From Flavobacteriales bacterium (lineage in GTDB: Bacteria > Bacteroidota > Bacteroidia > Flavobacteriales_D > Sanyastnellaceae), in contig JAIXWP010000093.1 in the NCBI GenBank assembly GCA_027491215.1, positions 1 through 50,046 on the forward strand: a DNA stretch of 50,046 nt, in the 5' to 3' direction. Position numbers and translations under genes: made by a program. How positions within the stretch are numbered: position 1 is the stretch's first letter; every line of letters starts with the position of its first letter. Positions 1 to 50,046 of the stretch are shown here, one piece after another. The notes under the pieces were generated by a model, which did no database searches, was not told the DNA's origin, and saw only the letters and a program-made list of their open reading frames with translations.

Positions 1-2
1 CA

Positions 3-866
3 ACTTTGATAACAGGTAACAGAAAAGTTCCAAGCTATGTGGGAGTTGTTTTACATGAAGCAGCTCACAGTTGGTATCAAGGAATTTTGGCAACCAACGA
101 AGCTTTATATCCTTGGATGGACGAAGGCTTCACAAGCTATGCTTCTAGCGAAGCTTTCAATACACTCTTTGCGGGTCGTATTCCTGGTGATCACTCAGGC
201 GCTTATGATGGCTACATTGCAATTGTAAACGAAGGAAAAGAAGAAGCGCTAGACACTCACGCAGATCACTATATCACCAACTATGCATATGGCACCGCAT
301 CTTATAACAAAGGCGAAGTTTACTTAGCTCAATTGGGATATGTTGTGGGTAAAGAAAATTTGGAAAAAGGTCTCTTGAAGTACTTTGATATGTGGAAATT
401 CAAACATCCAACTGCAGATGATTTCATCCATGTAATAGAATTACAATCAGGAATGGTGCTCGATTGGTACAATGAGTATTTTGTAAATACTACCAAAACA
501 ATAGACTATGCTATCACTGGCGCAAGCTCTGCAAAAGGAAAAACAAATGTGATGATAGAACGAAAAGGGATGATGCCAATGCCTTTAGAAGTAGAGGTAA
601 CTTTAAGCAATGGCAAAAAAGAGATGTACTACATGGCCTTAGACCTTATGAGAGGCGAAAAACAAAAAGGCAATTACAACTATGACTGGAAAATTCTTCA
701 AGACTGGAAATGGGTGAATACTTCTTATGTGTTAGAATTACCATATAGCGCGAGCGATATTCAATCTGTAGTAATTGATCCATCTGAAGGAATGGCTGAT
801 ATTGATAGATCTAACAATGAACTAAAACTTGGTGATGGCATCGAGTTCATTTTGAAAAAGGACTAG
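3..866 (+). CDS. M1-family metallopeptidase, 5'-truncated by window edge
   Basis: This is the C-terminal part of a zinc peptidase of the gluzincin M1 aminopeptidase family. The frame is open to the left edge (the codons before the first possible TTG start read T-L-I-T-G), so the real start lies outside the window. The visible zinc site is HEAAH followed 18 residues later by Glu in WMDEGF, the HExxH-x18-E arrangement of M1 enzymes. A later SYNKG segment probably carries the catalytic Tyr. About 287 residues are present of a family usually 550-650 long in Bacteroidota. It ends one base before bioY, so it is the first visible gene of a five-gene run. Known family role: removal of N-terminal residues from peptides. 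Substrate and cellular location cannot be read because the N-terminus is missing. Confidence 0.88.
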   Translation, partial: TLITGNRKVPSYVGVVLHEAAHSWYQGILATNEALYPWMDEGFTSYASSEAFNTLFAGRIPGDHSGAYDGYIAIVNEGKEEALDTHADHYITNYAYGTASYNKGEVYLAQLGYVVGKENLEKGLLKYFDMWKFKHPTADDFIHVIELQSGMVLDWYNEYFVNTTKTIDYAITGASSAKGKTNVMIERKGMMPMPLEVEVTLSNGKKEMYYMALDLMRGEKQKGNYNYDWKILQDWKWVNTSYVLELPYSASDIQSVVIDPSEGMADIDRSNNELKLGDGIEFILKKD

Positions 867-867
867 T

Positions 868-1434
868 ATGCTAAACGGCTATATTAAATTTTCCCCTAGT
901 TATGATGTGCTGATCAAGCTGATCATCGCATTATTATTTACATGTTCTATTGGCCCTTACACAGTCGCTATTCCCGGCGAGGTACCAATAACACTGCAGA
1001 CATTATTTCTGTTGTTGTTTAGCATCGCATTCGGATGGAGAGTCGGTGGATTGAATGCACTTCTTTATGTACTCCTTGGCGCTGCTGGACTACCTGTATT
1101 CTCGGGCTATCATGGAGGACTCGAGCACATAGATGGCATCTCTGGAGGCTTCTTTTTTGGATTTATTGCAGCTACATTAATTACAGGATTTTTAGTAGAA
1201 TTTCCTTTTTCCAAAAACCCTTTCGGACATATCGGAATATGGCTTATTGGCCATCTAATAATTCTAGCAATGGGTGGATTTTGGATGAGAAGATTTAGAC
1301 CTGATAATTGGTGGGACAATATCGAAGTTACACTTCCAGGTGCTGCTATTAAATCTGCTGTTGGCTTCCTAATTATACAAATCTTGATTAGATTGTTGGC
1401 TGGAAGAAATGAATTTTACAATCAAAAAAAATAG
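868..1434 (+). CDS. bioY: BioY, biotin ECF transporter S component
   Basis: The gene encodes a 188-residue integral membrane protein with about six hydrophobic segments. The BioY hallmark VPITLQTL (near residues 39-46) is followed by a Gly-rich stretch with GLPVFSGYHGG (about 74-84), as in biotin-specific S components of ECF transporters. In the family it binds biotin in the membrane and works alone or with the ECF ATPases and T subunit. No bioM/bioN-type partners are visible here, so it is either solitary or uses shared modules elsewhere. It starts one base after the M1 peptidase stop and ends two bases before the PaaG-like gene, consistent with co-transcription. I see no biotin operator, but the upstream promoter lies outside the window. 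Confidence 0.9.
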   Translation: MLNGYIKFSPSYDVLIKLIIALLFTCSIGPYTVAIPGEVPITLQTLFLLLFSIAFGWRVGGLNALLYVLLGAAGLPVFSGYHGGLEHIDGISGGFFFGFIAATLITGFLVEFPFSKNPFGHIGIWLIGHLIILAMGGFWMRRFRPDNWWDNIEVTLPGAAIKSAVGFLIIQILIRLLAGRNEFYNQKK

Positions 1435-1436
1435 TA

Positions 1437-2216
1437 ATGAGCGATACAATTTCTACACACATTGAAAACGGAGTAGCAACGCTCACGTTGAACAGACCAA
1501 AGGTTTTTAATAGCTTTAATCGAGAAATGGCGTTCGCGCTACAATCCGCGTTAGACAATGCTGCAGCGAATACTGAAGTTCGCGCTATTGTTATCACGGG
1601 GGAAGGAAAAGCTTTTTGTGCAGGTCAAGATCTGGCAGAAGTCTCTGGCCCAGAAAATCCAGGCTTTCAATCTATTCTTGCTGATCACTATAATCCTATT
1701 GTGAGAAGAATTCGTGACATTGAAAAACCAATTATCGCTGCTGTCAACGGAGTTGCTGCGGGTGCGGGTGCAAATATTGCATTGTGTTGTGATATTGTAA
1801 TTGCGGCAGAAAGTGCAGCGTTCATTCAAGCATTTTCTAAAATTGGCTTGATACCGGATTCTGGAGGAACTTACTTTTTACCACGACTCATTGGATTCCA
1901 AAAAGCATCTGCTTTAATGATGTTAGGTGAAAAAGTAACAGCAAAGGACGCCGAGCGTCTTGGGATGATTTATCAAGTAGTGTCCGACGAAGAGTTTGCC
2001 TCGGCTATAAAGAATACCGCTGAACATGTGGCGCAAATGCCAACGTTCGGTTTGGCTCTTACCAAAAAGGCACTGAACAGTGCGATGAATAATACATTTG
2101 ACCAACAACTTCACTTGGAAGAAGCTTTACAAATAAAAGCAGGTAGATCGGCGGATTATACTGAAGGAGTTAATGCCTTCATGGAAAAAAGAAAACCTAA
2201 TTTTAAAGGAAACTAA
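1437..2216 (+). CDS. paaG: Enoyl-CoA hydratase/isomerase, PaaG-like
   Basis: A 259-residue crotonase-fold protein. It carries AFCAGQDL (59-66), the oxyanion segment GVAAGAGANIAL (105-116) and GLIPDSGG with Asp141. It resembles PaaG (1,2-epoxyphenylacetyl-CoA isomerase) along its whole length, including the C-terminal GRSADYTEGVNAFMEKR. Crotonases with this Asp and no paired Glu tend to be isomerases, which fits PaaG better than a plain hydratase. In the phenylacetate pathway it would convert the ring-epoxide to oxepin-CoA. However, no paaABCDE, paaZ or paaK is seen nearby, so a role in another CoA-ester pathway is possible. It sits two bases after bioY and one base before the thiol transferase gene. 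Confidence 0.8.
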   Translation: MSDTISTHIENGVATLTLNRPKVFNSFNREMAFALQSALDNAAANTEVRAIVITGEGKAFCAGQDLAEVSGPENPGFQSILADHYNPIVRRIRDIEKPIIAAVNGVAAGAGANIALCCDIVIAAESAAFIQAFSKIGLIPDSGGTYFLPRLIGFQKASALMMLGEKVTAKDAERLGMIYQVVSDEEFASAIKNTAEHVAQMPTFGLALTKKALNSAMNNTFDQQLHLEEALQIKAGRSADYTEGVNAFMEKRKPNFKGN

Positions 2217-2217
2217 T

Positions 2218-2748
2218 ATGGATATTGAAGCAAGAAAATACCCTATCGGAAAGGCAAAATTTCCAACGGAATATCCAGATGGACTGATCAGAGTCATGAT
2301 CAATGATTTCGCTTCACTTCCCGCAGATTTGCGAGTTGTCGCGCAATCACTCACGAAAAAACAAAAGCACTCTTCGTATCGCGATGGAGGATGGACTGCG
2401 CTTCAAATCATACACCACATTGCAGATAGCCACTGCAATGCATACACTCGATTAAAACTAACACTCACGGAGGACCATCCTACGATTAAACCATATGATG
2501 AAAATCTTTGGGCAGCATTGGAAGATGGCAACTCTGAACTCATCGAGCCTTCTCTTAAAATGATTGAAGGAGTGCATGAAAGAATGACGCACACTTTTAA
2601 TAACATGGTTGCAGAAGATTTCGAACGCAGATTTTTTCACCCTCAGCAAGGTGAATCAAGAGATCTATATTGGCTTCTTTCACTCTATCACTGGCACGGC
2701 AGACATCACCTAGGTCAAATCCGTGTGATTCAATCTCTCGTGTCATGA
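2218..2748 (+). CDS. YfiT/BstA-type putative metal-dependent thiol transferase (DinB superfamily)
   Basis: A 176-residue four-helix DinB-superfamily protein of the YfiT group. Signature pieces are KYPIGKAKFP at the N-terminus, GGWTALQIIHHIADSH (57-72), HPTIKPYDE and the C-terminal YHWHGRHHLGQI. His67, His160 and His164 fall at the spacing of the three metal ligands known for this group. In Firmicutes related proteins move bacillithiol onto electrophiles, and many Bacteroidota also carry this gene. The ATG at 2218 is chosen because it follows the PaaG stop by one base and gives the family N-terminus. An in-frame ATG at 2173 lies inside the upstream gene. The last codons overlap the next gene in an ATGA. 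Confidence 0.85.
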   Translation: MDIEARKYPIGKAKFPTEYPDGLIRVMINDFASLPADLRVVAQSLTKKQKHSSYRDGGWTALQIIHHIADSHCNAYTRLKLTLTEDHPTIKPYDENLWAALEDGNSELIEPSLKMIEGVHERMTHTFNNMVAEDFERRFFHPQQGESRDLYWLLSLYHWHGRHHLGQIRVIQSLVS

Positions 2749-3020
2749 AATGGAATCTAGCCTCTGAAAAATTACCGAACAACGACGAACGCGTTCTCGC
2801 CTTTGTTCCAAACAACAAAGTTTTTCTCCCAGGAAAAACAGGAGAGTTTGAACTACGTGAAATAATTGTCTTACGCTTTTTGGAAAATTTTTATCCAGAA
2901 GGTTCAGAAAAAAGAATCAAGCATGGACCACACTTCTGGCAAGGAGAAGGCAACAGCAATCACTTTTTTAAAGATGTGACTCACTGGACCTCTATGCCTG
3001 AAAAACCAGAGATTATCTAA
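2745..3020 (+). CDS. DUF551-like small protein
   Basis: A 91-residue protein. It begins with MKWNLASEKLPNNDERVLAF and ends with VTHWTSMPEKPE, the two ends typical of DUF551: a W-x-S-x-x-x-LP start and a THW-x-x-(L/M)PEPP end. No function is established for this family, which is often found in phage and host genomes. The start at 2745 overlaps the stop of the thiol transferase as ATGA, a sign of translational coupling. The 3' end overlaps the convergent FG-GAP gene by eight bases. The in-frame ATG at 2670 would lie wholly inside the preceding gene and adds no family sequence. Confidence 0.7.
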   Translation: MKWNLASEKLPNNDERVLAFVPNNKVFLPGKTGEFELREIIVLRFLENFYPEGSEKRIKHGPHFWQGEGNSNHFFKDVTHWTSMPEKPEII

Positions 3021-5229
3021 CAATCCACTTCTCTACACGATCTCCAATTTTAATAAAATACACGCCTCTGTCTAGGGGCGTTTTTATTGTGAATGATTGC
3101 GTATTAATGGTGTCTCTATAATTCAATCTTCCCACGCTATCAAAGATTTCTACACTTATCATTGATGATGGTGTAGCAGAAAGTTCCACTCTTAGCTCTT
3201 GACCTGTCTGTGTTGGATTGGGGAATATTTTAAATGCACTGCTTGTTACCTCACCGACATTCTCAACAAAAATTTCAGATAAATAAAGTGCAAGTCCACC
3301 ACCGATATGTCCGTATAACATATCATTGATTCCGTCTCCAGTGATATCTGCCATTGCGATAGCACAACGATCGCCTTCTCTGATACCTTGAAACTCATCG
3401 GTGATCTGATTAAATGTGCCTAGAATATTTTCTTCTATTTGATCATAATGACCAATCTTTCCTGTTTCAGAAGCCACTAATAGTTCTAAGAGATTACTTG
3501 TATTTCTATAAAAATAAGGAACGGAATATCCATCAATTCCTAGATAATTACTTGCCACCACATCTCCTATGGTATCCTCAATAAATTCGAAAGCAGGCAG
3601 TCCTGTTACGCCGACATTTCGGTATAAATTAATATTGCCATTCTTTTCTCCAACAATTAAATCTTTTAGGCCGTCATTATCCAAATCAAAATACTGAGGA
3701 GTGGAAAATTGACCAACATCAATGGCCTGACCTCCTGAATTCAGTACAAGTTCAGGAGTGGCAAATATTGGTAAACCCGGAGTTGCAGCCTCATTTTTAA
3801 AAATGCGTATAAAGCCATCTTGATCTCCTAAAATCAGATCAAGATCACCATCATCATCCCAATCATTAAAATGAGGATAAACACTTCTTAATTCCAGAGT
3901 TGGAATATTCAAATAATTCTCCTCCATCAACTCGAATGTTGGATAGGTTGCAGTTCCAATATTCTTATAAAAAGCTAAAGTACTCGTGTAAGTTTCGGTG
4001 GAACTATATGTCTTGCGATTGGAAACTACGATATCTAATAATCCATCACTATCTAAATCTACAATAGCCGGATAAGCTTCACTTCCCAAGTCTATCATCG
4101 TATTTTGAAGAAAATCATTCTGCATGAATTGCAATTGTGGCAAATCATTTTGTCCATTATTTTTATAATACCAAACAGAGTTTTTATCTTCTACCTCTGT
4201 AGCGGCATTTGGACTAACAATTAAATCTTTAATTCCATCATTGTCCACATCTAAATAATAACCTGCTGGAAAAACATCTAAGCCAACAGGAATATTATTT
4301 CCATAATTATTTGGAAAATCGAATGCTGCAGTCACCACACTATCCTGCCCATCAATAGCATCTTCCATGAGGAACAAGCCCATGTTCGGTTCCGTGACAT
4401 CAGAAAGAATCATGTCCTTAATTCCATTCTGATCCATATCTATTTGCAAAATAGTAGCTCCGGTATGAAGTCTATCACTGCTACTTCGCGGATCTACCAC
4501 ATTGAACTGGCATTCAGCATCGCTACCGAAGAAAATAGAAAAACTCTCAACGCTTTCGCTGAAATGACCATAGCATCTGTTCGCGCAGATATATTGCGGT
4601 ACTTCACAATTTCCATTTTCAACCGACATGTTTTTGAAAAAATAAACCGTAGTACTAAACTCCGTGAACGAAAACACATCAATATCGCCATCATCATCAT
4701 AGTCTACAAAGCTGGGCATATCAATAGAAATAGTGTACACCGGTGCTGAAAACGGATTGGCACTAAATGCATACTCAGACATTTGAAGATTATTAATATT
4801 CGATGTCAACATCAAATCAAAATTCAACCCTGATTCTTCAGTAGAAATATTTTTATAAATGATAAAGCCACTTTGACTATTCGTCGCTAGATCCATTTTT
4901 CCATCACAATTAAAATCACGCGCTACCACCCAATTGATCATTCCTGAAGGAAAGGCGTTGTTGTATTCCCTTGTGTAGATATAACCGTCACTGCCCTCGT
5001 TGATAAAAACCATCATTCGGTCTCCTGCTCTATCAAAAGCAATGAGATCCAATACGCCGTCTATATCCACATCGAGATGAGAGAATTGAGGAGAGTTTAA
5101 TCCCCCCGCCCAAGCATTCGGCAAAGCCTGCCCCTCTTGGATCACGGGTAAGTTGTACGTGCGAATAAGATCTTGCGCCCCAACATGAGCGGTAACGAAA
5201 ACGATGATCAAAAAAAGAAACTTCTTCAT
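3013..5229 (-). CDS. Secreted FG-GAP/VCBS-repeat protein with T9SS type A C-terminal domain
   Basis: A 738-residue protein with an N-terminal signal peptide (KKFLFLIIVFVTAHVGAQ). It has about nine calcium-loop repeats of the form D-x-D-x-DG-x-x-D-(L/I) spread along the chain, for example DYDDDGDIDV, DVDNDGIKDLIV, DWDDDGDLDLIL and DLDNDGLKDLIV. These build a beta-propeller in the FG-GAP family. The last ~75 residues contain KIFPNPTQTG, a GRL turn and a strand-rich end (GVYFIKIGDRVEKWIVR), the layout of a type A sorting domain recognised by the type IX secretion system. It is therefore inferred to be secreted or attached to the cell surface. Its ligand is unknown. It is divergent from the fasciclin lipoprotein gene. 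Confidence 0.88.
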   Translation of the reverse strand: MKKFLFLIIVFVTAHVGAQDLIRTYNLPVIQEGQALPNAWAGGLNSPQFSHLDVDIDGVLDLIAFDRAGDRMMVFINEGSDGYIYTREYNNAFPSGMINWVVARDFNCDGKMDLATNSQSGFIIYKNISTEESGLNFDLMLTSNINNLQMSEYAFSANPFSAPVYTISIDMPSFVDYDDDGDIDVFSFTEFSTTVYFFKNMSVENGNCEVPQYICANRCYGHFSESVESFSIFFGSDAECQFNVVDPRSSSDRLHTGATILQIDMDQNGIKDMILSDVTEPNMGLFLMEDAIDGQDSVVTAAFDFPNNYGNNIPVGLDVFPAGYYLDVDNDGIKDLIVSPNAATEVEDKNSVWYYKNNGQNDLPQLQFMQNDFLQNTMIDLGSEAYPAIVDLDSDGLLDIVVSNRKTYSSTETYTSTLAFYKNIGTATYPTFELMEENYLNIPTLELRSVYPHFNDWDDDGDLDLILGDQDGFIRIFKNEAATPGLPIFATPELVLNSGGQAIDVGQFSTPQYFDLDNDGLKDLIVGEKNGNINLYRNVGVTGLPAFEFIEDTIGDVVASNYLGIDGYSVPYFYRNTSNLLELLVASETGKIGHYDQIEENILGTFNQITDEFQGIREGDRCAIAMADITGDGINDMLYGHIGGGLALYLSEIFVENVGEVTSSAFKIFPNPTQTGQELRVELSATPSSMISVEIFDSVGRLNYRDTINTQSFTIKTPLDRGVYFIKIGDRVEKWIVR

Positions 5230-5278
5230 TGTGGGTATGTTCCTGCTAAGTATTCTACAATACTACTAAATTAGCACC

Positions 5279-5851
5279 ATGAAACGAATGTTTACTTACC
5301 TCATCGGTGCAATAATTATCCTTTCTAGTTGCAATAATGCTGATACCAATAAAGATGGAAATGCCCCAGCAACGGATGCGAATACTGGTAAAAATCCTAA
5401 AGGACGGTTAGAGCAGGAATACGAGAAAAATAAAACCGAGGTGAACAATGAATCTGCCTTTCTACTTCTGAAAACAACACCGCAGTATTCTATTTGGTTC
5501 TCATTCATCAAACGCAGCCAATACGGCAAATTGGTGGCCAATAATTCATACACAATCCTTGCACCAAGCAACGACATCATCAAGCAAATGAATGTTGAGT
5601 TACTTACAAAAGTGAGAAGCGAAAACGGTCAGAAAGAACTTGATGCGCTGGTAGCAGATTATATTCTCAAAGAGGATTTTAAAATAGAAAAAATTGGAGA
5701 ACTAAAAGAAGTTACAACCATCACAGGAAAAAAATTGCTTGTTCAATCAGGCGCCCAAAATATCGGCGGGGCCATTTACACCTTGAATCAAATGTTTACC
5801 CCGATGGGCAGTGTTATCAACCTATCTGCGATGATGCCAAATGCTCGCTAA
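5279..5851 (+). CDS. Fasciclin (FAS1) domain lipoprotein
   Basis: A 190-residue protein with a lipoprotein signal ending in the lipobox LSSC (Cys18), so it is probably membrane-anchored after processing. After a polar linker, residues ~60-185 fit a single FAS1 domain: SYTILAPSNDIIKQM near the front, VADYIL in the middle and GGAIYTLNQMFTP near the end. FAS1 domains generally mediate adhesion or surface interactions. It is close to the divergent FG-GAP gene (49 bp between starts) and is followed 40 bp downstream by a membrane-anchored conserved protein in the same direction. Confidence 0.78.
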   Translation: MKRMFTYLIGAIIILSSCNNADTNKDGNAPATDANTGKNPKGRLEQEYEKNKTEVNNESAFLLLKTTPQYSIWFSFIKRSQYGKLVANNSYTILAPSNDIIKQMNVELLTKVRSENGQKELDALVADYILKEDFKIEKIGELKEVTTITGKKLLVQSGAQNIGGAIYTLNQMFTPMGSVINLSAMMPNAR

Positions 5852-5891
5852 AATATTTCACGACTTTTCTCGATAGTAATAAAAAAAATTT

Positions 5892-6413
5892 ATGCAAAAC
5901 GCTTTCATCCTTGCCCTTTTAGTCTCAGCATTTATCTTGACATTGATTCTTGCATATCGCATGTTTCAATCATGGATTTTTCATAAAGAAAAAGATTGGG
6001 CTTTTCAGCTAAAAGCAGAAAACAACAAGGCTCTTAGTAGCCTTCGTCTCACAGCTTGTGAACGAGTAATTATCATGCTCGAACGAATTACTCCAACGAG
6101 TTTAGTAATGCGTCAAAACGTAAGCGGTAAAACAGCTGGCGCACTTCAATTGGAACTTATAAAGAGCATTCGGGAAGAATTTGAATTGAACGTTTCACTT
6201 CAAATGTATGTATCTGAACCAACTTGGAACAGCGTGCGCGCCGCAAAGGATGAAGTAATTGAGCTCGTGCGAATCGCATTCACGAAAGTGACTCCTGATA
6301 GTCCTGCAATGGAACTGAGCCGCGAAATTTTCTTACTCGAAGCACAAACCAACAACGGTACTATCAAAGCCGCATTGGCTGCTATTCGCAGAGAAATAGA
6401 ATCACGCTATTAA
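5892..6413 (+). CDS. Conserved Bacteroidota membrane-anchored protein (DUF7935-like)
   Basis: A 173-residue protein with one N-terminal membrane segment (residues ~4-28). The rest is a soluble, mostly helical domain with the motif SLRLTACERVIIMLERITP (51-69), then EFELNVSLQMYVSEPTWNSVRAAKDE. I recall this arrangement, (L)RLxAxERxxxxLERI followed by an EFExNLxxQxYIxxxxW stretch, in conserved uncharacterised Bacteroidota proteins, possibly the family named DUF7935. The name is from memory and may be wrong. No function is known. Its stop overlaps the convergent hutI stop in the tetranucleotide TTAA. Confidence 0.68.
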   Translation: MQNAFILALLVSAFILTLILAYRMFQSWIFHKEKDWAFQLKAENNKALSSLRLTACERVIIMLERITPTSLVMRQNVSGKTAGALQLELIKSIREEFELNVSLQMYVSEPTWNSVRAAKDEVIELVRIAFTKVTPDSPAMELSREIFLLEAQTNNGTIKAALAAIRREIESRY

Positions 6414-7660
6414 GCCTTCACTGCTTTCCCTGAAATATACAACTGCTTAATTTTATTGCTCCCGAAATAGTATGGAATCTCCGCCCATTCGTTGATAGGC
6501 TGCGTGAGAATAAAATGTGCAGGTCTTCCAAGTGATAGGCTTCCATGTGTTTCAGAAAGTCCCATTGCATAAGCAGCATTGACGGTTGAAGCATTCAAGG
6601 CCTCTTCTGGAGTCATCCCCATGTGAATACACGCCAAACTCATCACGAGGTTCATATTCCCCGAAGGACAAGAACCCGGATTGAAATCTGTAGCCAATGC
6701 AAGCGGTAGTCCTGCATCAATAATTTGTCTCGCTGGTGTATAAGGGATTTTGATGAAAAGGCTACATCCTGGAAGAGCTACCGGCATTGTAACACTTCCC
6801 TGCAACGCTTGAATATCCTGTTCTGTCAATACTTCCAAGTGATCAACACTTAATGCGCCCTCATTCACACTTGCTTGCACACCTCCAATTGAAGTAAATT
6901 GATTGACGTGAATTTTTGCCTTTAATCCATACTCTTTTCCAGCGCGCACGATGCGAATGGTGTCGTCAACACTGAAATAATTCGCCTCACAAAAAACATC
7001 GATATAATCTGCAAGCCCTTCTTTTGCCACAATGGGCAACATTTCATTGATGATTAAATCCACATAATCACTCTTGCGCTCCTTGTAGTTTGAAGGATAG
7101 GCGTGCGCTCCAAGAAAAGTAGACTTGATAGTAAGGGGATGCTTCTTCTTTAATTCTGCAATGACTCTCAACATGCGCAACTCACCTTCCAATGTCAAGC
7201 CATAGCCACTTTTTATCTCCACGGCACCAGTTCCTGTTGCAGCAATTTCATTCAATCGACTCCAAGCATCTTCAAATAACTGCTCTTCGCTCAATTCCAT
7301 CAGCTTGTTTGCAGAGTTGAGAATCCCGCCTCCTCTTGCAGCAATCTCCTCATAAGTGAGCCCTTTAATCCTATCGCTAAATTCACCTGCGCGCGCCGCT
7401 GGATATACAATATGCGTATGGCTATCCACATAGGCCGGCGCTATCCACCCGCTCTCGGCATCAAGAACTTCTAGATCTCTCCAATCAGAAATACCAGGCC
7501 AATCTTCCATTTTTCCATACTCCACTACCAGTCCGTCTTCTACAGCCATCCATGCATTATGGATGATTGGAAGTGAACCCAAATCCTTTCCTTTCAAGAT
7601 GAGAGGCGCGGTCTCGTAGATTCCCACTAAACCACCGATATTTTTGACCAATAATTTCAT
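6410..7660 (-). CDS. hutI: Imidazolonepropionase
   Basis: A 416-residue amidohydrolase-superfamily enzyme. It has the HxH metal motif (SHTHIVY, His81 and His83), the HutI-specific EFSDRIKGLTYEEIAARGGG segment after it, the later metal and substrate segments HVNQFTS and ATDFNPGSCPSGN, and a typical C-terminal strand. HutI opens the imidazolone ring to give N-formimino-L-glutamate, the third step of histidine degradation. The product is the substrate of the FtcD encoded about 8 kb away at 16033. No hutH or hutU is visible here. It is monocistronic in appearance, with 77 bp separating it from the divergent aroC. Confidence 0.94.
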   Translation of the reverse strand: MKLLVKNIGGLVGIYETAPLILKGKDLGSLPIIHNAWMAVEDGLVVEYGKMEDWPGISDWRDLEVLDAESGWIAPAYVDSHTHIVYPAARAGEFSDRIKGLTYEEIAARGGGILNSANKLMELSEEQLFEDAWSRLNEIAATGTGAVEIKSGYGLTLEGELRMLRVIAELKKKHPLTIKSTFLGAHAYPSNYKERKSDYVDLIINEMLPIVAKEGLADYIDVFCEANYFSVDDTIRIVRAGKEYGLKAKIHVNQFTSIGGVQASVNEGALSVDHLEVLTEQDIQALQGSVTMPVALPGCSLFIKIPYTPARQIIDAGLPLALATDFNPGSCPSGNMNLVMSLACIHMGMTPEEALNASTVNAAYAMGLSETHGSLSLGRPAHFILTQPINEWAEIPYYFGSNKIKQLYISGKAVKA

Positions 7661-7737
7661 AGCGGTGCAAGTTATAATGATTTGATCTAATTGTATTTTG
7701 CATTGTTAGATTCTTTGTAAAACACCATCTTTGCAAT

Positions 7738-8799
7738 ATGCCAGCAAACACATTTGGAGAAATATTTCGATTGACCACTTTTGGTGAGTCTCATGGTCCA
7801 TCAATCGGCGGAATTATTGATGGAATGCCCGCAGGGATTGAGATCGATATGTCTTTTATTCAAGGTCAACTCGACCGAAGAAAACCAGGACAAAGTGATA
7901 TTACTTCACCAAGAAAAGAATCCGACACAGTAGAAATTCTTTCAGGTGTTTTCGAAGGAAGATCTACCGGAACTCCGATTGGATTTATTATTAAAAATAA
8001 AGACCAACAAAGTGGCGACTACGATCATCTGAAAGATGTGTATCGTCCAGGTCATGCAGATTTTACATACGAAGCAAAATACGGCACCCGTGATCATCGC
8101 GGCAGCGGCAGAGCTTCAGCGCGCGAAACAGCCTGCCGAGTGGTCGGTGGCGCATTCGCGCAACTTCTATTACGAAAAGTAAATGTTCAAGTGACAGGCT
8201 ATGTGAGCGCTGTGCATGAAATTCAAATCCCTAAGAATGTTGCATTAAACAAATCGCTGATCGAACAATCTATCGTTAGATGTCCCGACCCATCGACATC
8301 TGAAAAAATGATTGCCCTTATTCATCAAATGAAAGAAGAAGGAGATAGCGTGGGTGGCGTGGTTACTTGCATCTGTGAAAACGTTCCTGCCGGCTGGGGC
8401 GAACCTGTGTTTGACAAGCTGAATGCAAAGCTCGCTCAAGCGATGCTAAGCATCAATGCAGTTAAAGGATTTGAAGTTGGAGATGGTTTCGGTGCTACTC
8501 GCAAACAAGGAAGTGAACACAATGACGCAATTCTAGATGGCCAATACACCAATCATGATGGTGGCATTCAAGGCGGTATTTCAAATGGCCGTCCCATCCT
8601 TTTCAATGTTGGCTTTAAACCTGTCAGCACAATCTCGAAACCACAACAAACATTGAATAAGTCAGGAGAAGAAATTACACTTGAAGCAAAAGGAAGGCAC
8701 GACCCTTGTGTAGTGCCTCGCGCTGTGCCGATTGTTGAAGCTATGGCCTCACTCGTGCTTGCAGATGCCATGCTTCTACAGCAATCAAAAAAAATATAA
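7738..8799 (+). CDS. aroC: Chorismate synthase
   Basis: A 353-residue protein matching AroC over its full length. It makes chorismate from EPSP with reduced FMN, the last shared step of aromatic biosynthesis. Visible signatures are FGESHG (15-20) with conserved His19, a [13 protein letters not shown] block near residues 118-130, and [17 protein letters not shown] close to the C-terminus. The ATG at 7738 gives the normal N-terminus ([18 protein letters not shown]). The 79-bp gap to the next gene has no clear terminator, so read-through into the AsmA-like gene is possible. Confidence 0.97.
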
Positions 8800-8878
8800 T
8801 TCTCTTTTGATTAATTATAAAATATCCCGCTAATACACTTCATCGCTCTAACTACATTTACAGTATATCTCTGATTAC

Positions 8879-11752
8879 ATGAAAAAAGTCTTGAAATACA
8901 CAGGAATCACTATCGGTGTGATTTTTATCCTTCTTCTGATTGCTCCTTTCCTATTCAAAGGGAAAATTGTGGACGCTGTCAAACAAGCAGCAAACGACAA
9001 TCTCAACGCTACTGTAAATTTTGAAGATGTCAGTCTTTCATTGATCAGAAACTTTCCGAATCTTCGATTGACCATCGATAATTTTTCCGTGGTGAACAAA
9101 GCACCATTCGACAGCGTGCAATTGGTGAAAATTGAAAGCCTCGTAGCTGTGATTGATATCAAAAGTGTATTTGGGGATCAAATCCAAATTAAAAAAATCG
9201 GACTCGTAAAACCCAATTTTGATGTTCGAGTTTTAGCGGACGGCACTGCAAACTATGATATCGCAATAGCAGATACAACTGCAGTAGAAGATGTTCCGGC
9301 AGATACAACTGCCAGCACATTTAGCATGAAATTGAAAGAATATTATATCGAAGATGCAACTATTCGCTACGAAGATTTGACGATGCCGTTTTTACTAGAT
9401 TTAAAGGGCTTTGATCACAGCGGCAGCGGAGATTTTACCGCAGATATTTTCACCCTTGAAACAATAACGCACGCTGATACAGTGAGCTTCCATTATGATG
9501 GAACGACCTACATGAATGAAGTTGTTACCGACATCAAGGTAGATCTTGAAATGGATATGAAAAACATGAAGTTTACTTTCTCAAATAATGAAATTAAACT
9601 CAACGAACTCTATCTCGCAGCAAATGGCTGGGTTTCGATGCCTGCAGAAAATATCGATATGGACATCACCTTTAATGCAACAAAAACAGATTTCAAAAAC
9701 CTTCTCTCCATGGTGCCTGCTCAATTTGCAAAAGATCTCAAAGGGGTTGATGTAAGCGGCAAAATGGGAGTAGACGGTTTTGTAAAAGGAACCTATAACG
9801 ATGATAGCATGCCTAATGTCGGGTTGAACCTATTCGTGGAAAATGGCAGATTCAAATATCCTGATCTTCCTAAAAGTGTAGAAAACATTCAAATCAAATC
9901 ATCGATTTATGCTGATATGAATGTGATGGATAAGACGACTGTGGATGTAGATAAATTTCACCTTGAGATGGCAAGCAGCCCAGTTGATATGACTTTGCAC
10001 TTGCGCACTCCAGAGTCAGATCCATACATTGATTTCATGTGCAAAGCTTTTGTGGATCTCAACAATGTAAAAGAATTTATTCCATTGGAAGAAGGTGACA
10101 AAGTTCACGGCCAAATCAAAGCCGATGTGAATTTGAAGGGAAATATGAGCAGTGTAGAAACGGAGCAGTATGATAAATTCTATGCAGCTGGCCAAATAGA
10201 CATTACCAATGTGCTCTTTGATAGTGATTCATTGCCTTATGATTTGAATGTAAATAATGCATCCTTCATCTTTAATCCTGCCTATTTGAATCTTGCAGCA
10301 TTTGACGCTAAAATTGGAAGAAGCGATTTACAAGCAAATGGTAAAATTGATAATTACTTAGCATATGCATTAAAAGATTCTCTCCTTGCGGGGGTGTTTA
10401 ACGTAAGCAGTCAATTGATGGATTTAAATGAATTCATGACTGATGATACTGCTACTGCCGCGCCAGCAACAGAGAGCGAATCACCAACTACCGAGGCGAC
10501 TCCAGAAGCACTCGCTCCGATTGAATTACCCGGCAATATTGATTTTAGTTTGAATGCATCATTTGCAAAAATGATTTATGACAAAACTGAAATCTCGAAT
10601 GTGAAGGGTGGCATTCAGTTAAAAGACAAGATTGCTTCATTGAAAAATCTTGCGATGAATGTACTGGAAGGATCCGTGGTAATGACGGGTAATTACAATG
10701 CACAGAATCTAGCAGCACCAAAAATGGATTTCTTGTTTGATATCAAAAACATGGATATCAATAAAGCTGCAAACGAATTCAACACCATTGACAAACTTGC
10801 TCCTATTGCAAAGGCTTGCACCGGTAAGTTCAGCACCAAGTTTAACATGAAGAGTTTACTTGGACAAGATATGATGCCCGTGAACGCTACTGTGAATGGT
10901 GCTGGTTCATTGAGCACAAGCGGAGTTCAGATCAAAGATTTTGCGCCTCTTGTCAAGCTTGCTGAAAAAATCAATTTAGATAAATTGAAAAACCCAAAAG
11001 TGGGTGATGTAAATGTATCCTTCAAAATTGTAGACGGTAAAGTGAATGTGGATCCTTTCAACGTAAAAGTAGATGACATGCAAGCGAAAGTCTCTGGATA
11101 CACCACACTTGATCAAATCATAGATTACAATGTGGAGATGGACGTTCCTTTTGAAAAATTCCCATCCAACATCGTCAACCAAGCCGGAAGCTTTATTGGT
11201 GATTTGAATAAAAAATTAGGAACGAACGTAAGCCTTGGAAACAAAGTAAATGTGATTGCGCGCATAACAGGCACGATCACTGATCCGAAGGTAGGCGTAA
11301 CGAGCAAGGCTTTGGGTGCTGATGCTGTGCAAGATCTCAAAACGCAAGCTGTTGAAGCCATCAAAACTGAGATCAAAGAGCAGGCTACCAACTTAAAGAA
11401 TGATGCATTAGAAAAGGCGATTGCAGAGAAAGCAAAGCTTGTCGCACAAGCGCAAGAGCAAGCCAATAAAATAAAAGCAGAGGCTGCAGAGGCCGCTAAG
11501 AAAGCGAAAGACCAAGCGTATAAATTGGCAGATGATACAGAGAAGTCATTTAAAAATCCTTTGGAAAAAGCTGCGAAAAAACTCGCTGCTGAAAAGATGC
11601 GTAAGGCAGCTGATGAAGGCTACAATAAATCTATTGAAGAAGCCAACAAGCGTGCAGATAAATTGGTTGTAGATGCGAGCGCAAAAGGAGATAAACTCAT
11701 CCAAGACGCTAATGCTGCAGGTGACAAACAAATCAATAAAGTTGGAAACTAA
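8879..11752 (+). CDS. AsmA-family protein with a long Ala/Lys-rich coiled-coil tail
   Basis: A 957-residue protein with an N-terminal membrane anchor (about residues 5-29) followed by the AsmA N-terminal pattern (KGKIVDAVKQAANDNLNATVNFEDVSLSL in outline). A long beta-rich body follows, the organisation of AsmA/TamB-type proteins implicated in lipid traffic between envelope membranes. A Thr/Pro/Glu-rich linker lies around residues 522-546. The last ~145 residues (from about 812) are strikingly Ala, Lys and Glu rich and strongly predicted by eye to be helical or coiled coil, ending in a KLVVDASAKGDK-like repeat. AsmA proteins do not normally end this way. The stop is one base from the next start, suggesting one transcript with the unknown secreted protein. 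Confidence 0.82.
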   Translation: MKKVLKYTGITIGVIFILLLIAPFLFKGKIVDAVKQAANDNLNATVNFEDVSLSLIRNFPNLRLTIDNFSVVNKAPFDSVQLVKIESLVAVIDIKSVFGDQIQIKKIGLVKPNFDVRVLADGTANYDIAIADTTAVEDVPADTTASTFSMKLKEYYIEDATIRYEDLTMPFLLDLKGFDHSGSGDFTADIFTLETITHADTVSFHYDGTTYMNEVVTDIKVDLEMDMKNMKFTFSNNEIKLNELYLAANGWVSMPAENIDMDITFNATKTDFKNLLSMVPAQFAKDLKGVDVSGKMGVDGFVKGTYNDDSMPNVGLNLFVENGRFKYPDLPKSVENIQIKSSIYADMNVMDKTTVDVDKFHLEMASSPVDMTLHLRTPESDPYIDFMCKAFVDLNNVKEFIPLEEGDKVHGQIKADVNLKGNMSSVETEQYDKFYAAGQIDITNVLFDSDSLPYDLNVNNASFIFNPAYLNLAAFDAKIGRSDLQANGKIDNYLAYALKDSLLAGVFNVSSQLMDLNEFMTDDTATAAPATESESPTTEATPEALAPIELPGNIDFSLNASFAKMIYDKTEISNVKGGIQLKDKIASLKNLAMNVLEGSVVMTGNYNAQNLAAPKMDFLFDIKNMDINKAANEFNTIDKLAPIAKACTGKFSTKFNMKSLLGQDMMPVNATVNGAGSLSTSGVQIKDFAPLVKLAEKINLDKLKNPKVGDVNVSFKIVDGKVNVDPFNVKVDDMQAKVSGYTTLDQIIDYNVEMDVPFEKFPSNIVNQAGSFIGDLNKKLGTNVSLGNKVNVIARITGTITDPKVGVTSKALGADAVQDLKTQAVEAIKTEIKEQATNLKNDALEKAIAEKAKLVAQAQEQANKIKAEAAEAAKKAKDQAYKLADDTEKSFKNPLEKAAKKLAAEKMRKAADEGYNKSIEEANKRADKLVVDASAKGDKLIQDANAAGDKQINKVGN

Positions 11753-11753
11753 A

Positions 11754-13664
11754 ATGATGAAATATTTTTTCAAAGTGTCAATCATAGTGGCACTTTTTCT
11801 TGTATTAACTAACGCAGCAAATGCACAAAAGGACACCTTATTCTTTCCTCCTTATTCCTATTTTGTTATTGATAATGAGGAATGGGCGGTAAGAGAAAGT
11901 AACAAGTATGTCAAGCTCAGGAAGAAAGACAATATGCTCCTAGAGGTTAAAGCGCGTTATCATAAGCCCCTAGGAATGACAGGTCCTGAGAACTTTCTCG
12001 AAAATGCGCAAAAAGCAATGGTTGAGAACGATAAACTCGTTGTAGCCTCTTCCACTAAGCTTGACGAAAAAACATATCTGCTAGAAATTATTCCGAACAT
12101 TGATGAATGCTCGGAGTTCGAATTCCCTAAAGAATTCTTATCCATAAAGATTTATTTCATCGTTAGATACATCGACTCACAAACTATTTGGACACTGGAA
12201 CTAGACGATGATATGTACATTTTAATGCAAGCTTTTCCATTAAAAGATCAATTACTTGAAGTTTATTCCTACGCTCAATTCACCACTCCTCAAGAAATGG
12301 ATCGGCTGCTTGGTTATCCCTTGACCGAAAGTAGAATTAACTACGAAGTGCATAAAGAATATCAAAAAGAATACAATCAAAACTACAATGAGCTGCTGAA
12401 GAAGCGAAAGTGCTATGATGATGAATCACTCCTAGAAACACTAAAAATGTATCATCCTGCCAAGCTCATAGATTCCCTTGCCAGATATCAAAAAGACAGC
12501 ACTCTAGCTAACCTATATGCCCAGAAAAACGCTGAGTCAAGATCTGAGGCAGAAAAATTAAATCTTCAAAGACTTGCTGAATTGAATTACACCCATTCAG
12601 AATATTATTCTCTTTTAGAAAAATCTCAAAACTCAGGATTCAGTTTAAATGACTATCTCGCTCTCGCGCTTGGAAATCGACCTGAAAGTGGAATCTCGCG
12701 CTTTCTCGAATTGAGTAATGCGTCTGGACAAGAGATTCGAGATAATGACTACCATTCTATCGTTGCTGAATTGATAAGAAATGAGGAAAAACTAGACTCT
12801 ACTTTTGATTACATTGAAATTTATCGGGTGGATGACTCCCTTGGCGTAGTGGTTCTTTTTTCACTTCAAAAACTACAGTCAAAAAATTACTTTATCATTA
12901 GAGAAAATGGATCTTACTCAAGAAAATCCTTTTCAACTCCGAATGAATTTCAACAAGGCACGAACGACAAAACGTGGGATGATTTGAGTCCATATATTCC
13001 GAATGACATGCTAAATTTTAGAATGTATTCTAATACAATTATTCAATACTCGAAACACAAGAACATCCTATTACTCTCTTCAAAAACCAACAAACCTCAA
13101 TATTATCAGTCTGCTTCGAATTTTGGCAGTGAATGGAAAAAAATTTCATCCATGCCTATTGACTCTTCGTTCTATCTGATGATCAGCAGTGAATTCGAAA
13201 ACACCTCCAGACATGGCTCAATACGATGGGATCAATTCAATAATCAAAATGAAAAGAAACGCCTTGAAAACCTCATTATTGATCTAACAGGAAAGACATT
13301 TGAGGATCTTTGTGAAAGAGACTCTTTGGGTGTTATTAAATCGATTGACGATGCCGCTAGATATATTATTAGAGCAAATGTAAAGCCTGAATATCTGCTA
13401 TACACCTCCAACAGCATCGCAGATGTCGATGGTGACAAACAAGACGAACTAATTCATCTTGCTATTTCTAATGGAAAGATAATAACTCAGAGTATCTTCA
13501 AATTGAATAATGGCGTTTTAGAAAAAATCCCTGCTAAAAATTCACTGAAAATTTTTGAGAAGAATACAGCGGTACTAAACACACTGCTTATTTCACAGAT
13601 AAAAAATCATACCCAAGAAAAATTAGACGATCCCCAACGATTGTTCGGTTTTGACGAAAAGTAA
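11754..13664 (+). CDS. Secreted protein of unknown function
   Basis: A 636-residue protein I do not recognise. The start at 11754 (MMKYFFKV) gives a clean signal peptide ending near NAANAQ. In-frame upstream ATG codons lie inside the AsmA gene. After the signal the N-terminal half is a mixed alpha/beta domain. A charged, probably helical stretch around residues 200-310 (KEYQKEYNQNYNELLKKRK and AQKNAESRSEAEKL) follows, then a beta-rich C-terminal half. Near residues 558-567 there is IADVDGDKQDEL, a single FG-GAP-like calcium loop. No sorting domain or lipobox is seen. It is one base downstream of the AsmA gene and ends at a strong bidirectional terminator. Confidence 0.75.
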   Translation: MMKYFFKVSIIVALFLVLTNAANAQKDTLFFPPYSYFVIDNEEWAVRESNKYVKLRKKDNMLLEVKARYHKPLGMTGPENFLENAQKAMVENDKLVVASSTKLDEKTYLLEIIPNIDECSEFEFPKEFLSIKIYFIVRYIDSQTIWTLELDDDMYILMQAFPLKDQLLEVYSYAQFTTPQEMDRLLGYPLTESRINYEVHKEYQKEYNQNYNELLKKRKCYDDESLLETLKMYHPAKLIDSLARYQKDSTLANLYAQKNAESRSEAEKLNLQRLAELNYTHSEYYSLLEKSQNSGFSLNDYLALALGNRPESGISRFLELSNASGQEIRDNDYHSIVAELIRNEEKLDSTFDYIEIYRVDDSLGVVVLFSLQKLQSKNYFIIRENGSYSRKSFSTPNEFQQGTNDKTWDDLSPYIPNDMLNFRMYSNTIIQYSKHKNILLLSSKTNKPQYYQSASNFGSEWKKISSMPIDSSFYLMISSEFENTSRHGSIRWDQFNNQNEKKRLENLIIDLTGKTFEDLCERDSLGVIKSIDDAARYIIRANVKPEYLLYTSNSIADVDGDKQDELIHLAISNGKIITQSIFKLNNGVLEKIPAKNSLKIFEKNTAVLNTLLISQIKNHTQEKLDDPQRLFGFDEK

Positions 13665-13670
13665 TTGCAC

Positions 13671-13704
13671 AAAAAAAGCTGCTCAAATGAGCAGCTTTTT
13701 TTTT
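13671..13704. terminator. Bidirectional rho-independent terminator
   Basis: A hairpin with arms AAGCTGCTC and GAGCAGCTT around an AAAT loop is flanked by an A-run on the left and nine T on the right. It can therefore stop transcription from both sides. It sits between the convergent unknown secreted protein gene and pckA. Confidence 0.9.
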
Positions 13705-13719
13705 ATTTCATCTATTGTA

Positions 13720-15333
13720 TTAAACTGTAGCTTTCACGCGAGGCGCAGCATTCATAATCTCCTCGTTTGCGAATTCTTTGAATTTCTCAAAGTTGTTTAC
13801 AAACTTCTCTGCGAGCTCATTTGCTTTAGCGTCGTATGCCGCTTTATCAGTCCAAGTATTTCTTGGGTTCAATAATTCAACTGGCACATCTGGACATTCT
13901 GTCGGCATTGCTAATCCGAACACTTCATGTGTTTCGAAATTTACATTGTCCAACTTACCTTCCAATGCTGCTGTGATCATCGCGCGAGTGAAACGCAATT
14001 TCATACGCTCACCAGTGCCATACGCACCGCCGCTCCATCCGGTATTGATCATCCAAACCTTAGCGCCACTCTCATCGATTTTCTTACCCATCATCTCAGC
14101 ATATTTTGTAGGATGCAATGGCAAGAATGGTGCACCAAAACATGCGCTGAAAGTAGTGGTAGGCTCCGTGATTCCAGCTTCCGTACCAGCAACCTTTGCA
14201 GTATAACCGCTGATGAACTGATACATTGCTTGCCCTTTAGTCAATCTACTGATTGGAGGCAATACACCAAATGCATCACAAGTCAAGAAGAAGATATTCT
14301 TAGGAATACCGCCCATACTTGGCTCCATGATATTATCAATGTGATTCAATGGATAGCTTACACGTGTATTTTCTGTTCTTGTCTTATCAGCATAATCAGG
14401 AGTAACTCCATCATCCTCAAATCCGATGTTCTCGAGAATTGCTCCAAAACGAATCGCATCATAAATCTGCGGCTCCTTCTCTCTTGTAAGATCAATGGTC
14501 TTCGCATAACATCCACCTTCAAAATTGAAGACTGTTGTGTCTGCCCATCCGTGCTCATCATCGCCAATCAAACGACGATTTGGATCAGATGACAATGTTG
14601 TCTTACCAGTACCTGAAAGACCAAAGAAAACAGCAGTATCGCCATCCTTTCCAACGTTTGCTGAGCAGTGCATGCTCAGTACGTTCTTATCCTGTGGCAA
14701 TACGTAGTTCAACACAGTGAAAATACCTTTCTTGATTTCTCCAGTATAACCGGTTCCACCAATGATGGCCATTTTTCTCTTGAAATCTAGTACTGCGAAA
14801 TTATGTTGACGTGTTCCGTCAATTTCTGGATCAGCCATAAACCCTGGCGCGCATACCACATGCCAGTCAGGCTGAATAGTTTCTAGTTCTTCTGCTGTTG
14901 GTCGCAAAAACATGTTGTAGGCAAACATATTGCTCCATGGGAACTCAGTAACTACACGCACATTCATACGATAACGTGGATCAGCGCATACATAAGCATC
15001 ACGCACATACACATCACGACCATTTAAATAAGCGGTCATGCGTTGATACAAACGATCAAATTTCGCTGCATCAAAAGGAATATTGAACTGACTCCACCAA
15101 ACGGTATTTTCAGTCACCTCATCCTTCACAATAAATTTATCTTTTGGAGATCGACCAGTAAATTCTCCTGTATCAATTGCAAGAGCTCCCGTGTCTGCCA
15201 ACATCCCTTGACCGAGATGTAGTGTTTCTTCTACCAATTCCGCTGGAGCTAGGTTCCAGTATGCGGCAGAAACATTTTTCAAACCTAAATAATCAAGATT
15301 AGCCCCTTCAGGCTTCCTTCCGAAATGATTCAT
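13720..15333 (-). CDS. pckA: Phosphoenolpyruvate carboxykinase (ATP)
   Basis: A 537-residue enzyme of the ATP-dependent class. It has the kinase-1a P-loop GLSGTGKTTLS near residue 240, LIGDDEHGW just after it, and the substrate-binding FTGRSPKDKF near residues 56-65. It converts oxaloacetate to PEP at the entry to gluconeogenesis, or runs in reverse as a fermentative carboxylation. The start at 15333 (MNHFGRKPEGANL) is chosen because it gives the family N-terminus. The open frame upstream (to 15429) encodes no conserved sequence. With mdh and fbaA also in this window, the gluconeogenic steps from malate are well represented. Confidence 0.97.
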   Translation of the reverse strand: MNHFGRKPEGANLDYLGLKNVSAAYWNLAPAELVEETLHLGQGMLADTGALAIDTGEFTGRSPKDKFIVKDEVTENTVWWSQFNIPFDAAKFDRLYQRMTAYLNGRDVYVRDAYVCADPRYRMNVRVVTEFPWSNMFAYNMFLRPTAEELETIQPDWHVVCAPGFMADPEIDGTRQHNFAVLDFKRKMAIIGGTGYTGEIKKGIFTVLNYVLPQDKNVLSMHCSANVGKDGDTAVFFGLSGTGKTTLSSDPNRRLIGDDEHGWADTTVFNFEGGCYAKTIDLTREKEPQIYDAIRFGAILENIGFEDDGVTPDYADKTRTENTRVSYPLNHIDNIMEPSMGGIPKNIFFLTCDAFGVLPPISRLTKGQAMYQFISGYTAKVAGTEAGITEPTTTFSACFGAPFLPLHPTKYAEMMGKKIDESGAKVWMINTGWSGGAYGTGERMKLRFTRAMITAALEGKLDNVNFETHEVFGLAMPTECPDVPVELLNPRNTWTDKAAYDAKANELAEKFVNNFEKFKEFANEEIMNAAPRVKATV

Positions 15334-15373
15334 TGTTTTTTGTTTGGTTCGACTATCATTGAGTACGACGCTG

Positions 15374-15381
15374 CAAAGGTA
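15374..15381 (-). promoter_or_regulatory. Possible pckA -7 element (TAnnTTTG)
   Basis: Read on the minus strand the sequence is TACCTTTG, a full match to the Bacteroidota -7 consensus TAnnTTTG, about 40 bp before the pckA ATG. A transcript would start near 15367 and have a leader of about 34 nt. No good -33 TTTG/TTG lies at 19-20 bp, so the call is tentative. Confidence 0.35.
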
Positions 15382-15445
15382 GTAATACCTATCAAAACCT
15401 CGGTGATTTTTGTCATCCAAGGCCCGCAACGATGAACCAGACCAT

Positions 15446-15952
15446 TTATTTTACATCTTCCACAAAAAAGGACTTTGCGATCTTCTGATATTCAACGAAA
15501 AGCCTTGCTCCCACTACAACTTTAGGCTCTTGAACACCGTCGTGAAAAATCGCTCCACAGATATTTTTATCCAAATCTCGGGTGAAACTAAAGTTTACAC
15601 CATTTTTCAACACTAAGGTTATTTGCGGCTTATCACTAAATGTAGTTTGTACACCTTCTATACCTGGATCCTTGATAAATTCTGTCGCATTGATCTCGAA
15701 CTCGTCAATTAATGCCGTTTGCACATTGTCTTCTCCTTCCTTCAAAGAAATCTGGTACAAATCATCCGAGCTCGGTGTGAAAAAAATCACTTGTCTGATG
15801 CGCCTAGCCTTTGGCTCTGCAGTTTCGGTGGAAGGAGTCGGAGCGGAGATGTTAGGAGCTGTGGTAGTTGAAGCAGGTGTATTCGTATCCTTCTTCCCAC
15901 AACTAGAGGACATCATGATAAGTCCTAATGCGATGATGATGATCATTTTCAT
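15446..15952 (-). CDS. Putative lipoprotein of unknown function
   Basis: A 168-residue protein. With the ATG at 15952 it begins MKMIIIIALGLIMMSSSC, a compact lipoprotein signal with Cys18 as the acylation site. The alternative start five codons upstream would lengthen the n-region without a better fit. After a Thr/Pro/Ala linker (residues ~24-45) comes a beta-rich domain of about 120 residues, with ITLVLKNGVNFSFTRDLDK and GAIFHDGVQEPK. I recognise no family. It is divergent from ftcD and upstream of pckA in the same direction, separated by 112 bp. Confidence 0.7.
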   Translation of the reverse strand: MKMIIIIALGLIMMSSSCGKKDTNTPASTTTAPNISAPTPSTETAEPKARRIRQVIFFTPSSDDLYQISLKEGEDNVQTALIDEFEINATEFIKDPGIEGVQTTFSDKPQITLVLKNGVNFSFTRDLDKNICGAIFHDGVQEPKVVVGARLFVEYQKIAKSFFVEDVK

Positions 15953-16032
15953 AACACAAACATACAAAGGGAGCGAATCAAATTTTGTGGATTGTACAGA
16001 CCTTCCGACATTCGCTGTCTAAAATTAAAGTC

Positions 16033-17727
16033 ATGCGTATTGTAGAATGTGTTCCAAATATTTCTGAAGGAAGAGACAAGGCAAAAATCAAAGCGATAGT
16101 CGCTGAGGTTGAAACGGTTGAAGGAGTTATGCTTCTAGACGTTGATCCTGGTGCTTCTACCAATAGAACAGTTATCACATTCGCAGGGGAACCTGATAAG
16201 GTTATCGAAGCAGCATTCCGTCTCATCAAGAAAGCGCAAGAGCTTATTGATATGCGCACTCACAAAGGGGAGCACCCGAGACACGGTGCGACAGATGTTT
16301 GTCCATTTGTACCGATTTCAGGAGTAACATTAGAGGACTGCGCAGGATTCGCTCATCAATTGGGCGAGCGCGTAGGAAAAGAATTGGGCATCCCTGGATA
16401 CTACTATGAAAAGGCGGCTACAAAACCGGAAAGAGCCAACCTCGCTAATTGTCGCAAAGGAGAATACGAGGCTCTAGAAAAAATTACGACCGCAGAGTGG
16501 GTTCCTGACTTTGGACCTAACGTGGTGACAGAAAGTGTAAAAAAATCAGGTCTTTTAACCATTGGCGCGCGCGACTTTTTAGTGGCATACAACGTCAACT
16601 TAAATACTACTTCGACGCGCAGAGCAAACGCTATTGCATTTGACATTCGCGAAGCTGGCAGAACATTGAGAGAAGGAGATCCCGTAACAGGCAAACCTAT
16701 TCTTGATGAAAATGGTGAACCTAAACGCATACCAGGTACGCTCAAAGCCGTGAAAGGAATTGGATGGTATATTGAAGAATATGGCATTGCTCAACTTTCG
16801 CTTAATCTTACCAATATCAGCGTCACTCCAATGCACGCTGCTTTTGAGGAAGCCGCTAAAAAGGCGGCGGAACGTGGAGTTCGTGTAACAGGATCAGAAA
16901 TCGTTGGTGTAATTCCTAAACAAAGCTTGATTGACGCTGCTGATTTCTATTTGAAAAAACAAGAAAGATCACTTGGCATTTCTGATAAAGAAAAAATAAA
17001 AATCGCTGTCAAATCTCTTGGCTTAGATGATCTCGCTCCATTTAAGGCAGAGGAAAAAGTGATTGAGTATATGCTCGAGGCTCGCATGGCCAATTCGAAG
17101 AAGCTGATCAAAATGGACTTGCGTGCATTCGCTGAAGAGACCTCGAGCGAATCTCCAGCTCCTGGAGGTGGATCGATTGCGGCTTATGTAGGGGCGCTTG
17201 GCGCATCGTTGGGAACGATGGTGGCGAATTTATCCTCGCACAAAAGAGGATGGGACGAGCGTTGGGAAGAGTTTTCAGAGTGGGCTCAAAAAGGAATGAT
17301 GTATCAAGAAAAACTACTTCAACTGGTAGATGAAGATACACTTGCCTTCAATAAAATTATGGAAGCTTTCGGCTTACCAAAAAACACCGAGGAAGAAAAA
17401 GCGGCGCGCAGCGCTGCAATCGAAGCTGCTTCAAAGTATGCGATGCAGGTTCCTTTTATCACCGCAGAAACCGCATATCACAGCATGGAGGTGATGCACA
17501 AGATGGCGGAAATTGGAAATCCAAATTCGATCTCAGATGCTGGTGTAGGAGCACTTTGCGCGCGCACTGCTGTTTTGGGAGCCGTGATGAATGTGCGTAT
17601 TAATGCAAGTGGTATTAAGGATAAAGTTTTTACCGAAGACCTTCTTACAAAAGCAAACGAACTTGAGGCAAAAGCAGAAACTTTAGAAACAGAAATTAGA
17701 GCAATTGTTAGAAAAGCAATCGGCTAG
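16033..17727 (+). CDS. ftcD: Bifunctional glutamate formimidoyltransferase / formimidoyl-THF cyclodeaminase
   Basis: A 564-residue fusion of two enzymes. Residues 1 to ~300 are the formiminotransferase, starting MRIVECVPNISEGRD with the conserved GEHPR motif (His81) and CPFVP. From about residue 362 to the end is the cyclodeaminase, beginning DLRAFAEETSSESPAPGGGS. Together they transfer the formimino group from formiminoglutamate to tetrahydrofolate and then release ammonia to give methenyl-THF. The layout matches the vertebrate-type bifunctional protein also found in many Bacteroidota. The start at 16033 is chosen over one 16 codons upstream because it gives the canonical N-terminus. It would consume the product of HutI encoded at 6410-7660. 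Its stop overlaps the convergent subtilase stop in CTAG. Confidence 0.94.
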   Translation: MRIVECVPNISEGRDKAKIKAIVAEVETVEGVMLLDVDPGASTNRTVITFAGEPDKVIEAAFRLIKKAQELIDMRTHKGEHPRHGATDVCPFVPISGVTLEDCAGFAHQLGERVGKELGIPGYYYEKAATKPERANLANCRKGEYEALEKITTAEWVPDFGPNVVTESVKKSGLLTIGARDFLVAYNVNLNTTSTRRANAIAFDIREAGRTLREGDPVTGKPILDENGEPKRIPGTLKAVKGIGWYIEEYGIAQLSLNLTNISVTPMHAAFEEAAKKAAERGVRVTGSEIVGVIPKQSLIDAADFYLKKQERSLGISDKEKIKIAVKSLGLDDLAPFKAEEKVIEYMLEARMANSKKLIKMDLRAFAEETSSESPAPGGGSIAAYVGALGASLGTMVANLSSHKRGWDERWEEFSEWAQKGMMYQEKLLQLVDEDTLAFNKIMEAFGLPKNTEEEKAARSAAIEAASKYAMQVPFITAETAYHSMEVMHKMAEIGNPNSISDAGVGALCARTAVLGAVMNVRINASGIKDKVFTEDLLTKANELEAKAETLETEIRAIVRKAIG

Positions 17728-19415
17728 TAAACGATGAACGAAGTGATGCGTGATTCATTTTTTGTGAATACACGAAGATGATATTTTCCTCTTGGTAAAA
17801 AAGACTCTGGCCATTGTATCGTCAAGATAGTGCTGGTGTTTGATGCGTCTAAGAAACTAGAACCGTATTTTACTATGCGACCGGAAGCATCCGAAACTTC
17901 ATAAGAGACCTCATCAAACTCTAAAATCCATTCTGCAGATACGCGCAAGAAATTAGTGGTGGGATTTGGATAGATTGAAATCAATTGATTATCCAATGTC
18001 GCATCCCATTCTGGCTGCAAAATGCGCAGTGCCTTCCAAAGATCTGCGATGCCATAACCCAACGAATCTGTAGGGTATTTATAGTGATTGCAACTTTGCT
18101 CGATCGCTCTTAGAATTTCAATATTTTTTCTTGACGCACCAACAGCTTGAATAATACATGCCGCTCCTCCTGCTAGGACAGGGCTGCTGAAAGAAGTTCC
18201 GTTGCCGGTACGAATATTTCCATTCAAATCAACAAAAACGGTGTTCTGTCCCATCGCCATTGCATTGGGTTTTACAGCACCATCTGATGCTGGTCCAAAA
18301 CTCGAAAACCATGCTTTGATTTCGTTTTCATTCACTGCCCCTACACACAACACGCTATCGCCATCGCTAGGTGCTGTGATAAATCTCCATGAATTCCCTC
18401 CAGAATTTCCAGCACTATTCACAACTAAAATCCCTTTGGACGCCGCGATATCCGCAGCAATTGATGAGCGTGTTGTTTCTCCATTCATATCAGCATAGGT
18501 GTGATTCATTGATGAATCATCGAATTGAGAATAACCTAAACTCGAATTGATCAAATCCACACCAAGGCTATCGGCATATTCTGCAGCAGCCACCCAATTG
18601 TCTTCTTCAATTAAATATTCAGATGCCACATCTTCTGTACGAAACAAATAGTAGCTCGCATCAGGAGCTGTTCCGATCAATGAATCTGGAATCCAGCCAG
18701 CCATTGTGCTCAGCACGAATGTGCCGTGATTACTATTATTATAAACGTTGTTAGATGATGGATTCACAAAGTCTCTAGTACCGAGAATCGCTCCCCTTTC
18801 TCGAAGACGATCGAACGCTCCGATTTGATCTGCTTTGTCCCAACCGCTATCAAATTGTGCAATCACAACTCCTTCTCCAGTGTATCCATGCTCGTGCAGT
18901 AAATGCGCATTGATCATCGAAACTTGTCGAAACGACGGACCATAAAAATCTTCATACTCTTCAGTAATATCGAAAGATACAACTCTCCGCTTCTCAACAT
19001 TTAATAGAGTCCAATCTTTCTCAATACTCGCGCCTCCATTCCCTTTCATGGTCTTTACTTCTGAAACAAAAGGAAGAGAAGAAACGTGATCTAGAATTTG
19101 TTGTCGAAATAAGGTGTCATCCACAATTAGAGTGGCACTGTTGAACCATTTGCTGGTGTGATGAATGTGACAGTTGCCAATGGTGGTCAACGATTGAACA
19201 TACGTTGGATTAACAGGCAAATCTTTCCATTCTAATGGAATGCCCCACTCCACGCGTCTTTCAATTGATTTTTTTGATAAAAAAGCTTCTGGCTGATTCA
19301 ATGAATATGGTGTGCCCTGCTTATCTGAGAAAATAATATAATAAGCCTCAGGAGCTGTTTGAGCGATCCCTAGCAACGTCCAAAATGTCGCTAAACAGGC
19401 AAATATCCATTTCAT
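17724..19415 (-). CDS. Secreted subtilisin-like (S8) serine peptidase with T9SS C-terminal domain
   Basis: A 563-residue protein with signal peptide (KWIFACLATFWTLLGIAQT). A propeptide-like region is followed by an S8 domain. The triad is visible: Asp189 in AQFDSGWD, His230 in NHGTFVLS and Ser408 in GTSFSSP, with oxyanion Asn337 in SAGNSGGN. The C-terminal ~85 residues contain ISIYPNPTTNFLRV, a GRIV turn and a final strand set, a type A T9SS sorting domain. It should be an exported or cell-surface endopeptidase for nutrient proteins. Its 3' end overlaps ftcD by four bases. A 42-bp gap separates it from the upstream MORN-repeat gene, so the two may be co-transcribed. Confidence 0.92.
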   Translation of the reverse strand: MKWIFACLATFWTLLGIAQTAPEAYYIIFSDKQGTPYSLNQPEAFLSKKSIERRVEWGIPLEWKDLPVNPTYVQSLTTIGNCHIHHTSKWFNSATLIVDDTLFRQQILDHVSSLPFVSEVKTMKGNGGASIEKDWTLLNVEKRRVVSFDITEEYEDFYGPSFRQVSMINAHLLHEHGYTGEGVVIAQFDSGWDKADQIGAFDRLRERGAILGTRDFVNPSSNNVYNNSNHGTFVLSTMAGWIPDSLIGTAPDASYYLFRTEDVASEYLIEEDNWVAAAEYADSLGVDLINSSLGYSQFDDSSMNHTYADMNGETTRSSIAADIAASKGILVVNSAGNSGGNSWRFITAPSDGDSVLCVGAVNENEIKAWFSSFGPASDGAVKPNAMAMGQNTVFVDLNGNIRTGNGTSFSSPVLAGGAACIIQAVGASRKNIEILRAIEQSCNHYKYPTDSLGYGIADLWKALRILQPEWDATLDNQLISIYPNPTTNFLRVSAEWILEFDEVSYEVSDASGRIVKYGSSFLDASNTSTILTIQWPESFLPRGKYHLRVFTKNESRITSFIVY

Positions 19416-19457
19416 AATGTGAATGTACGAAAGAACGGGCTAAACAGAAAAGTCATG

Positions 19458-20555
19458 CTACTTCTTCAACACCCCACCCTCGTAGACTTCCACTTTTGAA
19501 ACGAGTCCTTTTTCATTGTAGTAAATCACTTCCCCTTCCAGTTTACCCTCGACATAATCTCCTTGCATTTTCACTTGTGTTCCTTCCAATTTTTCGCGTT
19601 GCGTGATACCTAGCTCCATATCTTCTTTTGACGCCGGTACTTGGACAAAATTCCCTATGTCGTGCCATTCAGTAAATGGACCATCCTTTTCTCCCTCAGT
19701 ATAGGTGTATTCTGATTTTGGAATACCCGAATCATAGTACTCCTTGAATGTTCCATTGACATATTTACGTTTGGTCTCTGTTCCGTTTTTGTATAGTACG
19801 CTGAGCTCAATACGTCCTTTTGAATTGTAGTGGTGCCAAGTTCCCTCCTTCACCCCCTTGATATATTTTCCTTGAAAATCTATGGTTCCATTTTCATTCC
19901 AAGAAGTAAAATCACCATCGAATGATTCAACAACGTAAGTTCCTTCGCGCATTTTTTTCCCACTCTCATAATACTCCACGAAAGGACCGTCTTTCAATCC
20001 CATTTTATAAGGGAAAATGGCTAGGAGTTTTCCAGAAGGAAAATAATACCTGCAACCTCCGTTGAGAAGGCTATCCGAATAATTTTCCTCCGCTATCAAT
20101 GTGCCTTTTCTATCATAAAGTTTCCAGAGTCCTTCGCGGCAGCGTTTCTGCTTACCCTCGATATTTTTCAAAACAAATCGACCTTCGCTCATGAGGCCGC
20201 CTGTTTCATAGTATGAAATATTATCTGTGATTTCTTCACCTTTCACGTGAGTCATTTTGGTCATTAACTCCCCTGTAATGTAGAACCACTCCCACTCACC
20301 GATGGGTTGGCCGTCTTTGAATTGTCCTTTATACAAAAGAGCTTTTGGATTATTGCCATAAACTCTGATCCAAGCACCTTGGCGTTTGCCTTTAGCGTCG
20401 GTCAGGTTATAGTCCTTACCTGCCTCCCCTTGAGGAAAAATGTGACCTGGCTTTTGAGAAAAAGCGAGAACACTCAAGAAAATAAAGAGGCTTAAAATTC
20501 CGAAACGCATGATGAATGGCGCTCGAAGAGAAGGTGAAGATGCGGTCATATCCAT
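19458..20555 (-). CDS. Secreted MORN-repeat (YwqK-family) protein
   Basis: A 365-residue protein. Seven or more tandem MORN-like units of about 23 residues are visible, such as GEWEWFYITGELMTKM, GLWKLYDRKGTLIAEE, GPFVEYYESGKKMREG and GTWHHYNSKGRIELSV. Databases call such proteins YwqK family antitoxins, but nothing here supports a toxin-antitoxin role. The N-terminus has a signal peptide ending LAFSQ. I chose the start at 20555 (MDMTASS) because the paralogous leader in the hydrolase at 21733-22788 begins MYMTGPL in the same position. Starts at 20549 or 20510 are also possible. It lies between the subtilase and mdh, divergent from mdh. Confidence 0.82.
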   Translation of the reverse strand: MDMTASSPSLRAPFIMRFGILSLFIFLSVLAFSQKPGHIFPQGEAGKDYNLTDAKGKRQGAWIRVYGNNPKALLYKGQFKDGQPIGEWEWFYITGELMTKMTHVKGEEITDNISYYETGGLMSEGRFVLKNIEGKQKRCREGLWKLYDRKGTLIAEENYSDSLLNGGCRYYFPSGKLLAIFPYKMGLKDGPFVEYYESGKKMREGTYVVESFDGDFTSWNENGTIDFQGKYIKGVKEGTWHHYNSKGRIELSVLYKNGTETKRKYVNGTFKEYYDSGIPKSEYTYTEGEKDGPFTEWHDIGNFVQVPASKEDMELGITQREKLEGTQVKMQGDYVEGKLEGEVIYYNEKGLVSKVEVYEGGVLKK

Positions 20556-20649
20556 GATTTTTATCAATTCCGGGGGCGCAAATGTCAAATATGGTGCCCG
20601 GTGTGAAATTATTGTGAGAAAAGTTAACTCACAAGTAGCCCAACGAAAG

Positions 20650-20679
20650 TTGTACACGTCAAATTGTAATGTACTTTTG
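20650..20679 (+). promoter_or_regulatory. Putative Bacteroidota-type promoter of mdh
   Basis: A TTG at 20650-20652 is followed after exactly 19 bases by TACTTTTG at 20672-20679. This fits the Bacteroidota primary-sigma pattern (-33 TTTG/TTG, -7 TAnnTTTG). Transcription would begin near 20685 and give a leader of about 60 nt before the mdh ATG. Confidence 0.5.
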
Positions 20680-20747
20680 GGCGCCCGAGGGAATTTTAGA
20701 GTTTCATCGGCATTAAACGAAACGTCAATCTTTTTTCACAAATTACA

Positions 20748-21689
20748 ATGAAAGTAACAGTTGTAGGTGCAGGAAATGTTGGAGCTACCTGTGCTGATGT
20801 TTTGGCTCATCGCGAAATCGCGAATGAAATCGTGTTGGTGGATATTAAGCCAGGCTTTGCAGAAGGTAAGGCATTGGATATTTGGCAGACTTCGCCAATC
20901 AACCTTTACGATTCTCGCACTATTGGTTCAACAGATGATTACTCTAAGACTGCAGGGTCTGATGTAGTAGTTATCACAAGCGGATTGCCACGCAAACCTG
21001 GCATGAGCCGTGACGACTTAATCGCTACCAATGCTGGTATCGTTAAGACTGTTACTGAAAACATCATCAAGCACTCTCCAGATGCAATCATCATTGTGGT
21101 ATCAAACCCACTTGATGTAATGACATACTGCGCGTTCCTATCTGCAAAGGTGGATAGCAAAAAAGTATTCGGTATGGCTGGTATTCTTGATACTGCTCGT
21201 TACCGCGCATTCCTTGCTGAAGCTTTGAATTGCTCACCAAAAGATATCCAAGCGGTATTGATGGGTGGTCACGGTGATACAATGGTTCCACTTCCACGCT
21301 ACACTACAGTTGGTGGTATCCCAGTAACTGAATTGATCGATGAAGAAAAATTGAACGCAATCGTTGAGCGTACGAAAGTAGGCGGTGGCGAAATCGTTAA
21401 TCTTCTTGGCACTTCTGCTTGGTATGCTCCTGGTGCAGCAGCTGCTCAAATGGTAGAGGCTATCGTTCGCGATCAAAAGAGAATCTTCCCAGTATGCGCA
21501 TGGTTGCAAGGTGAGTATGGATTGAAAGATATCTATCTCGGTGTACCAGTAAAACTTGGAAAGAATGGTATCGAAGAAATCATCGAGCTTCAATTGAATG
21601 ACGCAGAAAAAGAATTGCTTGCTTCATCTGCTAAAGCAGTGAAAGAAGTAATGAATGTTCTTGACAATATGAATATCGTGAATGCATAA
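20748..21689 (+). CDS. mdh: Malate dehydrogenase
   Basis: A 313-residue NAD-dependent enzyme of the LDH-like MDH class. Visible features are GAGNVGA (7-13), the NAD-binding acidic residue in VLVDIKPG (Asp32), the substrate-specificity loop GLPRKPGMSRDD with Arg82 and Arg88, and catalytic His175 in GGHGDTMVP. Arg82 at the loop position marks oxaloacetate/malate over pyruvate/lactate. It interconverts malate and oxaloacetate in the TCA cycle and supplies PckA. It has its own promoter-like sequence and terminator. It is the only plus-strand gene between 17728 and 27788, standing between two minus-strand genes that share a leader. Confidence 0.97.
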   Translation: MKVTVVGAGNVGATCADVLAHREIANEIVLVDIKPGFAEGKALDIWQTSPINLYDSRTIGSTDDYSKTAGSDVVVITSGLPRKPGMSRDDLIATNAGIVKTVTENIIKHSPDAIIIVVSNPLDVMTYCAFLSAKVDSKKVFGMAGILDTARYRAFLAEALNCSPKDIQAVLMGGHGDTMVPLPRYTTVGGIPVTELIDEEKLNAIVERTKVGGGEIVNLLGTSAWYAPGAAAAQMVEAIVRDQKRIFPVCAWLQGEYGLKDIYLGVPVKLGKNGIEEIIELQLNDAEKELLASSAKAVKEVMNVLDNMNIVNA

Positions 21690-21710
21690 TTGACTATGTC
21701 GTCAATGAGA

Positions 21711-21739
21711 AGAGGCCCCGATGGGGCCTCTTTTATTTT
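21711..21739 (+). terminator. Terminator of mdh
   Basis: A nine-base perfect stem, AGAGGCCCC and GGGGCCTCT, around GAT is followed by a T-rich run. It begins 21 bp after the mdh stop. The T-run overlaps the stop codon of the convergent hydrolase gene. There is no comparable T-run for the minus strand. Confidence 0.88.
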
Positions 21740-22788
21740 ATCAACTCTCGAAGTGCTTTACAAAATTCTTTTGGTAATTCCATATTAGCAGCATGCGCTG
21801 CATTTGGAATAATAGCCATTCTCTCATCGGGAATATTATATTCTTCCTTCAGTGCAAATGCTGTGGTGAGTGGAATCAATAAATCATATTCTCCCCATAT
21901 CAAATAGATAGGCATTTTAAATTGATAGTCCATTACTTGATAGTATTTTTCAAACCCTATCAAATGATCCAGTAATTTTTTTTGATGAGCCCTTTGAACA
22001 TGATCAGGCTCTTGAAACATTGCCTCAAAAATAAAATCAGGAATGTATGGTACCTTGTGATAGATGATTTTCAACGATTGCTTCATTACTTCTGGTGTCG
22101 GGGGAATGAGCAATTGTTCAATATTATTCAACCCCATCGTAGCTGCAATCTGATTTGCGTAAGACAATTGATAATGCTTTGCTGGTGCGTCGTAGATGAC
22201 CAATTTAGAAACATAATCGGGATAATAATGCGCGAAATGTGATGCTACTAACCCACCATAAGAATTCCCCACTACAATGATTTTCTCATTAACTCCAAGA
22301 AAATCAATGGTCGCCTTTAGATGCTCTACTTGATCTTTAATCGTGTACCCATCCTGTTTCATGAGAGTAGTTCCACTGCCGAGAAGATCTGTTATAATCA
22401 CATCATAATCGGCGTTCAGGATACGCGCTGCGTCATACCATTGAAGCAAACCATTGGCTCCAAAGCCATGGATCAACAACATTTTTTCTTTTCCAGTATT
22501 TGAAGCATAAACTGCGTGAACAGCTTGTTCATCTTCAAATTGAAAGTACTTAATGCCCGATCGATTCCATTTTCGAGAACGCTGACGTTCTAGTATTTTG
22601 ATGATATTGAATGAAAATCTGCGCTTGCTTTTGTCGTCGTTCAAGTTGTAATCGTTTCCCATCTCTCCCTGCGAATAAGAGTGTTGTACTTTCTGTGAAA
22701 AAGCAAGTATGCTCAACGAGAGTAATAGCAGCATTAATCCACAACGTTTATTATAGGTAGCACTCGATAAAGGTCCTGTCATATACAT
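21733..22788 (-). CDS. Alpha/beta hydrolase with a MORN-protein-like leader
   Basis: A 351-residue protein. Residues ~75-351 are an alpha/beta hydrolase: oxyanion HGFG (107-110), nucleophile Ser176 in GNSYGG, acid Asp302 in WGEYD and His332 in NAAHAANME. This suggests a serine esterase or C-C bond hydrolase of unknown substrate. Residues 1-57 are a signal peptide plus a short segment (QGEMGNDYNLNDDKSKRR) that aligns with the start of the MORN-repeat protein at 19458-20555, after which similarity stops. The hydrolase therefore seems to have an export leader borrowed from a duplicated MORN gene. It ends within the mdh terminator, and its start is 54 bp from the S46 peptidase gene's terminator. 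Confidence 0.85.
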   Translation of the reverse strand: MYMTGPLSSATYNKRCGLMLLLLSLSILAFSQKVQHSYSQGEMGNDYNLNDDKSKRRFSFNIIKILERQRSRKWNRSGIKYFQFEDEQAVHAVYASNTGKEKMLLIHGFGANGLLQWYDAARILNADYDVIITDLLGSGTTLMKQDGYTIKDQVEHLKATIDFLGVNEKIIVVGNSYGGLVASHFAHYYPDYVSKLVIYDAPAKHYQLSYANQIAATMGLNNIEQLLIPPTPEVMKQSLKIIYHKVPYIPDFIFEAMFQEPDHVQRAHQKKLLDHLIGFEKYYQVMDYQFKMPIYLIWGEYDLLIPLTTAFALKEEYNIPDERMAIIPNAAHAANMELPKEFCKALRELIK

Positions 22789-22830
22789 TGTTTTTTGTAT
22801 TCCACTATGTACTTACTTATTCCACGAACA

Positions 22831-22864
22831 TAAAAAAGAAAACCCCTCACTTTCGGTGAGGGGT
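22831..22864 (-). terminator. Terminator of the S46 peptidase gene
   Basis: A nine-base perfect stem (ACCCCTCAC and GTGAGGGGT) surrounds a five-base loop at 22842-22864. Read on the minus strand it is followed by a T-rich tract (22831-22841). It lies 12 bp beyond the peptidase stop codon. Confidence 0.88.
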
Positions 22865-22876
22865 CTTAATAAGCTG

Positions 22877-25162
22877 TTATTTTTTAGCTGGCGCTTTTTT
22901 CGGCGAGCTCACTGGAGCTGGTGCCGGAGCTGGCGCTGGTGGAGGCGTTGGAGCCTGCGGAGCTGGAGGAACTGCTGCACCAAGATCTTGTGTTGCAGCT
23001 GGGCGCATTGGACGCTTCGCATACTTCAACTCATCTGTGATGTTTTTACCACCCATTAATTTCTCAATAATAAACAATACATAACGCACGTCTACAACTA
23101 TTGTACGTTGTAACTCTGGCTCATAAGCGATGTCTCCGCTCATTGCCTCCCAGTTACCATCGAATGCGATACCGATAAGGTTACCATCAGCATCAATCGT
23201 TGGGCTACCTGAGTTACCACCAGTAATATCTAGGTCTGCAATGAAGCAAACTACTAGTTCACCTTTGCTATTTGCGTATTTACCAAAATCTTTTTTGTTG
23301 ATCAACTCAGCAAGACGATTTGGAACAACGAACTCTGGATTCGTTTCATCACGCTTCTCCATGATCCCTTTTGTAGTAGTATAGTAATCATAGTTTACAG
23401 CATCAGCTGCAGTGTAGTTTTTCACTTGACCGTAAGTGATACGCATTGTGCTGTTAGCGTCTGGAGAATATGCCTTATCAGGATTCATTTCTCTCAAACC
23501 TTTCACAAACAAACGGTATCCTGTATCGAATTTATCTTGTGCATCATTCGCGAATGTTGCACGATACTTTTCGATAGCGCTCTTACCTACCATCACAGCC
23601 ATATCCTTGTCAAATACTTTTTGTGAAGGCTTATCAAGGAATGCCATCAATTTTTCTTTAGAAACTAAGAATGATGTAGCAAACATTTTTTCTGTGAATG
23701 CTGCTTCGTTGCCTTTGAACTTAGCGTCGATGGTCGACATCCAAGTTGGACGTTGATCAGCAGAGATTTTTGTACGATACAACTTTGTCAAAGCAGCGAA
23801 GACATCCTTCTCTGTTTGCATGTCATAATCCTTATAGAAATCTTCCGCCTGACCTTTGAAGTTATCAAGAATAGCTTTGCGTTTTGTCTCGTCAGTTTCC
23901 TTCATTGCTGCCTCAAACGTGCGGGCAAAACGGAAAGCGAAGAGCGTCAAATCAGAACCAATCAAACCTGCCTCAAGTGCATAAACGTTTGATTTTGCAG
24001 TAGCATTCGTTGCATCATAATATGCCTTAATCATATCCAATGCCTTTCCATATTCAGCTTGACGACTTGGATCTTTCGCAGCCCAATCAGCAAACTTTGC
24101 TTCTTGCTTTTGCTTTTTATCATAAACATTCAAACGCTTCAAGCCTTTGCTCTGTCCGATAAAATACTTCCAATAGTTTGCAGTAGAAGCATACTTAGCT
24201 GCATACTTCAAACGCACAGCTGGATCTGCATCCATGTGCTTTTTCATTGTGCTCAATTTCAAATCACGAACCTCAACAGTTGCTGGGTTAGTTAGATCTA
24301 AAGCTTGTTGTACACCCCATGATGAAAGGAAACGATCGGTAGTTCCAGGATAACCCATGATCATTGCATAGTCACCTTCTTCAACACCATTAATGTTTAC
24401 AGGAAGAAAATGTTTTGGAGCGTATGGCTTATTATCTGCAGCGTAGTCAGCAGGATTGTTGTCCTTGTCTGCGTAAATGCGCAACATAGAGAAGTCACCT
24501 GTATGACGAGGCCACATCCAGTTGTCAGTGTCACCACCAAATTTACCAACGCTTTCAGGAGGGTTACCTACGAGACGAATATCTCTGTATGTGCTGTAAA
24601 CGAAAAGGTAAAACTCATTACCGTAGAAGAAACTTTTCACTTCAGCTTCGTACTTTCCACCTTCTGCAGCCTTACCAGCCATTTGACCGATCTTGCCTTG
24701 AATTGCAGCGGTGCGATCTGCTTCGCTCATGTCTGCAGTAATGCCATCAAGAATTGTTTTAGTAACATCCTCGATACGCACCAAGAATGAAATTTCAAAT
24801 CCAGGAATTGGAAGTTCTTCATTCATTGACTTTGCACAGAATCCGTTAGTCAACATGTCGTTTTGAACGGTTGAAAGACTCTGAATCGCATCGTAAGCAC
24901 AGTGGTGGTTTGTAAAAATCAAACCTTTATCACTTACTACTTCACCTGTACACTGACCGCCGTTCAAACGAACAATAGCGTCCTTTAGTGATGCATTGTT
25001 AATGCTGTAAATCTCTTCTGCTGTCAAGTTGAGTCCGAGATTTTTCATCTCAGCTTCATTCACTCGATTGAGAAGGCTTACGAGCCACATTCCTTCATTC
25101 GCTTGAACGAACATTGGCAAAGCCAATAAAGCGAGAAGAATTAATTTCAATCTACTTTTCAT
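22877..25162 (-). CDS. S46-family dipeptidyl-peptidase (DPP7-like)
   Basis: A 761-residue exported serine peptidase with signal peptide (to about QANEG, residue 24). Catalytic His87 is in FTNHHCAYD and Ser (about residue 651) in GGNSGSPT, the S46 pattern. Shortly after the Ser comes IAFDGNWEAMSGD. The Gly of FDGNWE sits where DPP7 has Gly and DPP11 has Arg, so I infer a preference for hydrophobic P1 residues, not Asp/Glu. It would remove dipeptides from peptides in the periplasm. The C-terminus is odd: about 30 residues of Pro/Ala-rich sequence ending in a Lys cluster (SPKKAPAKK). The DUF6438 lipoprotein gene ends 29 bp upstream, so they may share a transcript. Confidence 0.93.
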   Translation of the reverse strand: MKSRLKLILLALLALPMFVQANEGMWLVSLLNRVNEAEMKNLGLNLTAEEIYSINNASLKDAIVRLNGGQCTGEVVSDKGLIFTNHHCAYDAIQSLSTVQNDMLTNGFCAKSMNEELPIPGFEISFLVRIEDVTKTILDGITADMSEADRTAAIQGKIGQMAGKAAEGGKYEAEVKSFFYGNEFYLFVYSTYRDIRLVGNPPESVGKFGGDTDNWMWPRHTGDFSMLRIYADKDNNPADYAADNKPYAPKHFLPVNINGVEEGDYAMIMGYPGTTDRFLSSWGVQQALDLTNPATVEVRDLKLSTMKKHMDADPAVRLKYAAKYASTANYWKYFIGQSKGLKRLNVYDKKQKQEAKFADWAAKDPSRQAEYGKALDMIKAYYDATNATAKSNVYALEAGLIGSDLTLFAFRFARTFEAAMKETDETKRKAILDNFKGQAEDFYKDYDMQTEKDVFAALTKLYRTKISADQRPTWMSTIDAKFKGNEAAFTEKMFATSFLVSKEKLMAFLDKPSQKVFDKDMAVMVGKSAIEKYRATFANDAQDKFDTGYRLFVKGLREMNPDKAYSPDANSTMRITYGQVKNYTAADAVNYDYYTTTKGIMEKRDETNPEFVVPNRLAELINKKDFGKYANSKGELVVCFIADLDITGGNSGSPTIDADGNLIGIAFDGNWEAMSGDIAYEPELQRTIVVDVRYVLFIIEKLMGGKNITDELKYAKRPMRPAATQDLGAAVPPAPQAPTPPPAPAPAPAPVSSPKKAPAKK

Positions 25163-25191
25163 GATTTGTTATGGTTGTAAAAAAATGGTTT

Positions 25192-25725
25192 CTATTCTTT
25201 GGTCCACTTGGCCTCGGCCAGCAGAGCATCTATCTCGGCATACAGTTCATCCAATTCTTTTGGACCCTTATGTCGATCTTCAATCTTCTTGACTTGACCG
25301 TCAAGATGAACTTCTGTAATGACACTAGGTAAATCCGTAATGGGAGAATCGTATTTATCCTGTAAACTAAAGTAATTGATGCTGCGAATCTTCTCTTGTA
25401 TTTTTTTAAGAGAGGCTGTATCGAAGTTTGTGTGGTAACTACCGATGCGATCTACAAAGTTCTTTCCTTCGTATTGTACTCTTCCAGAAGTGTAAATCTG
25501 CACATTGTAGATAGGACAAGTACCATAGCACGCAGTGCGCATCATTGAAATCAATAACTCTTCTTTCTGTGCTTCTTCTACTACTGGAGGTGCTGGCACT
25601 TCAGCAGTGGGTGGAACTGCAATATCTGGTGTCGAGGCAGCTTGTACTTTGGATCTGCATCCAACAGAAGCTGCTATGGCAGTGATTGCGAGTGCTAAGA
25701 ATAATTTCGAAATAATTGCTTTCAT
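25192..25725 (-). CDS. DUF6438-like lipoprotein
   Basis: A 177-residue protein with a lipoprotein signal (lipobox ASVGC, Cys23) and a Pro/Ala/Val linker to residue ~55. The domain that follows contains RTACYGTCPIYNVQIYTSGRV, the Cys-x-x-x-Cys-P signature seen in DUF6438, then YEGKNFV and a helical C-terminus. The function of that family is not known. The two cysteines could form a disulfide or bind a ligand, but this is speculation. It lies between yidC (46 bp upstream) and the S46 peptidase (29 bp downstream) on the same strand. Confidence 0.78.
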   Translation of the reverse strand: MKAIISKLFLALAITAIAASVGCRSKVQAASTPDIAVPPTAEVPAPPVVEEAQKEELLISMMRTACYGTCPIYNVQIYTSGRVQYEGKNFVDRIGSYHTNFDTASLKKIQEKIRSINYFSLQDKYDSPITDLPSVITEVHLDGQVKKIEDRHKGPKELDELYAEIDALLAEAKWTKE

Positions 25726-25771
25726 TAAAAATTGTTTTTTCGATTCTTACACGAACCCTGCCGAAACGAGA

Positions 25772-27667
25772 TTACTTGCCTTTTCTATCGCTCAACTTCT
25801 TTTGTTGATCTTTTTGAATTTGCTCAAGACGCTCAGCGAAACTTGATTTCTTCTTTGGCTTCTTTTTATTCTCTTCAATCTTTGCTCTGATCGCTCCTTC
25901 ATCGATGATGTAATTTTTAATCACAAACATTTGTCCGATAGAAATCATGTTAGCAGTAAAATAATACATGCTCAAACCAGATGGCATATTATTAAAGAAG
26001 AACAGCATCATTACAGTGAAAAGATTCATCATCACTTTCATGTTTGGCATACCAGGTTGTTGCACTGTTGGCTGCGCGCTCATGCTCATTTTTGTATAAA
26101 CAAATGTAGAAGCCGCCATCAACAAAGTGAATCCACTGATGTGATTTCCATAGATGCTTGAAAGAACAGGAATGTTTTGCGTCCAGCTAAAGATACTATC
26201 GTATGCAGCCAAATCATCTGCCCATAAGAAGCTCTGACCGCGCAATACAATCTCCGCGGGGAAGAAGCGGAACATTGCATAAAGAATTGGCATCTGAAGC
26301 AATACAGGAATACATCCAGCAAAAGGATTCACTCCCGTTTGACGATATAACGCCATGATAGCTTGTTGCTTTTCTACAGGATTTTCAGCCTTCTCGTACT
26401 TCTTATTGATCTCATCAATCTCAGGCTTCAACACACGCATTTTAGCGCTGCTTAAGAAGTTTTTCCACGTAATTGGGAACAACACCATTTTAATGATGAT
26501 GGTAACGATCAAAATGATCAAACCGAAACTGGTGATATAAGATGAGAAGAACCAGAACAATGGGCGAACAACATACTTGTTGATCACGCCAATAATGCTC
26601 CAACCGTAGTCTATGATATTATCAAACTCTTCTGCCTTTACTTCAGACAAATAATTGTAATCGTTTGGACCGAAGTAAAACTCCATATCCGTTGAGGCAG
26701 AAACTCCCGTCAATGGCAAAGCCAAATCAGCGTAGTATCTCTTCGTCGTCACACTGTCTTTCATGACTTGAACTGCCAACTCACCATCTGCTTTGAAGTT
26801 GGTGCCGCTAATGATTGCCGCTGTAAAATAATCTTGTTTGAAAGCTACCCAGTTGATTGACTTTTCAGTGCGAGCCACATCATCTCCGCTTTCGCTCAGG
26901 TAATCACGATCTTCTTCATTTTCTCTGAAATAAACAGAGCACTTGCTTCGCTCTGCTGAAATACCTTTTTCATTCGCATGACCTACGGCTAACCACTGAA
27001 AGCGCATATTATCTGCACCCAATTGCAATTCATTTCCGATACCCACCACGTTCACTTTTACTGGAACCGAATAGCTGTTCGGTTCGAAGTGGTAAGTTAA
27101 TTCCAAAAATTTCGCAGGATCATTGGTAGCCAATCTCATCACAAGATCTTGTGCCGCTGACTTTGCATCTATGCTATTTGCGCTTGGTGTAAAGAAGAAA
27201 TAATCTGAACTGTATTTTCCTTTTCCTGCCAAGTTCATTGTGAGTTTCATCTTCGAAAGACTATCTACCCACAAATCAATAGGCTGTTGGTCTTTGTAAC
27301 GCTTGTATCCATCCATCAAGGTCACGCCCTTGATCATACCACCCTTGGTACTGAAAGTAACTTTGATCTTGTTGTTTTCTACAACGATATCTTTCTCTTG
27401 GCCCATTGCAGCCGCGCCGAAGATTCCGAATCTATTGTCTAGTGCTGCATTGCGAGCGCTATCCGAAGCGAAACTCTCTGCTGGGATGATGGCTGCTGCT
27501 GGGGCAGATGCTGGCAATTGAGGCGCTGCCGCTTGCACTTGCGCAAGGCTGTCTTGCTTTTGTCTCTCAGCTAATTCTTCTGGTGATGGTGTATTGAACC
27601 ATGAAAACCCGATCACTAGGCCGAGCATTAATAACAAACCAATAATGGTATTACGGTCAAATTTCAT
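25772..27667 (-). CDS. yidC: Membrane protein insertase YidC
   Basis: A 631-residue inner membrane protein with the YidC layout: an N-terminal membrane segment (about residues 7-25), a large periplasmic beta domain (roughly 85-355), then the conserved insertase core with about five membrane segments (roughly 365-590). The core contains SAKMRVLKPEIDEI, GVNPFAGCIPVLLQMPILYAMF and NMPSGLSMYYFTANM. The basic C-terminal tail (KKKPKKKSSF and DQQKKLSDRKGK) fits ribosome contact. It inserts membrane proteins with or without SecYEG. The start at 27667 (MKFDRNTIIG) gives the family N-terminus. The gene is divergent from the FecCD-type permease, with about 120 bp between. Confidence 0.96.
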   Translation of the reverse strand: MKFDRNTIIGLLLMLGLVIGFSWFNTPSPEELAERQKQDSLAQVQAAAPQLPASAPAAAIIPAESFASDSARNAALDNRFGIFGAAAMGQEKDIVVENNKIKVTFSTKGGMIKGVTLMDGYKRYKDQQPIDLWVDSLSKMKLTMNLAGKGKYSSDYFFFTPSANSIDAKSAAQDLVMRLATNDPAKFLELTYHFEPNSYSVPVKVNVVGIGNELQLGADNMRFQWLAVGHANEKGISAERSKCSVYFRENEEDRDYLSESGDDVARTEKSINWVAFKQDYFTAAIISGTNFKADGELAVQVMKDSVTTKRYYADLALPLTGVSASTDMEFYFGPNDYNYLSEVKAEEFDNIIDYGWSIIGVINKYVVRPLFWFFSSYITSFGLIILIVTIIIKMVLFPITWKNFLSSAKMRVLKPEIDEINKKYEKAENPVEKQQAIMALYRQTGVNPFAGCIPVLLQMPILYAMFRFFPAEIVLRGQSFLWADDLAAYDSIFSWTQNIPVLSSIYGNHISGFTLLMAASTFVYTKMSMSAQPTVQQPGMPNMKVMMNLFTVMMLFFFNNMPSGLSMYYFTANMISIGQMFVIKNYIIDEGAIRAKIEENKKKPKKKSSFAERLEQIQKDQQKKLSDRKGK

Positions 27668-27788
27668 AATAAGGTATCTGCAATAAGGCCGCAAAAGTCG
27701 GTACTAGCGCGCGTCAAATCTCATTTTTAGTGTTTTTTTTTATTATCATTTTTCGAAAAGCGCCAAAAAAGGGGGAAGTTTGCACCCG

Positions 27789-28823
27789 ATGTCGAGCCTG
27801 AGCCCCCATTCAACGCGTAAATATTGGATCTCAATGATCCTATTGGTGGCGCTATGCCTGACTTTCGGCTTGCTTGAATTGATAACCGGATCAGTATCCA
27901 TTGATTTTCAAAGCATTCTCTCCATTTTAGGTAAAAATGAAAGCGAGTCAGCTCAGAGTGTCATCATTTGGGAATCTCGCATTCCACGGCTATTTGCTGC
28001 ATTTTGGGCCGGCGCTGGTCTTGCACTCAGCGGCTGGATCATGCAAACCCTCTTCAGAAACCCATTGGCATCACCTTCCATATTAGGCATCACAAGTGGT
28101 GCTTCGCTCGGTGTGGCTTTGTTAATGATGTCTGGTTTCTTGATCGGCGTACCCTTGCAAGGAACGCTAGGAACCTTTACCATTGCAGGAGGAGCAATGC
28201 TTGGAGCAGTGCTCGTGTTACTTCTAGTGATCGCCATTGCATCACGAATGCGAGATCAAGTGAGCCTGCTCATTGTGGGAATCATGCTGGGCCATTTTAC
28301 AAGTGCTATCGTGAGTGTACTTCAATTCAAAACCAATCCAGAAGCACTTAGAAGCTACGTGCTATGGGGGATGGGTACATTTACAGACACCAACTATTTG
28401 GAAATACTTCTTATTGCGGCTATTGTCGCGATGGGAGCTATTGTAATTTTTTTCAAGAAAAAAGCTTTGAACATTCTCATGCTCGGCGATGAATATGCCC
28501 AATCTTTAGGTGTTTCAGTAAAAAAAATGAGAGTGGTGATGATTATCGTGAGTGGTACCATGGCTGGAGTGATCACAGCTTTTTGCGGCCCCATTGCATT
28601 TATCGGACTAGCGGTGCCGCACTTTACAAGAATACTCTTAAAGACGACCCACCATGCTACACTATTCCTTCCAATGATACTAATGGGAGCCGCTGTCGGA
28701 ATGGGATGTGATCTCATTTCCAAAACAGCAGAGATTCCTCTTAATGCTGTCACCTCCGCAATGGGAGCGCCAGTGGTTATTTTCATTTTGGTAAAAAACG
28801 CAAAGTCAAAAGCACTGATATGA
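27789..28823 (+). CDS. FecCD-family ABC transporter permease
   Basis: A 344-residue membrane protein with nine to ten hydrophobic segments. Family signatures are IPRLFAAFWAGAGLALSGWIMQTLFRNPLASP (about 67-98), GITSGASLGVAL, and the later GDEYAQSLGV coupling region and CGPIAFIGLAVPH. FecCD permeases import iron-siderophore, heme or vitamin B12, and the substrate cannot be told here. I chose the ATG at 27789 over a TTG three codons earlier. The stop overlaps the start of the ATPase gene (ATGA), so the two are translationally coupled. No periplasmic binding protein or TonB receptor is near. Confidence 0.92.
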   Translation: MSSLSPHSTRKYWISMILLVALCLTFGLLELITGSVSIDFQSILSILGKNESESAQSVIIWESRIPRLFAAFWAGAGLALSGWIMQTLFRNPLASPSILGITSGASLGVALLMMSGFLIGVPLQGTLGTFTIAGGAMLGAVLVLLLVIAIASRMRDQVSLLIVGIMLGHFTSAIVSVLQFKTNPEALRSYVLWGMGTFTDTNYLEILLIAAIVAMGAIVIFFKKKALNILMLGDEYAQSLGVSVKKMRVVMIIVSGTMAGVITAFCGPIAFIGLAVPHFTRILLKTTHHATLFLPMILMGAAVGMGCDLISKTAEIPLNAVTSAMGAPVVIFILVKNAKSKALI

Positions 28824-29461
28824 GCCAGCCACTTGAAATAAAAAATCTGCGCGTTGGCTTTCCTAACAAGGTGCTTTGCGAAATCAATACTAAACTTCAT
28901 CCAGGGCAATTGACCGCTTTGATTGGTCGAAATGGAACGGGCAAATCAACACTTATACGCACCATCGCAGGACTAATTTCTCCATTGGGTGGTGGAGTAT
29001 ATTATCAAGGACAAAACTTGAATGAATGTAAACCTCTAGAGTTGGCTCGCTTGGTGAGTCTTGTGCTCACGGCTCGCCCTCCTGTGCAAGGTATATCCGT
29101 GCAAGCTGTACTCGAGATGGGGCGATATCCGCACCAAATGCTGAATGTAGATCATGAGCGAGATCAAGCATTGGTGATGCACTTTGCTGAGAAGCTTGGA
29201 ATATTGAGGCTTCTAGAGCAATCATTGGAAAAACTAAGCGATGGTGAAATGCAGAAAGTGATGATTGCCAAAGCATTTATCCAAGAAACTCCTATCATCC
29301 TACTTGATGAGCCCACCGCCTTTCTCGACTACATCGCAAAGGATGAGGTATTTGAATTACTCTCCAAAACCGCGCATGAACTGAATAAAATAGTATTGTT
29401 TTCAAGTCATGATTTAAATCTCATTGAGCGATTCGCAAATGAAAAAATACAATTATCGTGA
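28820..29461 (+). CDS. ABC transporter ATP-binding protein, FecE-like
   Basis: A 213-residue ATPase with Walker A GRNGTGKS (36-43), signature LSDGE (139-143, with Asp in place of the usual Gly), Walker B IILLDEPT (159-166) and switch His197 in FSSHDLN. It pairs with the overlapping permease to drive import. It is short: FecE/BtuD-type ATPases usually run to about 250 residues, and this one ends 16 residues after the switch His. I looked for a frameshift continuing the protein, but the adjacent frames close quickly, so the short end appears genuine. Confidence 0.9.
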   Translation: MSQPLEIKNLRVGFPNKVLCEINTKLHPGQLTALIGRNGTGKSTLIRTIAGLISPLGGGVYYQGQNLNECKPLELARLVSLVLTARPPVQGISVQAVLEMGRYPHQMLNVDHERDQALVMHFAEKLGILRLLEQSLEKLSDGEMQKVMIAKAFIQETPIILLDEPTAFLDYIAKDEVFELLSKTAHELNKIVLFSSHDLNLIERFANEKIQLS

Positions 29462-29539
29462 ACGCTATCAATGTTCATAGGTAATAGATAAAAAAGGCGC
29501 GATAGTTGACTTAACTTCGCAAATAATATCCCAAGGATT

Positions 29540-31156
29540 ATGAAAAAAATCATCATTGCTTCCCTCCTACTTGCGTTTGCGGTAGCTTCATTTGGACAAA
29601 CTGCAAAACTCATCGACCCCAAAATAACCGACGTAACGGTATTTATGGCAGGAGCTCAAGTCACCCACACCGGTGACGTTTCTTTGAAGACGGGCGAAAA
29701 TCAACTTCGCATTTCCGATCTCACAGTCAACCTCGATCCTAATTCTATTCAGGTAGAGGGCAACGCTAACTATACCATTGTATCAGTAAGACACCAAGTC
29801 AACTATTCAATGGATGCCACACGTAATCCAAAAATCAAAGTTATCAGCGATAGCTTGGAAGACATGCAATTCAAGCAAAAGGAAGTTCAAGGCTTGAAGA
29901 ATGTGGTACTGCAAGAAAAGTCATTGTTAGAAGCTAATAAATCTATAAAAGGCACTAATAGCTCACTAATCGCCGAAGATTTGGAAGAAATGGCCAACTT
30001 TTTTCGTGAGCGTATGAAGCAAATTGAATATCGTTGGTTAGAATTGACAGAACAAGAAAACAGTAATAACCGAACGATCATTCGGTTACAAAACCAATTA
30101 AATCAATTGAATGCAAGAATCAGCGAAAATCCAAGTGAGATTCTGATTACTGTGCAGTCTTCTAAAGATCAAAAAACCAATTTAAAAGTATCTTATTTTG
30201 CTTATCAAGCAGGCTGGTATCCCGTTTATGATTTGCGCGCGGAGGATATCAATTCAAATATCGAATTTGCTTACAGAGCGAAAGTATTCCAGAGCACTGG
30301 CAACGATTGGAACGATGTAAATCTTACCATTTCTACTGGCAATCCAAACATTGGCGGGCAAGCACCTCAGCTGAGTCCTTGGTATATCAACTTATACCAA
30401 CAATATCAGAAGCGTTTAGAGTATAAGACAAACGCTCCTGCATTCGAAATGAACGCAACTCCTTCTGTGGCATACTCTGATGCGATAGGAGAACAAGATC
30501 TGTTTAGAGGAAAAACGATGGCAGATTTTACTTCCATTCAGAACAATACAGTAAGCACTGAGTTTAAGATTAGTCTGCCTTATGATGTACCAAGCGACAA
30601 CCAGCAATATGATGTAATCATGCAAAAAGAAACGATTACTGCTCTATATGATTACGTGACGATTCCTAAATTGGATAATGACGCCTTCTTGAGAGCGCGC
30701 CTTACGAATTGGATGCAGTACAGCTTGTTGCCTGGAGAAAGTAATATTTATTTCAAGGGAACATTTGTAGGCAAAGGATACATTGATCCTGTACAAGCGA
30801 ATGATACTTTAACGATTTCGCTTGGCCGTGACCGTGCCATCAACATTAAGCGAGATCAAATTAAAGAATACTGCCAGACTACTACTTTCGGGTCGAAGCA
30901 AAAGACAACGAAAGCATACGAAATCAGTATTACCAATACTAAGAAACAAGATATCACCATTGAGGTAGAAGATCAATTGCCAATTTCGCAAAACGGAGAA
31001 TTAGAAGTAGAGACCGAAGAATTATCAGGCGGAACTTATGATGAAACCACTGGTAAAGTGACTTGGAAATTGACAATTCCCGCAGGGACAACGGTAAAAA
31101 AACAACTTCGATTTAGTGCGAAGTACCCGAAAAAACAATTTGTATCAGGATTATAA
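29540..31156 (+). CDS. DUF4139/mucoidy-inhibitor-like (MuiA) exported protein
   Basis: A 538-residue protein with a signal peptide (MKKIIIASLLLAFAVASFGQ). The N-terminal ~100 residues (VTDVTVFMAGAQVTHTGDVSL in outline) fit the DUF4140 domain, followed by a helical, coiled-coil-like stretch (about 100-195). A beta-rich DUF4139 domain then runs to the end, with WYPVYDLRAED and a final WKLTIPAGTTVKKQLRFSAKYP. Function is not established. Its stop and the ribA start share bases (TAATG), so the two are translationally coupled despite unrelated functions. Confidence 0.85.
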   Translation: MKKIIIASLLLAFAVASFGQTAKLIDPKITDVTVFMAGAQVTHTGDVSLKTGENQLRISDLTVNLDPNSIQVEGNANYTIVSVRHQVNYSMDATRNPKIKVISDSLEDMQFKQKEVQGLKNVVLQEKSLLEANKSIKGTNSSLIAEDLEEMANFFRERMKQIEYRWLELTEQENSNNRTIIRLQNQLNQLNARISENPSEILITVQSSKDQKTNLKVSYFAYQAGWYPVYDLRAEDINSNIEFAYRAKVFQSTGNDWNDVNLTISTGNPNIGGQAPQLSPWYINLYQQYQKRLEYKTNAPAFEMNATPSVAYSDAIGEQDLFRGKTMADFTSIQNNTVSTEFKISLPYDVPSDNQQYDVIMQKETITALYDYVTIPKLDNDAFLRARLTNWMQYSLLPGESNIYFKGTFVGKGYIDPVQANDTLTISLGRDRAINIKRDQIKEYCQTTTFGSKQKTTKAYEISITNTKKQDITIEVEDQLPISQNGELEVETEELSGGTYDETTGKVTWKLTIPAGTTVKKQLRFSAKYPKKQFVSGL

Positions 31157-31734
31157 TGGAAGGAAAATTAGTTTCAGCGAACATACCAACACAGGTCGGA
31201 AAATTCACGATGCATGCTTTTGACAGCGGCAGACCTGAACTCCCGCATCTGGCGCTGGTAGCTGAAAACACGAAGTTGGATGGAGTTGTGGATGTTAGAA
31301 TTCATTCTGAGTGTTTAACTGGAGATGTGTTCGGAAGTTTGCGATGTGATTGCGGAGAGCAATTACAAGCCGCAATGAAGCATGTAGAAGCTAACGGCGG
31401 CGTGATTATCTACCTACGTCAAGAAGGACGTGGTATTGGGCTTGTAAACAAGCTCAAGGCCTATAACCTCCAAGATGAAGGAATGGATACCGCAGAAGCC
31501 AACATCGCATTAGGCTTTCATGCTGACGAGCGCGACTTTACTCCAGCCATAGATATTCTTCATTTTTTTCAAATAAAAAAAGTAAGAATACTCACCAATA
31601 ATCCAGAAAAATTCGAGGCTTTGCAAACGAGCGGCATTGAGGTTGTTGAGCGCATTGCTCTCACCACACCAAAGCACGCGGAAAATCAATTCTATCTAGA
31701 AACAAAGCGTAAGGTCTTCCGACACGATGTGTAA
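31156..31734 (+). CDS. ribA: GTP cyclohydrolase II
   Basis: A 192-residue enzyme that opens GTP in the first step of riboflavin synthesis. Zinc ligands Cys53, Cys64 and Cys66 are in SECLTGDVFGSLRCDCGEQ, and the catalytic and Arg-finger region LRQEGRGIGL follows near residues 88-97. The length matches stand-alone RibA, without a fused RibB domain. It overlaps the upstream DUF4139 gene by one base. Its stop codon abuts the heptad-repeat element that fills the gap to the MFS gene. Confidence 0.95.
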   Translation: MEGKLVSANIPTQVGKFTMHAFDSGRPELPHLALVAENTKLDGVVDVRIHSECLTGDVFGSLRCDCGEQLQAAMKHVEANGGVIIYLRQEGRGIGLVNKLKAYNLQDEGMDTAEANIALGFHADERDFTPAIDILHFFQIKKVRILTNNPEKFEALQTSGIEVVERIALTTPKHAENQFYLETKRKVFRHDV

Positions 31735-31893
31735 ATGACAAATTACAAGTGACAAGGGACAAATGACAAGGGATCTCGGCTTTGCCGAGAACAAATGACA
31801 AGGGACAAATAAGTTGATGCTTTGCACAATAAAAAATCTCGCAGAATGCGAGATTTTTTATTATTTGTCATTTGTCACTTGTAATTTGTCATT
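31734..31893. repeat. Inverted heptad-repeat element with nested hairpins
   Basis: The whole ribA-MFS gap is built of 7-bp units. On the left (31734-31768) the plus strand reads AATGACA, AATTACA, AGTGACA, AGGGACA, AATGACA. On the right (31866-31893) the minus strand reads AATGACA, AATTACA, AGTGACA, AATGACA. The outer units give a perfect 22-bp inverted repeat (31734-31755 with 31872-31893). Inside lie a 7-bp hairpin (TCTCGGC-TTT-GCCGAGA, 31774-31790), a second short heptad run (31794-31807) and a terminator hairpin. As RNA it could form a three-way junction. There is no coding capacity. Confidence 0.85.
31831..31859. terminator. Bidirectional terminator between ribA and the MFS gene
   Basis: A perfect 12-base stem (AAAAAATCTCGC and GCGAGATTTTTT) around a five-base loop has A- and T-runs on the outer sides, so it can stop both convergent genes. 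It is nested inside the larger heptad inverted repeat. Confidence 0.88.
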
Positions 31894-31896
31894 GAA

Positions 31897-33417
31897 CTAG
31901 TCTTCATCTCTCACTTTCAGCGAGAGCAAGCCTGCTAAGATCATCGTACAGCCTCCTAGGGTGATGATGCTCATTGTATTTCCCCCGAAAACATGTGCTA
32001 CTAAATATCCGAAAATGGTTGCAGCTACAATTTGAGGAATTACAATAAAGAAGTTGAATACTCCCATGAAATATCCCATGCGATCTGCTGGAAGATTTCC
32101 AGCGAGAATAGCGTAAGGCATTGATAAGATACTTGCCCAAGCTATACCAACAAGCCCCATCGATACAGCGATCATCATTGGATCTGAAATAAATCGAAGT
32201 GATATCAAACCAAGACCACCAATGATCAAACAGATCATGTGCGTCTTTCTTCTATTGGTCATCTTCGCAATGAATGGAAGTAGTAGTGCAAACAATGCTG
32301 CCACACCATTTCGAATCGATGAACAGATGTTGAGCCAATCAGCACCATCATTGTATTGAGCTCTTACGCGATTCAGTTCTGCTTTTTCGGTATCATTCAT
32401 CACCGGGCTTTCTGAATAATGATTTGCTAAATTGATAGAGATAGCAACATCACTTTTCCCAGATTGAAACTGAAGTGCGTCCGCAGCATCTACTGTCAAA
32501 TTTCTGAGCTGTTTCAACTCTTCTGGAGAGCCTTTGAAATCGGCCAAACTAGTCGATAGATCTGACTGCATTTTTTCGAAAATAGGTCGATCTATTTTCA
32601 TGTCATAAATATTTGCAGTAACCGCATTGGTCGAATAAATCCACATGGCAAATAGTGAAAACCATGTAAAAAATTGCACCCACGCCAATTGACGCATGGT
32701 CTTTGGCATTTTGAGAATTCCTGTAAATGGCTCTGCAAAAGCTTTAGCCAGAGAAGTCTTTTTGCGTTCAGCATTAAACTCCTCCATGTCATGTGGAGGA
32801 ATTTCCTTGGTAGTAAATACGGTGTATAAAACAGCCGCCAGAAATGCAACACCCCCCACATAAAATGACCATTTTACAGAGTCAGGTATAACGCCGCTTT
32901 CTGCCGTATTGCTGATACCAAACCAATTCGTAAATACCCACGGCAATGAAGCAGCGATGACTGATCCAGTACCGATGAAAAAGCTTTGCATCGCAAAGCC
33001 TTTGGTTCGTTGCTCCGATGGAAGTTTATCTCCAACAAATGCGCGGAAAGGTTCCATTGAAATATTGATGGATGCGTCTAACACCCAGAGCATTCCTCCG
33101 GCTATCCATAGTGCTGGAGAATTCGGCATAATAAACAATGCTATTGAAGCTAGCACTGCTCCTATGAAGAAATAAGGCCTTCTTCTACCCCAGTACGGAT
33201 GCCATGTGCGATCACTTAAGTATCCGATGATAGGCTGGACTAATAATCCAGTCAATGGCGCAGCTATCCAAAGAATTGGAATCTCATCTTTATTTGCTCC
33301 GAGTGTTTCGAAGATTCTACTAACGTTTGAGTTTTGTAGTTCAAATCCGAACTGAATTCCTAGAAATCCGAAGCTCATATTCCAGATTTCCCAGAAGCCT
33401 AATTTGCGTTGGTTCAT
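31897..33417 (-). CDS. MFS transporter, SLC45/sugar-porter-like, with a large loop insertion
   Basis: A 506-residue membrane protein of the major facilitator type. The motif GYLSDRTWHPYWGRRRPYFF (about 64-83) after the second or third membrane segment is typical of SLC45/GPH-like sugar transporters. N-terminal GFLGIQFGFELQNSNVSRIFETLGA fits the same group, which moves disaccharides in symport. About residues 270-370 form a long hydrophilic insertion (DRPIFEKMQSDLSTSLADF and onward) between membrane segments, where relatives I recall have only a short loop leading into YNDGADW. The substrate is not determined. It is downstream of the surface protein gene but separated by a terminator. Confidence 0.85.
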   Translation of the reverse strand: MNQRKLGFWEIWNMSFGFLGIQFGFELQNSNVSRIFETLGANKDEIPILWIAAPLTGLLVQPIIGYLSDRTWHPYWGRRRPYFFIGAVLASIALFIMPNSPALWIAGGMLWVLDASINISMEPFRAFVGDKLPSEQRTKGFAMQSFFIGTGSVIAASLPWVFTNWFGISNTAESGVIPDSVKWSFYVGGVAFLAAVLYTVFTTKEIPPHDMEEFNAERKKTSLAKAFAEPFTGILKMPKTMRQLAWVQFFTWFSLFAMWIYSTNAVTANIYDMKIDRPIFEKMQSDLSTSLADFKGSPEELKQLRNLTVDAADALQFQSGKSDVAISINLANHYSESPVMNDTEKAELNRVRAQYNDGADWLNICSSIRNGVAALFALLLPFIAKMTNRRKTHMICLIIGGLGLISLRFISDPMMIAVSMGLVGIAWASILSMPYAILAGNLPADRMGYFMGVFNFFIVIPQIVAATIFGYLVAHVFGGNTMSIITLGGCTMILAGLLSLKVRDED

Positions 33418-33473
33418 ACGTAGGTCGGCGGTTTGTTTAGTTAGTGTATGATGTACACGTCCCGCAATATATG

Positions 33474-33510
33474 TAAAAAAAAAGCCCCTCGTCCAAGACG
33501 AGGGGCTTTT
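33474..33510 (-). terminator. Terminator of the large surface-protein gene
   Basis: A perfect 14-base stem (33480-33493 with 33497-33510, core GCCCCTCGTC and GACGAGGGGC) has a CAA loop. On the minus strand it is followed by a nine-base T-run (33474-33483 region). It starts about 22 bp past the stop codon. Confidence 0.9.
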
Positions 33511-33532
33511 AATATTATGAGTTTCTGAATGC

Positions 33533-36500
33533 TTACTTCGTAACCATCATACGCTCAGTGATCACTTCATTACCGAAGGTCATTTCTACCATGTAGAGAC
33601 CTGAAGTAAGTGGACGATCAAAAGCGATAACTGTGTTAAGAGCGCCTTCAACAACATAACGGTTAGTCCATACAACGCGACCAGTAGCATCCATGATGCG
33701 GATGTTCACGTTTTCTGAATCGATACCCGCAAGGTTCAAGTTCACCAACTCACCATTAGATGGGTTAGGATAGATCGCTGCGAATACACCGTTTTCAGTG
33801 TTGCGTTCCATGTACAATTCTGATGGAAGTGTTTCATCTTCAGCTACAACCATACCTGGTGCAACACCAGCGATACGTAGGTAGAAGAAGCTAGCATCAT
33901 CATATGTACCAGGACCTGAAGCGAATACTGGACGGATTCTTACACGGTAACGAGCGCCACCGAATACCCCTGGGATATTGCTTGTGCGGAAGAAACGTGA
34001 AGAAGTACCAGTGTTCACAACCTGAGCACCTAGAAGATCAGCTGGATCACCAGCATTGTCAACTAGTTCGAAGCTCCAATCCCATGATTGAACAGCACAT
34101 ACAGAGATATCAGTAGAAATGAATGCACCGATAGCACGAGTTACTGGATCACGGTCAGCAAATCTCAAGTTTACAGCTGGTTGTGCAGCGATAGTGATAG
34201 TGCAAGTTTCATTGCTGTTAGCAATTACTTGAACTGGAGCACCTGCAGCATCAACTAAGTTGAATACAGAGCTAACACCAACGTTGTAAGATTGACCATA
34301 CTGAAGACCAGCAACACTTGACAACAAGATCTGAGTGCTGTTAGTTGAGCTTGCAGTATAAGCTGTGCTTGTAGCTGTGTTTGTGAACACAAAATTGTAG
34401 CTGTTTGTACCAGTCCAGTCAGCCTTGAATGCTTGACACAATGAAGCGAAGCTAGGACCATTGTCACAACGTGAGTCGTTCAATGTTTGGATACATACGC
34501 TTGCAGTACCAGGAGTTCCGCTCATATCACGAACAGCAACCCAGTACTGTTGACCTGGAGTAAGACCGCCTGTGATGTAGATTTCAGAACCAGTATTAGA
34601 AGCATTAGCTGTTGAAGTAGCAGAAGCAGTTGGTACAGAAGCACCAGCTTGATCTTCAACTTCGATTTCAACGTTTTGTGTACCTGTTACAGCGATACGA
34701 ACAGCGTTAGAAGCTGCAGTGAAGCGGTACCATACGTCGTTACCAGAAGCTTCAGAAGGTGTAGCATTTGCAAGGTTTACGTTGAAGCTAGAGCAACCTG
34801 GGAATTGTGGAGGAGCAACTGCTGTAGCGTTAGCTTGAGCATCGTTTGCAACACCAGCAACCAGAGTTACAGTGTAGTCTTCTGTTTCACCACCACCTGT
34901 GCTGCTACAAGCATCAAACGTTGTGTTTGAATAAACCTCACGTACACGAAGTCTTGTAGTTCCTAATAAAGCATTAGCTGGTACAATGAAGTTAATTGTT
35001 GCTGTTCCAAAAGAACCAAGACTGTTTTGCTGTCCGATTTTTTCAGATGATTCGAATATACCATTACGGTTGTAGTCGATCCAAGCTGCAATATTATTCG
35101 CAGATGTCCAGCTACCTACTGTCAATGAAGCTGTGTATTCTCCGCCAGAAGCTAGAGTTGTAGTGAATCCTGGAGTAGGAGTATACAATGTATAATCAGT
35201 TGCATTCACACCTGAAGTGTTATTGATACCACCAAGAACAACTGCCTCAATATAATCACCTGCAGTATTACCTCCAGCGTTTGGAGTGCAATAACACTCT
35301 GTACCTGCTGACATACCTACTGTCTTAGGAGCTGAGATACCTAGGTATCCGCCTGGAAGAGAGCAAGTCACACGACAACGATAAGTAGTTGCTGCAGTTT
35401 GTGAACCAGTATAAGTAGAACCAGTAGCACCTGGGATATTCACCCAACCTGCACTAGTTACTCTCTGCCACTGATAAACATAACCTGTCAATGGAGTAGC
35501 AACACCAAGTGTGAAGTTTTGACCAGAACAAGCTGTTGCAGGACCGTTCAATACACCTACCGATGGAATACCAGTACAGTTTGGAGGAGTTGCTTTAATT
35601 GCGAATTCATCCAAGAAACAGTTGTCTCCATTACCAGAACGGAACAACAATGCAACATAAATAGTTGATTGGTTACCAGTTGCAGTAGGAAGCGTCATTT
35701 CTTTCTTCTTCCATTCAGCTGTACCTGATGCCAATGAGCCATCATGACGAGTAATAAATGGACCAGCATTAGTCCAAGTTGAACCGTTTGTTGACCACTG
35801 TACCTGAACACCTTCGTTCAAATATTGACCAGAGCTGTATGAAGCATTATTATTATTTCTCCACCAGAACTCAACATCGATAGATTGAGCGCCTACTGAA
35901 GTAACAGGAGCTGCAATCACGCGTGATTGGTTGCCATTAGCAGAGCTGAATGAGTTGAAATACAACATTTGGCTACCACCGAATGGTGTAGTAGTTGGGA
36001 ATGAACCTGTTGTAGCAAGGTTAATGGTAGTTGTACCAGTAACGTTTTGAATTGCCCAACAATCAGCAGTAGCAGCATCAAAGTTCTGAGTGTAAGTAAG
36101 AGGTGCAGAAGCACAACCAGTTGTAATCAAAAGTGGACCTGCCCATGTAGATTGGTCACCAGGGCCACAATTAGCACGTACATAAACGTGATAGTTTGTT
36201 TCTGGGTTAAGACCAGTGATTTGAGCGTTAGTATTTGTAGTAACGTTCGACATTGTTCCAGTACCTGCAGTGTAGCCTTGAGGACCGTACTCCAACTGCC
36301 AAGCTGTTTCAACACAACCAATGTTCCATGAGAATGAAGCGCTGTTGTTTGTAACACCAGTAGAAGCTAAAGATGATGGAGCTGGACAAGAAACTGCTTG
36401 AGAAATAGTGATCGTGTAATCTTCAATTTCACCATAAGCGTTGTTCGCACAAGGAGTAACAGCGTTACCATTTGTAGCAAACATTGCACGAACGCGCAGT

Positions 36501-39500
36501 CTGTGAGCACCAAGTGGAGGGTTACATGCAAGTGTGATTGGGAAAGTTGCAGAAGAACCTAGCACTCCTACCTGACCTGAACCTGTAACTAGACCTGCAG
36601 AGAATCCGATACGCTCTGAAGTAGAGAATACTCCGTCATCATTGTAGTCGATCCATGCTGCATAGCCTTCACTGTATTGACCAGCGAAAACTGTACAACC
36701 ATAAGTCTGACCAGCTTGAAGAACGGTAGTGTGAAGTGGGTTCGTGCTAGTAGTATAATCAGAATATCCAGGACCCTGAACGTTTGGTAATGTTGAAGAA
36801 TCTAACGGATCTGGGTCAGAAGGACAACCAGTACCAGAGTTGTTATCCAATGAGTTCAATGTTACGCGAGCAATTACGTCACCATCAGCACAACCGTAAG
36901 TTGTAACTGGCAAACAGTAGCATGAAAGTGGAGGATTCATTGTGATAGCTACTACGTTAGAAGTTGCAGTCAAGCCACTTGTTGAACAAGTTGTTACACG
37001 ACGGTAAGAGCTTGCTACCAATTGAGTTCCAGTGAAGTTAGCCGTAGTAACACCTGTTGATGCCCAACCAGAACCAGTATTTACTTCCCATAGGTAAGAA
37101 ATTCCGATATCTGAAGAACCACCTGTTACGTTGATTGTGAATGACACATCACCGCAAACAGAAGGAGTTGTTGTTGCAGCCGTTCCAGCAGCTGGAGTGC
37201 CAGAGCATGGAGCAATCAAGTTCCAAGCTAAGGTGTATGAACCAGCCCCTGAAGAGAAACCTTCTTGAATCCAATATACGTTTTGTGAAACACCTGTAGT
37301 GTTTGTCCAGTTAATGTTTTGTACGTCTGGATCATCAAAACAAGTAATTTGGGTTGTACCTGGACAAGTAGTTCCATAGTATACACTCACATATGAATCA
37401 TAGTCATTTGAGGTTTGACCAATAGTCAATCCATAACCAGCTGGTACTGTGATAAATGAAACCGCGTCAGCAGATGTATTTGTGTTACATCCAACAGTAA
37501 CATCATTCGATAAACCAGTTGTCGAAGCTGTCAGTGGACTTGTGCGCAATGAAAGATCATAAGCGTTAGAACAGTTGTCATTTCCAGAAAGCGTAGCAAC
37601 CGAAATTGGACCTACCCATGTAGATGTTCCGTTTGCAGCGCAATCAGCAGCTACATACACATCATAAGCAGTTGATTCAGTAAGACCTGAAAGAACAAAA
37701 CCAGTATTGGTGTTAGTTGACACAACAGTACCTGCTGAAGCAGGGTTGTAACCTACTGGACCATAGCTAACATTCCAAGCTGTTTCAACACAACCAATGT
37801 TCCAAGTGAATGGTACACTTGTAGCAGTAACAGTACCAGCAACTACGTTAGAGACAGCTGGACAAGGTACAGCAGTTGTTACATTTACCAAGTAGTCTTC
37901 TGTTTCACCCCAGCCGTACAAATTGCAAGGATCAAGGTTAGCAGTAGTTGGCTGACCGCCTGATTGCCATACGTCACGAACTCTCATTCTGTGTACACCA
38001 AGAGGAGGGTTACATGCCAATGAAATTGGGAATGTAGCAGCAGGGAATGGTCCAGCTAGACCTTGACCAGGAGCAACAATTGTAGATCCAATAACTTCAG
38101 AAGCTTCAAATAGTCCGTCATCATCATAGTCAATCCAAGCTTTAACCACCTGGCTTCCCCATACACCTACAGAAACGCTTACAGTGTAAGAACCACCCGC
38201 AGACATTTCGCCTGTGTAGTTTGGCTGACCTGTGAAGTATGTGTAAGCTGGGTTTGTTTGAGCAGTACCTGAGTTGTTTGCTAAGGCAGTACCAATGATA
38301 GCGATGTTAGAGATCAAGTCACCAGCGGTTTTACCAGTGGTGTATGTTGGAATACAATAACATTCAGTAGGAACATTCAATCCAACATAAACAAGAGAAG
38401 AGTTTGCAGACTGAGAAGAGAGTGTGCAAGTTGTTACTCGTCTGAAGTAAAGAGGTGAAGTGATAGAAGTAGACAACGATGCGTTAGTACCGGCAGTTGC
38501 TACGTTTGTCCATGGATCAACACCGTCTGGTGAAGTTTGCCATTGGTAAGTCAAACCAGCTGCAGATGTTGCACCTGATACGTTGATTGTAAATGATGCA
38601 CCAGAACATGCAAGCGGTACAGAAGATAGTGCAGTACCTCCAGACGGAGTACCAGCACAAGCAGGAACGATAGCAAGGTTATCAACCCCAATATCATCAT
38701 TACCAAAATCTGAAGTACCTCTCAATCGAATTACTGTTGTAGCCGAAGTAGAAGTAATGCTGAAAGTTCTTCTTGTCCAAGTAGTAGCAACACCAATGTT
38801 AGTTCCAACTTGTGTAAAGTTCAAACCACCGTCAGTAGAAACTAGTACTGCTAGAACATCCGTTCCAGAAGGGTTGATTTGGTCGAAACCAAGTTCAACT
38901 AGACCAGATGAAGCTGTAAGGTTGATATATAAATCCAAAGAACCTTGGGTACCGCCGGTAGCTTGATAAGCGTGGAATCTTGCAGAAAATGCTCCAGTTG
39001 AAAATGTTGGAGAATATGCTCCAAGAGTAGCATTACCCCATGCAGCCGAGCTTCCTTGATCATTTCTTCTCCAGCTTGTGTTACCAGTATTAGGAGTACC
39101 TCTCCACTCAGAAGCTGGAGCATCCGTAGTATTACAAATGCTTGACCAAGACTCAAAATCTTGGATATAGCTTGTACCGTTGAATACTGTGTATGAAGGC
39201 ACAGTTACTGACACCAAGAATTCAGTTGAGAAAGCATTCGTAGTGTTAGCAGCACAAATCGTTTCGCGCTGATAATAAGTATTTGCTGTTGGTGTTGCAG
39301 TATAAGTAGCTCCTGTAGCCGTTGGAATGAGCGTGAACGGTCCACCTGAAGTTGGTGAAGAGTACCACTGGTAAGTTAAACCAGCTGCACCGCTTGTTGA
39401 ACCAGTCACAGACAATGCTGACGTTGAACCTAAACAGATAGAAGCAGTTCCTGTTGTTGTTCCTCCAGCAAGAGTTATTGTTTGACACAATACTGGAGGT

Positions 39501-40321
39501 GTCCAAGTATATGTTAGTCCAGATGATGGCATACCAGGAGTCGCCAAACTAGTATTGAAAGCTTGTCTATTGCTATTCAAGGTACCAGCGGAACTTGAAG
39601 TAAATGCAACAGTCGCCAAGTTCGTTCTTGTTTGAAAAGCAGTGTTAGTTGCACCTCTAAGACCTACTGCAGGACCTGTAGTAGGGGAACCTGTTACAGC
39701 CGTTGATCCTACTGCGAAAGACAATGGACCACCGTATCTCATTACGATGACATTTGAAGTTTCCTGCAATCTGATCTGAAAACTAAAAGTGTAAACGTTG
39801 GTTGTAGACGTAGAGTACGCTGGTCTGAAATTCTTCCATTCAATAACCAACTCTCTGTTTGGAGCAGTTCCAACTAACTCCCAACCAATTGATCCAGTGC
39901 GCCCACCTGCGTTGAAGGGAGCATTGAGATCTCTTCCCCAAATAGCAATTGCACCAGCGTAAGCTTCAGTTCCACTAATTGATGTTTGATTCGTTGTTGT
40001 TGGAGCTGTAGCACCAAAAGTAATAAAACCATTGGTGGAAACATTACAAGCAGTGTAAGCCGTACCATTGAAGTTGAAGCTAAAACCACCCGAGAATGTA
40101 ACAGGATAAATCACATCGTCCAAGGATCCAGCACCAGCTCCACTGGTGGTTGCAGTAGCTAGAACTGTAGGAGTAGCTAGGTCAGTGTAAGTCCCAGATG
40201 ACTGGGCAAACGAATATGCACTAATTTGTGCAAATGCGCCCTGCGAGAACAAAAATGCTACTAAGAGTAGCGCATAATACTTGGGCCAACTCGTTCGACC
40301 CGATGAGTATTTGTTGCTCAT
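33533..40321 (-). CDS. Giant modular surface protein (Ig-like, GEVED, Fn3 and MAM/lectin-like domains, T9SS)
   Basis: A 2262-residue exported protein, the largest gene in the window. After a signal peptide (residues ~10-31, ending QGAFAQ) there is an N-terminal beta domain (~35-280). Three modules follow, built from an Ig-like segment with CYC-x-P at its end (about residues 654, 1135 and 1678) and a GEVED domain ending in GETEDYLVNV, GEIEDYTITI and GETEDYTVTL (about 812, 1302 and 1815). Two Fn3 domains share WNIGCVETAW (about 815-910 and 1305-1400). MAM/lectin-like domains lie near 385-560 and 1400-1560. The C-terminus has AIYPNPSNGELV and a GRVVW turn (from ~2180), a type A sorting domain. 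It is probably an adhesin. Confidence 0.9.
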   Translation of the reverse strand: MSNKYSSGRTSWPKYYALLLVAFLFSQGAFAQISAYSFAQSSGTYTDLATPTVLATATTSGAGAGSLDDVIYPVTFSGGFSFNFNGTAYTACNVSTNGFITFGATAPTTTNQTSISGTEAYAGAIAIWGRDLNAPFNAGGRTGSIGWELVGTAPNRELVIEWKNFRPAYSTSTTNVYTFSFQIRLQETSNVIVMRYGGPLSFAVGSTAVTGSPTTGPAVGLRGATNTAFQTRTNLATVAFTSSSAGTLNSNRQAFNTSLATPGMPSSGLTYTWTPPVLCQTITLAGGTTTGTASICLGSTSALSVTGSTSGAAGLTYQWYSSPTSGGPFTLIPTATGATYTATPTANTYYQRETICAANTTNAFSTEFLVSVTVPSYTVFNGTSYIQDFESWSSICNTTDAPASEWRGTPNTGNTSWRRNDQGSSAAWGNATLGAYSPTFSTGAFSARFHAYQATGGTQGSLDLYINLTASSGLVELGFDQINPSGTDVLAVLVSTDGGLNFTQVGTNIGVATTWTRRTFSITSTSATTVIRLRGTSDFGNDDIGVDNLAIVPACAGTPSGGTALSSVPLACSGASFTINVSGATSAAGLTYQWQTSPDGVDPWTNVATAGTNASLSTSITSPLYFRRVTTCTLSSQSANSSLVYVGLNVPTECYCIPTYTTGKTAGDLISNIAIIGTALANNSGTAQTNPAYTYFTGQPNYTGEMSAGGSYTVSVSVGVWGSQVVKAWIDYDDDGLFEASEVIGSTIVAPGQGLAGPFPAATFPISLACNPPLGVHRMRVRDVWQSGGQPTTANLDPCNLYGWGETEDYLVNVTTAVPCPAVSNVVAGTVTATSVPFTWNIGCVETAWNVSYGPVGYNPASAGTVVSTNTNTGFVLSGLTESTAYDVYVAADCAANGTSTWVGPISVATLSGNDNCSNAYDLSLRTSPLTASTTGLSNDVTVGCNTNTSADAVSFITVPAGYGLTIGQTSNDYDSYVSVYYGTTCPGTTQITCFDDPDVQNINWTNTTGVSQNVYWIQEGFSSGAGSYTLAWNLIAPCSGTPAAGTAATTTPSVCGDVSFTINVTGGSSDIGISYLWEVNTGSGWASTGVTTANFTGTQLVASSYRRVTTCSTSGLTATSNVVAITMNPPLSCYCLPVTTYGCADGDVIARVTLNSLDNNSGTGCPSDPDPLDSSTLPNVQGPGYSDYTTSTNPLHTTVLQAGQTYGCTVFAGQYSEGYAAWIDYNDDGVFSTSERIGFSAGLVTGSGQVGVLGSSATFPITLACNPPLGAHRLRVRAMFATNGNAVTPCANNAYGEIEDYTITISQAVSCPAPSSLASTGVTNNSASFSWNIGCVETAWQLEYGPQGYTAGTGTMSNVTTNTNAQITGLNPETNYHVYVRANCGPGDQSTWAGPLLITTGCASAPLTYTQNFDAATADCWAIQNVTGTTTINLATTGSFPTTTPFGGSQMLYFNSFSSANGNQSRVIAAPVTSVGAQSIDVEFWWRNNNNASYSSGQYLNEGVQVQWSTNGSTWTNAGPFITRHDGSLASGTAEWKKKEMTLPTATGNQSTIYVALLFRSGNGDNCFLDEFAIKATPPNCTGIPSVGVLNGPATACSGQNFTLGVATPLTGYVYQWQRVTSAGWVNIPGATGSTYTGSQTAATTYRCRVTCSLPGGYLGISAPKTVGMSAGTECYCTPNAGGNTAGDYIEAVVLGGINNTSGVNATDYTLYTPTPGFTTTLASGGEYTASLTVGSWTSANNIAAWIDYNRNGIFESSEKIGQQNSLGSFGTATINFIVPANALLGTTRLRVREVYSNTTFDACSSTGGGETEDYTVTLVAGVANDAQANATAVAPPQFPGCSSFNVNLANATPSEASGNDVWYRFTAASNAVRIAVTGTQNVEIEVEDQAGASVPTASATSTANASNTGSEIYITGGLTPGQQYWVAVRDMSGTPGTASVCIQTLNDSRCDNGPSFASLCQAFKADWTGTNSYNFVFTNTATSTAYTASSTNSTQILLSSVAGLQYGQSYNVGVSSVFNLVDAAGAPVQVIANSNETCTITIAAQPAVNLRFADRDPVTRAIGAFISTDISVCAVQSWDWSFELVDNAGDPADLLGAQVVNTGTSSRFFRTSNIPGVFGGARYRVRIRPVFASGPGTYDDASFFYLRIAGVAPGMVVAEDETLPSELYMERNTENGVFAAIYPNPSNGELVNLNLAGIDSENVNIRIMDATGRVVWTNRYVVEGALNTVIAFDRPLTSGLYMVEMTFGNEVITERMMVTK

Positions 40322-40351
40322 AGAAAATTTGGTTTTGATTAAATAATAAAT

Positions 40352-40375
40352 TTGTTAAGGATGCTTGTTAAGGAT
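40352..40375. repeat. Direct repeat upstream of the surface-protein gene
   Basis: Two perfect copies of the 11-mer TTGTTAAGGAT stand 13 bp apart, about 31-54 bp before the surface-protein start codon. The spacing, a little over one helical turn, would suit a dimeric regulator, but chance or slippage is possible. Confidence 0.5.
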
Positions 40376-40464
40376 AAGCATACGCAATGTTATGACGAAA
40401 TAATCAAAAATGGTAGCCTCAAGTCATATTTTTTTTTGTTCATACCGGGAAATGGGGGAAAACC

Positions 40465-40538
40465 ATTCTCAATTCTCGATTCTCGATTCTCAATAAAACT
40501 GGTTCCTGAGCTTGTCGAAAGACAATTCTCGATTCTTG
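40465..40538. repeat. Left heptad array (ATTCTCR units)
   Basis: Four contiguous units, ATTCTCA, ATTCTCG, ATTCTCG, ATTCTCA, occupy 40465-40492. After a 32-bp interruption two more follow at 40525-40538 (ATTCTCG, ATTCTTG). They are the reverse complement of the array downstream of the four-helix-bundle gene. 40472-40491 is a perfect inverted match to 41075-41094 (20 bp). Confidence 0.85.
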
Positions 40539-40638
40539 AAATTGGGCGGATGAATTGGTAGTTATGTGTTGTTACAACATTGAATATTCCTGTTAAACAT
40601 AATTTCCCATTTTCAAACTTCATGCTGATTTTTGCAAC

Positions 40639-41019
40639 ATGAAAAACTATAAAGACTCAGAAATTTGGAAGTGTTCCATTGAACTCTATAAAGAAATTGT
40701 GCCTTTATTATCAACTCTTCAAGAAAAAAAGCTATTTCGGCTGAGGGATCAACTCGAAGCCTCTGCTGGAAGTATTTCTGACAACATAGCCGAGGGCTTT
40801 GGAAGAATGGGTAATAAGGAAGTCATTCAATTTTTAACCATTTCAAACGGCTCGTGCTATGAATGTGAAAATCAAATAACCCGAGCCCACTTCACCGGAA
40901 GTATCGATGAATTCACTTACAAAAAGTTGGTCGAAATGTGCAACACAATATCTCGACAGATTATCGGATTAATCAAATACCTCAAAGACAATGAATTCAA
41001 GGGTACAAAATTCAAGTAG
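40639..41019 (+). CDS. Four-helix-bundle protein (S23/Avd-like)
   Basis: A 126-residue, almost entirely helical protein of the family that includes 23S rRNA intervening-sequence proteins (S23) and the Avd accessory proteins of diversity-generating retroelements. The core signature runs from about 38 to 76: QLEASAGSISDNIAEGFGR, then EVIQFLTISNGSCYECENQI. Known relatives form barrel-like pentamers that bind nucleic acid. No reverse transcriptase, variable or template repeat, or rRNA gene is near, so it is a solitary copy. It is bracketed by inverted heptad arrays: left at 40465-40538, right at 41032-41094, only 13 bp after its stop. Its role is unknown. Confidence 0.88.
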   Translation: MKNYKDSEIWKCSIELYKEIVPLLSTLQEKKLFRLRDQLEASAGSISDNIAEGFGRMGNKEVIQFLTISNGSCYECENQITRAHFTGSIDEFTYKKLVEMCNTISRQIIGLIKYLKDNEFKGTKFK

Positions 41020-41031
41020 TCCACCCAACAT

Positions 41032-41103
41032 TGAGAATTGAGAATTGAGAATCAAGAATCCTGAATTTCGAATCGAGAATCGAGAATCGAGAATCTCGAT
41101 TCG
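41032..41103. repeat. Right heptad array (YGAGAAT units) with terminal palindrome
   Basis: Nine contiguous in-phase units run from 41032 to 41094: three TGAGAAT, then CAAGAAT, CCTGAAT, TTCGAAT, then three CGAGAAT. The array ends in CTCGATTCG (41095-41103), which is the reverse complement of CGAATCGAG at 41069-41077 and so closes a hairpin. The array abuts the stop codon of fbaA on the other strand and may end its transcript, but there is no T-run. Confidence 0.85.
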
Positions 41104-42168
41104 TTACGCGTTTCTGCCGATGGCGTTTAGGTCTTCGAAGGCTTGGCGGAGGCGAGTAACGAATGTCTTCTCCCCTTCTCTTAGCCACACGCGTGGATCG
41201 TAATATTTCTTATTTGGCTTATCTGAACCTTCTGGATTTCCAATCTGTGCTTGGAGGTAGCCCGACTTATCAGCCATATAATTTCTTATTCCTTCCATAT
41301 ATGCATATTGCATATCGGTATCGATGTTCATTTTGATTGCTCCGTAGCTGATTGCTTCACGAATTTCTTCTTGTGTGCTTCCGCTTCCACCGTGGAATAC
41401 GAAGTGAATTGGTTTATCACCAGTATTAAATTTCTTCTGAACGTATTCTTGAGAATTTTTTAAAATAACTGGCTCTAATTTCACATTACCTGGCTTGTAA
41501 ACACCATGCACATTTCCGAATGCTGCTGCAACCGTAAATTTCGAATCTACTTTCATCAAATGCTCATAGCTGTAGGCAACATCTTCTGGCTGAGTGTATA
41601 GCTTGCTGCTGTCCACTCCTGAATTATCCACGCCGTCTTCTTCTCCACCTGTCACTCCTAATTCAATTTCAAGGGTGATTCCCATCTTTGACATGCGCTC
41701 TAAATATTTTACACAAAGTTCAATATTTTCATGCAATGGTTCTTCGCTGAAGTCGAGCATATGTGAAGAGAACAATGACTTGCCTGTTCTTTCGAAATGA
41801 CGCTCACCATGTTCTAGCATTCCATCCATCCATGGCAACAAATTTTTTGCGCAATGGTCAGTATGAATGATGACGGGAATATTGTAGGCTTCAGCCATCA
41901 TGTGTATATGCTGAGCTCCGCTTACAGAGCCTAACACAGAAGCTTGCTGCGCATCGTTTTTCAATCCTTTACCAGCATAAAAAGCACCACCACCATTACT
42001 GAACTGAATGATCACTGGAGAGTTGACATCACGCGCAGTTTCTAATACAGCGTTGACACTATTTGTCCCAATGACATTTACCGCAGGAAGAGCATATCCT
42101 CTTTCCTTTGCATCATTCAATAATTCGGTTACTTCTGCACCTGTTAAAACTCCTGGACGAAAACGCAT
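41104..42168 (-). CDS. fbaA: Fructose-bisphosphate aldolase, class II
   Basis: A 354-residue class IIA zinc aldolase. IIHTDHCAKN holds the catalytic Asp104 and zinc ligand His105. SPVIIQFSNGGGAFYAGKG (50-68) is the family N-terminal motif, and FVFHGGSGSTQEEI-type phosphate-binding sequence lies in the second half. It splits or makes fructose-1,6-bisphosphate in glycolysis and gluconeogenesis. The length is normal. The gene is framed by heptad repeats on both sides: the clean array at its 3' end and a degenerate one (42185-42233) just upstream of its start. Confidence 0.96.
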   Translation of the reverse strand: MRFRPGVLTGAEVTELLNDAKERGYALPAVNVIGTNSVNAVLETARDVNSPVIIQFSNGGGAFYAGKGLKNDAQQASVLGSVSGAQHIHMMAEAYNIPVIIHTDHCAKNLLPWMDGMLEHGERHFERTGKSLFSSHMLDFSEEPLHENIELCVKYLERMSKMGITLEIELGVTGGEEDGVDNSGVDSSKLYTQPEDVAYSYEHLMKVDSKFTVAAAFGNVHGVYKPGNVKLEPVILKNSQEYVQKKFNTGDKPIHFVFHGGSGSTQEEIREAISYGAIKMNIDTDMQYAYMEGIRNYMADKSGYLQAQIGNPEGSDKPNKKYYDPRVWLREGEKTFVTRLRQAFEDLNAIGRNA

Positions 42169-42184
42169 TGCTTATGTAATTTAA

Positions 42185-42233
42185 ATTCTTAATTTGGGAT
42201 TCGAGATTCAAAATTTCTTGTCCCTTGTCTTTA
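42185..42233. repeat. Degenerate heptad array upstream of fbaA
   Basis: Seven contiguous 7-bp units can be read in one phase: ATTCTTA, ATTTGGG, ATTCGAG, ATTCAAA, ATTTCTT, GTCCCTT, GTCTTTA. The first part resembles the ATTCTCG family around the four-helix-bundle gene. The last part (TTGTCCCTTGTC, 42218-42229) is the reverse complement of GACAAGGGACAA in the ribA-MFS element. It occupies most of the 65-bp gap between fbaA and the next lipoprotein gene. Confidence 0.55.
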
Positions 42234-42755
42234 TCACGGTTTTTTGTAGAACTGTTCAATTTCTAATTTCAAGGCTTCTGGGGATGGCAAGCCTGCTATT
42301 ACTTTTGGAAGGGTATCTAACTTCGCTAAAATAACTCCATAATGTTCCTCACGAGTGTCTGTATTGACCACATAAACTTGACTCTTGGTCACGGATAGCT
42401 TCACATGCTTCTCTTGTGATTTAAAACATTTATATCCTTGTGCTTTCAAGTTATTGATCTCGCTATTTGCAAAAGCTCTGAAAGCTTCCAATTCCTTTTG
42501 AAGCTTTGCATCTTTATCTAGTCCTTTTTCTTGCAAATCAATCGGCGATCTTTCAAAAAAAACGACAATCTCTCCTGTAGAATTAAACACCTCGTTGTCA
42601 CCCAATCCTGTAGGGGGTAAAACAACTCTTGAAGAGTCTACTTGACTTTGGTTTTTGTCAGTTGTGCTCTCGCCGCACGAAACCAATGCGATGGTGGCAG
42701 CAAAGAATACTGCAAACATTAAAACTATTTTTTTCACTGTGTTTGTATTCATCAA
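42234..42755 (-). CDS. Putative lipoprotein (first of three tandem, 3'-most)
   Basis: A 173-residue protein with a lipoprotein signal (IALVSC, Cys27). The mature part has a strand (GEIVVFFERS), a long charged helix (LQKELEAFRAFANSEINNL), a second strand region with Tyr-Lys-Cys, and a hydrophobic segment (HYGVILAKLDTLPKVIAGLP). I do not recognise the family. The order of secondary structure resembles its two neighbours. It lies three bases after the preceding lipoprotein gene, so the three are almost certainly one transcript. Confidence 0.72.
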   Translation of the reverse strand: MMNTNTVKKIVLMFAVFFAATIALVSCGESTTDKNQSQVDSSRVVLPPTGLGDNEVFNSTGEIVVFFERSPIDLQEKGLDKDAKLQKELEAFRAFANSEINNLKAQGYKCFKSQEKHVKLSVTKSQVYVVNTDTREEHYGVILAKLDTLPKVIAGLPSPEALKLEIEQFYKKP

Positions 42756-42758
42756 TTA

Positions 42759-43265
42759 TTATTTCTTTGGAGCTTCTTCTTTTTCTTTGGTTAAGCTATT
42801 GATATAATTTGGCGATGGATTAATAGGCAAAGCCAGCGAATCCATGATACTCACCAACGTCTCTTCGGAATCCCAACTTTTAGCATAATGTGGCTTTCCT
42901 CGCCCATCAAAAATGGCCATTTCATAGCCATCCATTTTCATGTTTGTAAAAACAGGCGCAAATTCACCAGTGGAGTCTTGGAAGGTGACTAATTGAGTAC
43001 GTCCAAAATAAACATCTAATTTTTCAGAAGCAAATTTTGCTCTATACCATCTTGCTTTTTCCTCCGCTTCTCTGTAAGTAGCAGCGTCCTCGGGTGTTCC
43101 TTGTGCCACAACGGACCATGGCACTAATACCAAGGTTGGTCTTTGAATAAAAAGCGAATCTCCTGAAATTCTTGTCGTGTATTCAATTTGTTTCTTCTTG
43201 CAAGATGGCAACGAAACTGCCGTAGCGAGAAGAACAAAAACTATCATATAAATTTTCTTGCTCAT
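42759..43265 (-). CDS. Putative lipoprotein (middle of three tandem)
   Basis: A 168-residue protein with a lipoprotein signal (SLPSC, Cys22) followed by KKKQ. The body has RPTLVLVPWSVV, a charged helix (TYREAEEKARWYRAKFASEKL), and GYEMAIFDGRGKPHYAKSW with a final helix. The last part recalls the C-terminal half of a thioredoxin fold, but there is no Cys-x-x-Cys, so I only suggest a thioredoxin-like shape. It is one base from the upstream lipoprotein gene and three from the downstream one. Confidence 0.72.
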   Translation of the reverse strand: MSKKIYMIVFVLLATAVSLPSCKKKQIEYTTRISGDSLFIQRPTLVLVPWSVVAQGTPEDAATYREAEEKARWYRAKFASEKLDVYFGRTQLVTFQDSTGEFAPVFTNMKMDGYEMAIFDGRGKPHYAKSWDSEETLVSIMDSLALPINPSPNYINSLTKEKEEAPKK

Positions 43266-43266
43266 A

Positions 43267-43875
43267 TTATTTTTTCTGATCTGTTACAGCGTCTCCACGC
43301 TGTAAAATTTGATTCTTTGGAAGCTCTGGTTCTTTCACATTTGGGTCAGAAACTGGATTTCCCATTGCCCTTTCTTGTTCTCTCTTCTCCTCTTCTCTTC
43401 CAGCTGGCGTAGATTCATCAATTGACTTAGTGAAAGTAGCACCTTCTTGGAGCGCTTGCTTAATTGAATTAAAATCCTGCATATCTGAAATGGGTAAAAC
43501 CGCACCACTCGAATGGACCACTAAACATTTATATGGCGCCTGATTGATGAAGGTCTTGGAGAAATCTATTCCCTCCTGATTTTTAACCTTTACCACACTT
43601 GTTTCAACCAATTTGAAAGCCACTCCGGGGTCTTTAATATATGACTGCACTTGATCGAGCATCACTTGCAATTCCTTCTTAACAGTTTCTAAATCGTTTG
43701 TCTTTTTAGACTCTTTTATATAAGCATAATTCACGATTACTGCACTTCCGTAGAAAATGGTGGTATCGCCTACAACTTCAGCTTTGACTGTTGAGACAAC
43801 ATTATTCTCTGCTTTTTTGCTTTCACAAGAGCATAAAGCAATGAACAGTACTAAAACAAAAAATAATTGACGCAT
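43267..43875 (-). CDS. Putative lipoprotein (upstream-most of three tandem)
   Basis: A 202-residue protein. The ATG at 43875 gives MRQLFFVLVLFIALCSC, a lipoprotein signal with acylated Cys17. A longer in-frame start at 43938 would run into the alkB coding region and bury the signal. The mature part repeats the pattern of its neighbours: strand (SAVIVNYAYI), long helix (LETVKKELQVMLDQVQSYI), strand, then YKCLVVHSSGAVLPI and a helix. A charged tail rich in Glu, Arg and Pro follows. The function is unknown. It begins 40 bp after alkB ends and is one base from the next gene. Confidence 0.72.
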   Translation of the reverse strand: MRQLFFVLVLFIALCSCESKKAENNVVSTVKAEVVGDTTIFYGSAVIVNYAYIKESKKTNDLETVKKELQVMLDQVQSYIKDPGVAFKLVETSVVKVKNQEGIDFSKTFINQAPYKCLVVHSSGAVLPISDMQDFNSIKQALQEGATFTKSIDESTPAGREEEKREQERAMGNPVSDPNVKEPELPKNQILQRGDAVTDQKK

Positions 43876-43915
43876 AAGTTTGATTAAGGAAGGCAAATAT
43901 AACAGAATGCTCTTA

Positions 43916-44944
43916 TTAAGCGGTGGCTTTTCTAGCAAGTTTATTCATGACCCTAAACCAGAGGGGAGGCACCGTTGCGAGCAGCATCATGGCCGGATAG
44001 CCCGCAGGAAGGTCGGAGGCATCTTTAGTTGTATCCAACAATTGATAATGCTTATTTGGAGTCGTATGATGATCGCTGTGTCTGGTCAACTCAAAAAGCA
44101 CCAAACGTCCCATGATATAGTCGCTATTCCATGAATGAACTGGTGTCACATCTTCGTATCGAAACTCATTCACTTTCTTGCGGATTAAGCCATAATGCTC
44201 CACATAGTTTACGGTTTCTAAAAGTAAAATACCCAATACAGCAGCGCCTAAAAACAAGATCATAGCTTGCAATCCGAAGACAAGAAAAATCACTAAAAGA
44301 AAAGCTATTTGAACCAATTGATATTGGAACATTTCATTTTGAAGACTCCATACTTTCAGTTTTTTTCTTGACCTTTCTTTTTCTACGATTCGCCAAGCAC
44401 TTCGCCATGATCCGTAGATTGTTCGCAGCCAGAAAAAATAAAGTGACTCTCCGTATCGCGCGGTGGCAGCATCCTCAGGGGTGCCCACATTGCGATGATG
44501 TCCGCGATTATGCTCTATAAAAAAATGTAAATACAAAGAAGACGTGAGTAAGCACTTTGAAACAAACTGTCCTGATTTACTCACACGATGCCCCAACTCA
44601 TGCGCTACGTTGATTCCATACACACCGCACATCAATCCCATTGCTACCGTGCGGCCCGTCAGTGTTAAAGCGCTAACCTCATTATTTTTTACAATAAATA
44701 AAAACCATATGAGTAAACCGAAGTGTATGAAAACGGTAGAATATATAATCACATCATACAGTACACTTTTCTGAGCTTGCACTACTTCTTCTTCATTGAG
44801 ATTGGTATTGTCTTTTCCCAATAAAAATTCTACGAGCGGAAGAACGCCAAATGAGACGACAAGTGGTAAGAATGTCAGCCATTCATTTGAAAGAAAAGAA
44901 ACAACAACAGTTGCAGGAATGAGGTAGGAAAGAAAGTATTTCAT
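43916..44944 (-). CDS. alkB: Alkane 1-monooxygenase
   Basis: A 342-residue integral membrane di-iron enzyme. The histidine clusters are clear: HELGHR (115-120), EHNRGHHRNVGTPEDAATAR (144-163), NYVEHYGL and RHSDHH in the last third. Together with about six membrane segments these match AlkB. It hydroxylates the terminal carbon of medium-chain alkanes or similar hydrophobic molecules, with electrons from rubredoxin, for which no gene is seen here. The TPEDAA-x-AR version, with Ala for the usual Pro, is a minor variation. It is followed by three lipoprotein genes in the same direction. Confidence 0.94.
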   Translation of the reverse strand: MKYFLSYLIPATVVVSFLSNEWLTFLPLVVSFGVLPLVEFLLGKDNTNLNEEEVVQAQKSVLYDVIIYSTVFIHFGLLIWFLFIVKNNEVSALTLTGRTVAMGLMCGVYGINVAHELGHRVSKSGQFVSKCLLTSSLYLHFFIEHNRGHHRNVGTPEDAATARYGESLYFFWLRTIYGSWRSAWRIVEKERSRKKLKVWSLQNEMFQYQLVQIAFLLVIFLVFGLQAMILFLGAAVLGILLLETVNYVEHYGLIRKKVNEFRYEDVTPVHSWNSDYIMGRLVLFELTRHSDHHTTPNKHYQLLDTTKDASDLPAGYPAMMLLATVPPLWFRVMNKLARKATA

Positions 44945-44966
44945 TCATTGTATAGTTGACGCTACA

Positions 44967-44974
44967 CAAATCTA
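44967..44974 (-). promoter_or_regulatory. Possible alkB -7 element
   Basis: Read on the minus strand, TAGATTTG matches the Bacteroidota -7 consensus TAnnTTTG 22 bp before the alkB ATG. The nearest TTTG upstream is 14 bp away instead of about 19, so the promoter is weakly supported. Confidence 0.3.
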
Positions 44975-45005
44975 GTGAAACAAACTCACAAATAGAAGTC
45001 GAACC

Positions 45006-46052
45006 TTAAGAATTTAAACGGTAGCCAAAAGTGAAGTGATTACTTGGGCCTGCGATGTTATAGATAGCGCGACCATATGACAACTCTATTTTTTTCACTT
45101 TGAAAAAAACTCCGAATGAAAAGCCTGACATTCCAGGCTTATTTTCAATTGCCAGCTCTTGTCTTCTGCGGTAATTGTATGCTACTTGAAATTGGAATTT
45201 TTCTGACAGTAGAAACTCCACGCCTAGGATAGCGTGACGCATTGCCTTATCTCCGAATTCAAAATTGCGAGTACTTACTTCTTCTCCTGTTAAAGGATCT
45301 GTAGTGGCACTGCCGCTTTCGCCTTCATAGGTTAGATCCCATTGTTGAAGATTTTCTAAAGTCAGAGAGAATCGAAATGGTGCGTGCTGTGGTTTCTTGG
45401 AAATACCTACTTGAATTTCAAATGGGAGTTTTTCTCTATTATTTGCGGTGAATGTTTTTACCTGTGTCCCAAGGTTTTTAATCACTCCGCTAATTGTCCA
45501 ATTCTTTGCAGGATTATGATATGTCGCACCCGCATCGATTGCAAATGCAAGGGAATTGTACTCCGCAATATTTGCATACAGTGTTTTGAAACTTGCTCCT
45601 AAGCTCCACAAGCTATCATACTGATAACCCGCACCAATATTGAGCATGTAATCTCCCGCTGAAAATGTTCCGATAGCATTTCCAAGTGCATCGTACTCAT
45701 TCATTTTTCCATGAGAAATGAATTGAACATTTGCCGCGAGTGTTAAGTCCTTTTTAAGTTGATGCGCGTAAGCTGCATGACCAAAATTGGTCTTTGCGAA
45801 ATAATCCACATAGCTAAGCGCCATCATTCCATGCATTGAACTATCTATCAATGACGGATTTGAATTAGCTAAATTCACGTCACCATCCTTGGAAGAAATA
45901 AAATTCCCTCCCATTGCTGCCACGCGAGCAGCAGGTTGAATGTTTAACCCATTGAAAACAGTTTGTCCGCCGATTTGAGCAGACGCAGCATTGTCCAATA
46001 ATCCCAGAACGATTAGGAAAAAAACACGATTAATAAAATTGCTGCTATTCAA
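45006..46052 (-). CDS. porQ: PorQ-like type IX secretion system outer membrane protein
   Basis: A 348-residue outer-membrane beta-barrel-like protein with signal peptide (to about ASAQ, residue 25). The start of the mature protein, IGGQTVFNGLNIQPAARVAAMGGN, and the following DVNLANSNPSLIDSSMH are the recognisable PorQ segment. The remainder alternates strands ending in aromatic residues, and the final residues (NHFTFGYRLNS) form a closing strand. In the T9SS, PorQ works with PorU, PorV and PorZ at the outer membrane attachment complex. It fits the several T9SS cargo proteins in this window. It lies 56 bp after the TPR lipoprotein gene and 61 bp before alkB. Confidence 0.88.
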   Translation of the reverse strand: MNSSNFINRVFFLIVLGLLDNAASAQIGGQTVFNGLNIQPAARVAAMGGNFISSKDGDVNLANSNPSLIDSSMHGMMALSYVDYFAKTNFGHAAYAHQLKKDLTLAANVQFISHGKMNEYDALGNAIGTFSAGDYMLNIGAGYQYDSLWSLGASFKTLYANIAEYNSLAFAIDAGATYHNPAKNWTISGVIKNLGTQVKTFTANNREKLPFEIQVGISKKPQHAPFRFSLTLENLQQWDLTYEGESGSATTDPLTGEEVSTRNFEFGDKAMRHAILGVEFLLSEKFQFQVAYNYRRRQELAIENKPGMSGFSFGVFFKVKKIELSYGRAIYNIAGPSNHFTFGYRLNS

Positions 46053-46108
46053 AATTCAAAGGGTTTAAGGAAAAAATAAGGCGCCCGAACAACGTGGCTT
46101 TGTTGTAT

Positions 46109-46660
46109 TTATTGTGGAGCCTTATTTTGCTCCTCAAGAAACTTGATGAGATCATCTCCTTGTAGATCAATTAATGCTAATGCACTTTTAGCCTGCTCAG
46201 CCCAAAATGATTCAGGATATACCTCGATTGTTCTATTGTACATCTTCTTCGCATTAGGAATATCCTTCAAACCATTTTCGTAAATGAATCCGATTAAATA
46301 AAGTGCATCGGGTCTTTTCGGAGCTGTTTGAAAAGAATCATAATAAGCCTCAAGCATTTTAATAGCTTGATGATGCTTGCCCACTGCTGTGGCGATATTG
46401 GCACCTTTGAAAAGATATTCTGCAGAAGTTGTATCCGAACTATTCATATTATAATAGTCCTGATAAGACTTCACCAATTTGTTCGCAAGCGTTTTATCTA
46501 GTAGGCCTTGGTTGCCATTCATTACCTTTTCCAAAGAATCGATAGTCGCCTTCATTGTTGCTCTTTTTTGCTCCGCAGCAAAGGCAATAGGGTCTTTTTC
46601 ACTTGATTCTCCGCAAGCAAACAAAGCAATTGAAATAACTAAAAAAAGAATCTTATTCAT
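46109..46660 (-). CDS. Tetratricopeptide-repeat lipoprotein
   Basis: A 183-residue protein with a short lipoprotein signal (MNKILFLVISIALFAC, Cys16). A charged N-terminal helix is followed by about three TPR-like helix pairs, for example AEYLFKGANIATAVGKHHQAIKMLEAYYDSF, then PDALYLIGFIYENGLKDIPNAKKMYNRTIEVYP with the conserved Tyr and Pro of TPRs. Such proteins act as scaffolds, sometimes in envelope processes such as the Tol-Pal system (YbgF-like), but this is only a resemblance. It starts six bases after the def stop, so it shares a transcript with peptide deformylase. Confidence 0.8.
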   Translation of the reverse strand: MNKILFLVISIALFACGESSEKDPIAFAAEQKRATMKATIDSLEKVMNGNQGLLDKTLANKLVKSYQDYYNMNSSDTTSAEYLFKGANIATAVGKHHQAIKMLEAYYDSFQTAPKRPDALYLIGFIYENGLKDIPNAKKMYNRTIEVYPESFWAEQAKSALALIDLQGDDLIKFLEEQNKAPQ

Positions 46661-46666
46661 AATCGA

Positions 46667-47230
46667 TCACTTAGGGAATTTCATACGGTATGTAACATCT
46701 ACATCACCCACAGAAATGTCGTTGAGCTTTCCTTTAAGCAATGTTTTTTTAAATGCATTCAAGTGCTCAGTAAATAGCACCCCTTCGATGTGATCATATT
46801 CGTGCTGGATGACACGCGCACAAAAACCATCTAATTCCTCTTCATAAAGATCCCAGTTCTCATCGTAATATTCGATTCGCACGATAGGTTTTCTGAATAC
46901 TTCTTCTCGGATATTTGGGATTGATAAACAGCCCTCTTCAAAACCCCACTCTTCACCTTCTTCTTCAAAGATGATAGGATTTATAAATACTCTTTTGAAA
47001 TCAGCGCAATCGGCATCGCCATCCTCGCCTTCCGCAAATGGAGTAGCGTCAACTACGAAAAGTCTGATGGACTTCCCTATTTGAGGCGCTGCGAGCCCAA
47101 CGCCGTGGGCGTTGTACATCGTCTCAAACATGTCATTGATGAGCTCTTTTAGACCAGGGTAATCGGGAGTGATTTCCTCCGCCTTTTTCTTCAAAACTGG
47201 GTCGCCGTATGCTACAATAGGATAAATCAT
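46667..47230 (-). CDS. def: Peptide deformylase
   Basis: A 187-residue metalloenzyme that removes the N-formyl group from new proteins. All three motifs are present: GVGLAAPQIG (43-52), EGCLSIP (99-105, Cys101 as metal ligand) and QHEYDHIEG (142-150, His143 and His147 as ligands, Glu144 catalytic). A small acidic insertion (AEGEDGDADCAD, 66-77) follows the second strand, as in many Bacteroidota. The start at 47230 (MIYPIVAYGDPVL) gives the family N-terminus. An upstream in-frame ATG adds ten non-conserved residues. Confidence 0.96.
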   Translation of the reverse strand: MIYPIVAYGDPVLKKKAEEITPDYPGLKELINDMFETMYNAHGVGLAAPQIGKSIRLFVVDATPFAEGEDGDADCADFKRVFINPIIFEEEGEEWGFEEGCLSIPNIREEVFRKPIVRIEYYDENWDLYEEELDGFCARVIQHEYDHIEGVLFTEHLNAFKKTLLKGKLNDISVGDVDVTYRMKFPK

Positions 47231-47265
47231 ACGGCAAATATATGGTTTTATTAAGTGCACATACC

Positions 47266-50046
47266 CTACCTGATGATTGGCAATTTAATCGTCCAATCAT
47301 GGCCAAAACCTTCGTCAATCCTTAGAATAAAAACTCCATCGACTTTCGGAAGTGAAATAATTGATGCATTATTGACTTCATTAATCAGTTTTCCATCGAG
47401 GCTATAAATCGTCATTTTGAGAGCTTGGTCATTCAAAATTCTAAATTCATTTTCTTCCATTCTCCACTGGAAAGGCAGATTAGAAAGCTCACCCACTGAC
47501 GTTGGCATATTGAATTCGAGCTCTACTTGGCATCCGTTTGCATCTTGTAATATCCAAACATAATTTCCTGCAACGACATTGAATGATTGTGTTTGATCGA
47601 AGCCTTCTCCTTCTCCGATGATTTGATATGGAGGCACACCTCCGCTTGCTGTTACTAACACATTCGGGGCGTTATTCGGATCTATTTGTAATTCGCCAGA
47701 TAACTCAGCAGGCTCACCTATCGAGATATTAATTGTAGTTGAACAACTATTCCAGTCACTCGCATTAATGAGATAGTTTCCGCTTGAAAGATTAGGCCAG
47801 AAACCATCATTTGCAGAAATAGGCGGACCTGGATTATCGATGTTTGTAAGGTTGAAGAAAAACGGATCGTAACCATAAATTACTTGATCCAAATAAATGA
47901 CTCCTGAATTTGAACTAGCACAAATTAAATCTTGAGCGCCAAAAACAAATTCAATTTCAGGGACATTCTCAACTTCCACCGTGAGATTGACTTCACAGCC
48001 ATTTGCGTCGAAAAATCGCACATCATAGGTTTGAGGGGGTAAATATCCATAGCCTAAAAACGTGATCAAATTATCTACATTATTCCCTGCCGGATCGGTG
48101 ATATCCCAATCGTAAGGCGCAGTGCCTCCAGAGAAGTTTTCAATTACGATGTTTCCTGTTGAATCGTCACGACAGATTACGGGCTGCCCATAAATATCTA
48201 CCACTATCGGCTCCGGGCTATTCAGTGTAAATCCACTGTGATAAATACACCCGGAAGTATGATTCATCACGAATGAAATAGTGCCTTCACTGAGTTCATC
48301 GTAAATCCATGAAGTCTCTCCAAACGTTCCGCCTTCAACACACCAATCGGCAGTGTTCGAATTTATTTCTACTACACCATCTGCGGCTGCATCGCATGAA
48401 GGATCTAAAAAGCTAAATGACAATTCAGGAAAGGGGATTACTTCTACTTCGAAAACATGGGAAGCATAAGGAACCCCGAATTCATTGAATGCAGTGAGCT
48501 GATAGCTTCCTGAAGCAGTGATTTCAATTGTACCATTTGTGCTGCCGTTTGACCACAGATAAGAGGAAAATTCATTAGATCTAATCACCATAGACTCACC
48601 CTCACAAAACTCAATATTTGTTGCTGTAAAGACATTTCCATCAACATCAAAAAGAGTGAGCTCATCATTAGCACCTTCTATAAGTTGAAGTATGGAGCCT
48701 GCTGCAATATTTTCATAATAATCAACCTGACCACTCAACCAATGAAGCTCGAGAGAATCAATCTGATTATCTGTGCCCAGCCCAAGAATAAGCCATTGTG
48801 AATCTTGATTAAGGTAGCCATCCCCTGCGCGTGTGTATCGGATATTCATATTTCCATTTACCCAATACTTTATCAAAGTACCAATCCCGTCGCGATTTGA
48901 AGCAGTCCCTTCGAGGTCAATTTTTACCCAATTATTAATGTTAGAGCCTAGATTTTTATAAAACTCGCTTTTGAATCCCGAGTGAGCATTCGTGATGATG
49001 TCATAAAAACCATCGTTATTAAAATCTCCTTTTGCTGCGCTATAAGACCATTGAGTAAAGTTCTCTCCTATGATATTTTGATTCGAAAAACCACCAAGGG
49101 TATTGATGAAAAATGGAGGTAAATCGCCCGCCTGCGCTTGATTATTTACAAATAAATCCTCCCACGAATCATTGTTTATGTCGATCCAAAGAGCACCCCA
49201 TGAAAAGCGGAACATCTCCATATTGAGCGTGGAAGCGACATTGCTATACGAGCCATTTCCATTTCTTCTCCAAAAATCATTTCCTAGATCCGCAGTATTA
49301 GTGACATAAAAATCGAAGTCACCATCATGGTCATAATCAGCAAACGATGACGACATTGAGTTAGAATAAATACCAAGTCCCTTCGCCAATGCTTGATTAG
49401 AAAAATAATCCGTCTCGTTGATGTAATAGGCATCGATGGGTGGACGATCATTTGCCACATGAAGATCTTGATCACCATCGAAATCAAAGTCCATAAAAGT
49501 CCCTTGAAAGCTATAATCACTATCGACACCCACACCCATCACATCAGATACGTCTGTGAACGATACTCCTCCATTATTTTTGAAGAGCATATTCTCTTTA
49601 GACAATCCAGCTTCATAGGTGGCAATAAATATATCAAGCCAGCCATCACCATTATAATCACCCCAAGAAGCCCCAAAGAACTCTTGGTTGGCTGCATTTT
49701 GTAATCCAACATCGTTTGTAACATCAATAAAATTCCAGTCTCCATCATTGCGAAACAACTTACACGAATCATTGAGCACAGTTAAAAATAGATCTGGGTC
49801 ACCATCATTATCATAATCTCCCCAAAGGGCCATTTTACCTTCTCCAAGACATGGCACAATACGTCTGTCATGAAAGTCTATACCGTCGCTTACAAAACAT
49901 AAAACAGAATCACCGACCATTGGAATCGTGATATCATCGAGTCCATCTTGGTTTACATCATAAAAGCTGACTCCACTACCATAATAACGCGCGGGTAAAA
50001 AGAGTTGTCTATTGAGCAAAGCAGAATTGCGCTGCATGGATTGTGC
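47266..50046 (-). CDS. FG-GAP/UnbV-type secreted protein, 5'-truncated by window edge
   Basis: At least 926 residues of an exported protein. The frame stays open to the right edge, where the codons read A-Q-S just before a Met. That looks like a signal-peptide cleavage site, so only the start and signal are missing. Seven or so FG-GAP calcium loops follow (DVNQDGLDDITI, DYDNDGDPDLFL, DYNGDGWLDIFI, DFDFDGDQDLHV and others). An ASPIC/UnbV domain (about residues 400-490) includes GIGTLIKYWV, DSLELHWLSGQVD and AAGSILQLIEG. Then come beta-rich Ig-like repeats and a final strand-turn-strand resembling a weak T9SS domain (MTIYSLDGKLINEV) without the usual PNP. Its function is unknown, with a surface location inferred. 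Confidence 0.87.
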   Translation of the reverse strand, partial: AQSMQRNSALLNRQLFLPARYYGSGVSFYDVNQDGLDDITIPMVGDSVLCFVSDGIDFHDRRIVPCLGEGKMALWGDYDNDGDPDLFLTVLNDSCKLFRNDGDWNFIDVTNDVGLQNAANQEFFGASWGDYNGDGWLDIFIATYEAGLSKENMLFKNNGGVSFTDVSDVMGVGVDSDYSFQGTFMDFDFDGDQDLHVANDRPPIDAYYINETDYFSNQALAKGLGIYSNSMSSSFADYDHDGDFDFYVTNTADLGNDFWRRNGNGSYSNVASTLNMEMFRFSWGALWIDINNDSWEDLFVNNQAQAGDLPPFFINTLGGFSNQNIIGENFTQWSYSAAKGDFNNDGFYDIITNAHSGFKSEFYKNLGSNINNWVKIDLEGTASNRDGIGTLIKYWVNGNMNIRYTRAGDGYLNQDSQWLILGLGTDNQIDSLELHWLSGQVDYYENIAAGSILQLIEGANDELTLFDVDGNVFTATNIEFCEGESMVIRSNEFSSYLWSNGSTNGTIEITASGSYQLTAFNEFGVPYASHVFEVEVIPFPELSFSFLDPSCDAAADGVVEINSNTADWCVEGGTFGETSWIYDELSEGTISFVMNHTSGCIYHSGFTLNSPEPIVVDIYGQPVICRDDSTGNIVIENFSGGTAPYDWDITDPAGNNVDNLITFLGYGYLPPQTYDVRFFDANGCEVNLTVEVENVPEIEFVFGAQDLICASSNSGVIYLDQVIYGYDPFFFNLTNIDNPGPPISANDGFWPNLSSGNYLINASDWNSCSTTINISIGEPAELSGELQIDPNNAPNVLVTASGGVPPYQIIGEGEGFDQTQSFNVVAGNYVWILQDANGCQVELEFNMPTSVGELSNLPFQWRMEENEFRILNDQALKMTIYSLDGKLINEVNNASIISLPKVDGVFILRIDEGFGHDWTIKLPIIR

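Follow-up and report, generated by a model that had tools for sequence, protein, structure and literature searches.

S23 genes between inverted arrays of short tandem repeats in Flavobacteriales and beyond: a putative self-spreading unit with genome-specific dispersed repeats

The S23 locus of the window

The window analyzed here, a stretch of 50,046 nucleotides, is an entire contig (JAIXWP010000093.1) of a 3.17-Mb Flavobacteriales genome (GCA_027491215.1, here G000). At 40639–41019 on the forward strand it carries a gene of the S23 (23S_rRNA_IVP) family encoding 126 amino acids with a pI of about 8.3. The first-pass annotation had called it a four-helix-bundle, S23/Avd-like gene, and profile searches agree (PF05635, 101 bits, cut-off 33.8; TIGR02436 ‘four helix bundle protein’, 99 bits, cut-off 24). 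The protein also matches PDB entry 2gsc by sequence (E 6e-8), which corresponds to the Xanthomonas S23 gene XCC0516, and Lishizhenia carries a closely related gene. A single-sequence structure model was weak (pLDDT 62), with the S23 structures 2gsc and 2rld as best Foldseek matches at E values of at least 0.37. A solved Xanthomonas S23 relative is described as a ring-shaped pentamer, and S23 proteins as lacking a known function, in the available part of a paper on Coxiella (PMC4990558).

The gene lies between two heptad arrays in inverted orientation. On the 5′ side TRF reports about 4.3 copies of ATTCTCR (period 7) at 40465–40494 on the forward strand; a REP-like stretch, GTTCCTGAGCTTGTCGAAAGAC, follows at 40502–40523 (+), and two further ATTCTYG units (ATTCTCG ATTCTTG) at 40525–40538 (+) bring the left side, spanning 40465–40538, to about six heptads. 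The right array, YGAGAAT repeated nine times, occupies 41030–41095 on the same strand (41033–41095 by TRF, period 7, 9.0 copies, 82% matches). The six left and nine right units noted in the first-pass annotation were both recovered, as was its perfect 20-bp inverted repeat, 41075–41094 being the exact reverse complement of 40472–40491. Triple heptads with at most two mismatches occur six times in the window, all at the S23 unit, vs 0.00 expected from 100 shuffles. From the RNA fold of the unit (z = −5.5, 20 shuffles) and the exact inverted repeat, the terminal repeats are predicted to form a stem around the S23 ORF. REP-like stretches similar to that in the left arm adjoin some other GAGAATY arrays of this genome, those of the CCTGAGCTTGTCGAAGG type being found beside heptad arrays at 40502–40523 of the window and at loci L300, L306 and L308; the intergenic regions are therefore mosaics of several repeat kinds.

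The neighbors of the unit are protein ORFs. On the left, a 2262-aa ORF on the reverse strand (33533–40321) has its start facing the unit, and on the right a reverse-strand gene (41104–42168), which we take, without an annotation, to be of fba type, has a stop codon starting 9 nt past the right array. The claim that no rRNA is near agrees with the lack of any Rfam family match in 30000–50046, and the claim that no reverse transcriptase is near extends to the whole genome, where RVT_1 found no match. The ORF list of the unit contains no transposase ORF and no recombinase. A whole-genome profile search, which among transposases covered only the Y1 (HuH) family PF01797, gave 0 matches, and identity with a RAYT was rejected on this ground. 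A reverse transcriptase acting in trans was rejected for G000 from the lack of RVT_1; the S23-rich genome G048 is also outside the 23 of 114 genomes with such a match.

The S23 gene had been described as lone, which does not hold for the genome, since it contains seven PF05635 matches. Five of the other six loci have tandem arrays, with units TAGTTAC (L002), GGGGATT (L003) and GACAAAT (L005–L007, only one side of L007 being seen because the contig end cuts it), and L004 has longer inverted repeats in place of tandem arrays. Heptad arrays also occur without S23. The window holds four of the non-coding period-7 arrays counted below, and at 31733–31893 (no strand assigned; TRF and sequence) an inverted pair of another family (AAATGAC ... 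ATTTGTC) surrounds a terminator-like hairpin, the inner hairpin of which, GATCTCGGCTTTGCCGAGAAC (31772–31792), is also found in the arms of S23 unit L006. This S23-less pair is likely a non-autonomous relative.

Inverted flanks at S23 genes and at a second gene family

PF05635 was present in 39 of the 114 genomes of the window’s family, and S23 or ‘four helix bundle’ proteins in 157 of 198 genomes of its phylum; among phages, 50,697 records gave one partial match. The family listing comprised 131 PF05635 rows, of which 12 weak, partial or end-of-contig rows were left out; 117 loci covering 119 rows (two loci hold two rows each) were taken together with L011, giving 118. Flanks were scored for the 107 loci that had 150 bp or more on each side; the other 11 were dropped. 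For each locus, the 450 bp on the left were compared with the reverse-complemented 450 bp on the right, and the best ungapped match gave the score (threshold, at least 14). Control genes were 441 ORFs of at least 100 aa taken from 667 kb of genomes G046 and G000.

The first-pass annotation had reasoned that a link between gene and repeats would appear as an enrichment of arrays beside S23 genes. Such enrichment was found, with matching inverted flanks at 92 of 107 S23 loci vs 7 of 441 control genes; arms were absent from the other 15. After dereplication below 60% S23 identity, 53 of 66 loci had inverted flanks. At the same threshold, direct-orientation flanks were found at 36/107 S23 loci vs 9/441 controls, and both-sided arrays of one period (score at least 10) at 64/107 vs 15/441. 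The repeat unit varies between loci (periods 6–14, mostly 7), while left matches right within a locus. Where the joint array score was at least 8, the two sides agreed best at a period of 7 in 32 loci, 14 in 16, 8 in ten, 6 in six, and 10, 12 and 13 in three each. Of 53 dereplicated loci (two ties excluded), 46 had arms whose inward-reading strand was G-rich (p 4e-8), the window’s own arms being exceptions.

Two further ideas about the arms were not upheld. Stop codons in all three frames, considered as an explanation for period 7, were present in 42 of 110 dereplicated arms read inward, vs 20 read outward and 27 shuffled; this excess is only modest, and periods 6 and 12 also exist. Concerted evolution of the two arms left no signal when complementarity within and between loci was compared (24 up, 21 down, 49 pairs).

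Elsewhere in the phylum, inverted flanks were found at 17 of 30 loci (one per genome, among the genomes listed). Plasmid S23 loci, sampled among the records listed, had them in 14 of 18 cases, made up of 12 of 16 cyanobacterial loci, one from Riemerella and one from Gemmatimonadota; at plasmid loci L320 and L328 the direct match was stronger than the inverted one. Some cyanobacterial S23 units lie inside CRISPR-Cas clusters, L320 and L322 between cas6 and cas4 and L321 between cas10 and a Cmr3-family gene. Two Nostoc plasmid four-helix genes (L323, L324), with inverted flanks of period 8–9, are situated just upstream of a tyrosine recombinase gene.

Substitution rates place S23 under purifying selection: dS was unsaturated in 14 of 18 pairs, which gave dN/dS of 0.00–0.34, and saturated in the remaining four, where pN/pS was 0.07–0.22.

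The same layout was observed around a second family. At L230 in G029, a frame-broken PD-(D/E)XK ‘GxxExxY’ gene (PF13366; 835–1488) lies between inverted octads at sdhA|sdhB, a site that S23 units occupy in related genomes (the names sdh, suf and fba rest on our reading of the gene products, not on annotation). GxxExxY genes at L230, L334, L335 and L337 are flanked by inverted arrays of octads or nonads (GCAGAGGC type), L334 and L335 being located between co-directional genes; L337 has both orientations on one side and an equally high direct score. Three of five plasmid relatives scored at least 14, and overall four of the six GxxExxY loci examined had the S23-like layout, one of the four being ambiguous. 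No GxxExxY gene was found in viral contigs, and 2,250 kb of sequence yielded no further match. Since this family shares the layout, S23 may not be the sole cause; identical ends around an unrelated small gene widen the class and weaken an S23-only cause.

Dispersed arrays, insertion sites and unit inheritance

Across 717 kb, window included, 113 period-7 arrays were identified, nine inside ORFs and 104 non-coding. In seven S23-positive genomes, 70 of 84 dispersed arrays (periods 6–14) matched an S23 flank of their own genome (G046 43/48, G000 15/17, G048 7/8, G047 2/5, G011 2/2, G016 1/1, G013 0/3), vs 0–9% on average for a given genome of another genus. When compared with genomes of other genera that have five or more S23 loci, 0–6 of the 48 G046 arrays and 0–10 of the 17 G000 arrays matched; ten of these 17 also match an S23 flank of G035, where L099 has a similar heptad. 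Unit sequences are not unique to one lineage. The triplet of the window heptad had 42 matches in G000, one each in G002, G033 and G038 and none in 110 others, vs 0 in G000 and one in G043 for its reversed control. The CGTGGTT triplet, carried by S23 units L078/L086 of G046/G048, was found 133 times in G046, 50 times in G048, once in the congener G047 and not in 111 others. The dispersed families are genome-specific. Of the G000 sites inspected, L291 consists of an inverted pair alone, and L298 contains one as well. At L298 and L317 (contigs C93 and C60), as judged by eye, GAGAATY heptads are placed in an apparent coding stretch with other heptad-like sequence.

Ten S23-negative genomes contained no period-7 array in 359 kb sampled, and three arrays of period 12 or 13. 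In 346 kb of ten further S23-positive genomes there were ten period-7 arrays, eight of them in G048; seven of these genomes had none in the 19–40 kb sampled, and dispersal is therefore not universal.

Many S23 sites are shared within a genus, and array ends frequently fall on stop codons. Five of eight congeners in genus g12 have an empty sdhA|sdhB gap (56–93 nt in G033, G034, G036, G037 and G039); in G035 and G038 the gap contains an octad S23 unit, and in G040 a heptad unit with a distant S23 (no BLASTP match at 1e-10). The stop codon TAG begins the array in both G035 and G040. A target-site duplication was looked for here and none could be defined, because the native spacer is unrecognizable in the occupied genomes. 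At the L073 site of G048, the corresponding region of G046 (flanks 89–94% identical) has only GCGGATT and CTAACGC arrays, of other families; for L065 a single flank was found in G046. Among genes of suf type, units occupy two neighboring gaps (L011, L016; L063, L066), and beside the fba-type gene in G001 and G002 there are arrays of other units with no S23 seen (the G001 contig ends there). Empty and differently occupied sites exist, and the relatives without S23 at sdhA|sdhB and at the L073 site are what the first-pass annotation had expected of a mobile unit.

The relation between unit and S23 lineage was assessed in 94 loci with arms, pairs being counted as different-site when flank homology of 80 bits was lacking. 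Where S23 was at least 75% identical, the unit was common to 10 of 11 different-site pairs, all in the same orientation and none reversed, vs 2 of 21 pairs at 60–75% identity (four more reversed) and 21 of 4,273 below 60%. The clearest cases are L037/L097/L100, which share TGGCGAG across three genomes, and L074/L075 and L005/L006 (same genome). For four of the eleven (the L033/L034/L035/L082/L083 group), homologous flanks may have gone undetected, in which case these pairs represent one region. For shared-site pairs with S23 at least 75% identical, the unit was common to 23 of 34 and differed in 11, and therefore drifts in place. By these pairwise sequence comparisons, the repeat unit co-travels with the S23 lineage.

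Origin of the units and relation to known systems

We consider it probable, without being assured of it, that the S23 gene and its two inverted arrays constitute one self-spreading, foldback-like unit of about 640 bp, and that S23-less arrays of the same heptad depend on it as non-autonomous relatives, in the way that REPINs depend on RAYTs; binding and spreading of the repeats by S23 are inferred. The observations are consistent with a unit that moves as a whole, leaving partial copies behind. The first-pass proposal of a REP/RAYT-type pairing in a small mobile or repeat-maintaining unit gains support from dispersed arrays that match S23 flanks of their own genome, with protein binding and causation of the spread not shown. 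S23 may recognize the folded array, as hairpin DNA or RNA, and could promote its copying or capture at new places, cutting and joining presumably being performed by host enzymes. Such units would be tolerated on account of their position between genes, where many begin at a stop codon, and possibly also through RNase III cutting of the long RNA stem; the analogy with 23S rRNA intervening sequences suggests that the stem is also what renders the unit harmless in RNA. S23 is very common without a known function, and heptads were described in several phyla with no maker named; assigning each repeat family to the S23 gene of its own genome provides a testable role for both. The pairing points to an unrecognized, transposase-free kind of self-spreading DNA, and to a likely origin of the long-known, unexplained heptads.

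Arrays could also be made by host processes such as replication slippage and template switching, with S23 genes as passengers settling in or between them. The S23-less arrays (104 non-coding in 717 kb, four in the window), the GxxExxY genes with the same layout and the array-occupied hot spots in relatives would all be accommodated; we nevertheless find this origin unlikely, given that the unit tracks the S23 lineage, that dispersed families match S23 flanks of their own genome, and that the ten S23-negative genomes have no period-7 arrays in the parts sampled. An RNA-level device, in which the S23 message is enclosed in a dsRNA stem made by the arms and trimmed by RNase III, and S23 binds the stem and controls its own and neighboring mRNAs, would make the spread incidental and leaves the genome-wide dispersed copies unexplained. 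The orientation of S23 relative to co-directional neighbors is unbiased (15 vs 22), and 30 of the 80 units with both neighbors seen lie between convergent genes. Such a device appears improbable to us, in spite of the strong predicted fold, the units between co-directional genes (e.g., sdhA|sdhB, cas6|cas4) and the RNase III excision of S23-bearing 23S rRNA intervening sequences, that of Coxiella having GACAGAT heptads upstream of the S23 start (PMC4990558, available in part).

The stop codons at array ends, the 35 gene 3′ ends vs 4 gene 5′ ends within 10 nt of the 104 arrays (one array may count twice), the sites common within a genus and the drift of units at shared sites might instead reflect a domesticated gene-end structure, a terminator or insulator under selection that is inherited vertically with turnover of its unit. 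Empty sites, distant S23 units at one site and the same unit at different sites count against this, and we give it very little credence. Some contigs end in or near repeats, but chance or assembly artefact is ruled out for practical purposes by the shuffles, in which 0 are expected, and by recurrence of the pattern in the single-contig genome G046 and in complete plasmids.

The self-spreading, foldback-like unit may be one case of something broader, although we advance this only tentatively and would not be surprised to see it fail. It would be a separate class of minimal mobile elements, bounded by inverted arrays in which a short unit of roughly constant period and freely changing sequence is repeated in tandem, and with one gene (S23 or GxxExxY PD-(D/E)XK) that spreads arrays of its own unit without transposase or reverse transcriptase. 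The heptads of Cyanobacteria, Xanthomonas and Beggiatoaceae would be footprints of such elements, and rRNA intervening sequences would be those members that had inserted into rRNA.

The Foldback (FB) elements of Drosophila likewise have long inverted ends composed of short tandem repeats; those elements are eukaryotic and have other proteins. Avd of diversity-generating retroelements is a small four-helix-bundle protein with a fold relation to S23; unlike Avd, the S23 of G000 has no reverse transcriptase match in its genome. The one Avd-position gene examined, bbp7 of BPP-1 beside its template repeat, has no inverted arrays (score 11, like controls). Heptameric simple repeats in Xanthomonas and Nostoc are reported as intergenic and G-rich, adjoining or overlapping stop codons, and in Xanthomonas also as inverted (convergent) pairs (Rehm, 2015, PMC4692102), and intergenic TAACTGA heptads are known from Beggiatoaceae, Cyanobacteria and Bacteroidetes, with S1, Csp or Csr proteins suggested as binders (MacGregor, 2015, PMC4679880), both papers being cited from partial text. 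The word ‘S23’ is absent from both main texts, and no S23-like partner of the heptads is named in the portions available. Among the matches listed in the open-licence PMC literature, no title or opening of an abstract links S23 genes with dispersed heptad arrays, an absence that is not proof.

The Coxiella 23S rRNA intervening sequence has an S23 ORF between terminal inverted repeats forming a long stem, and S23-bearing rRNA intervening sequences are sporadically distributed, have been termed selfish or parasitic and are suspected of mobility (PMC4990558, available portion). The present units resemble them in the S23 ORF within an inverted-repeat stem, and Coxiella too has heptads (GACAGAT), upstream of the ORF. 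They differ in being located outside rRNA, in gaps between protein genes, and in having unit-specific arrays on both sides together with dispersed S23-less families; S23 here is under purifying selection, whereas the Coxiella authors, in the text available, see S23p decaying. As in the RAYT/REPIN system (Bertels and Rainey, 2011, PMC3116915, available in part), a single-gene master is found beside its own repeat without a full transposon, and genome-specific dispersed inverted pairs form hairpins. Unlike REPINs, the repeats here are short tandem arrays and not single palindromes, and the protein is an unrelated four-helix bundle, which would extend the small set of proteins tied to dispersed repeats by one that has no relation to HuH transposases.
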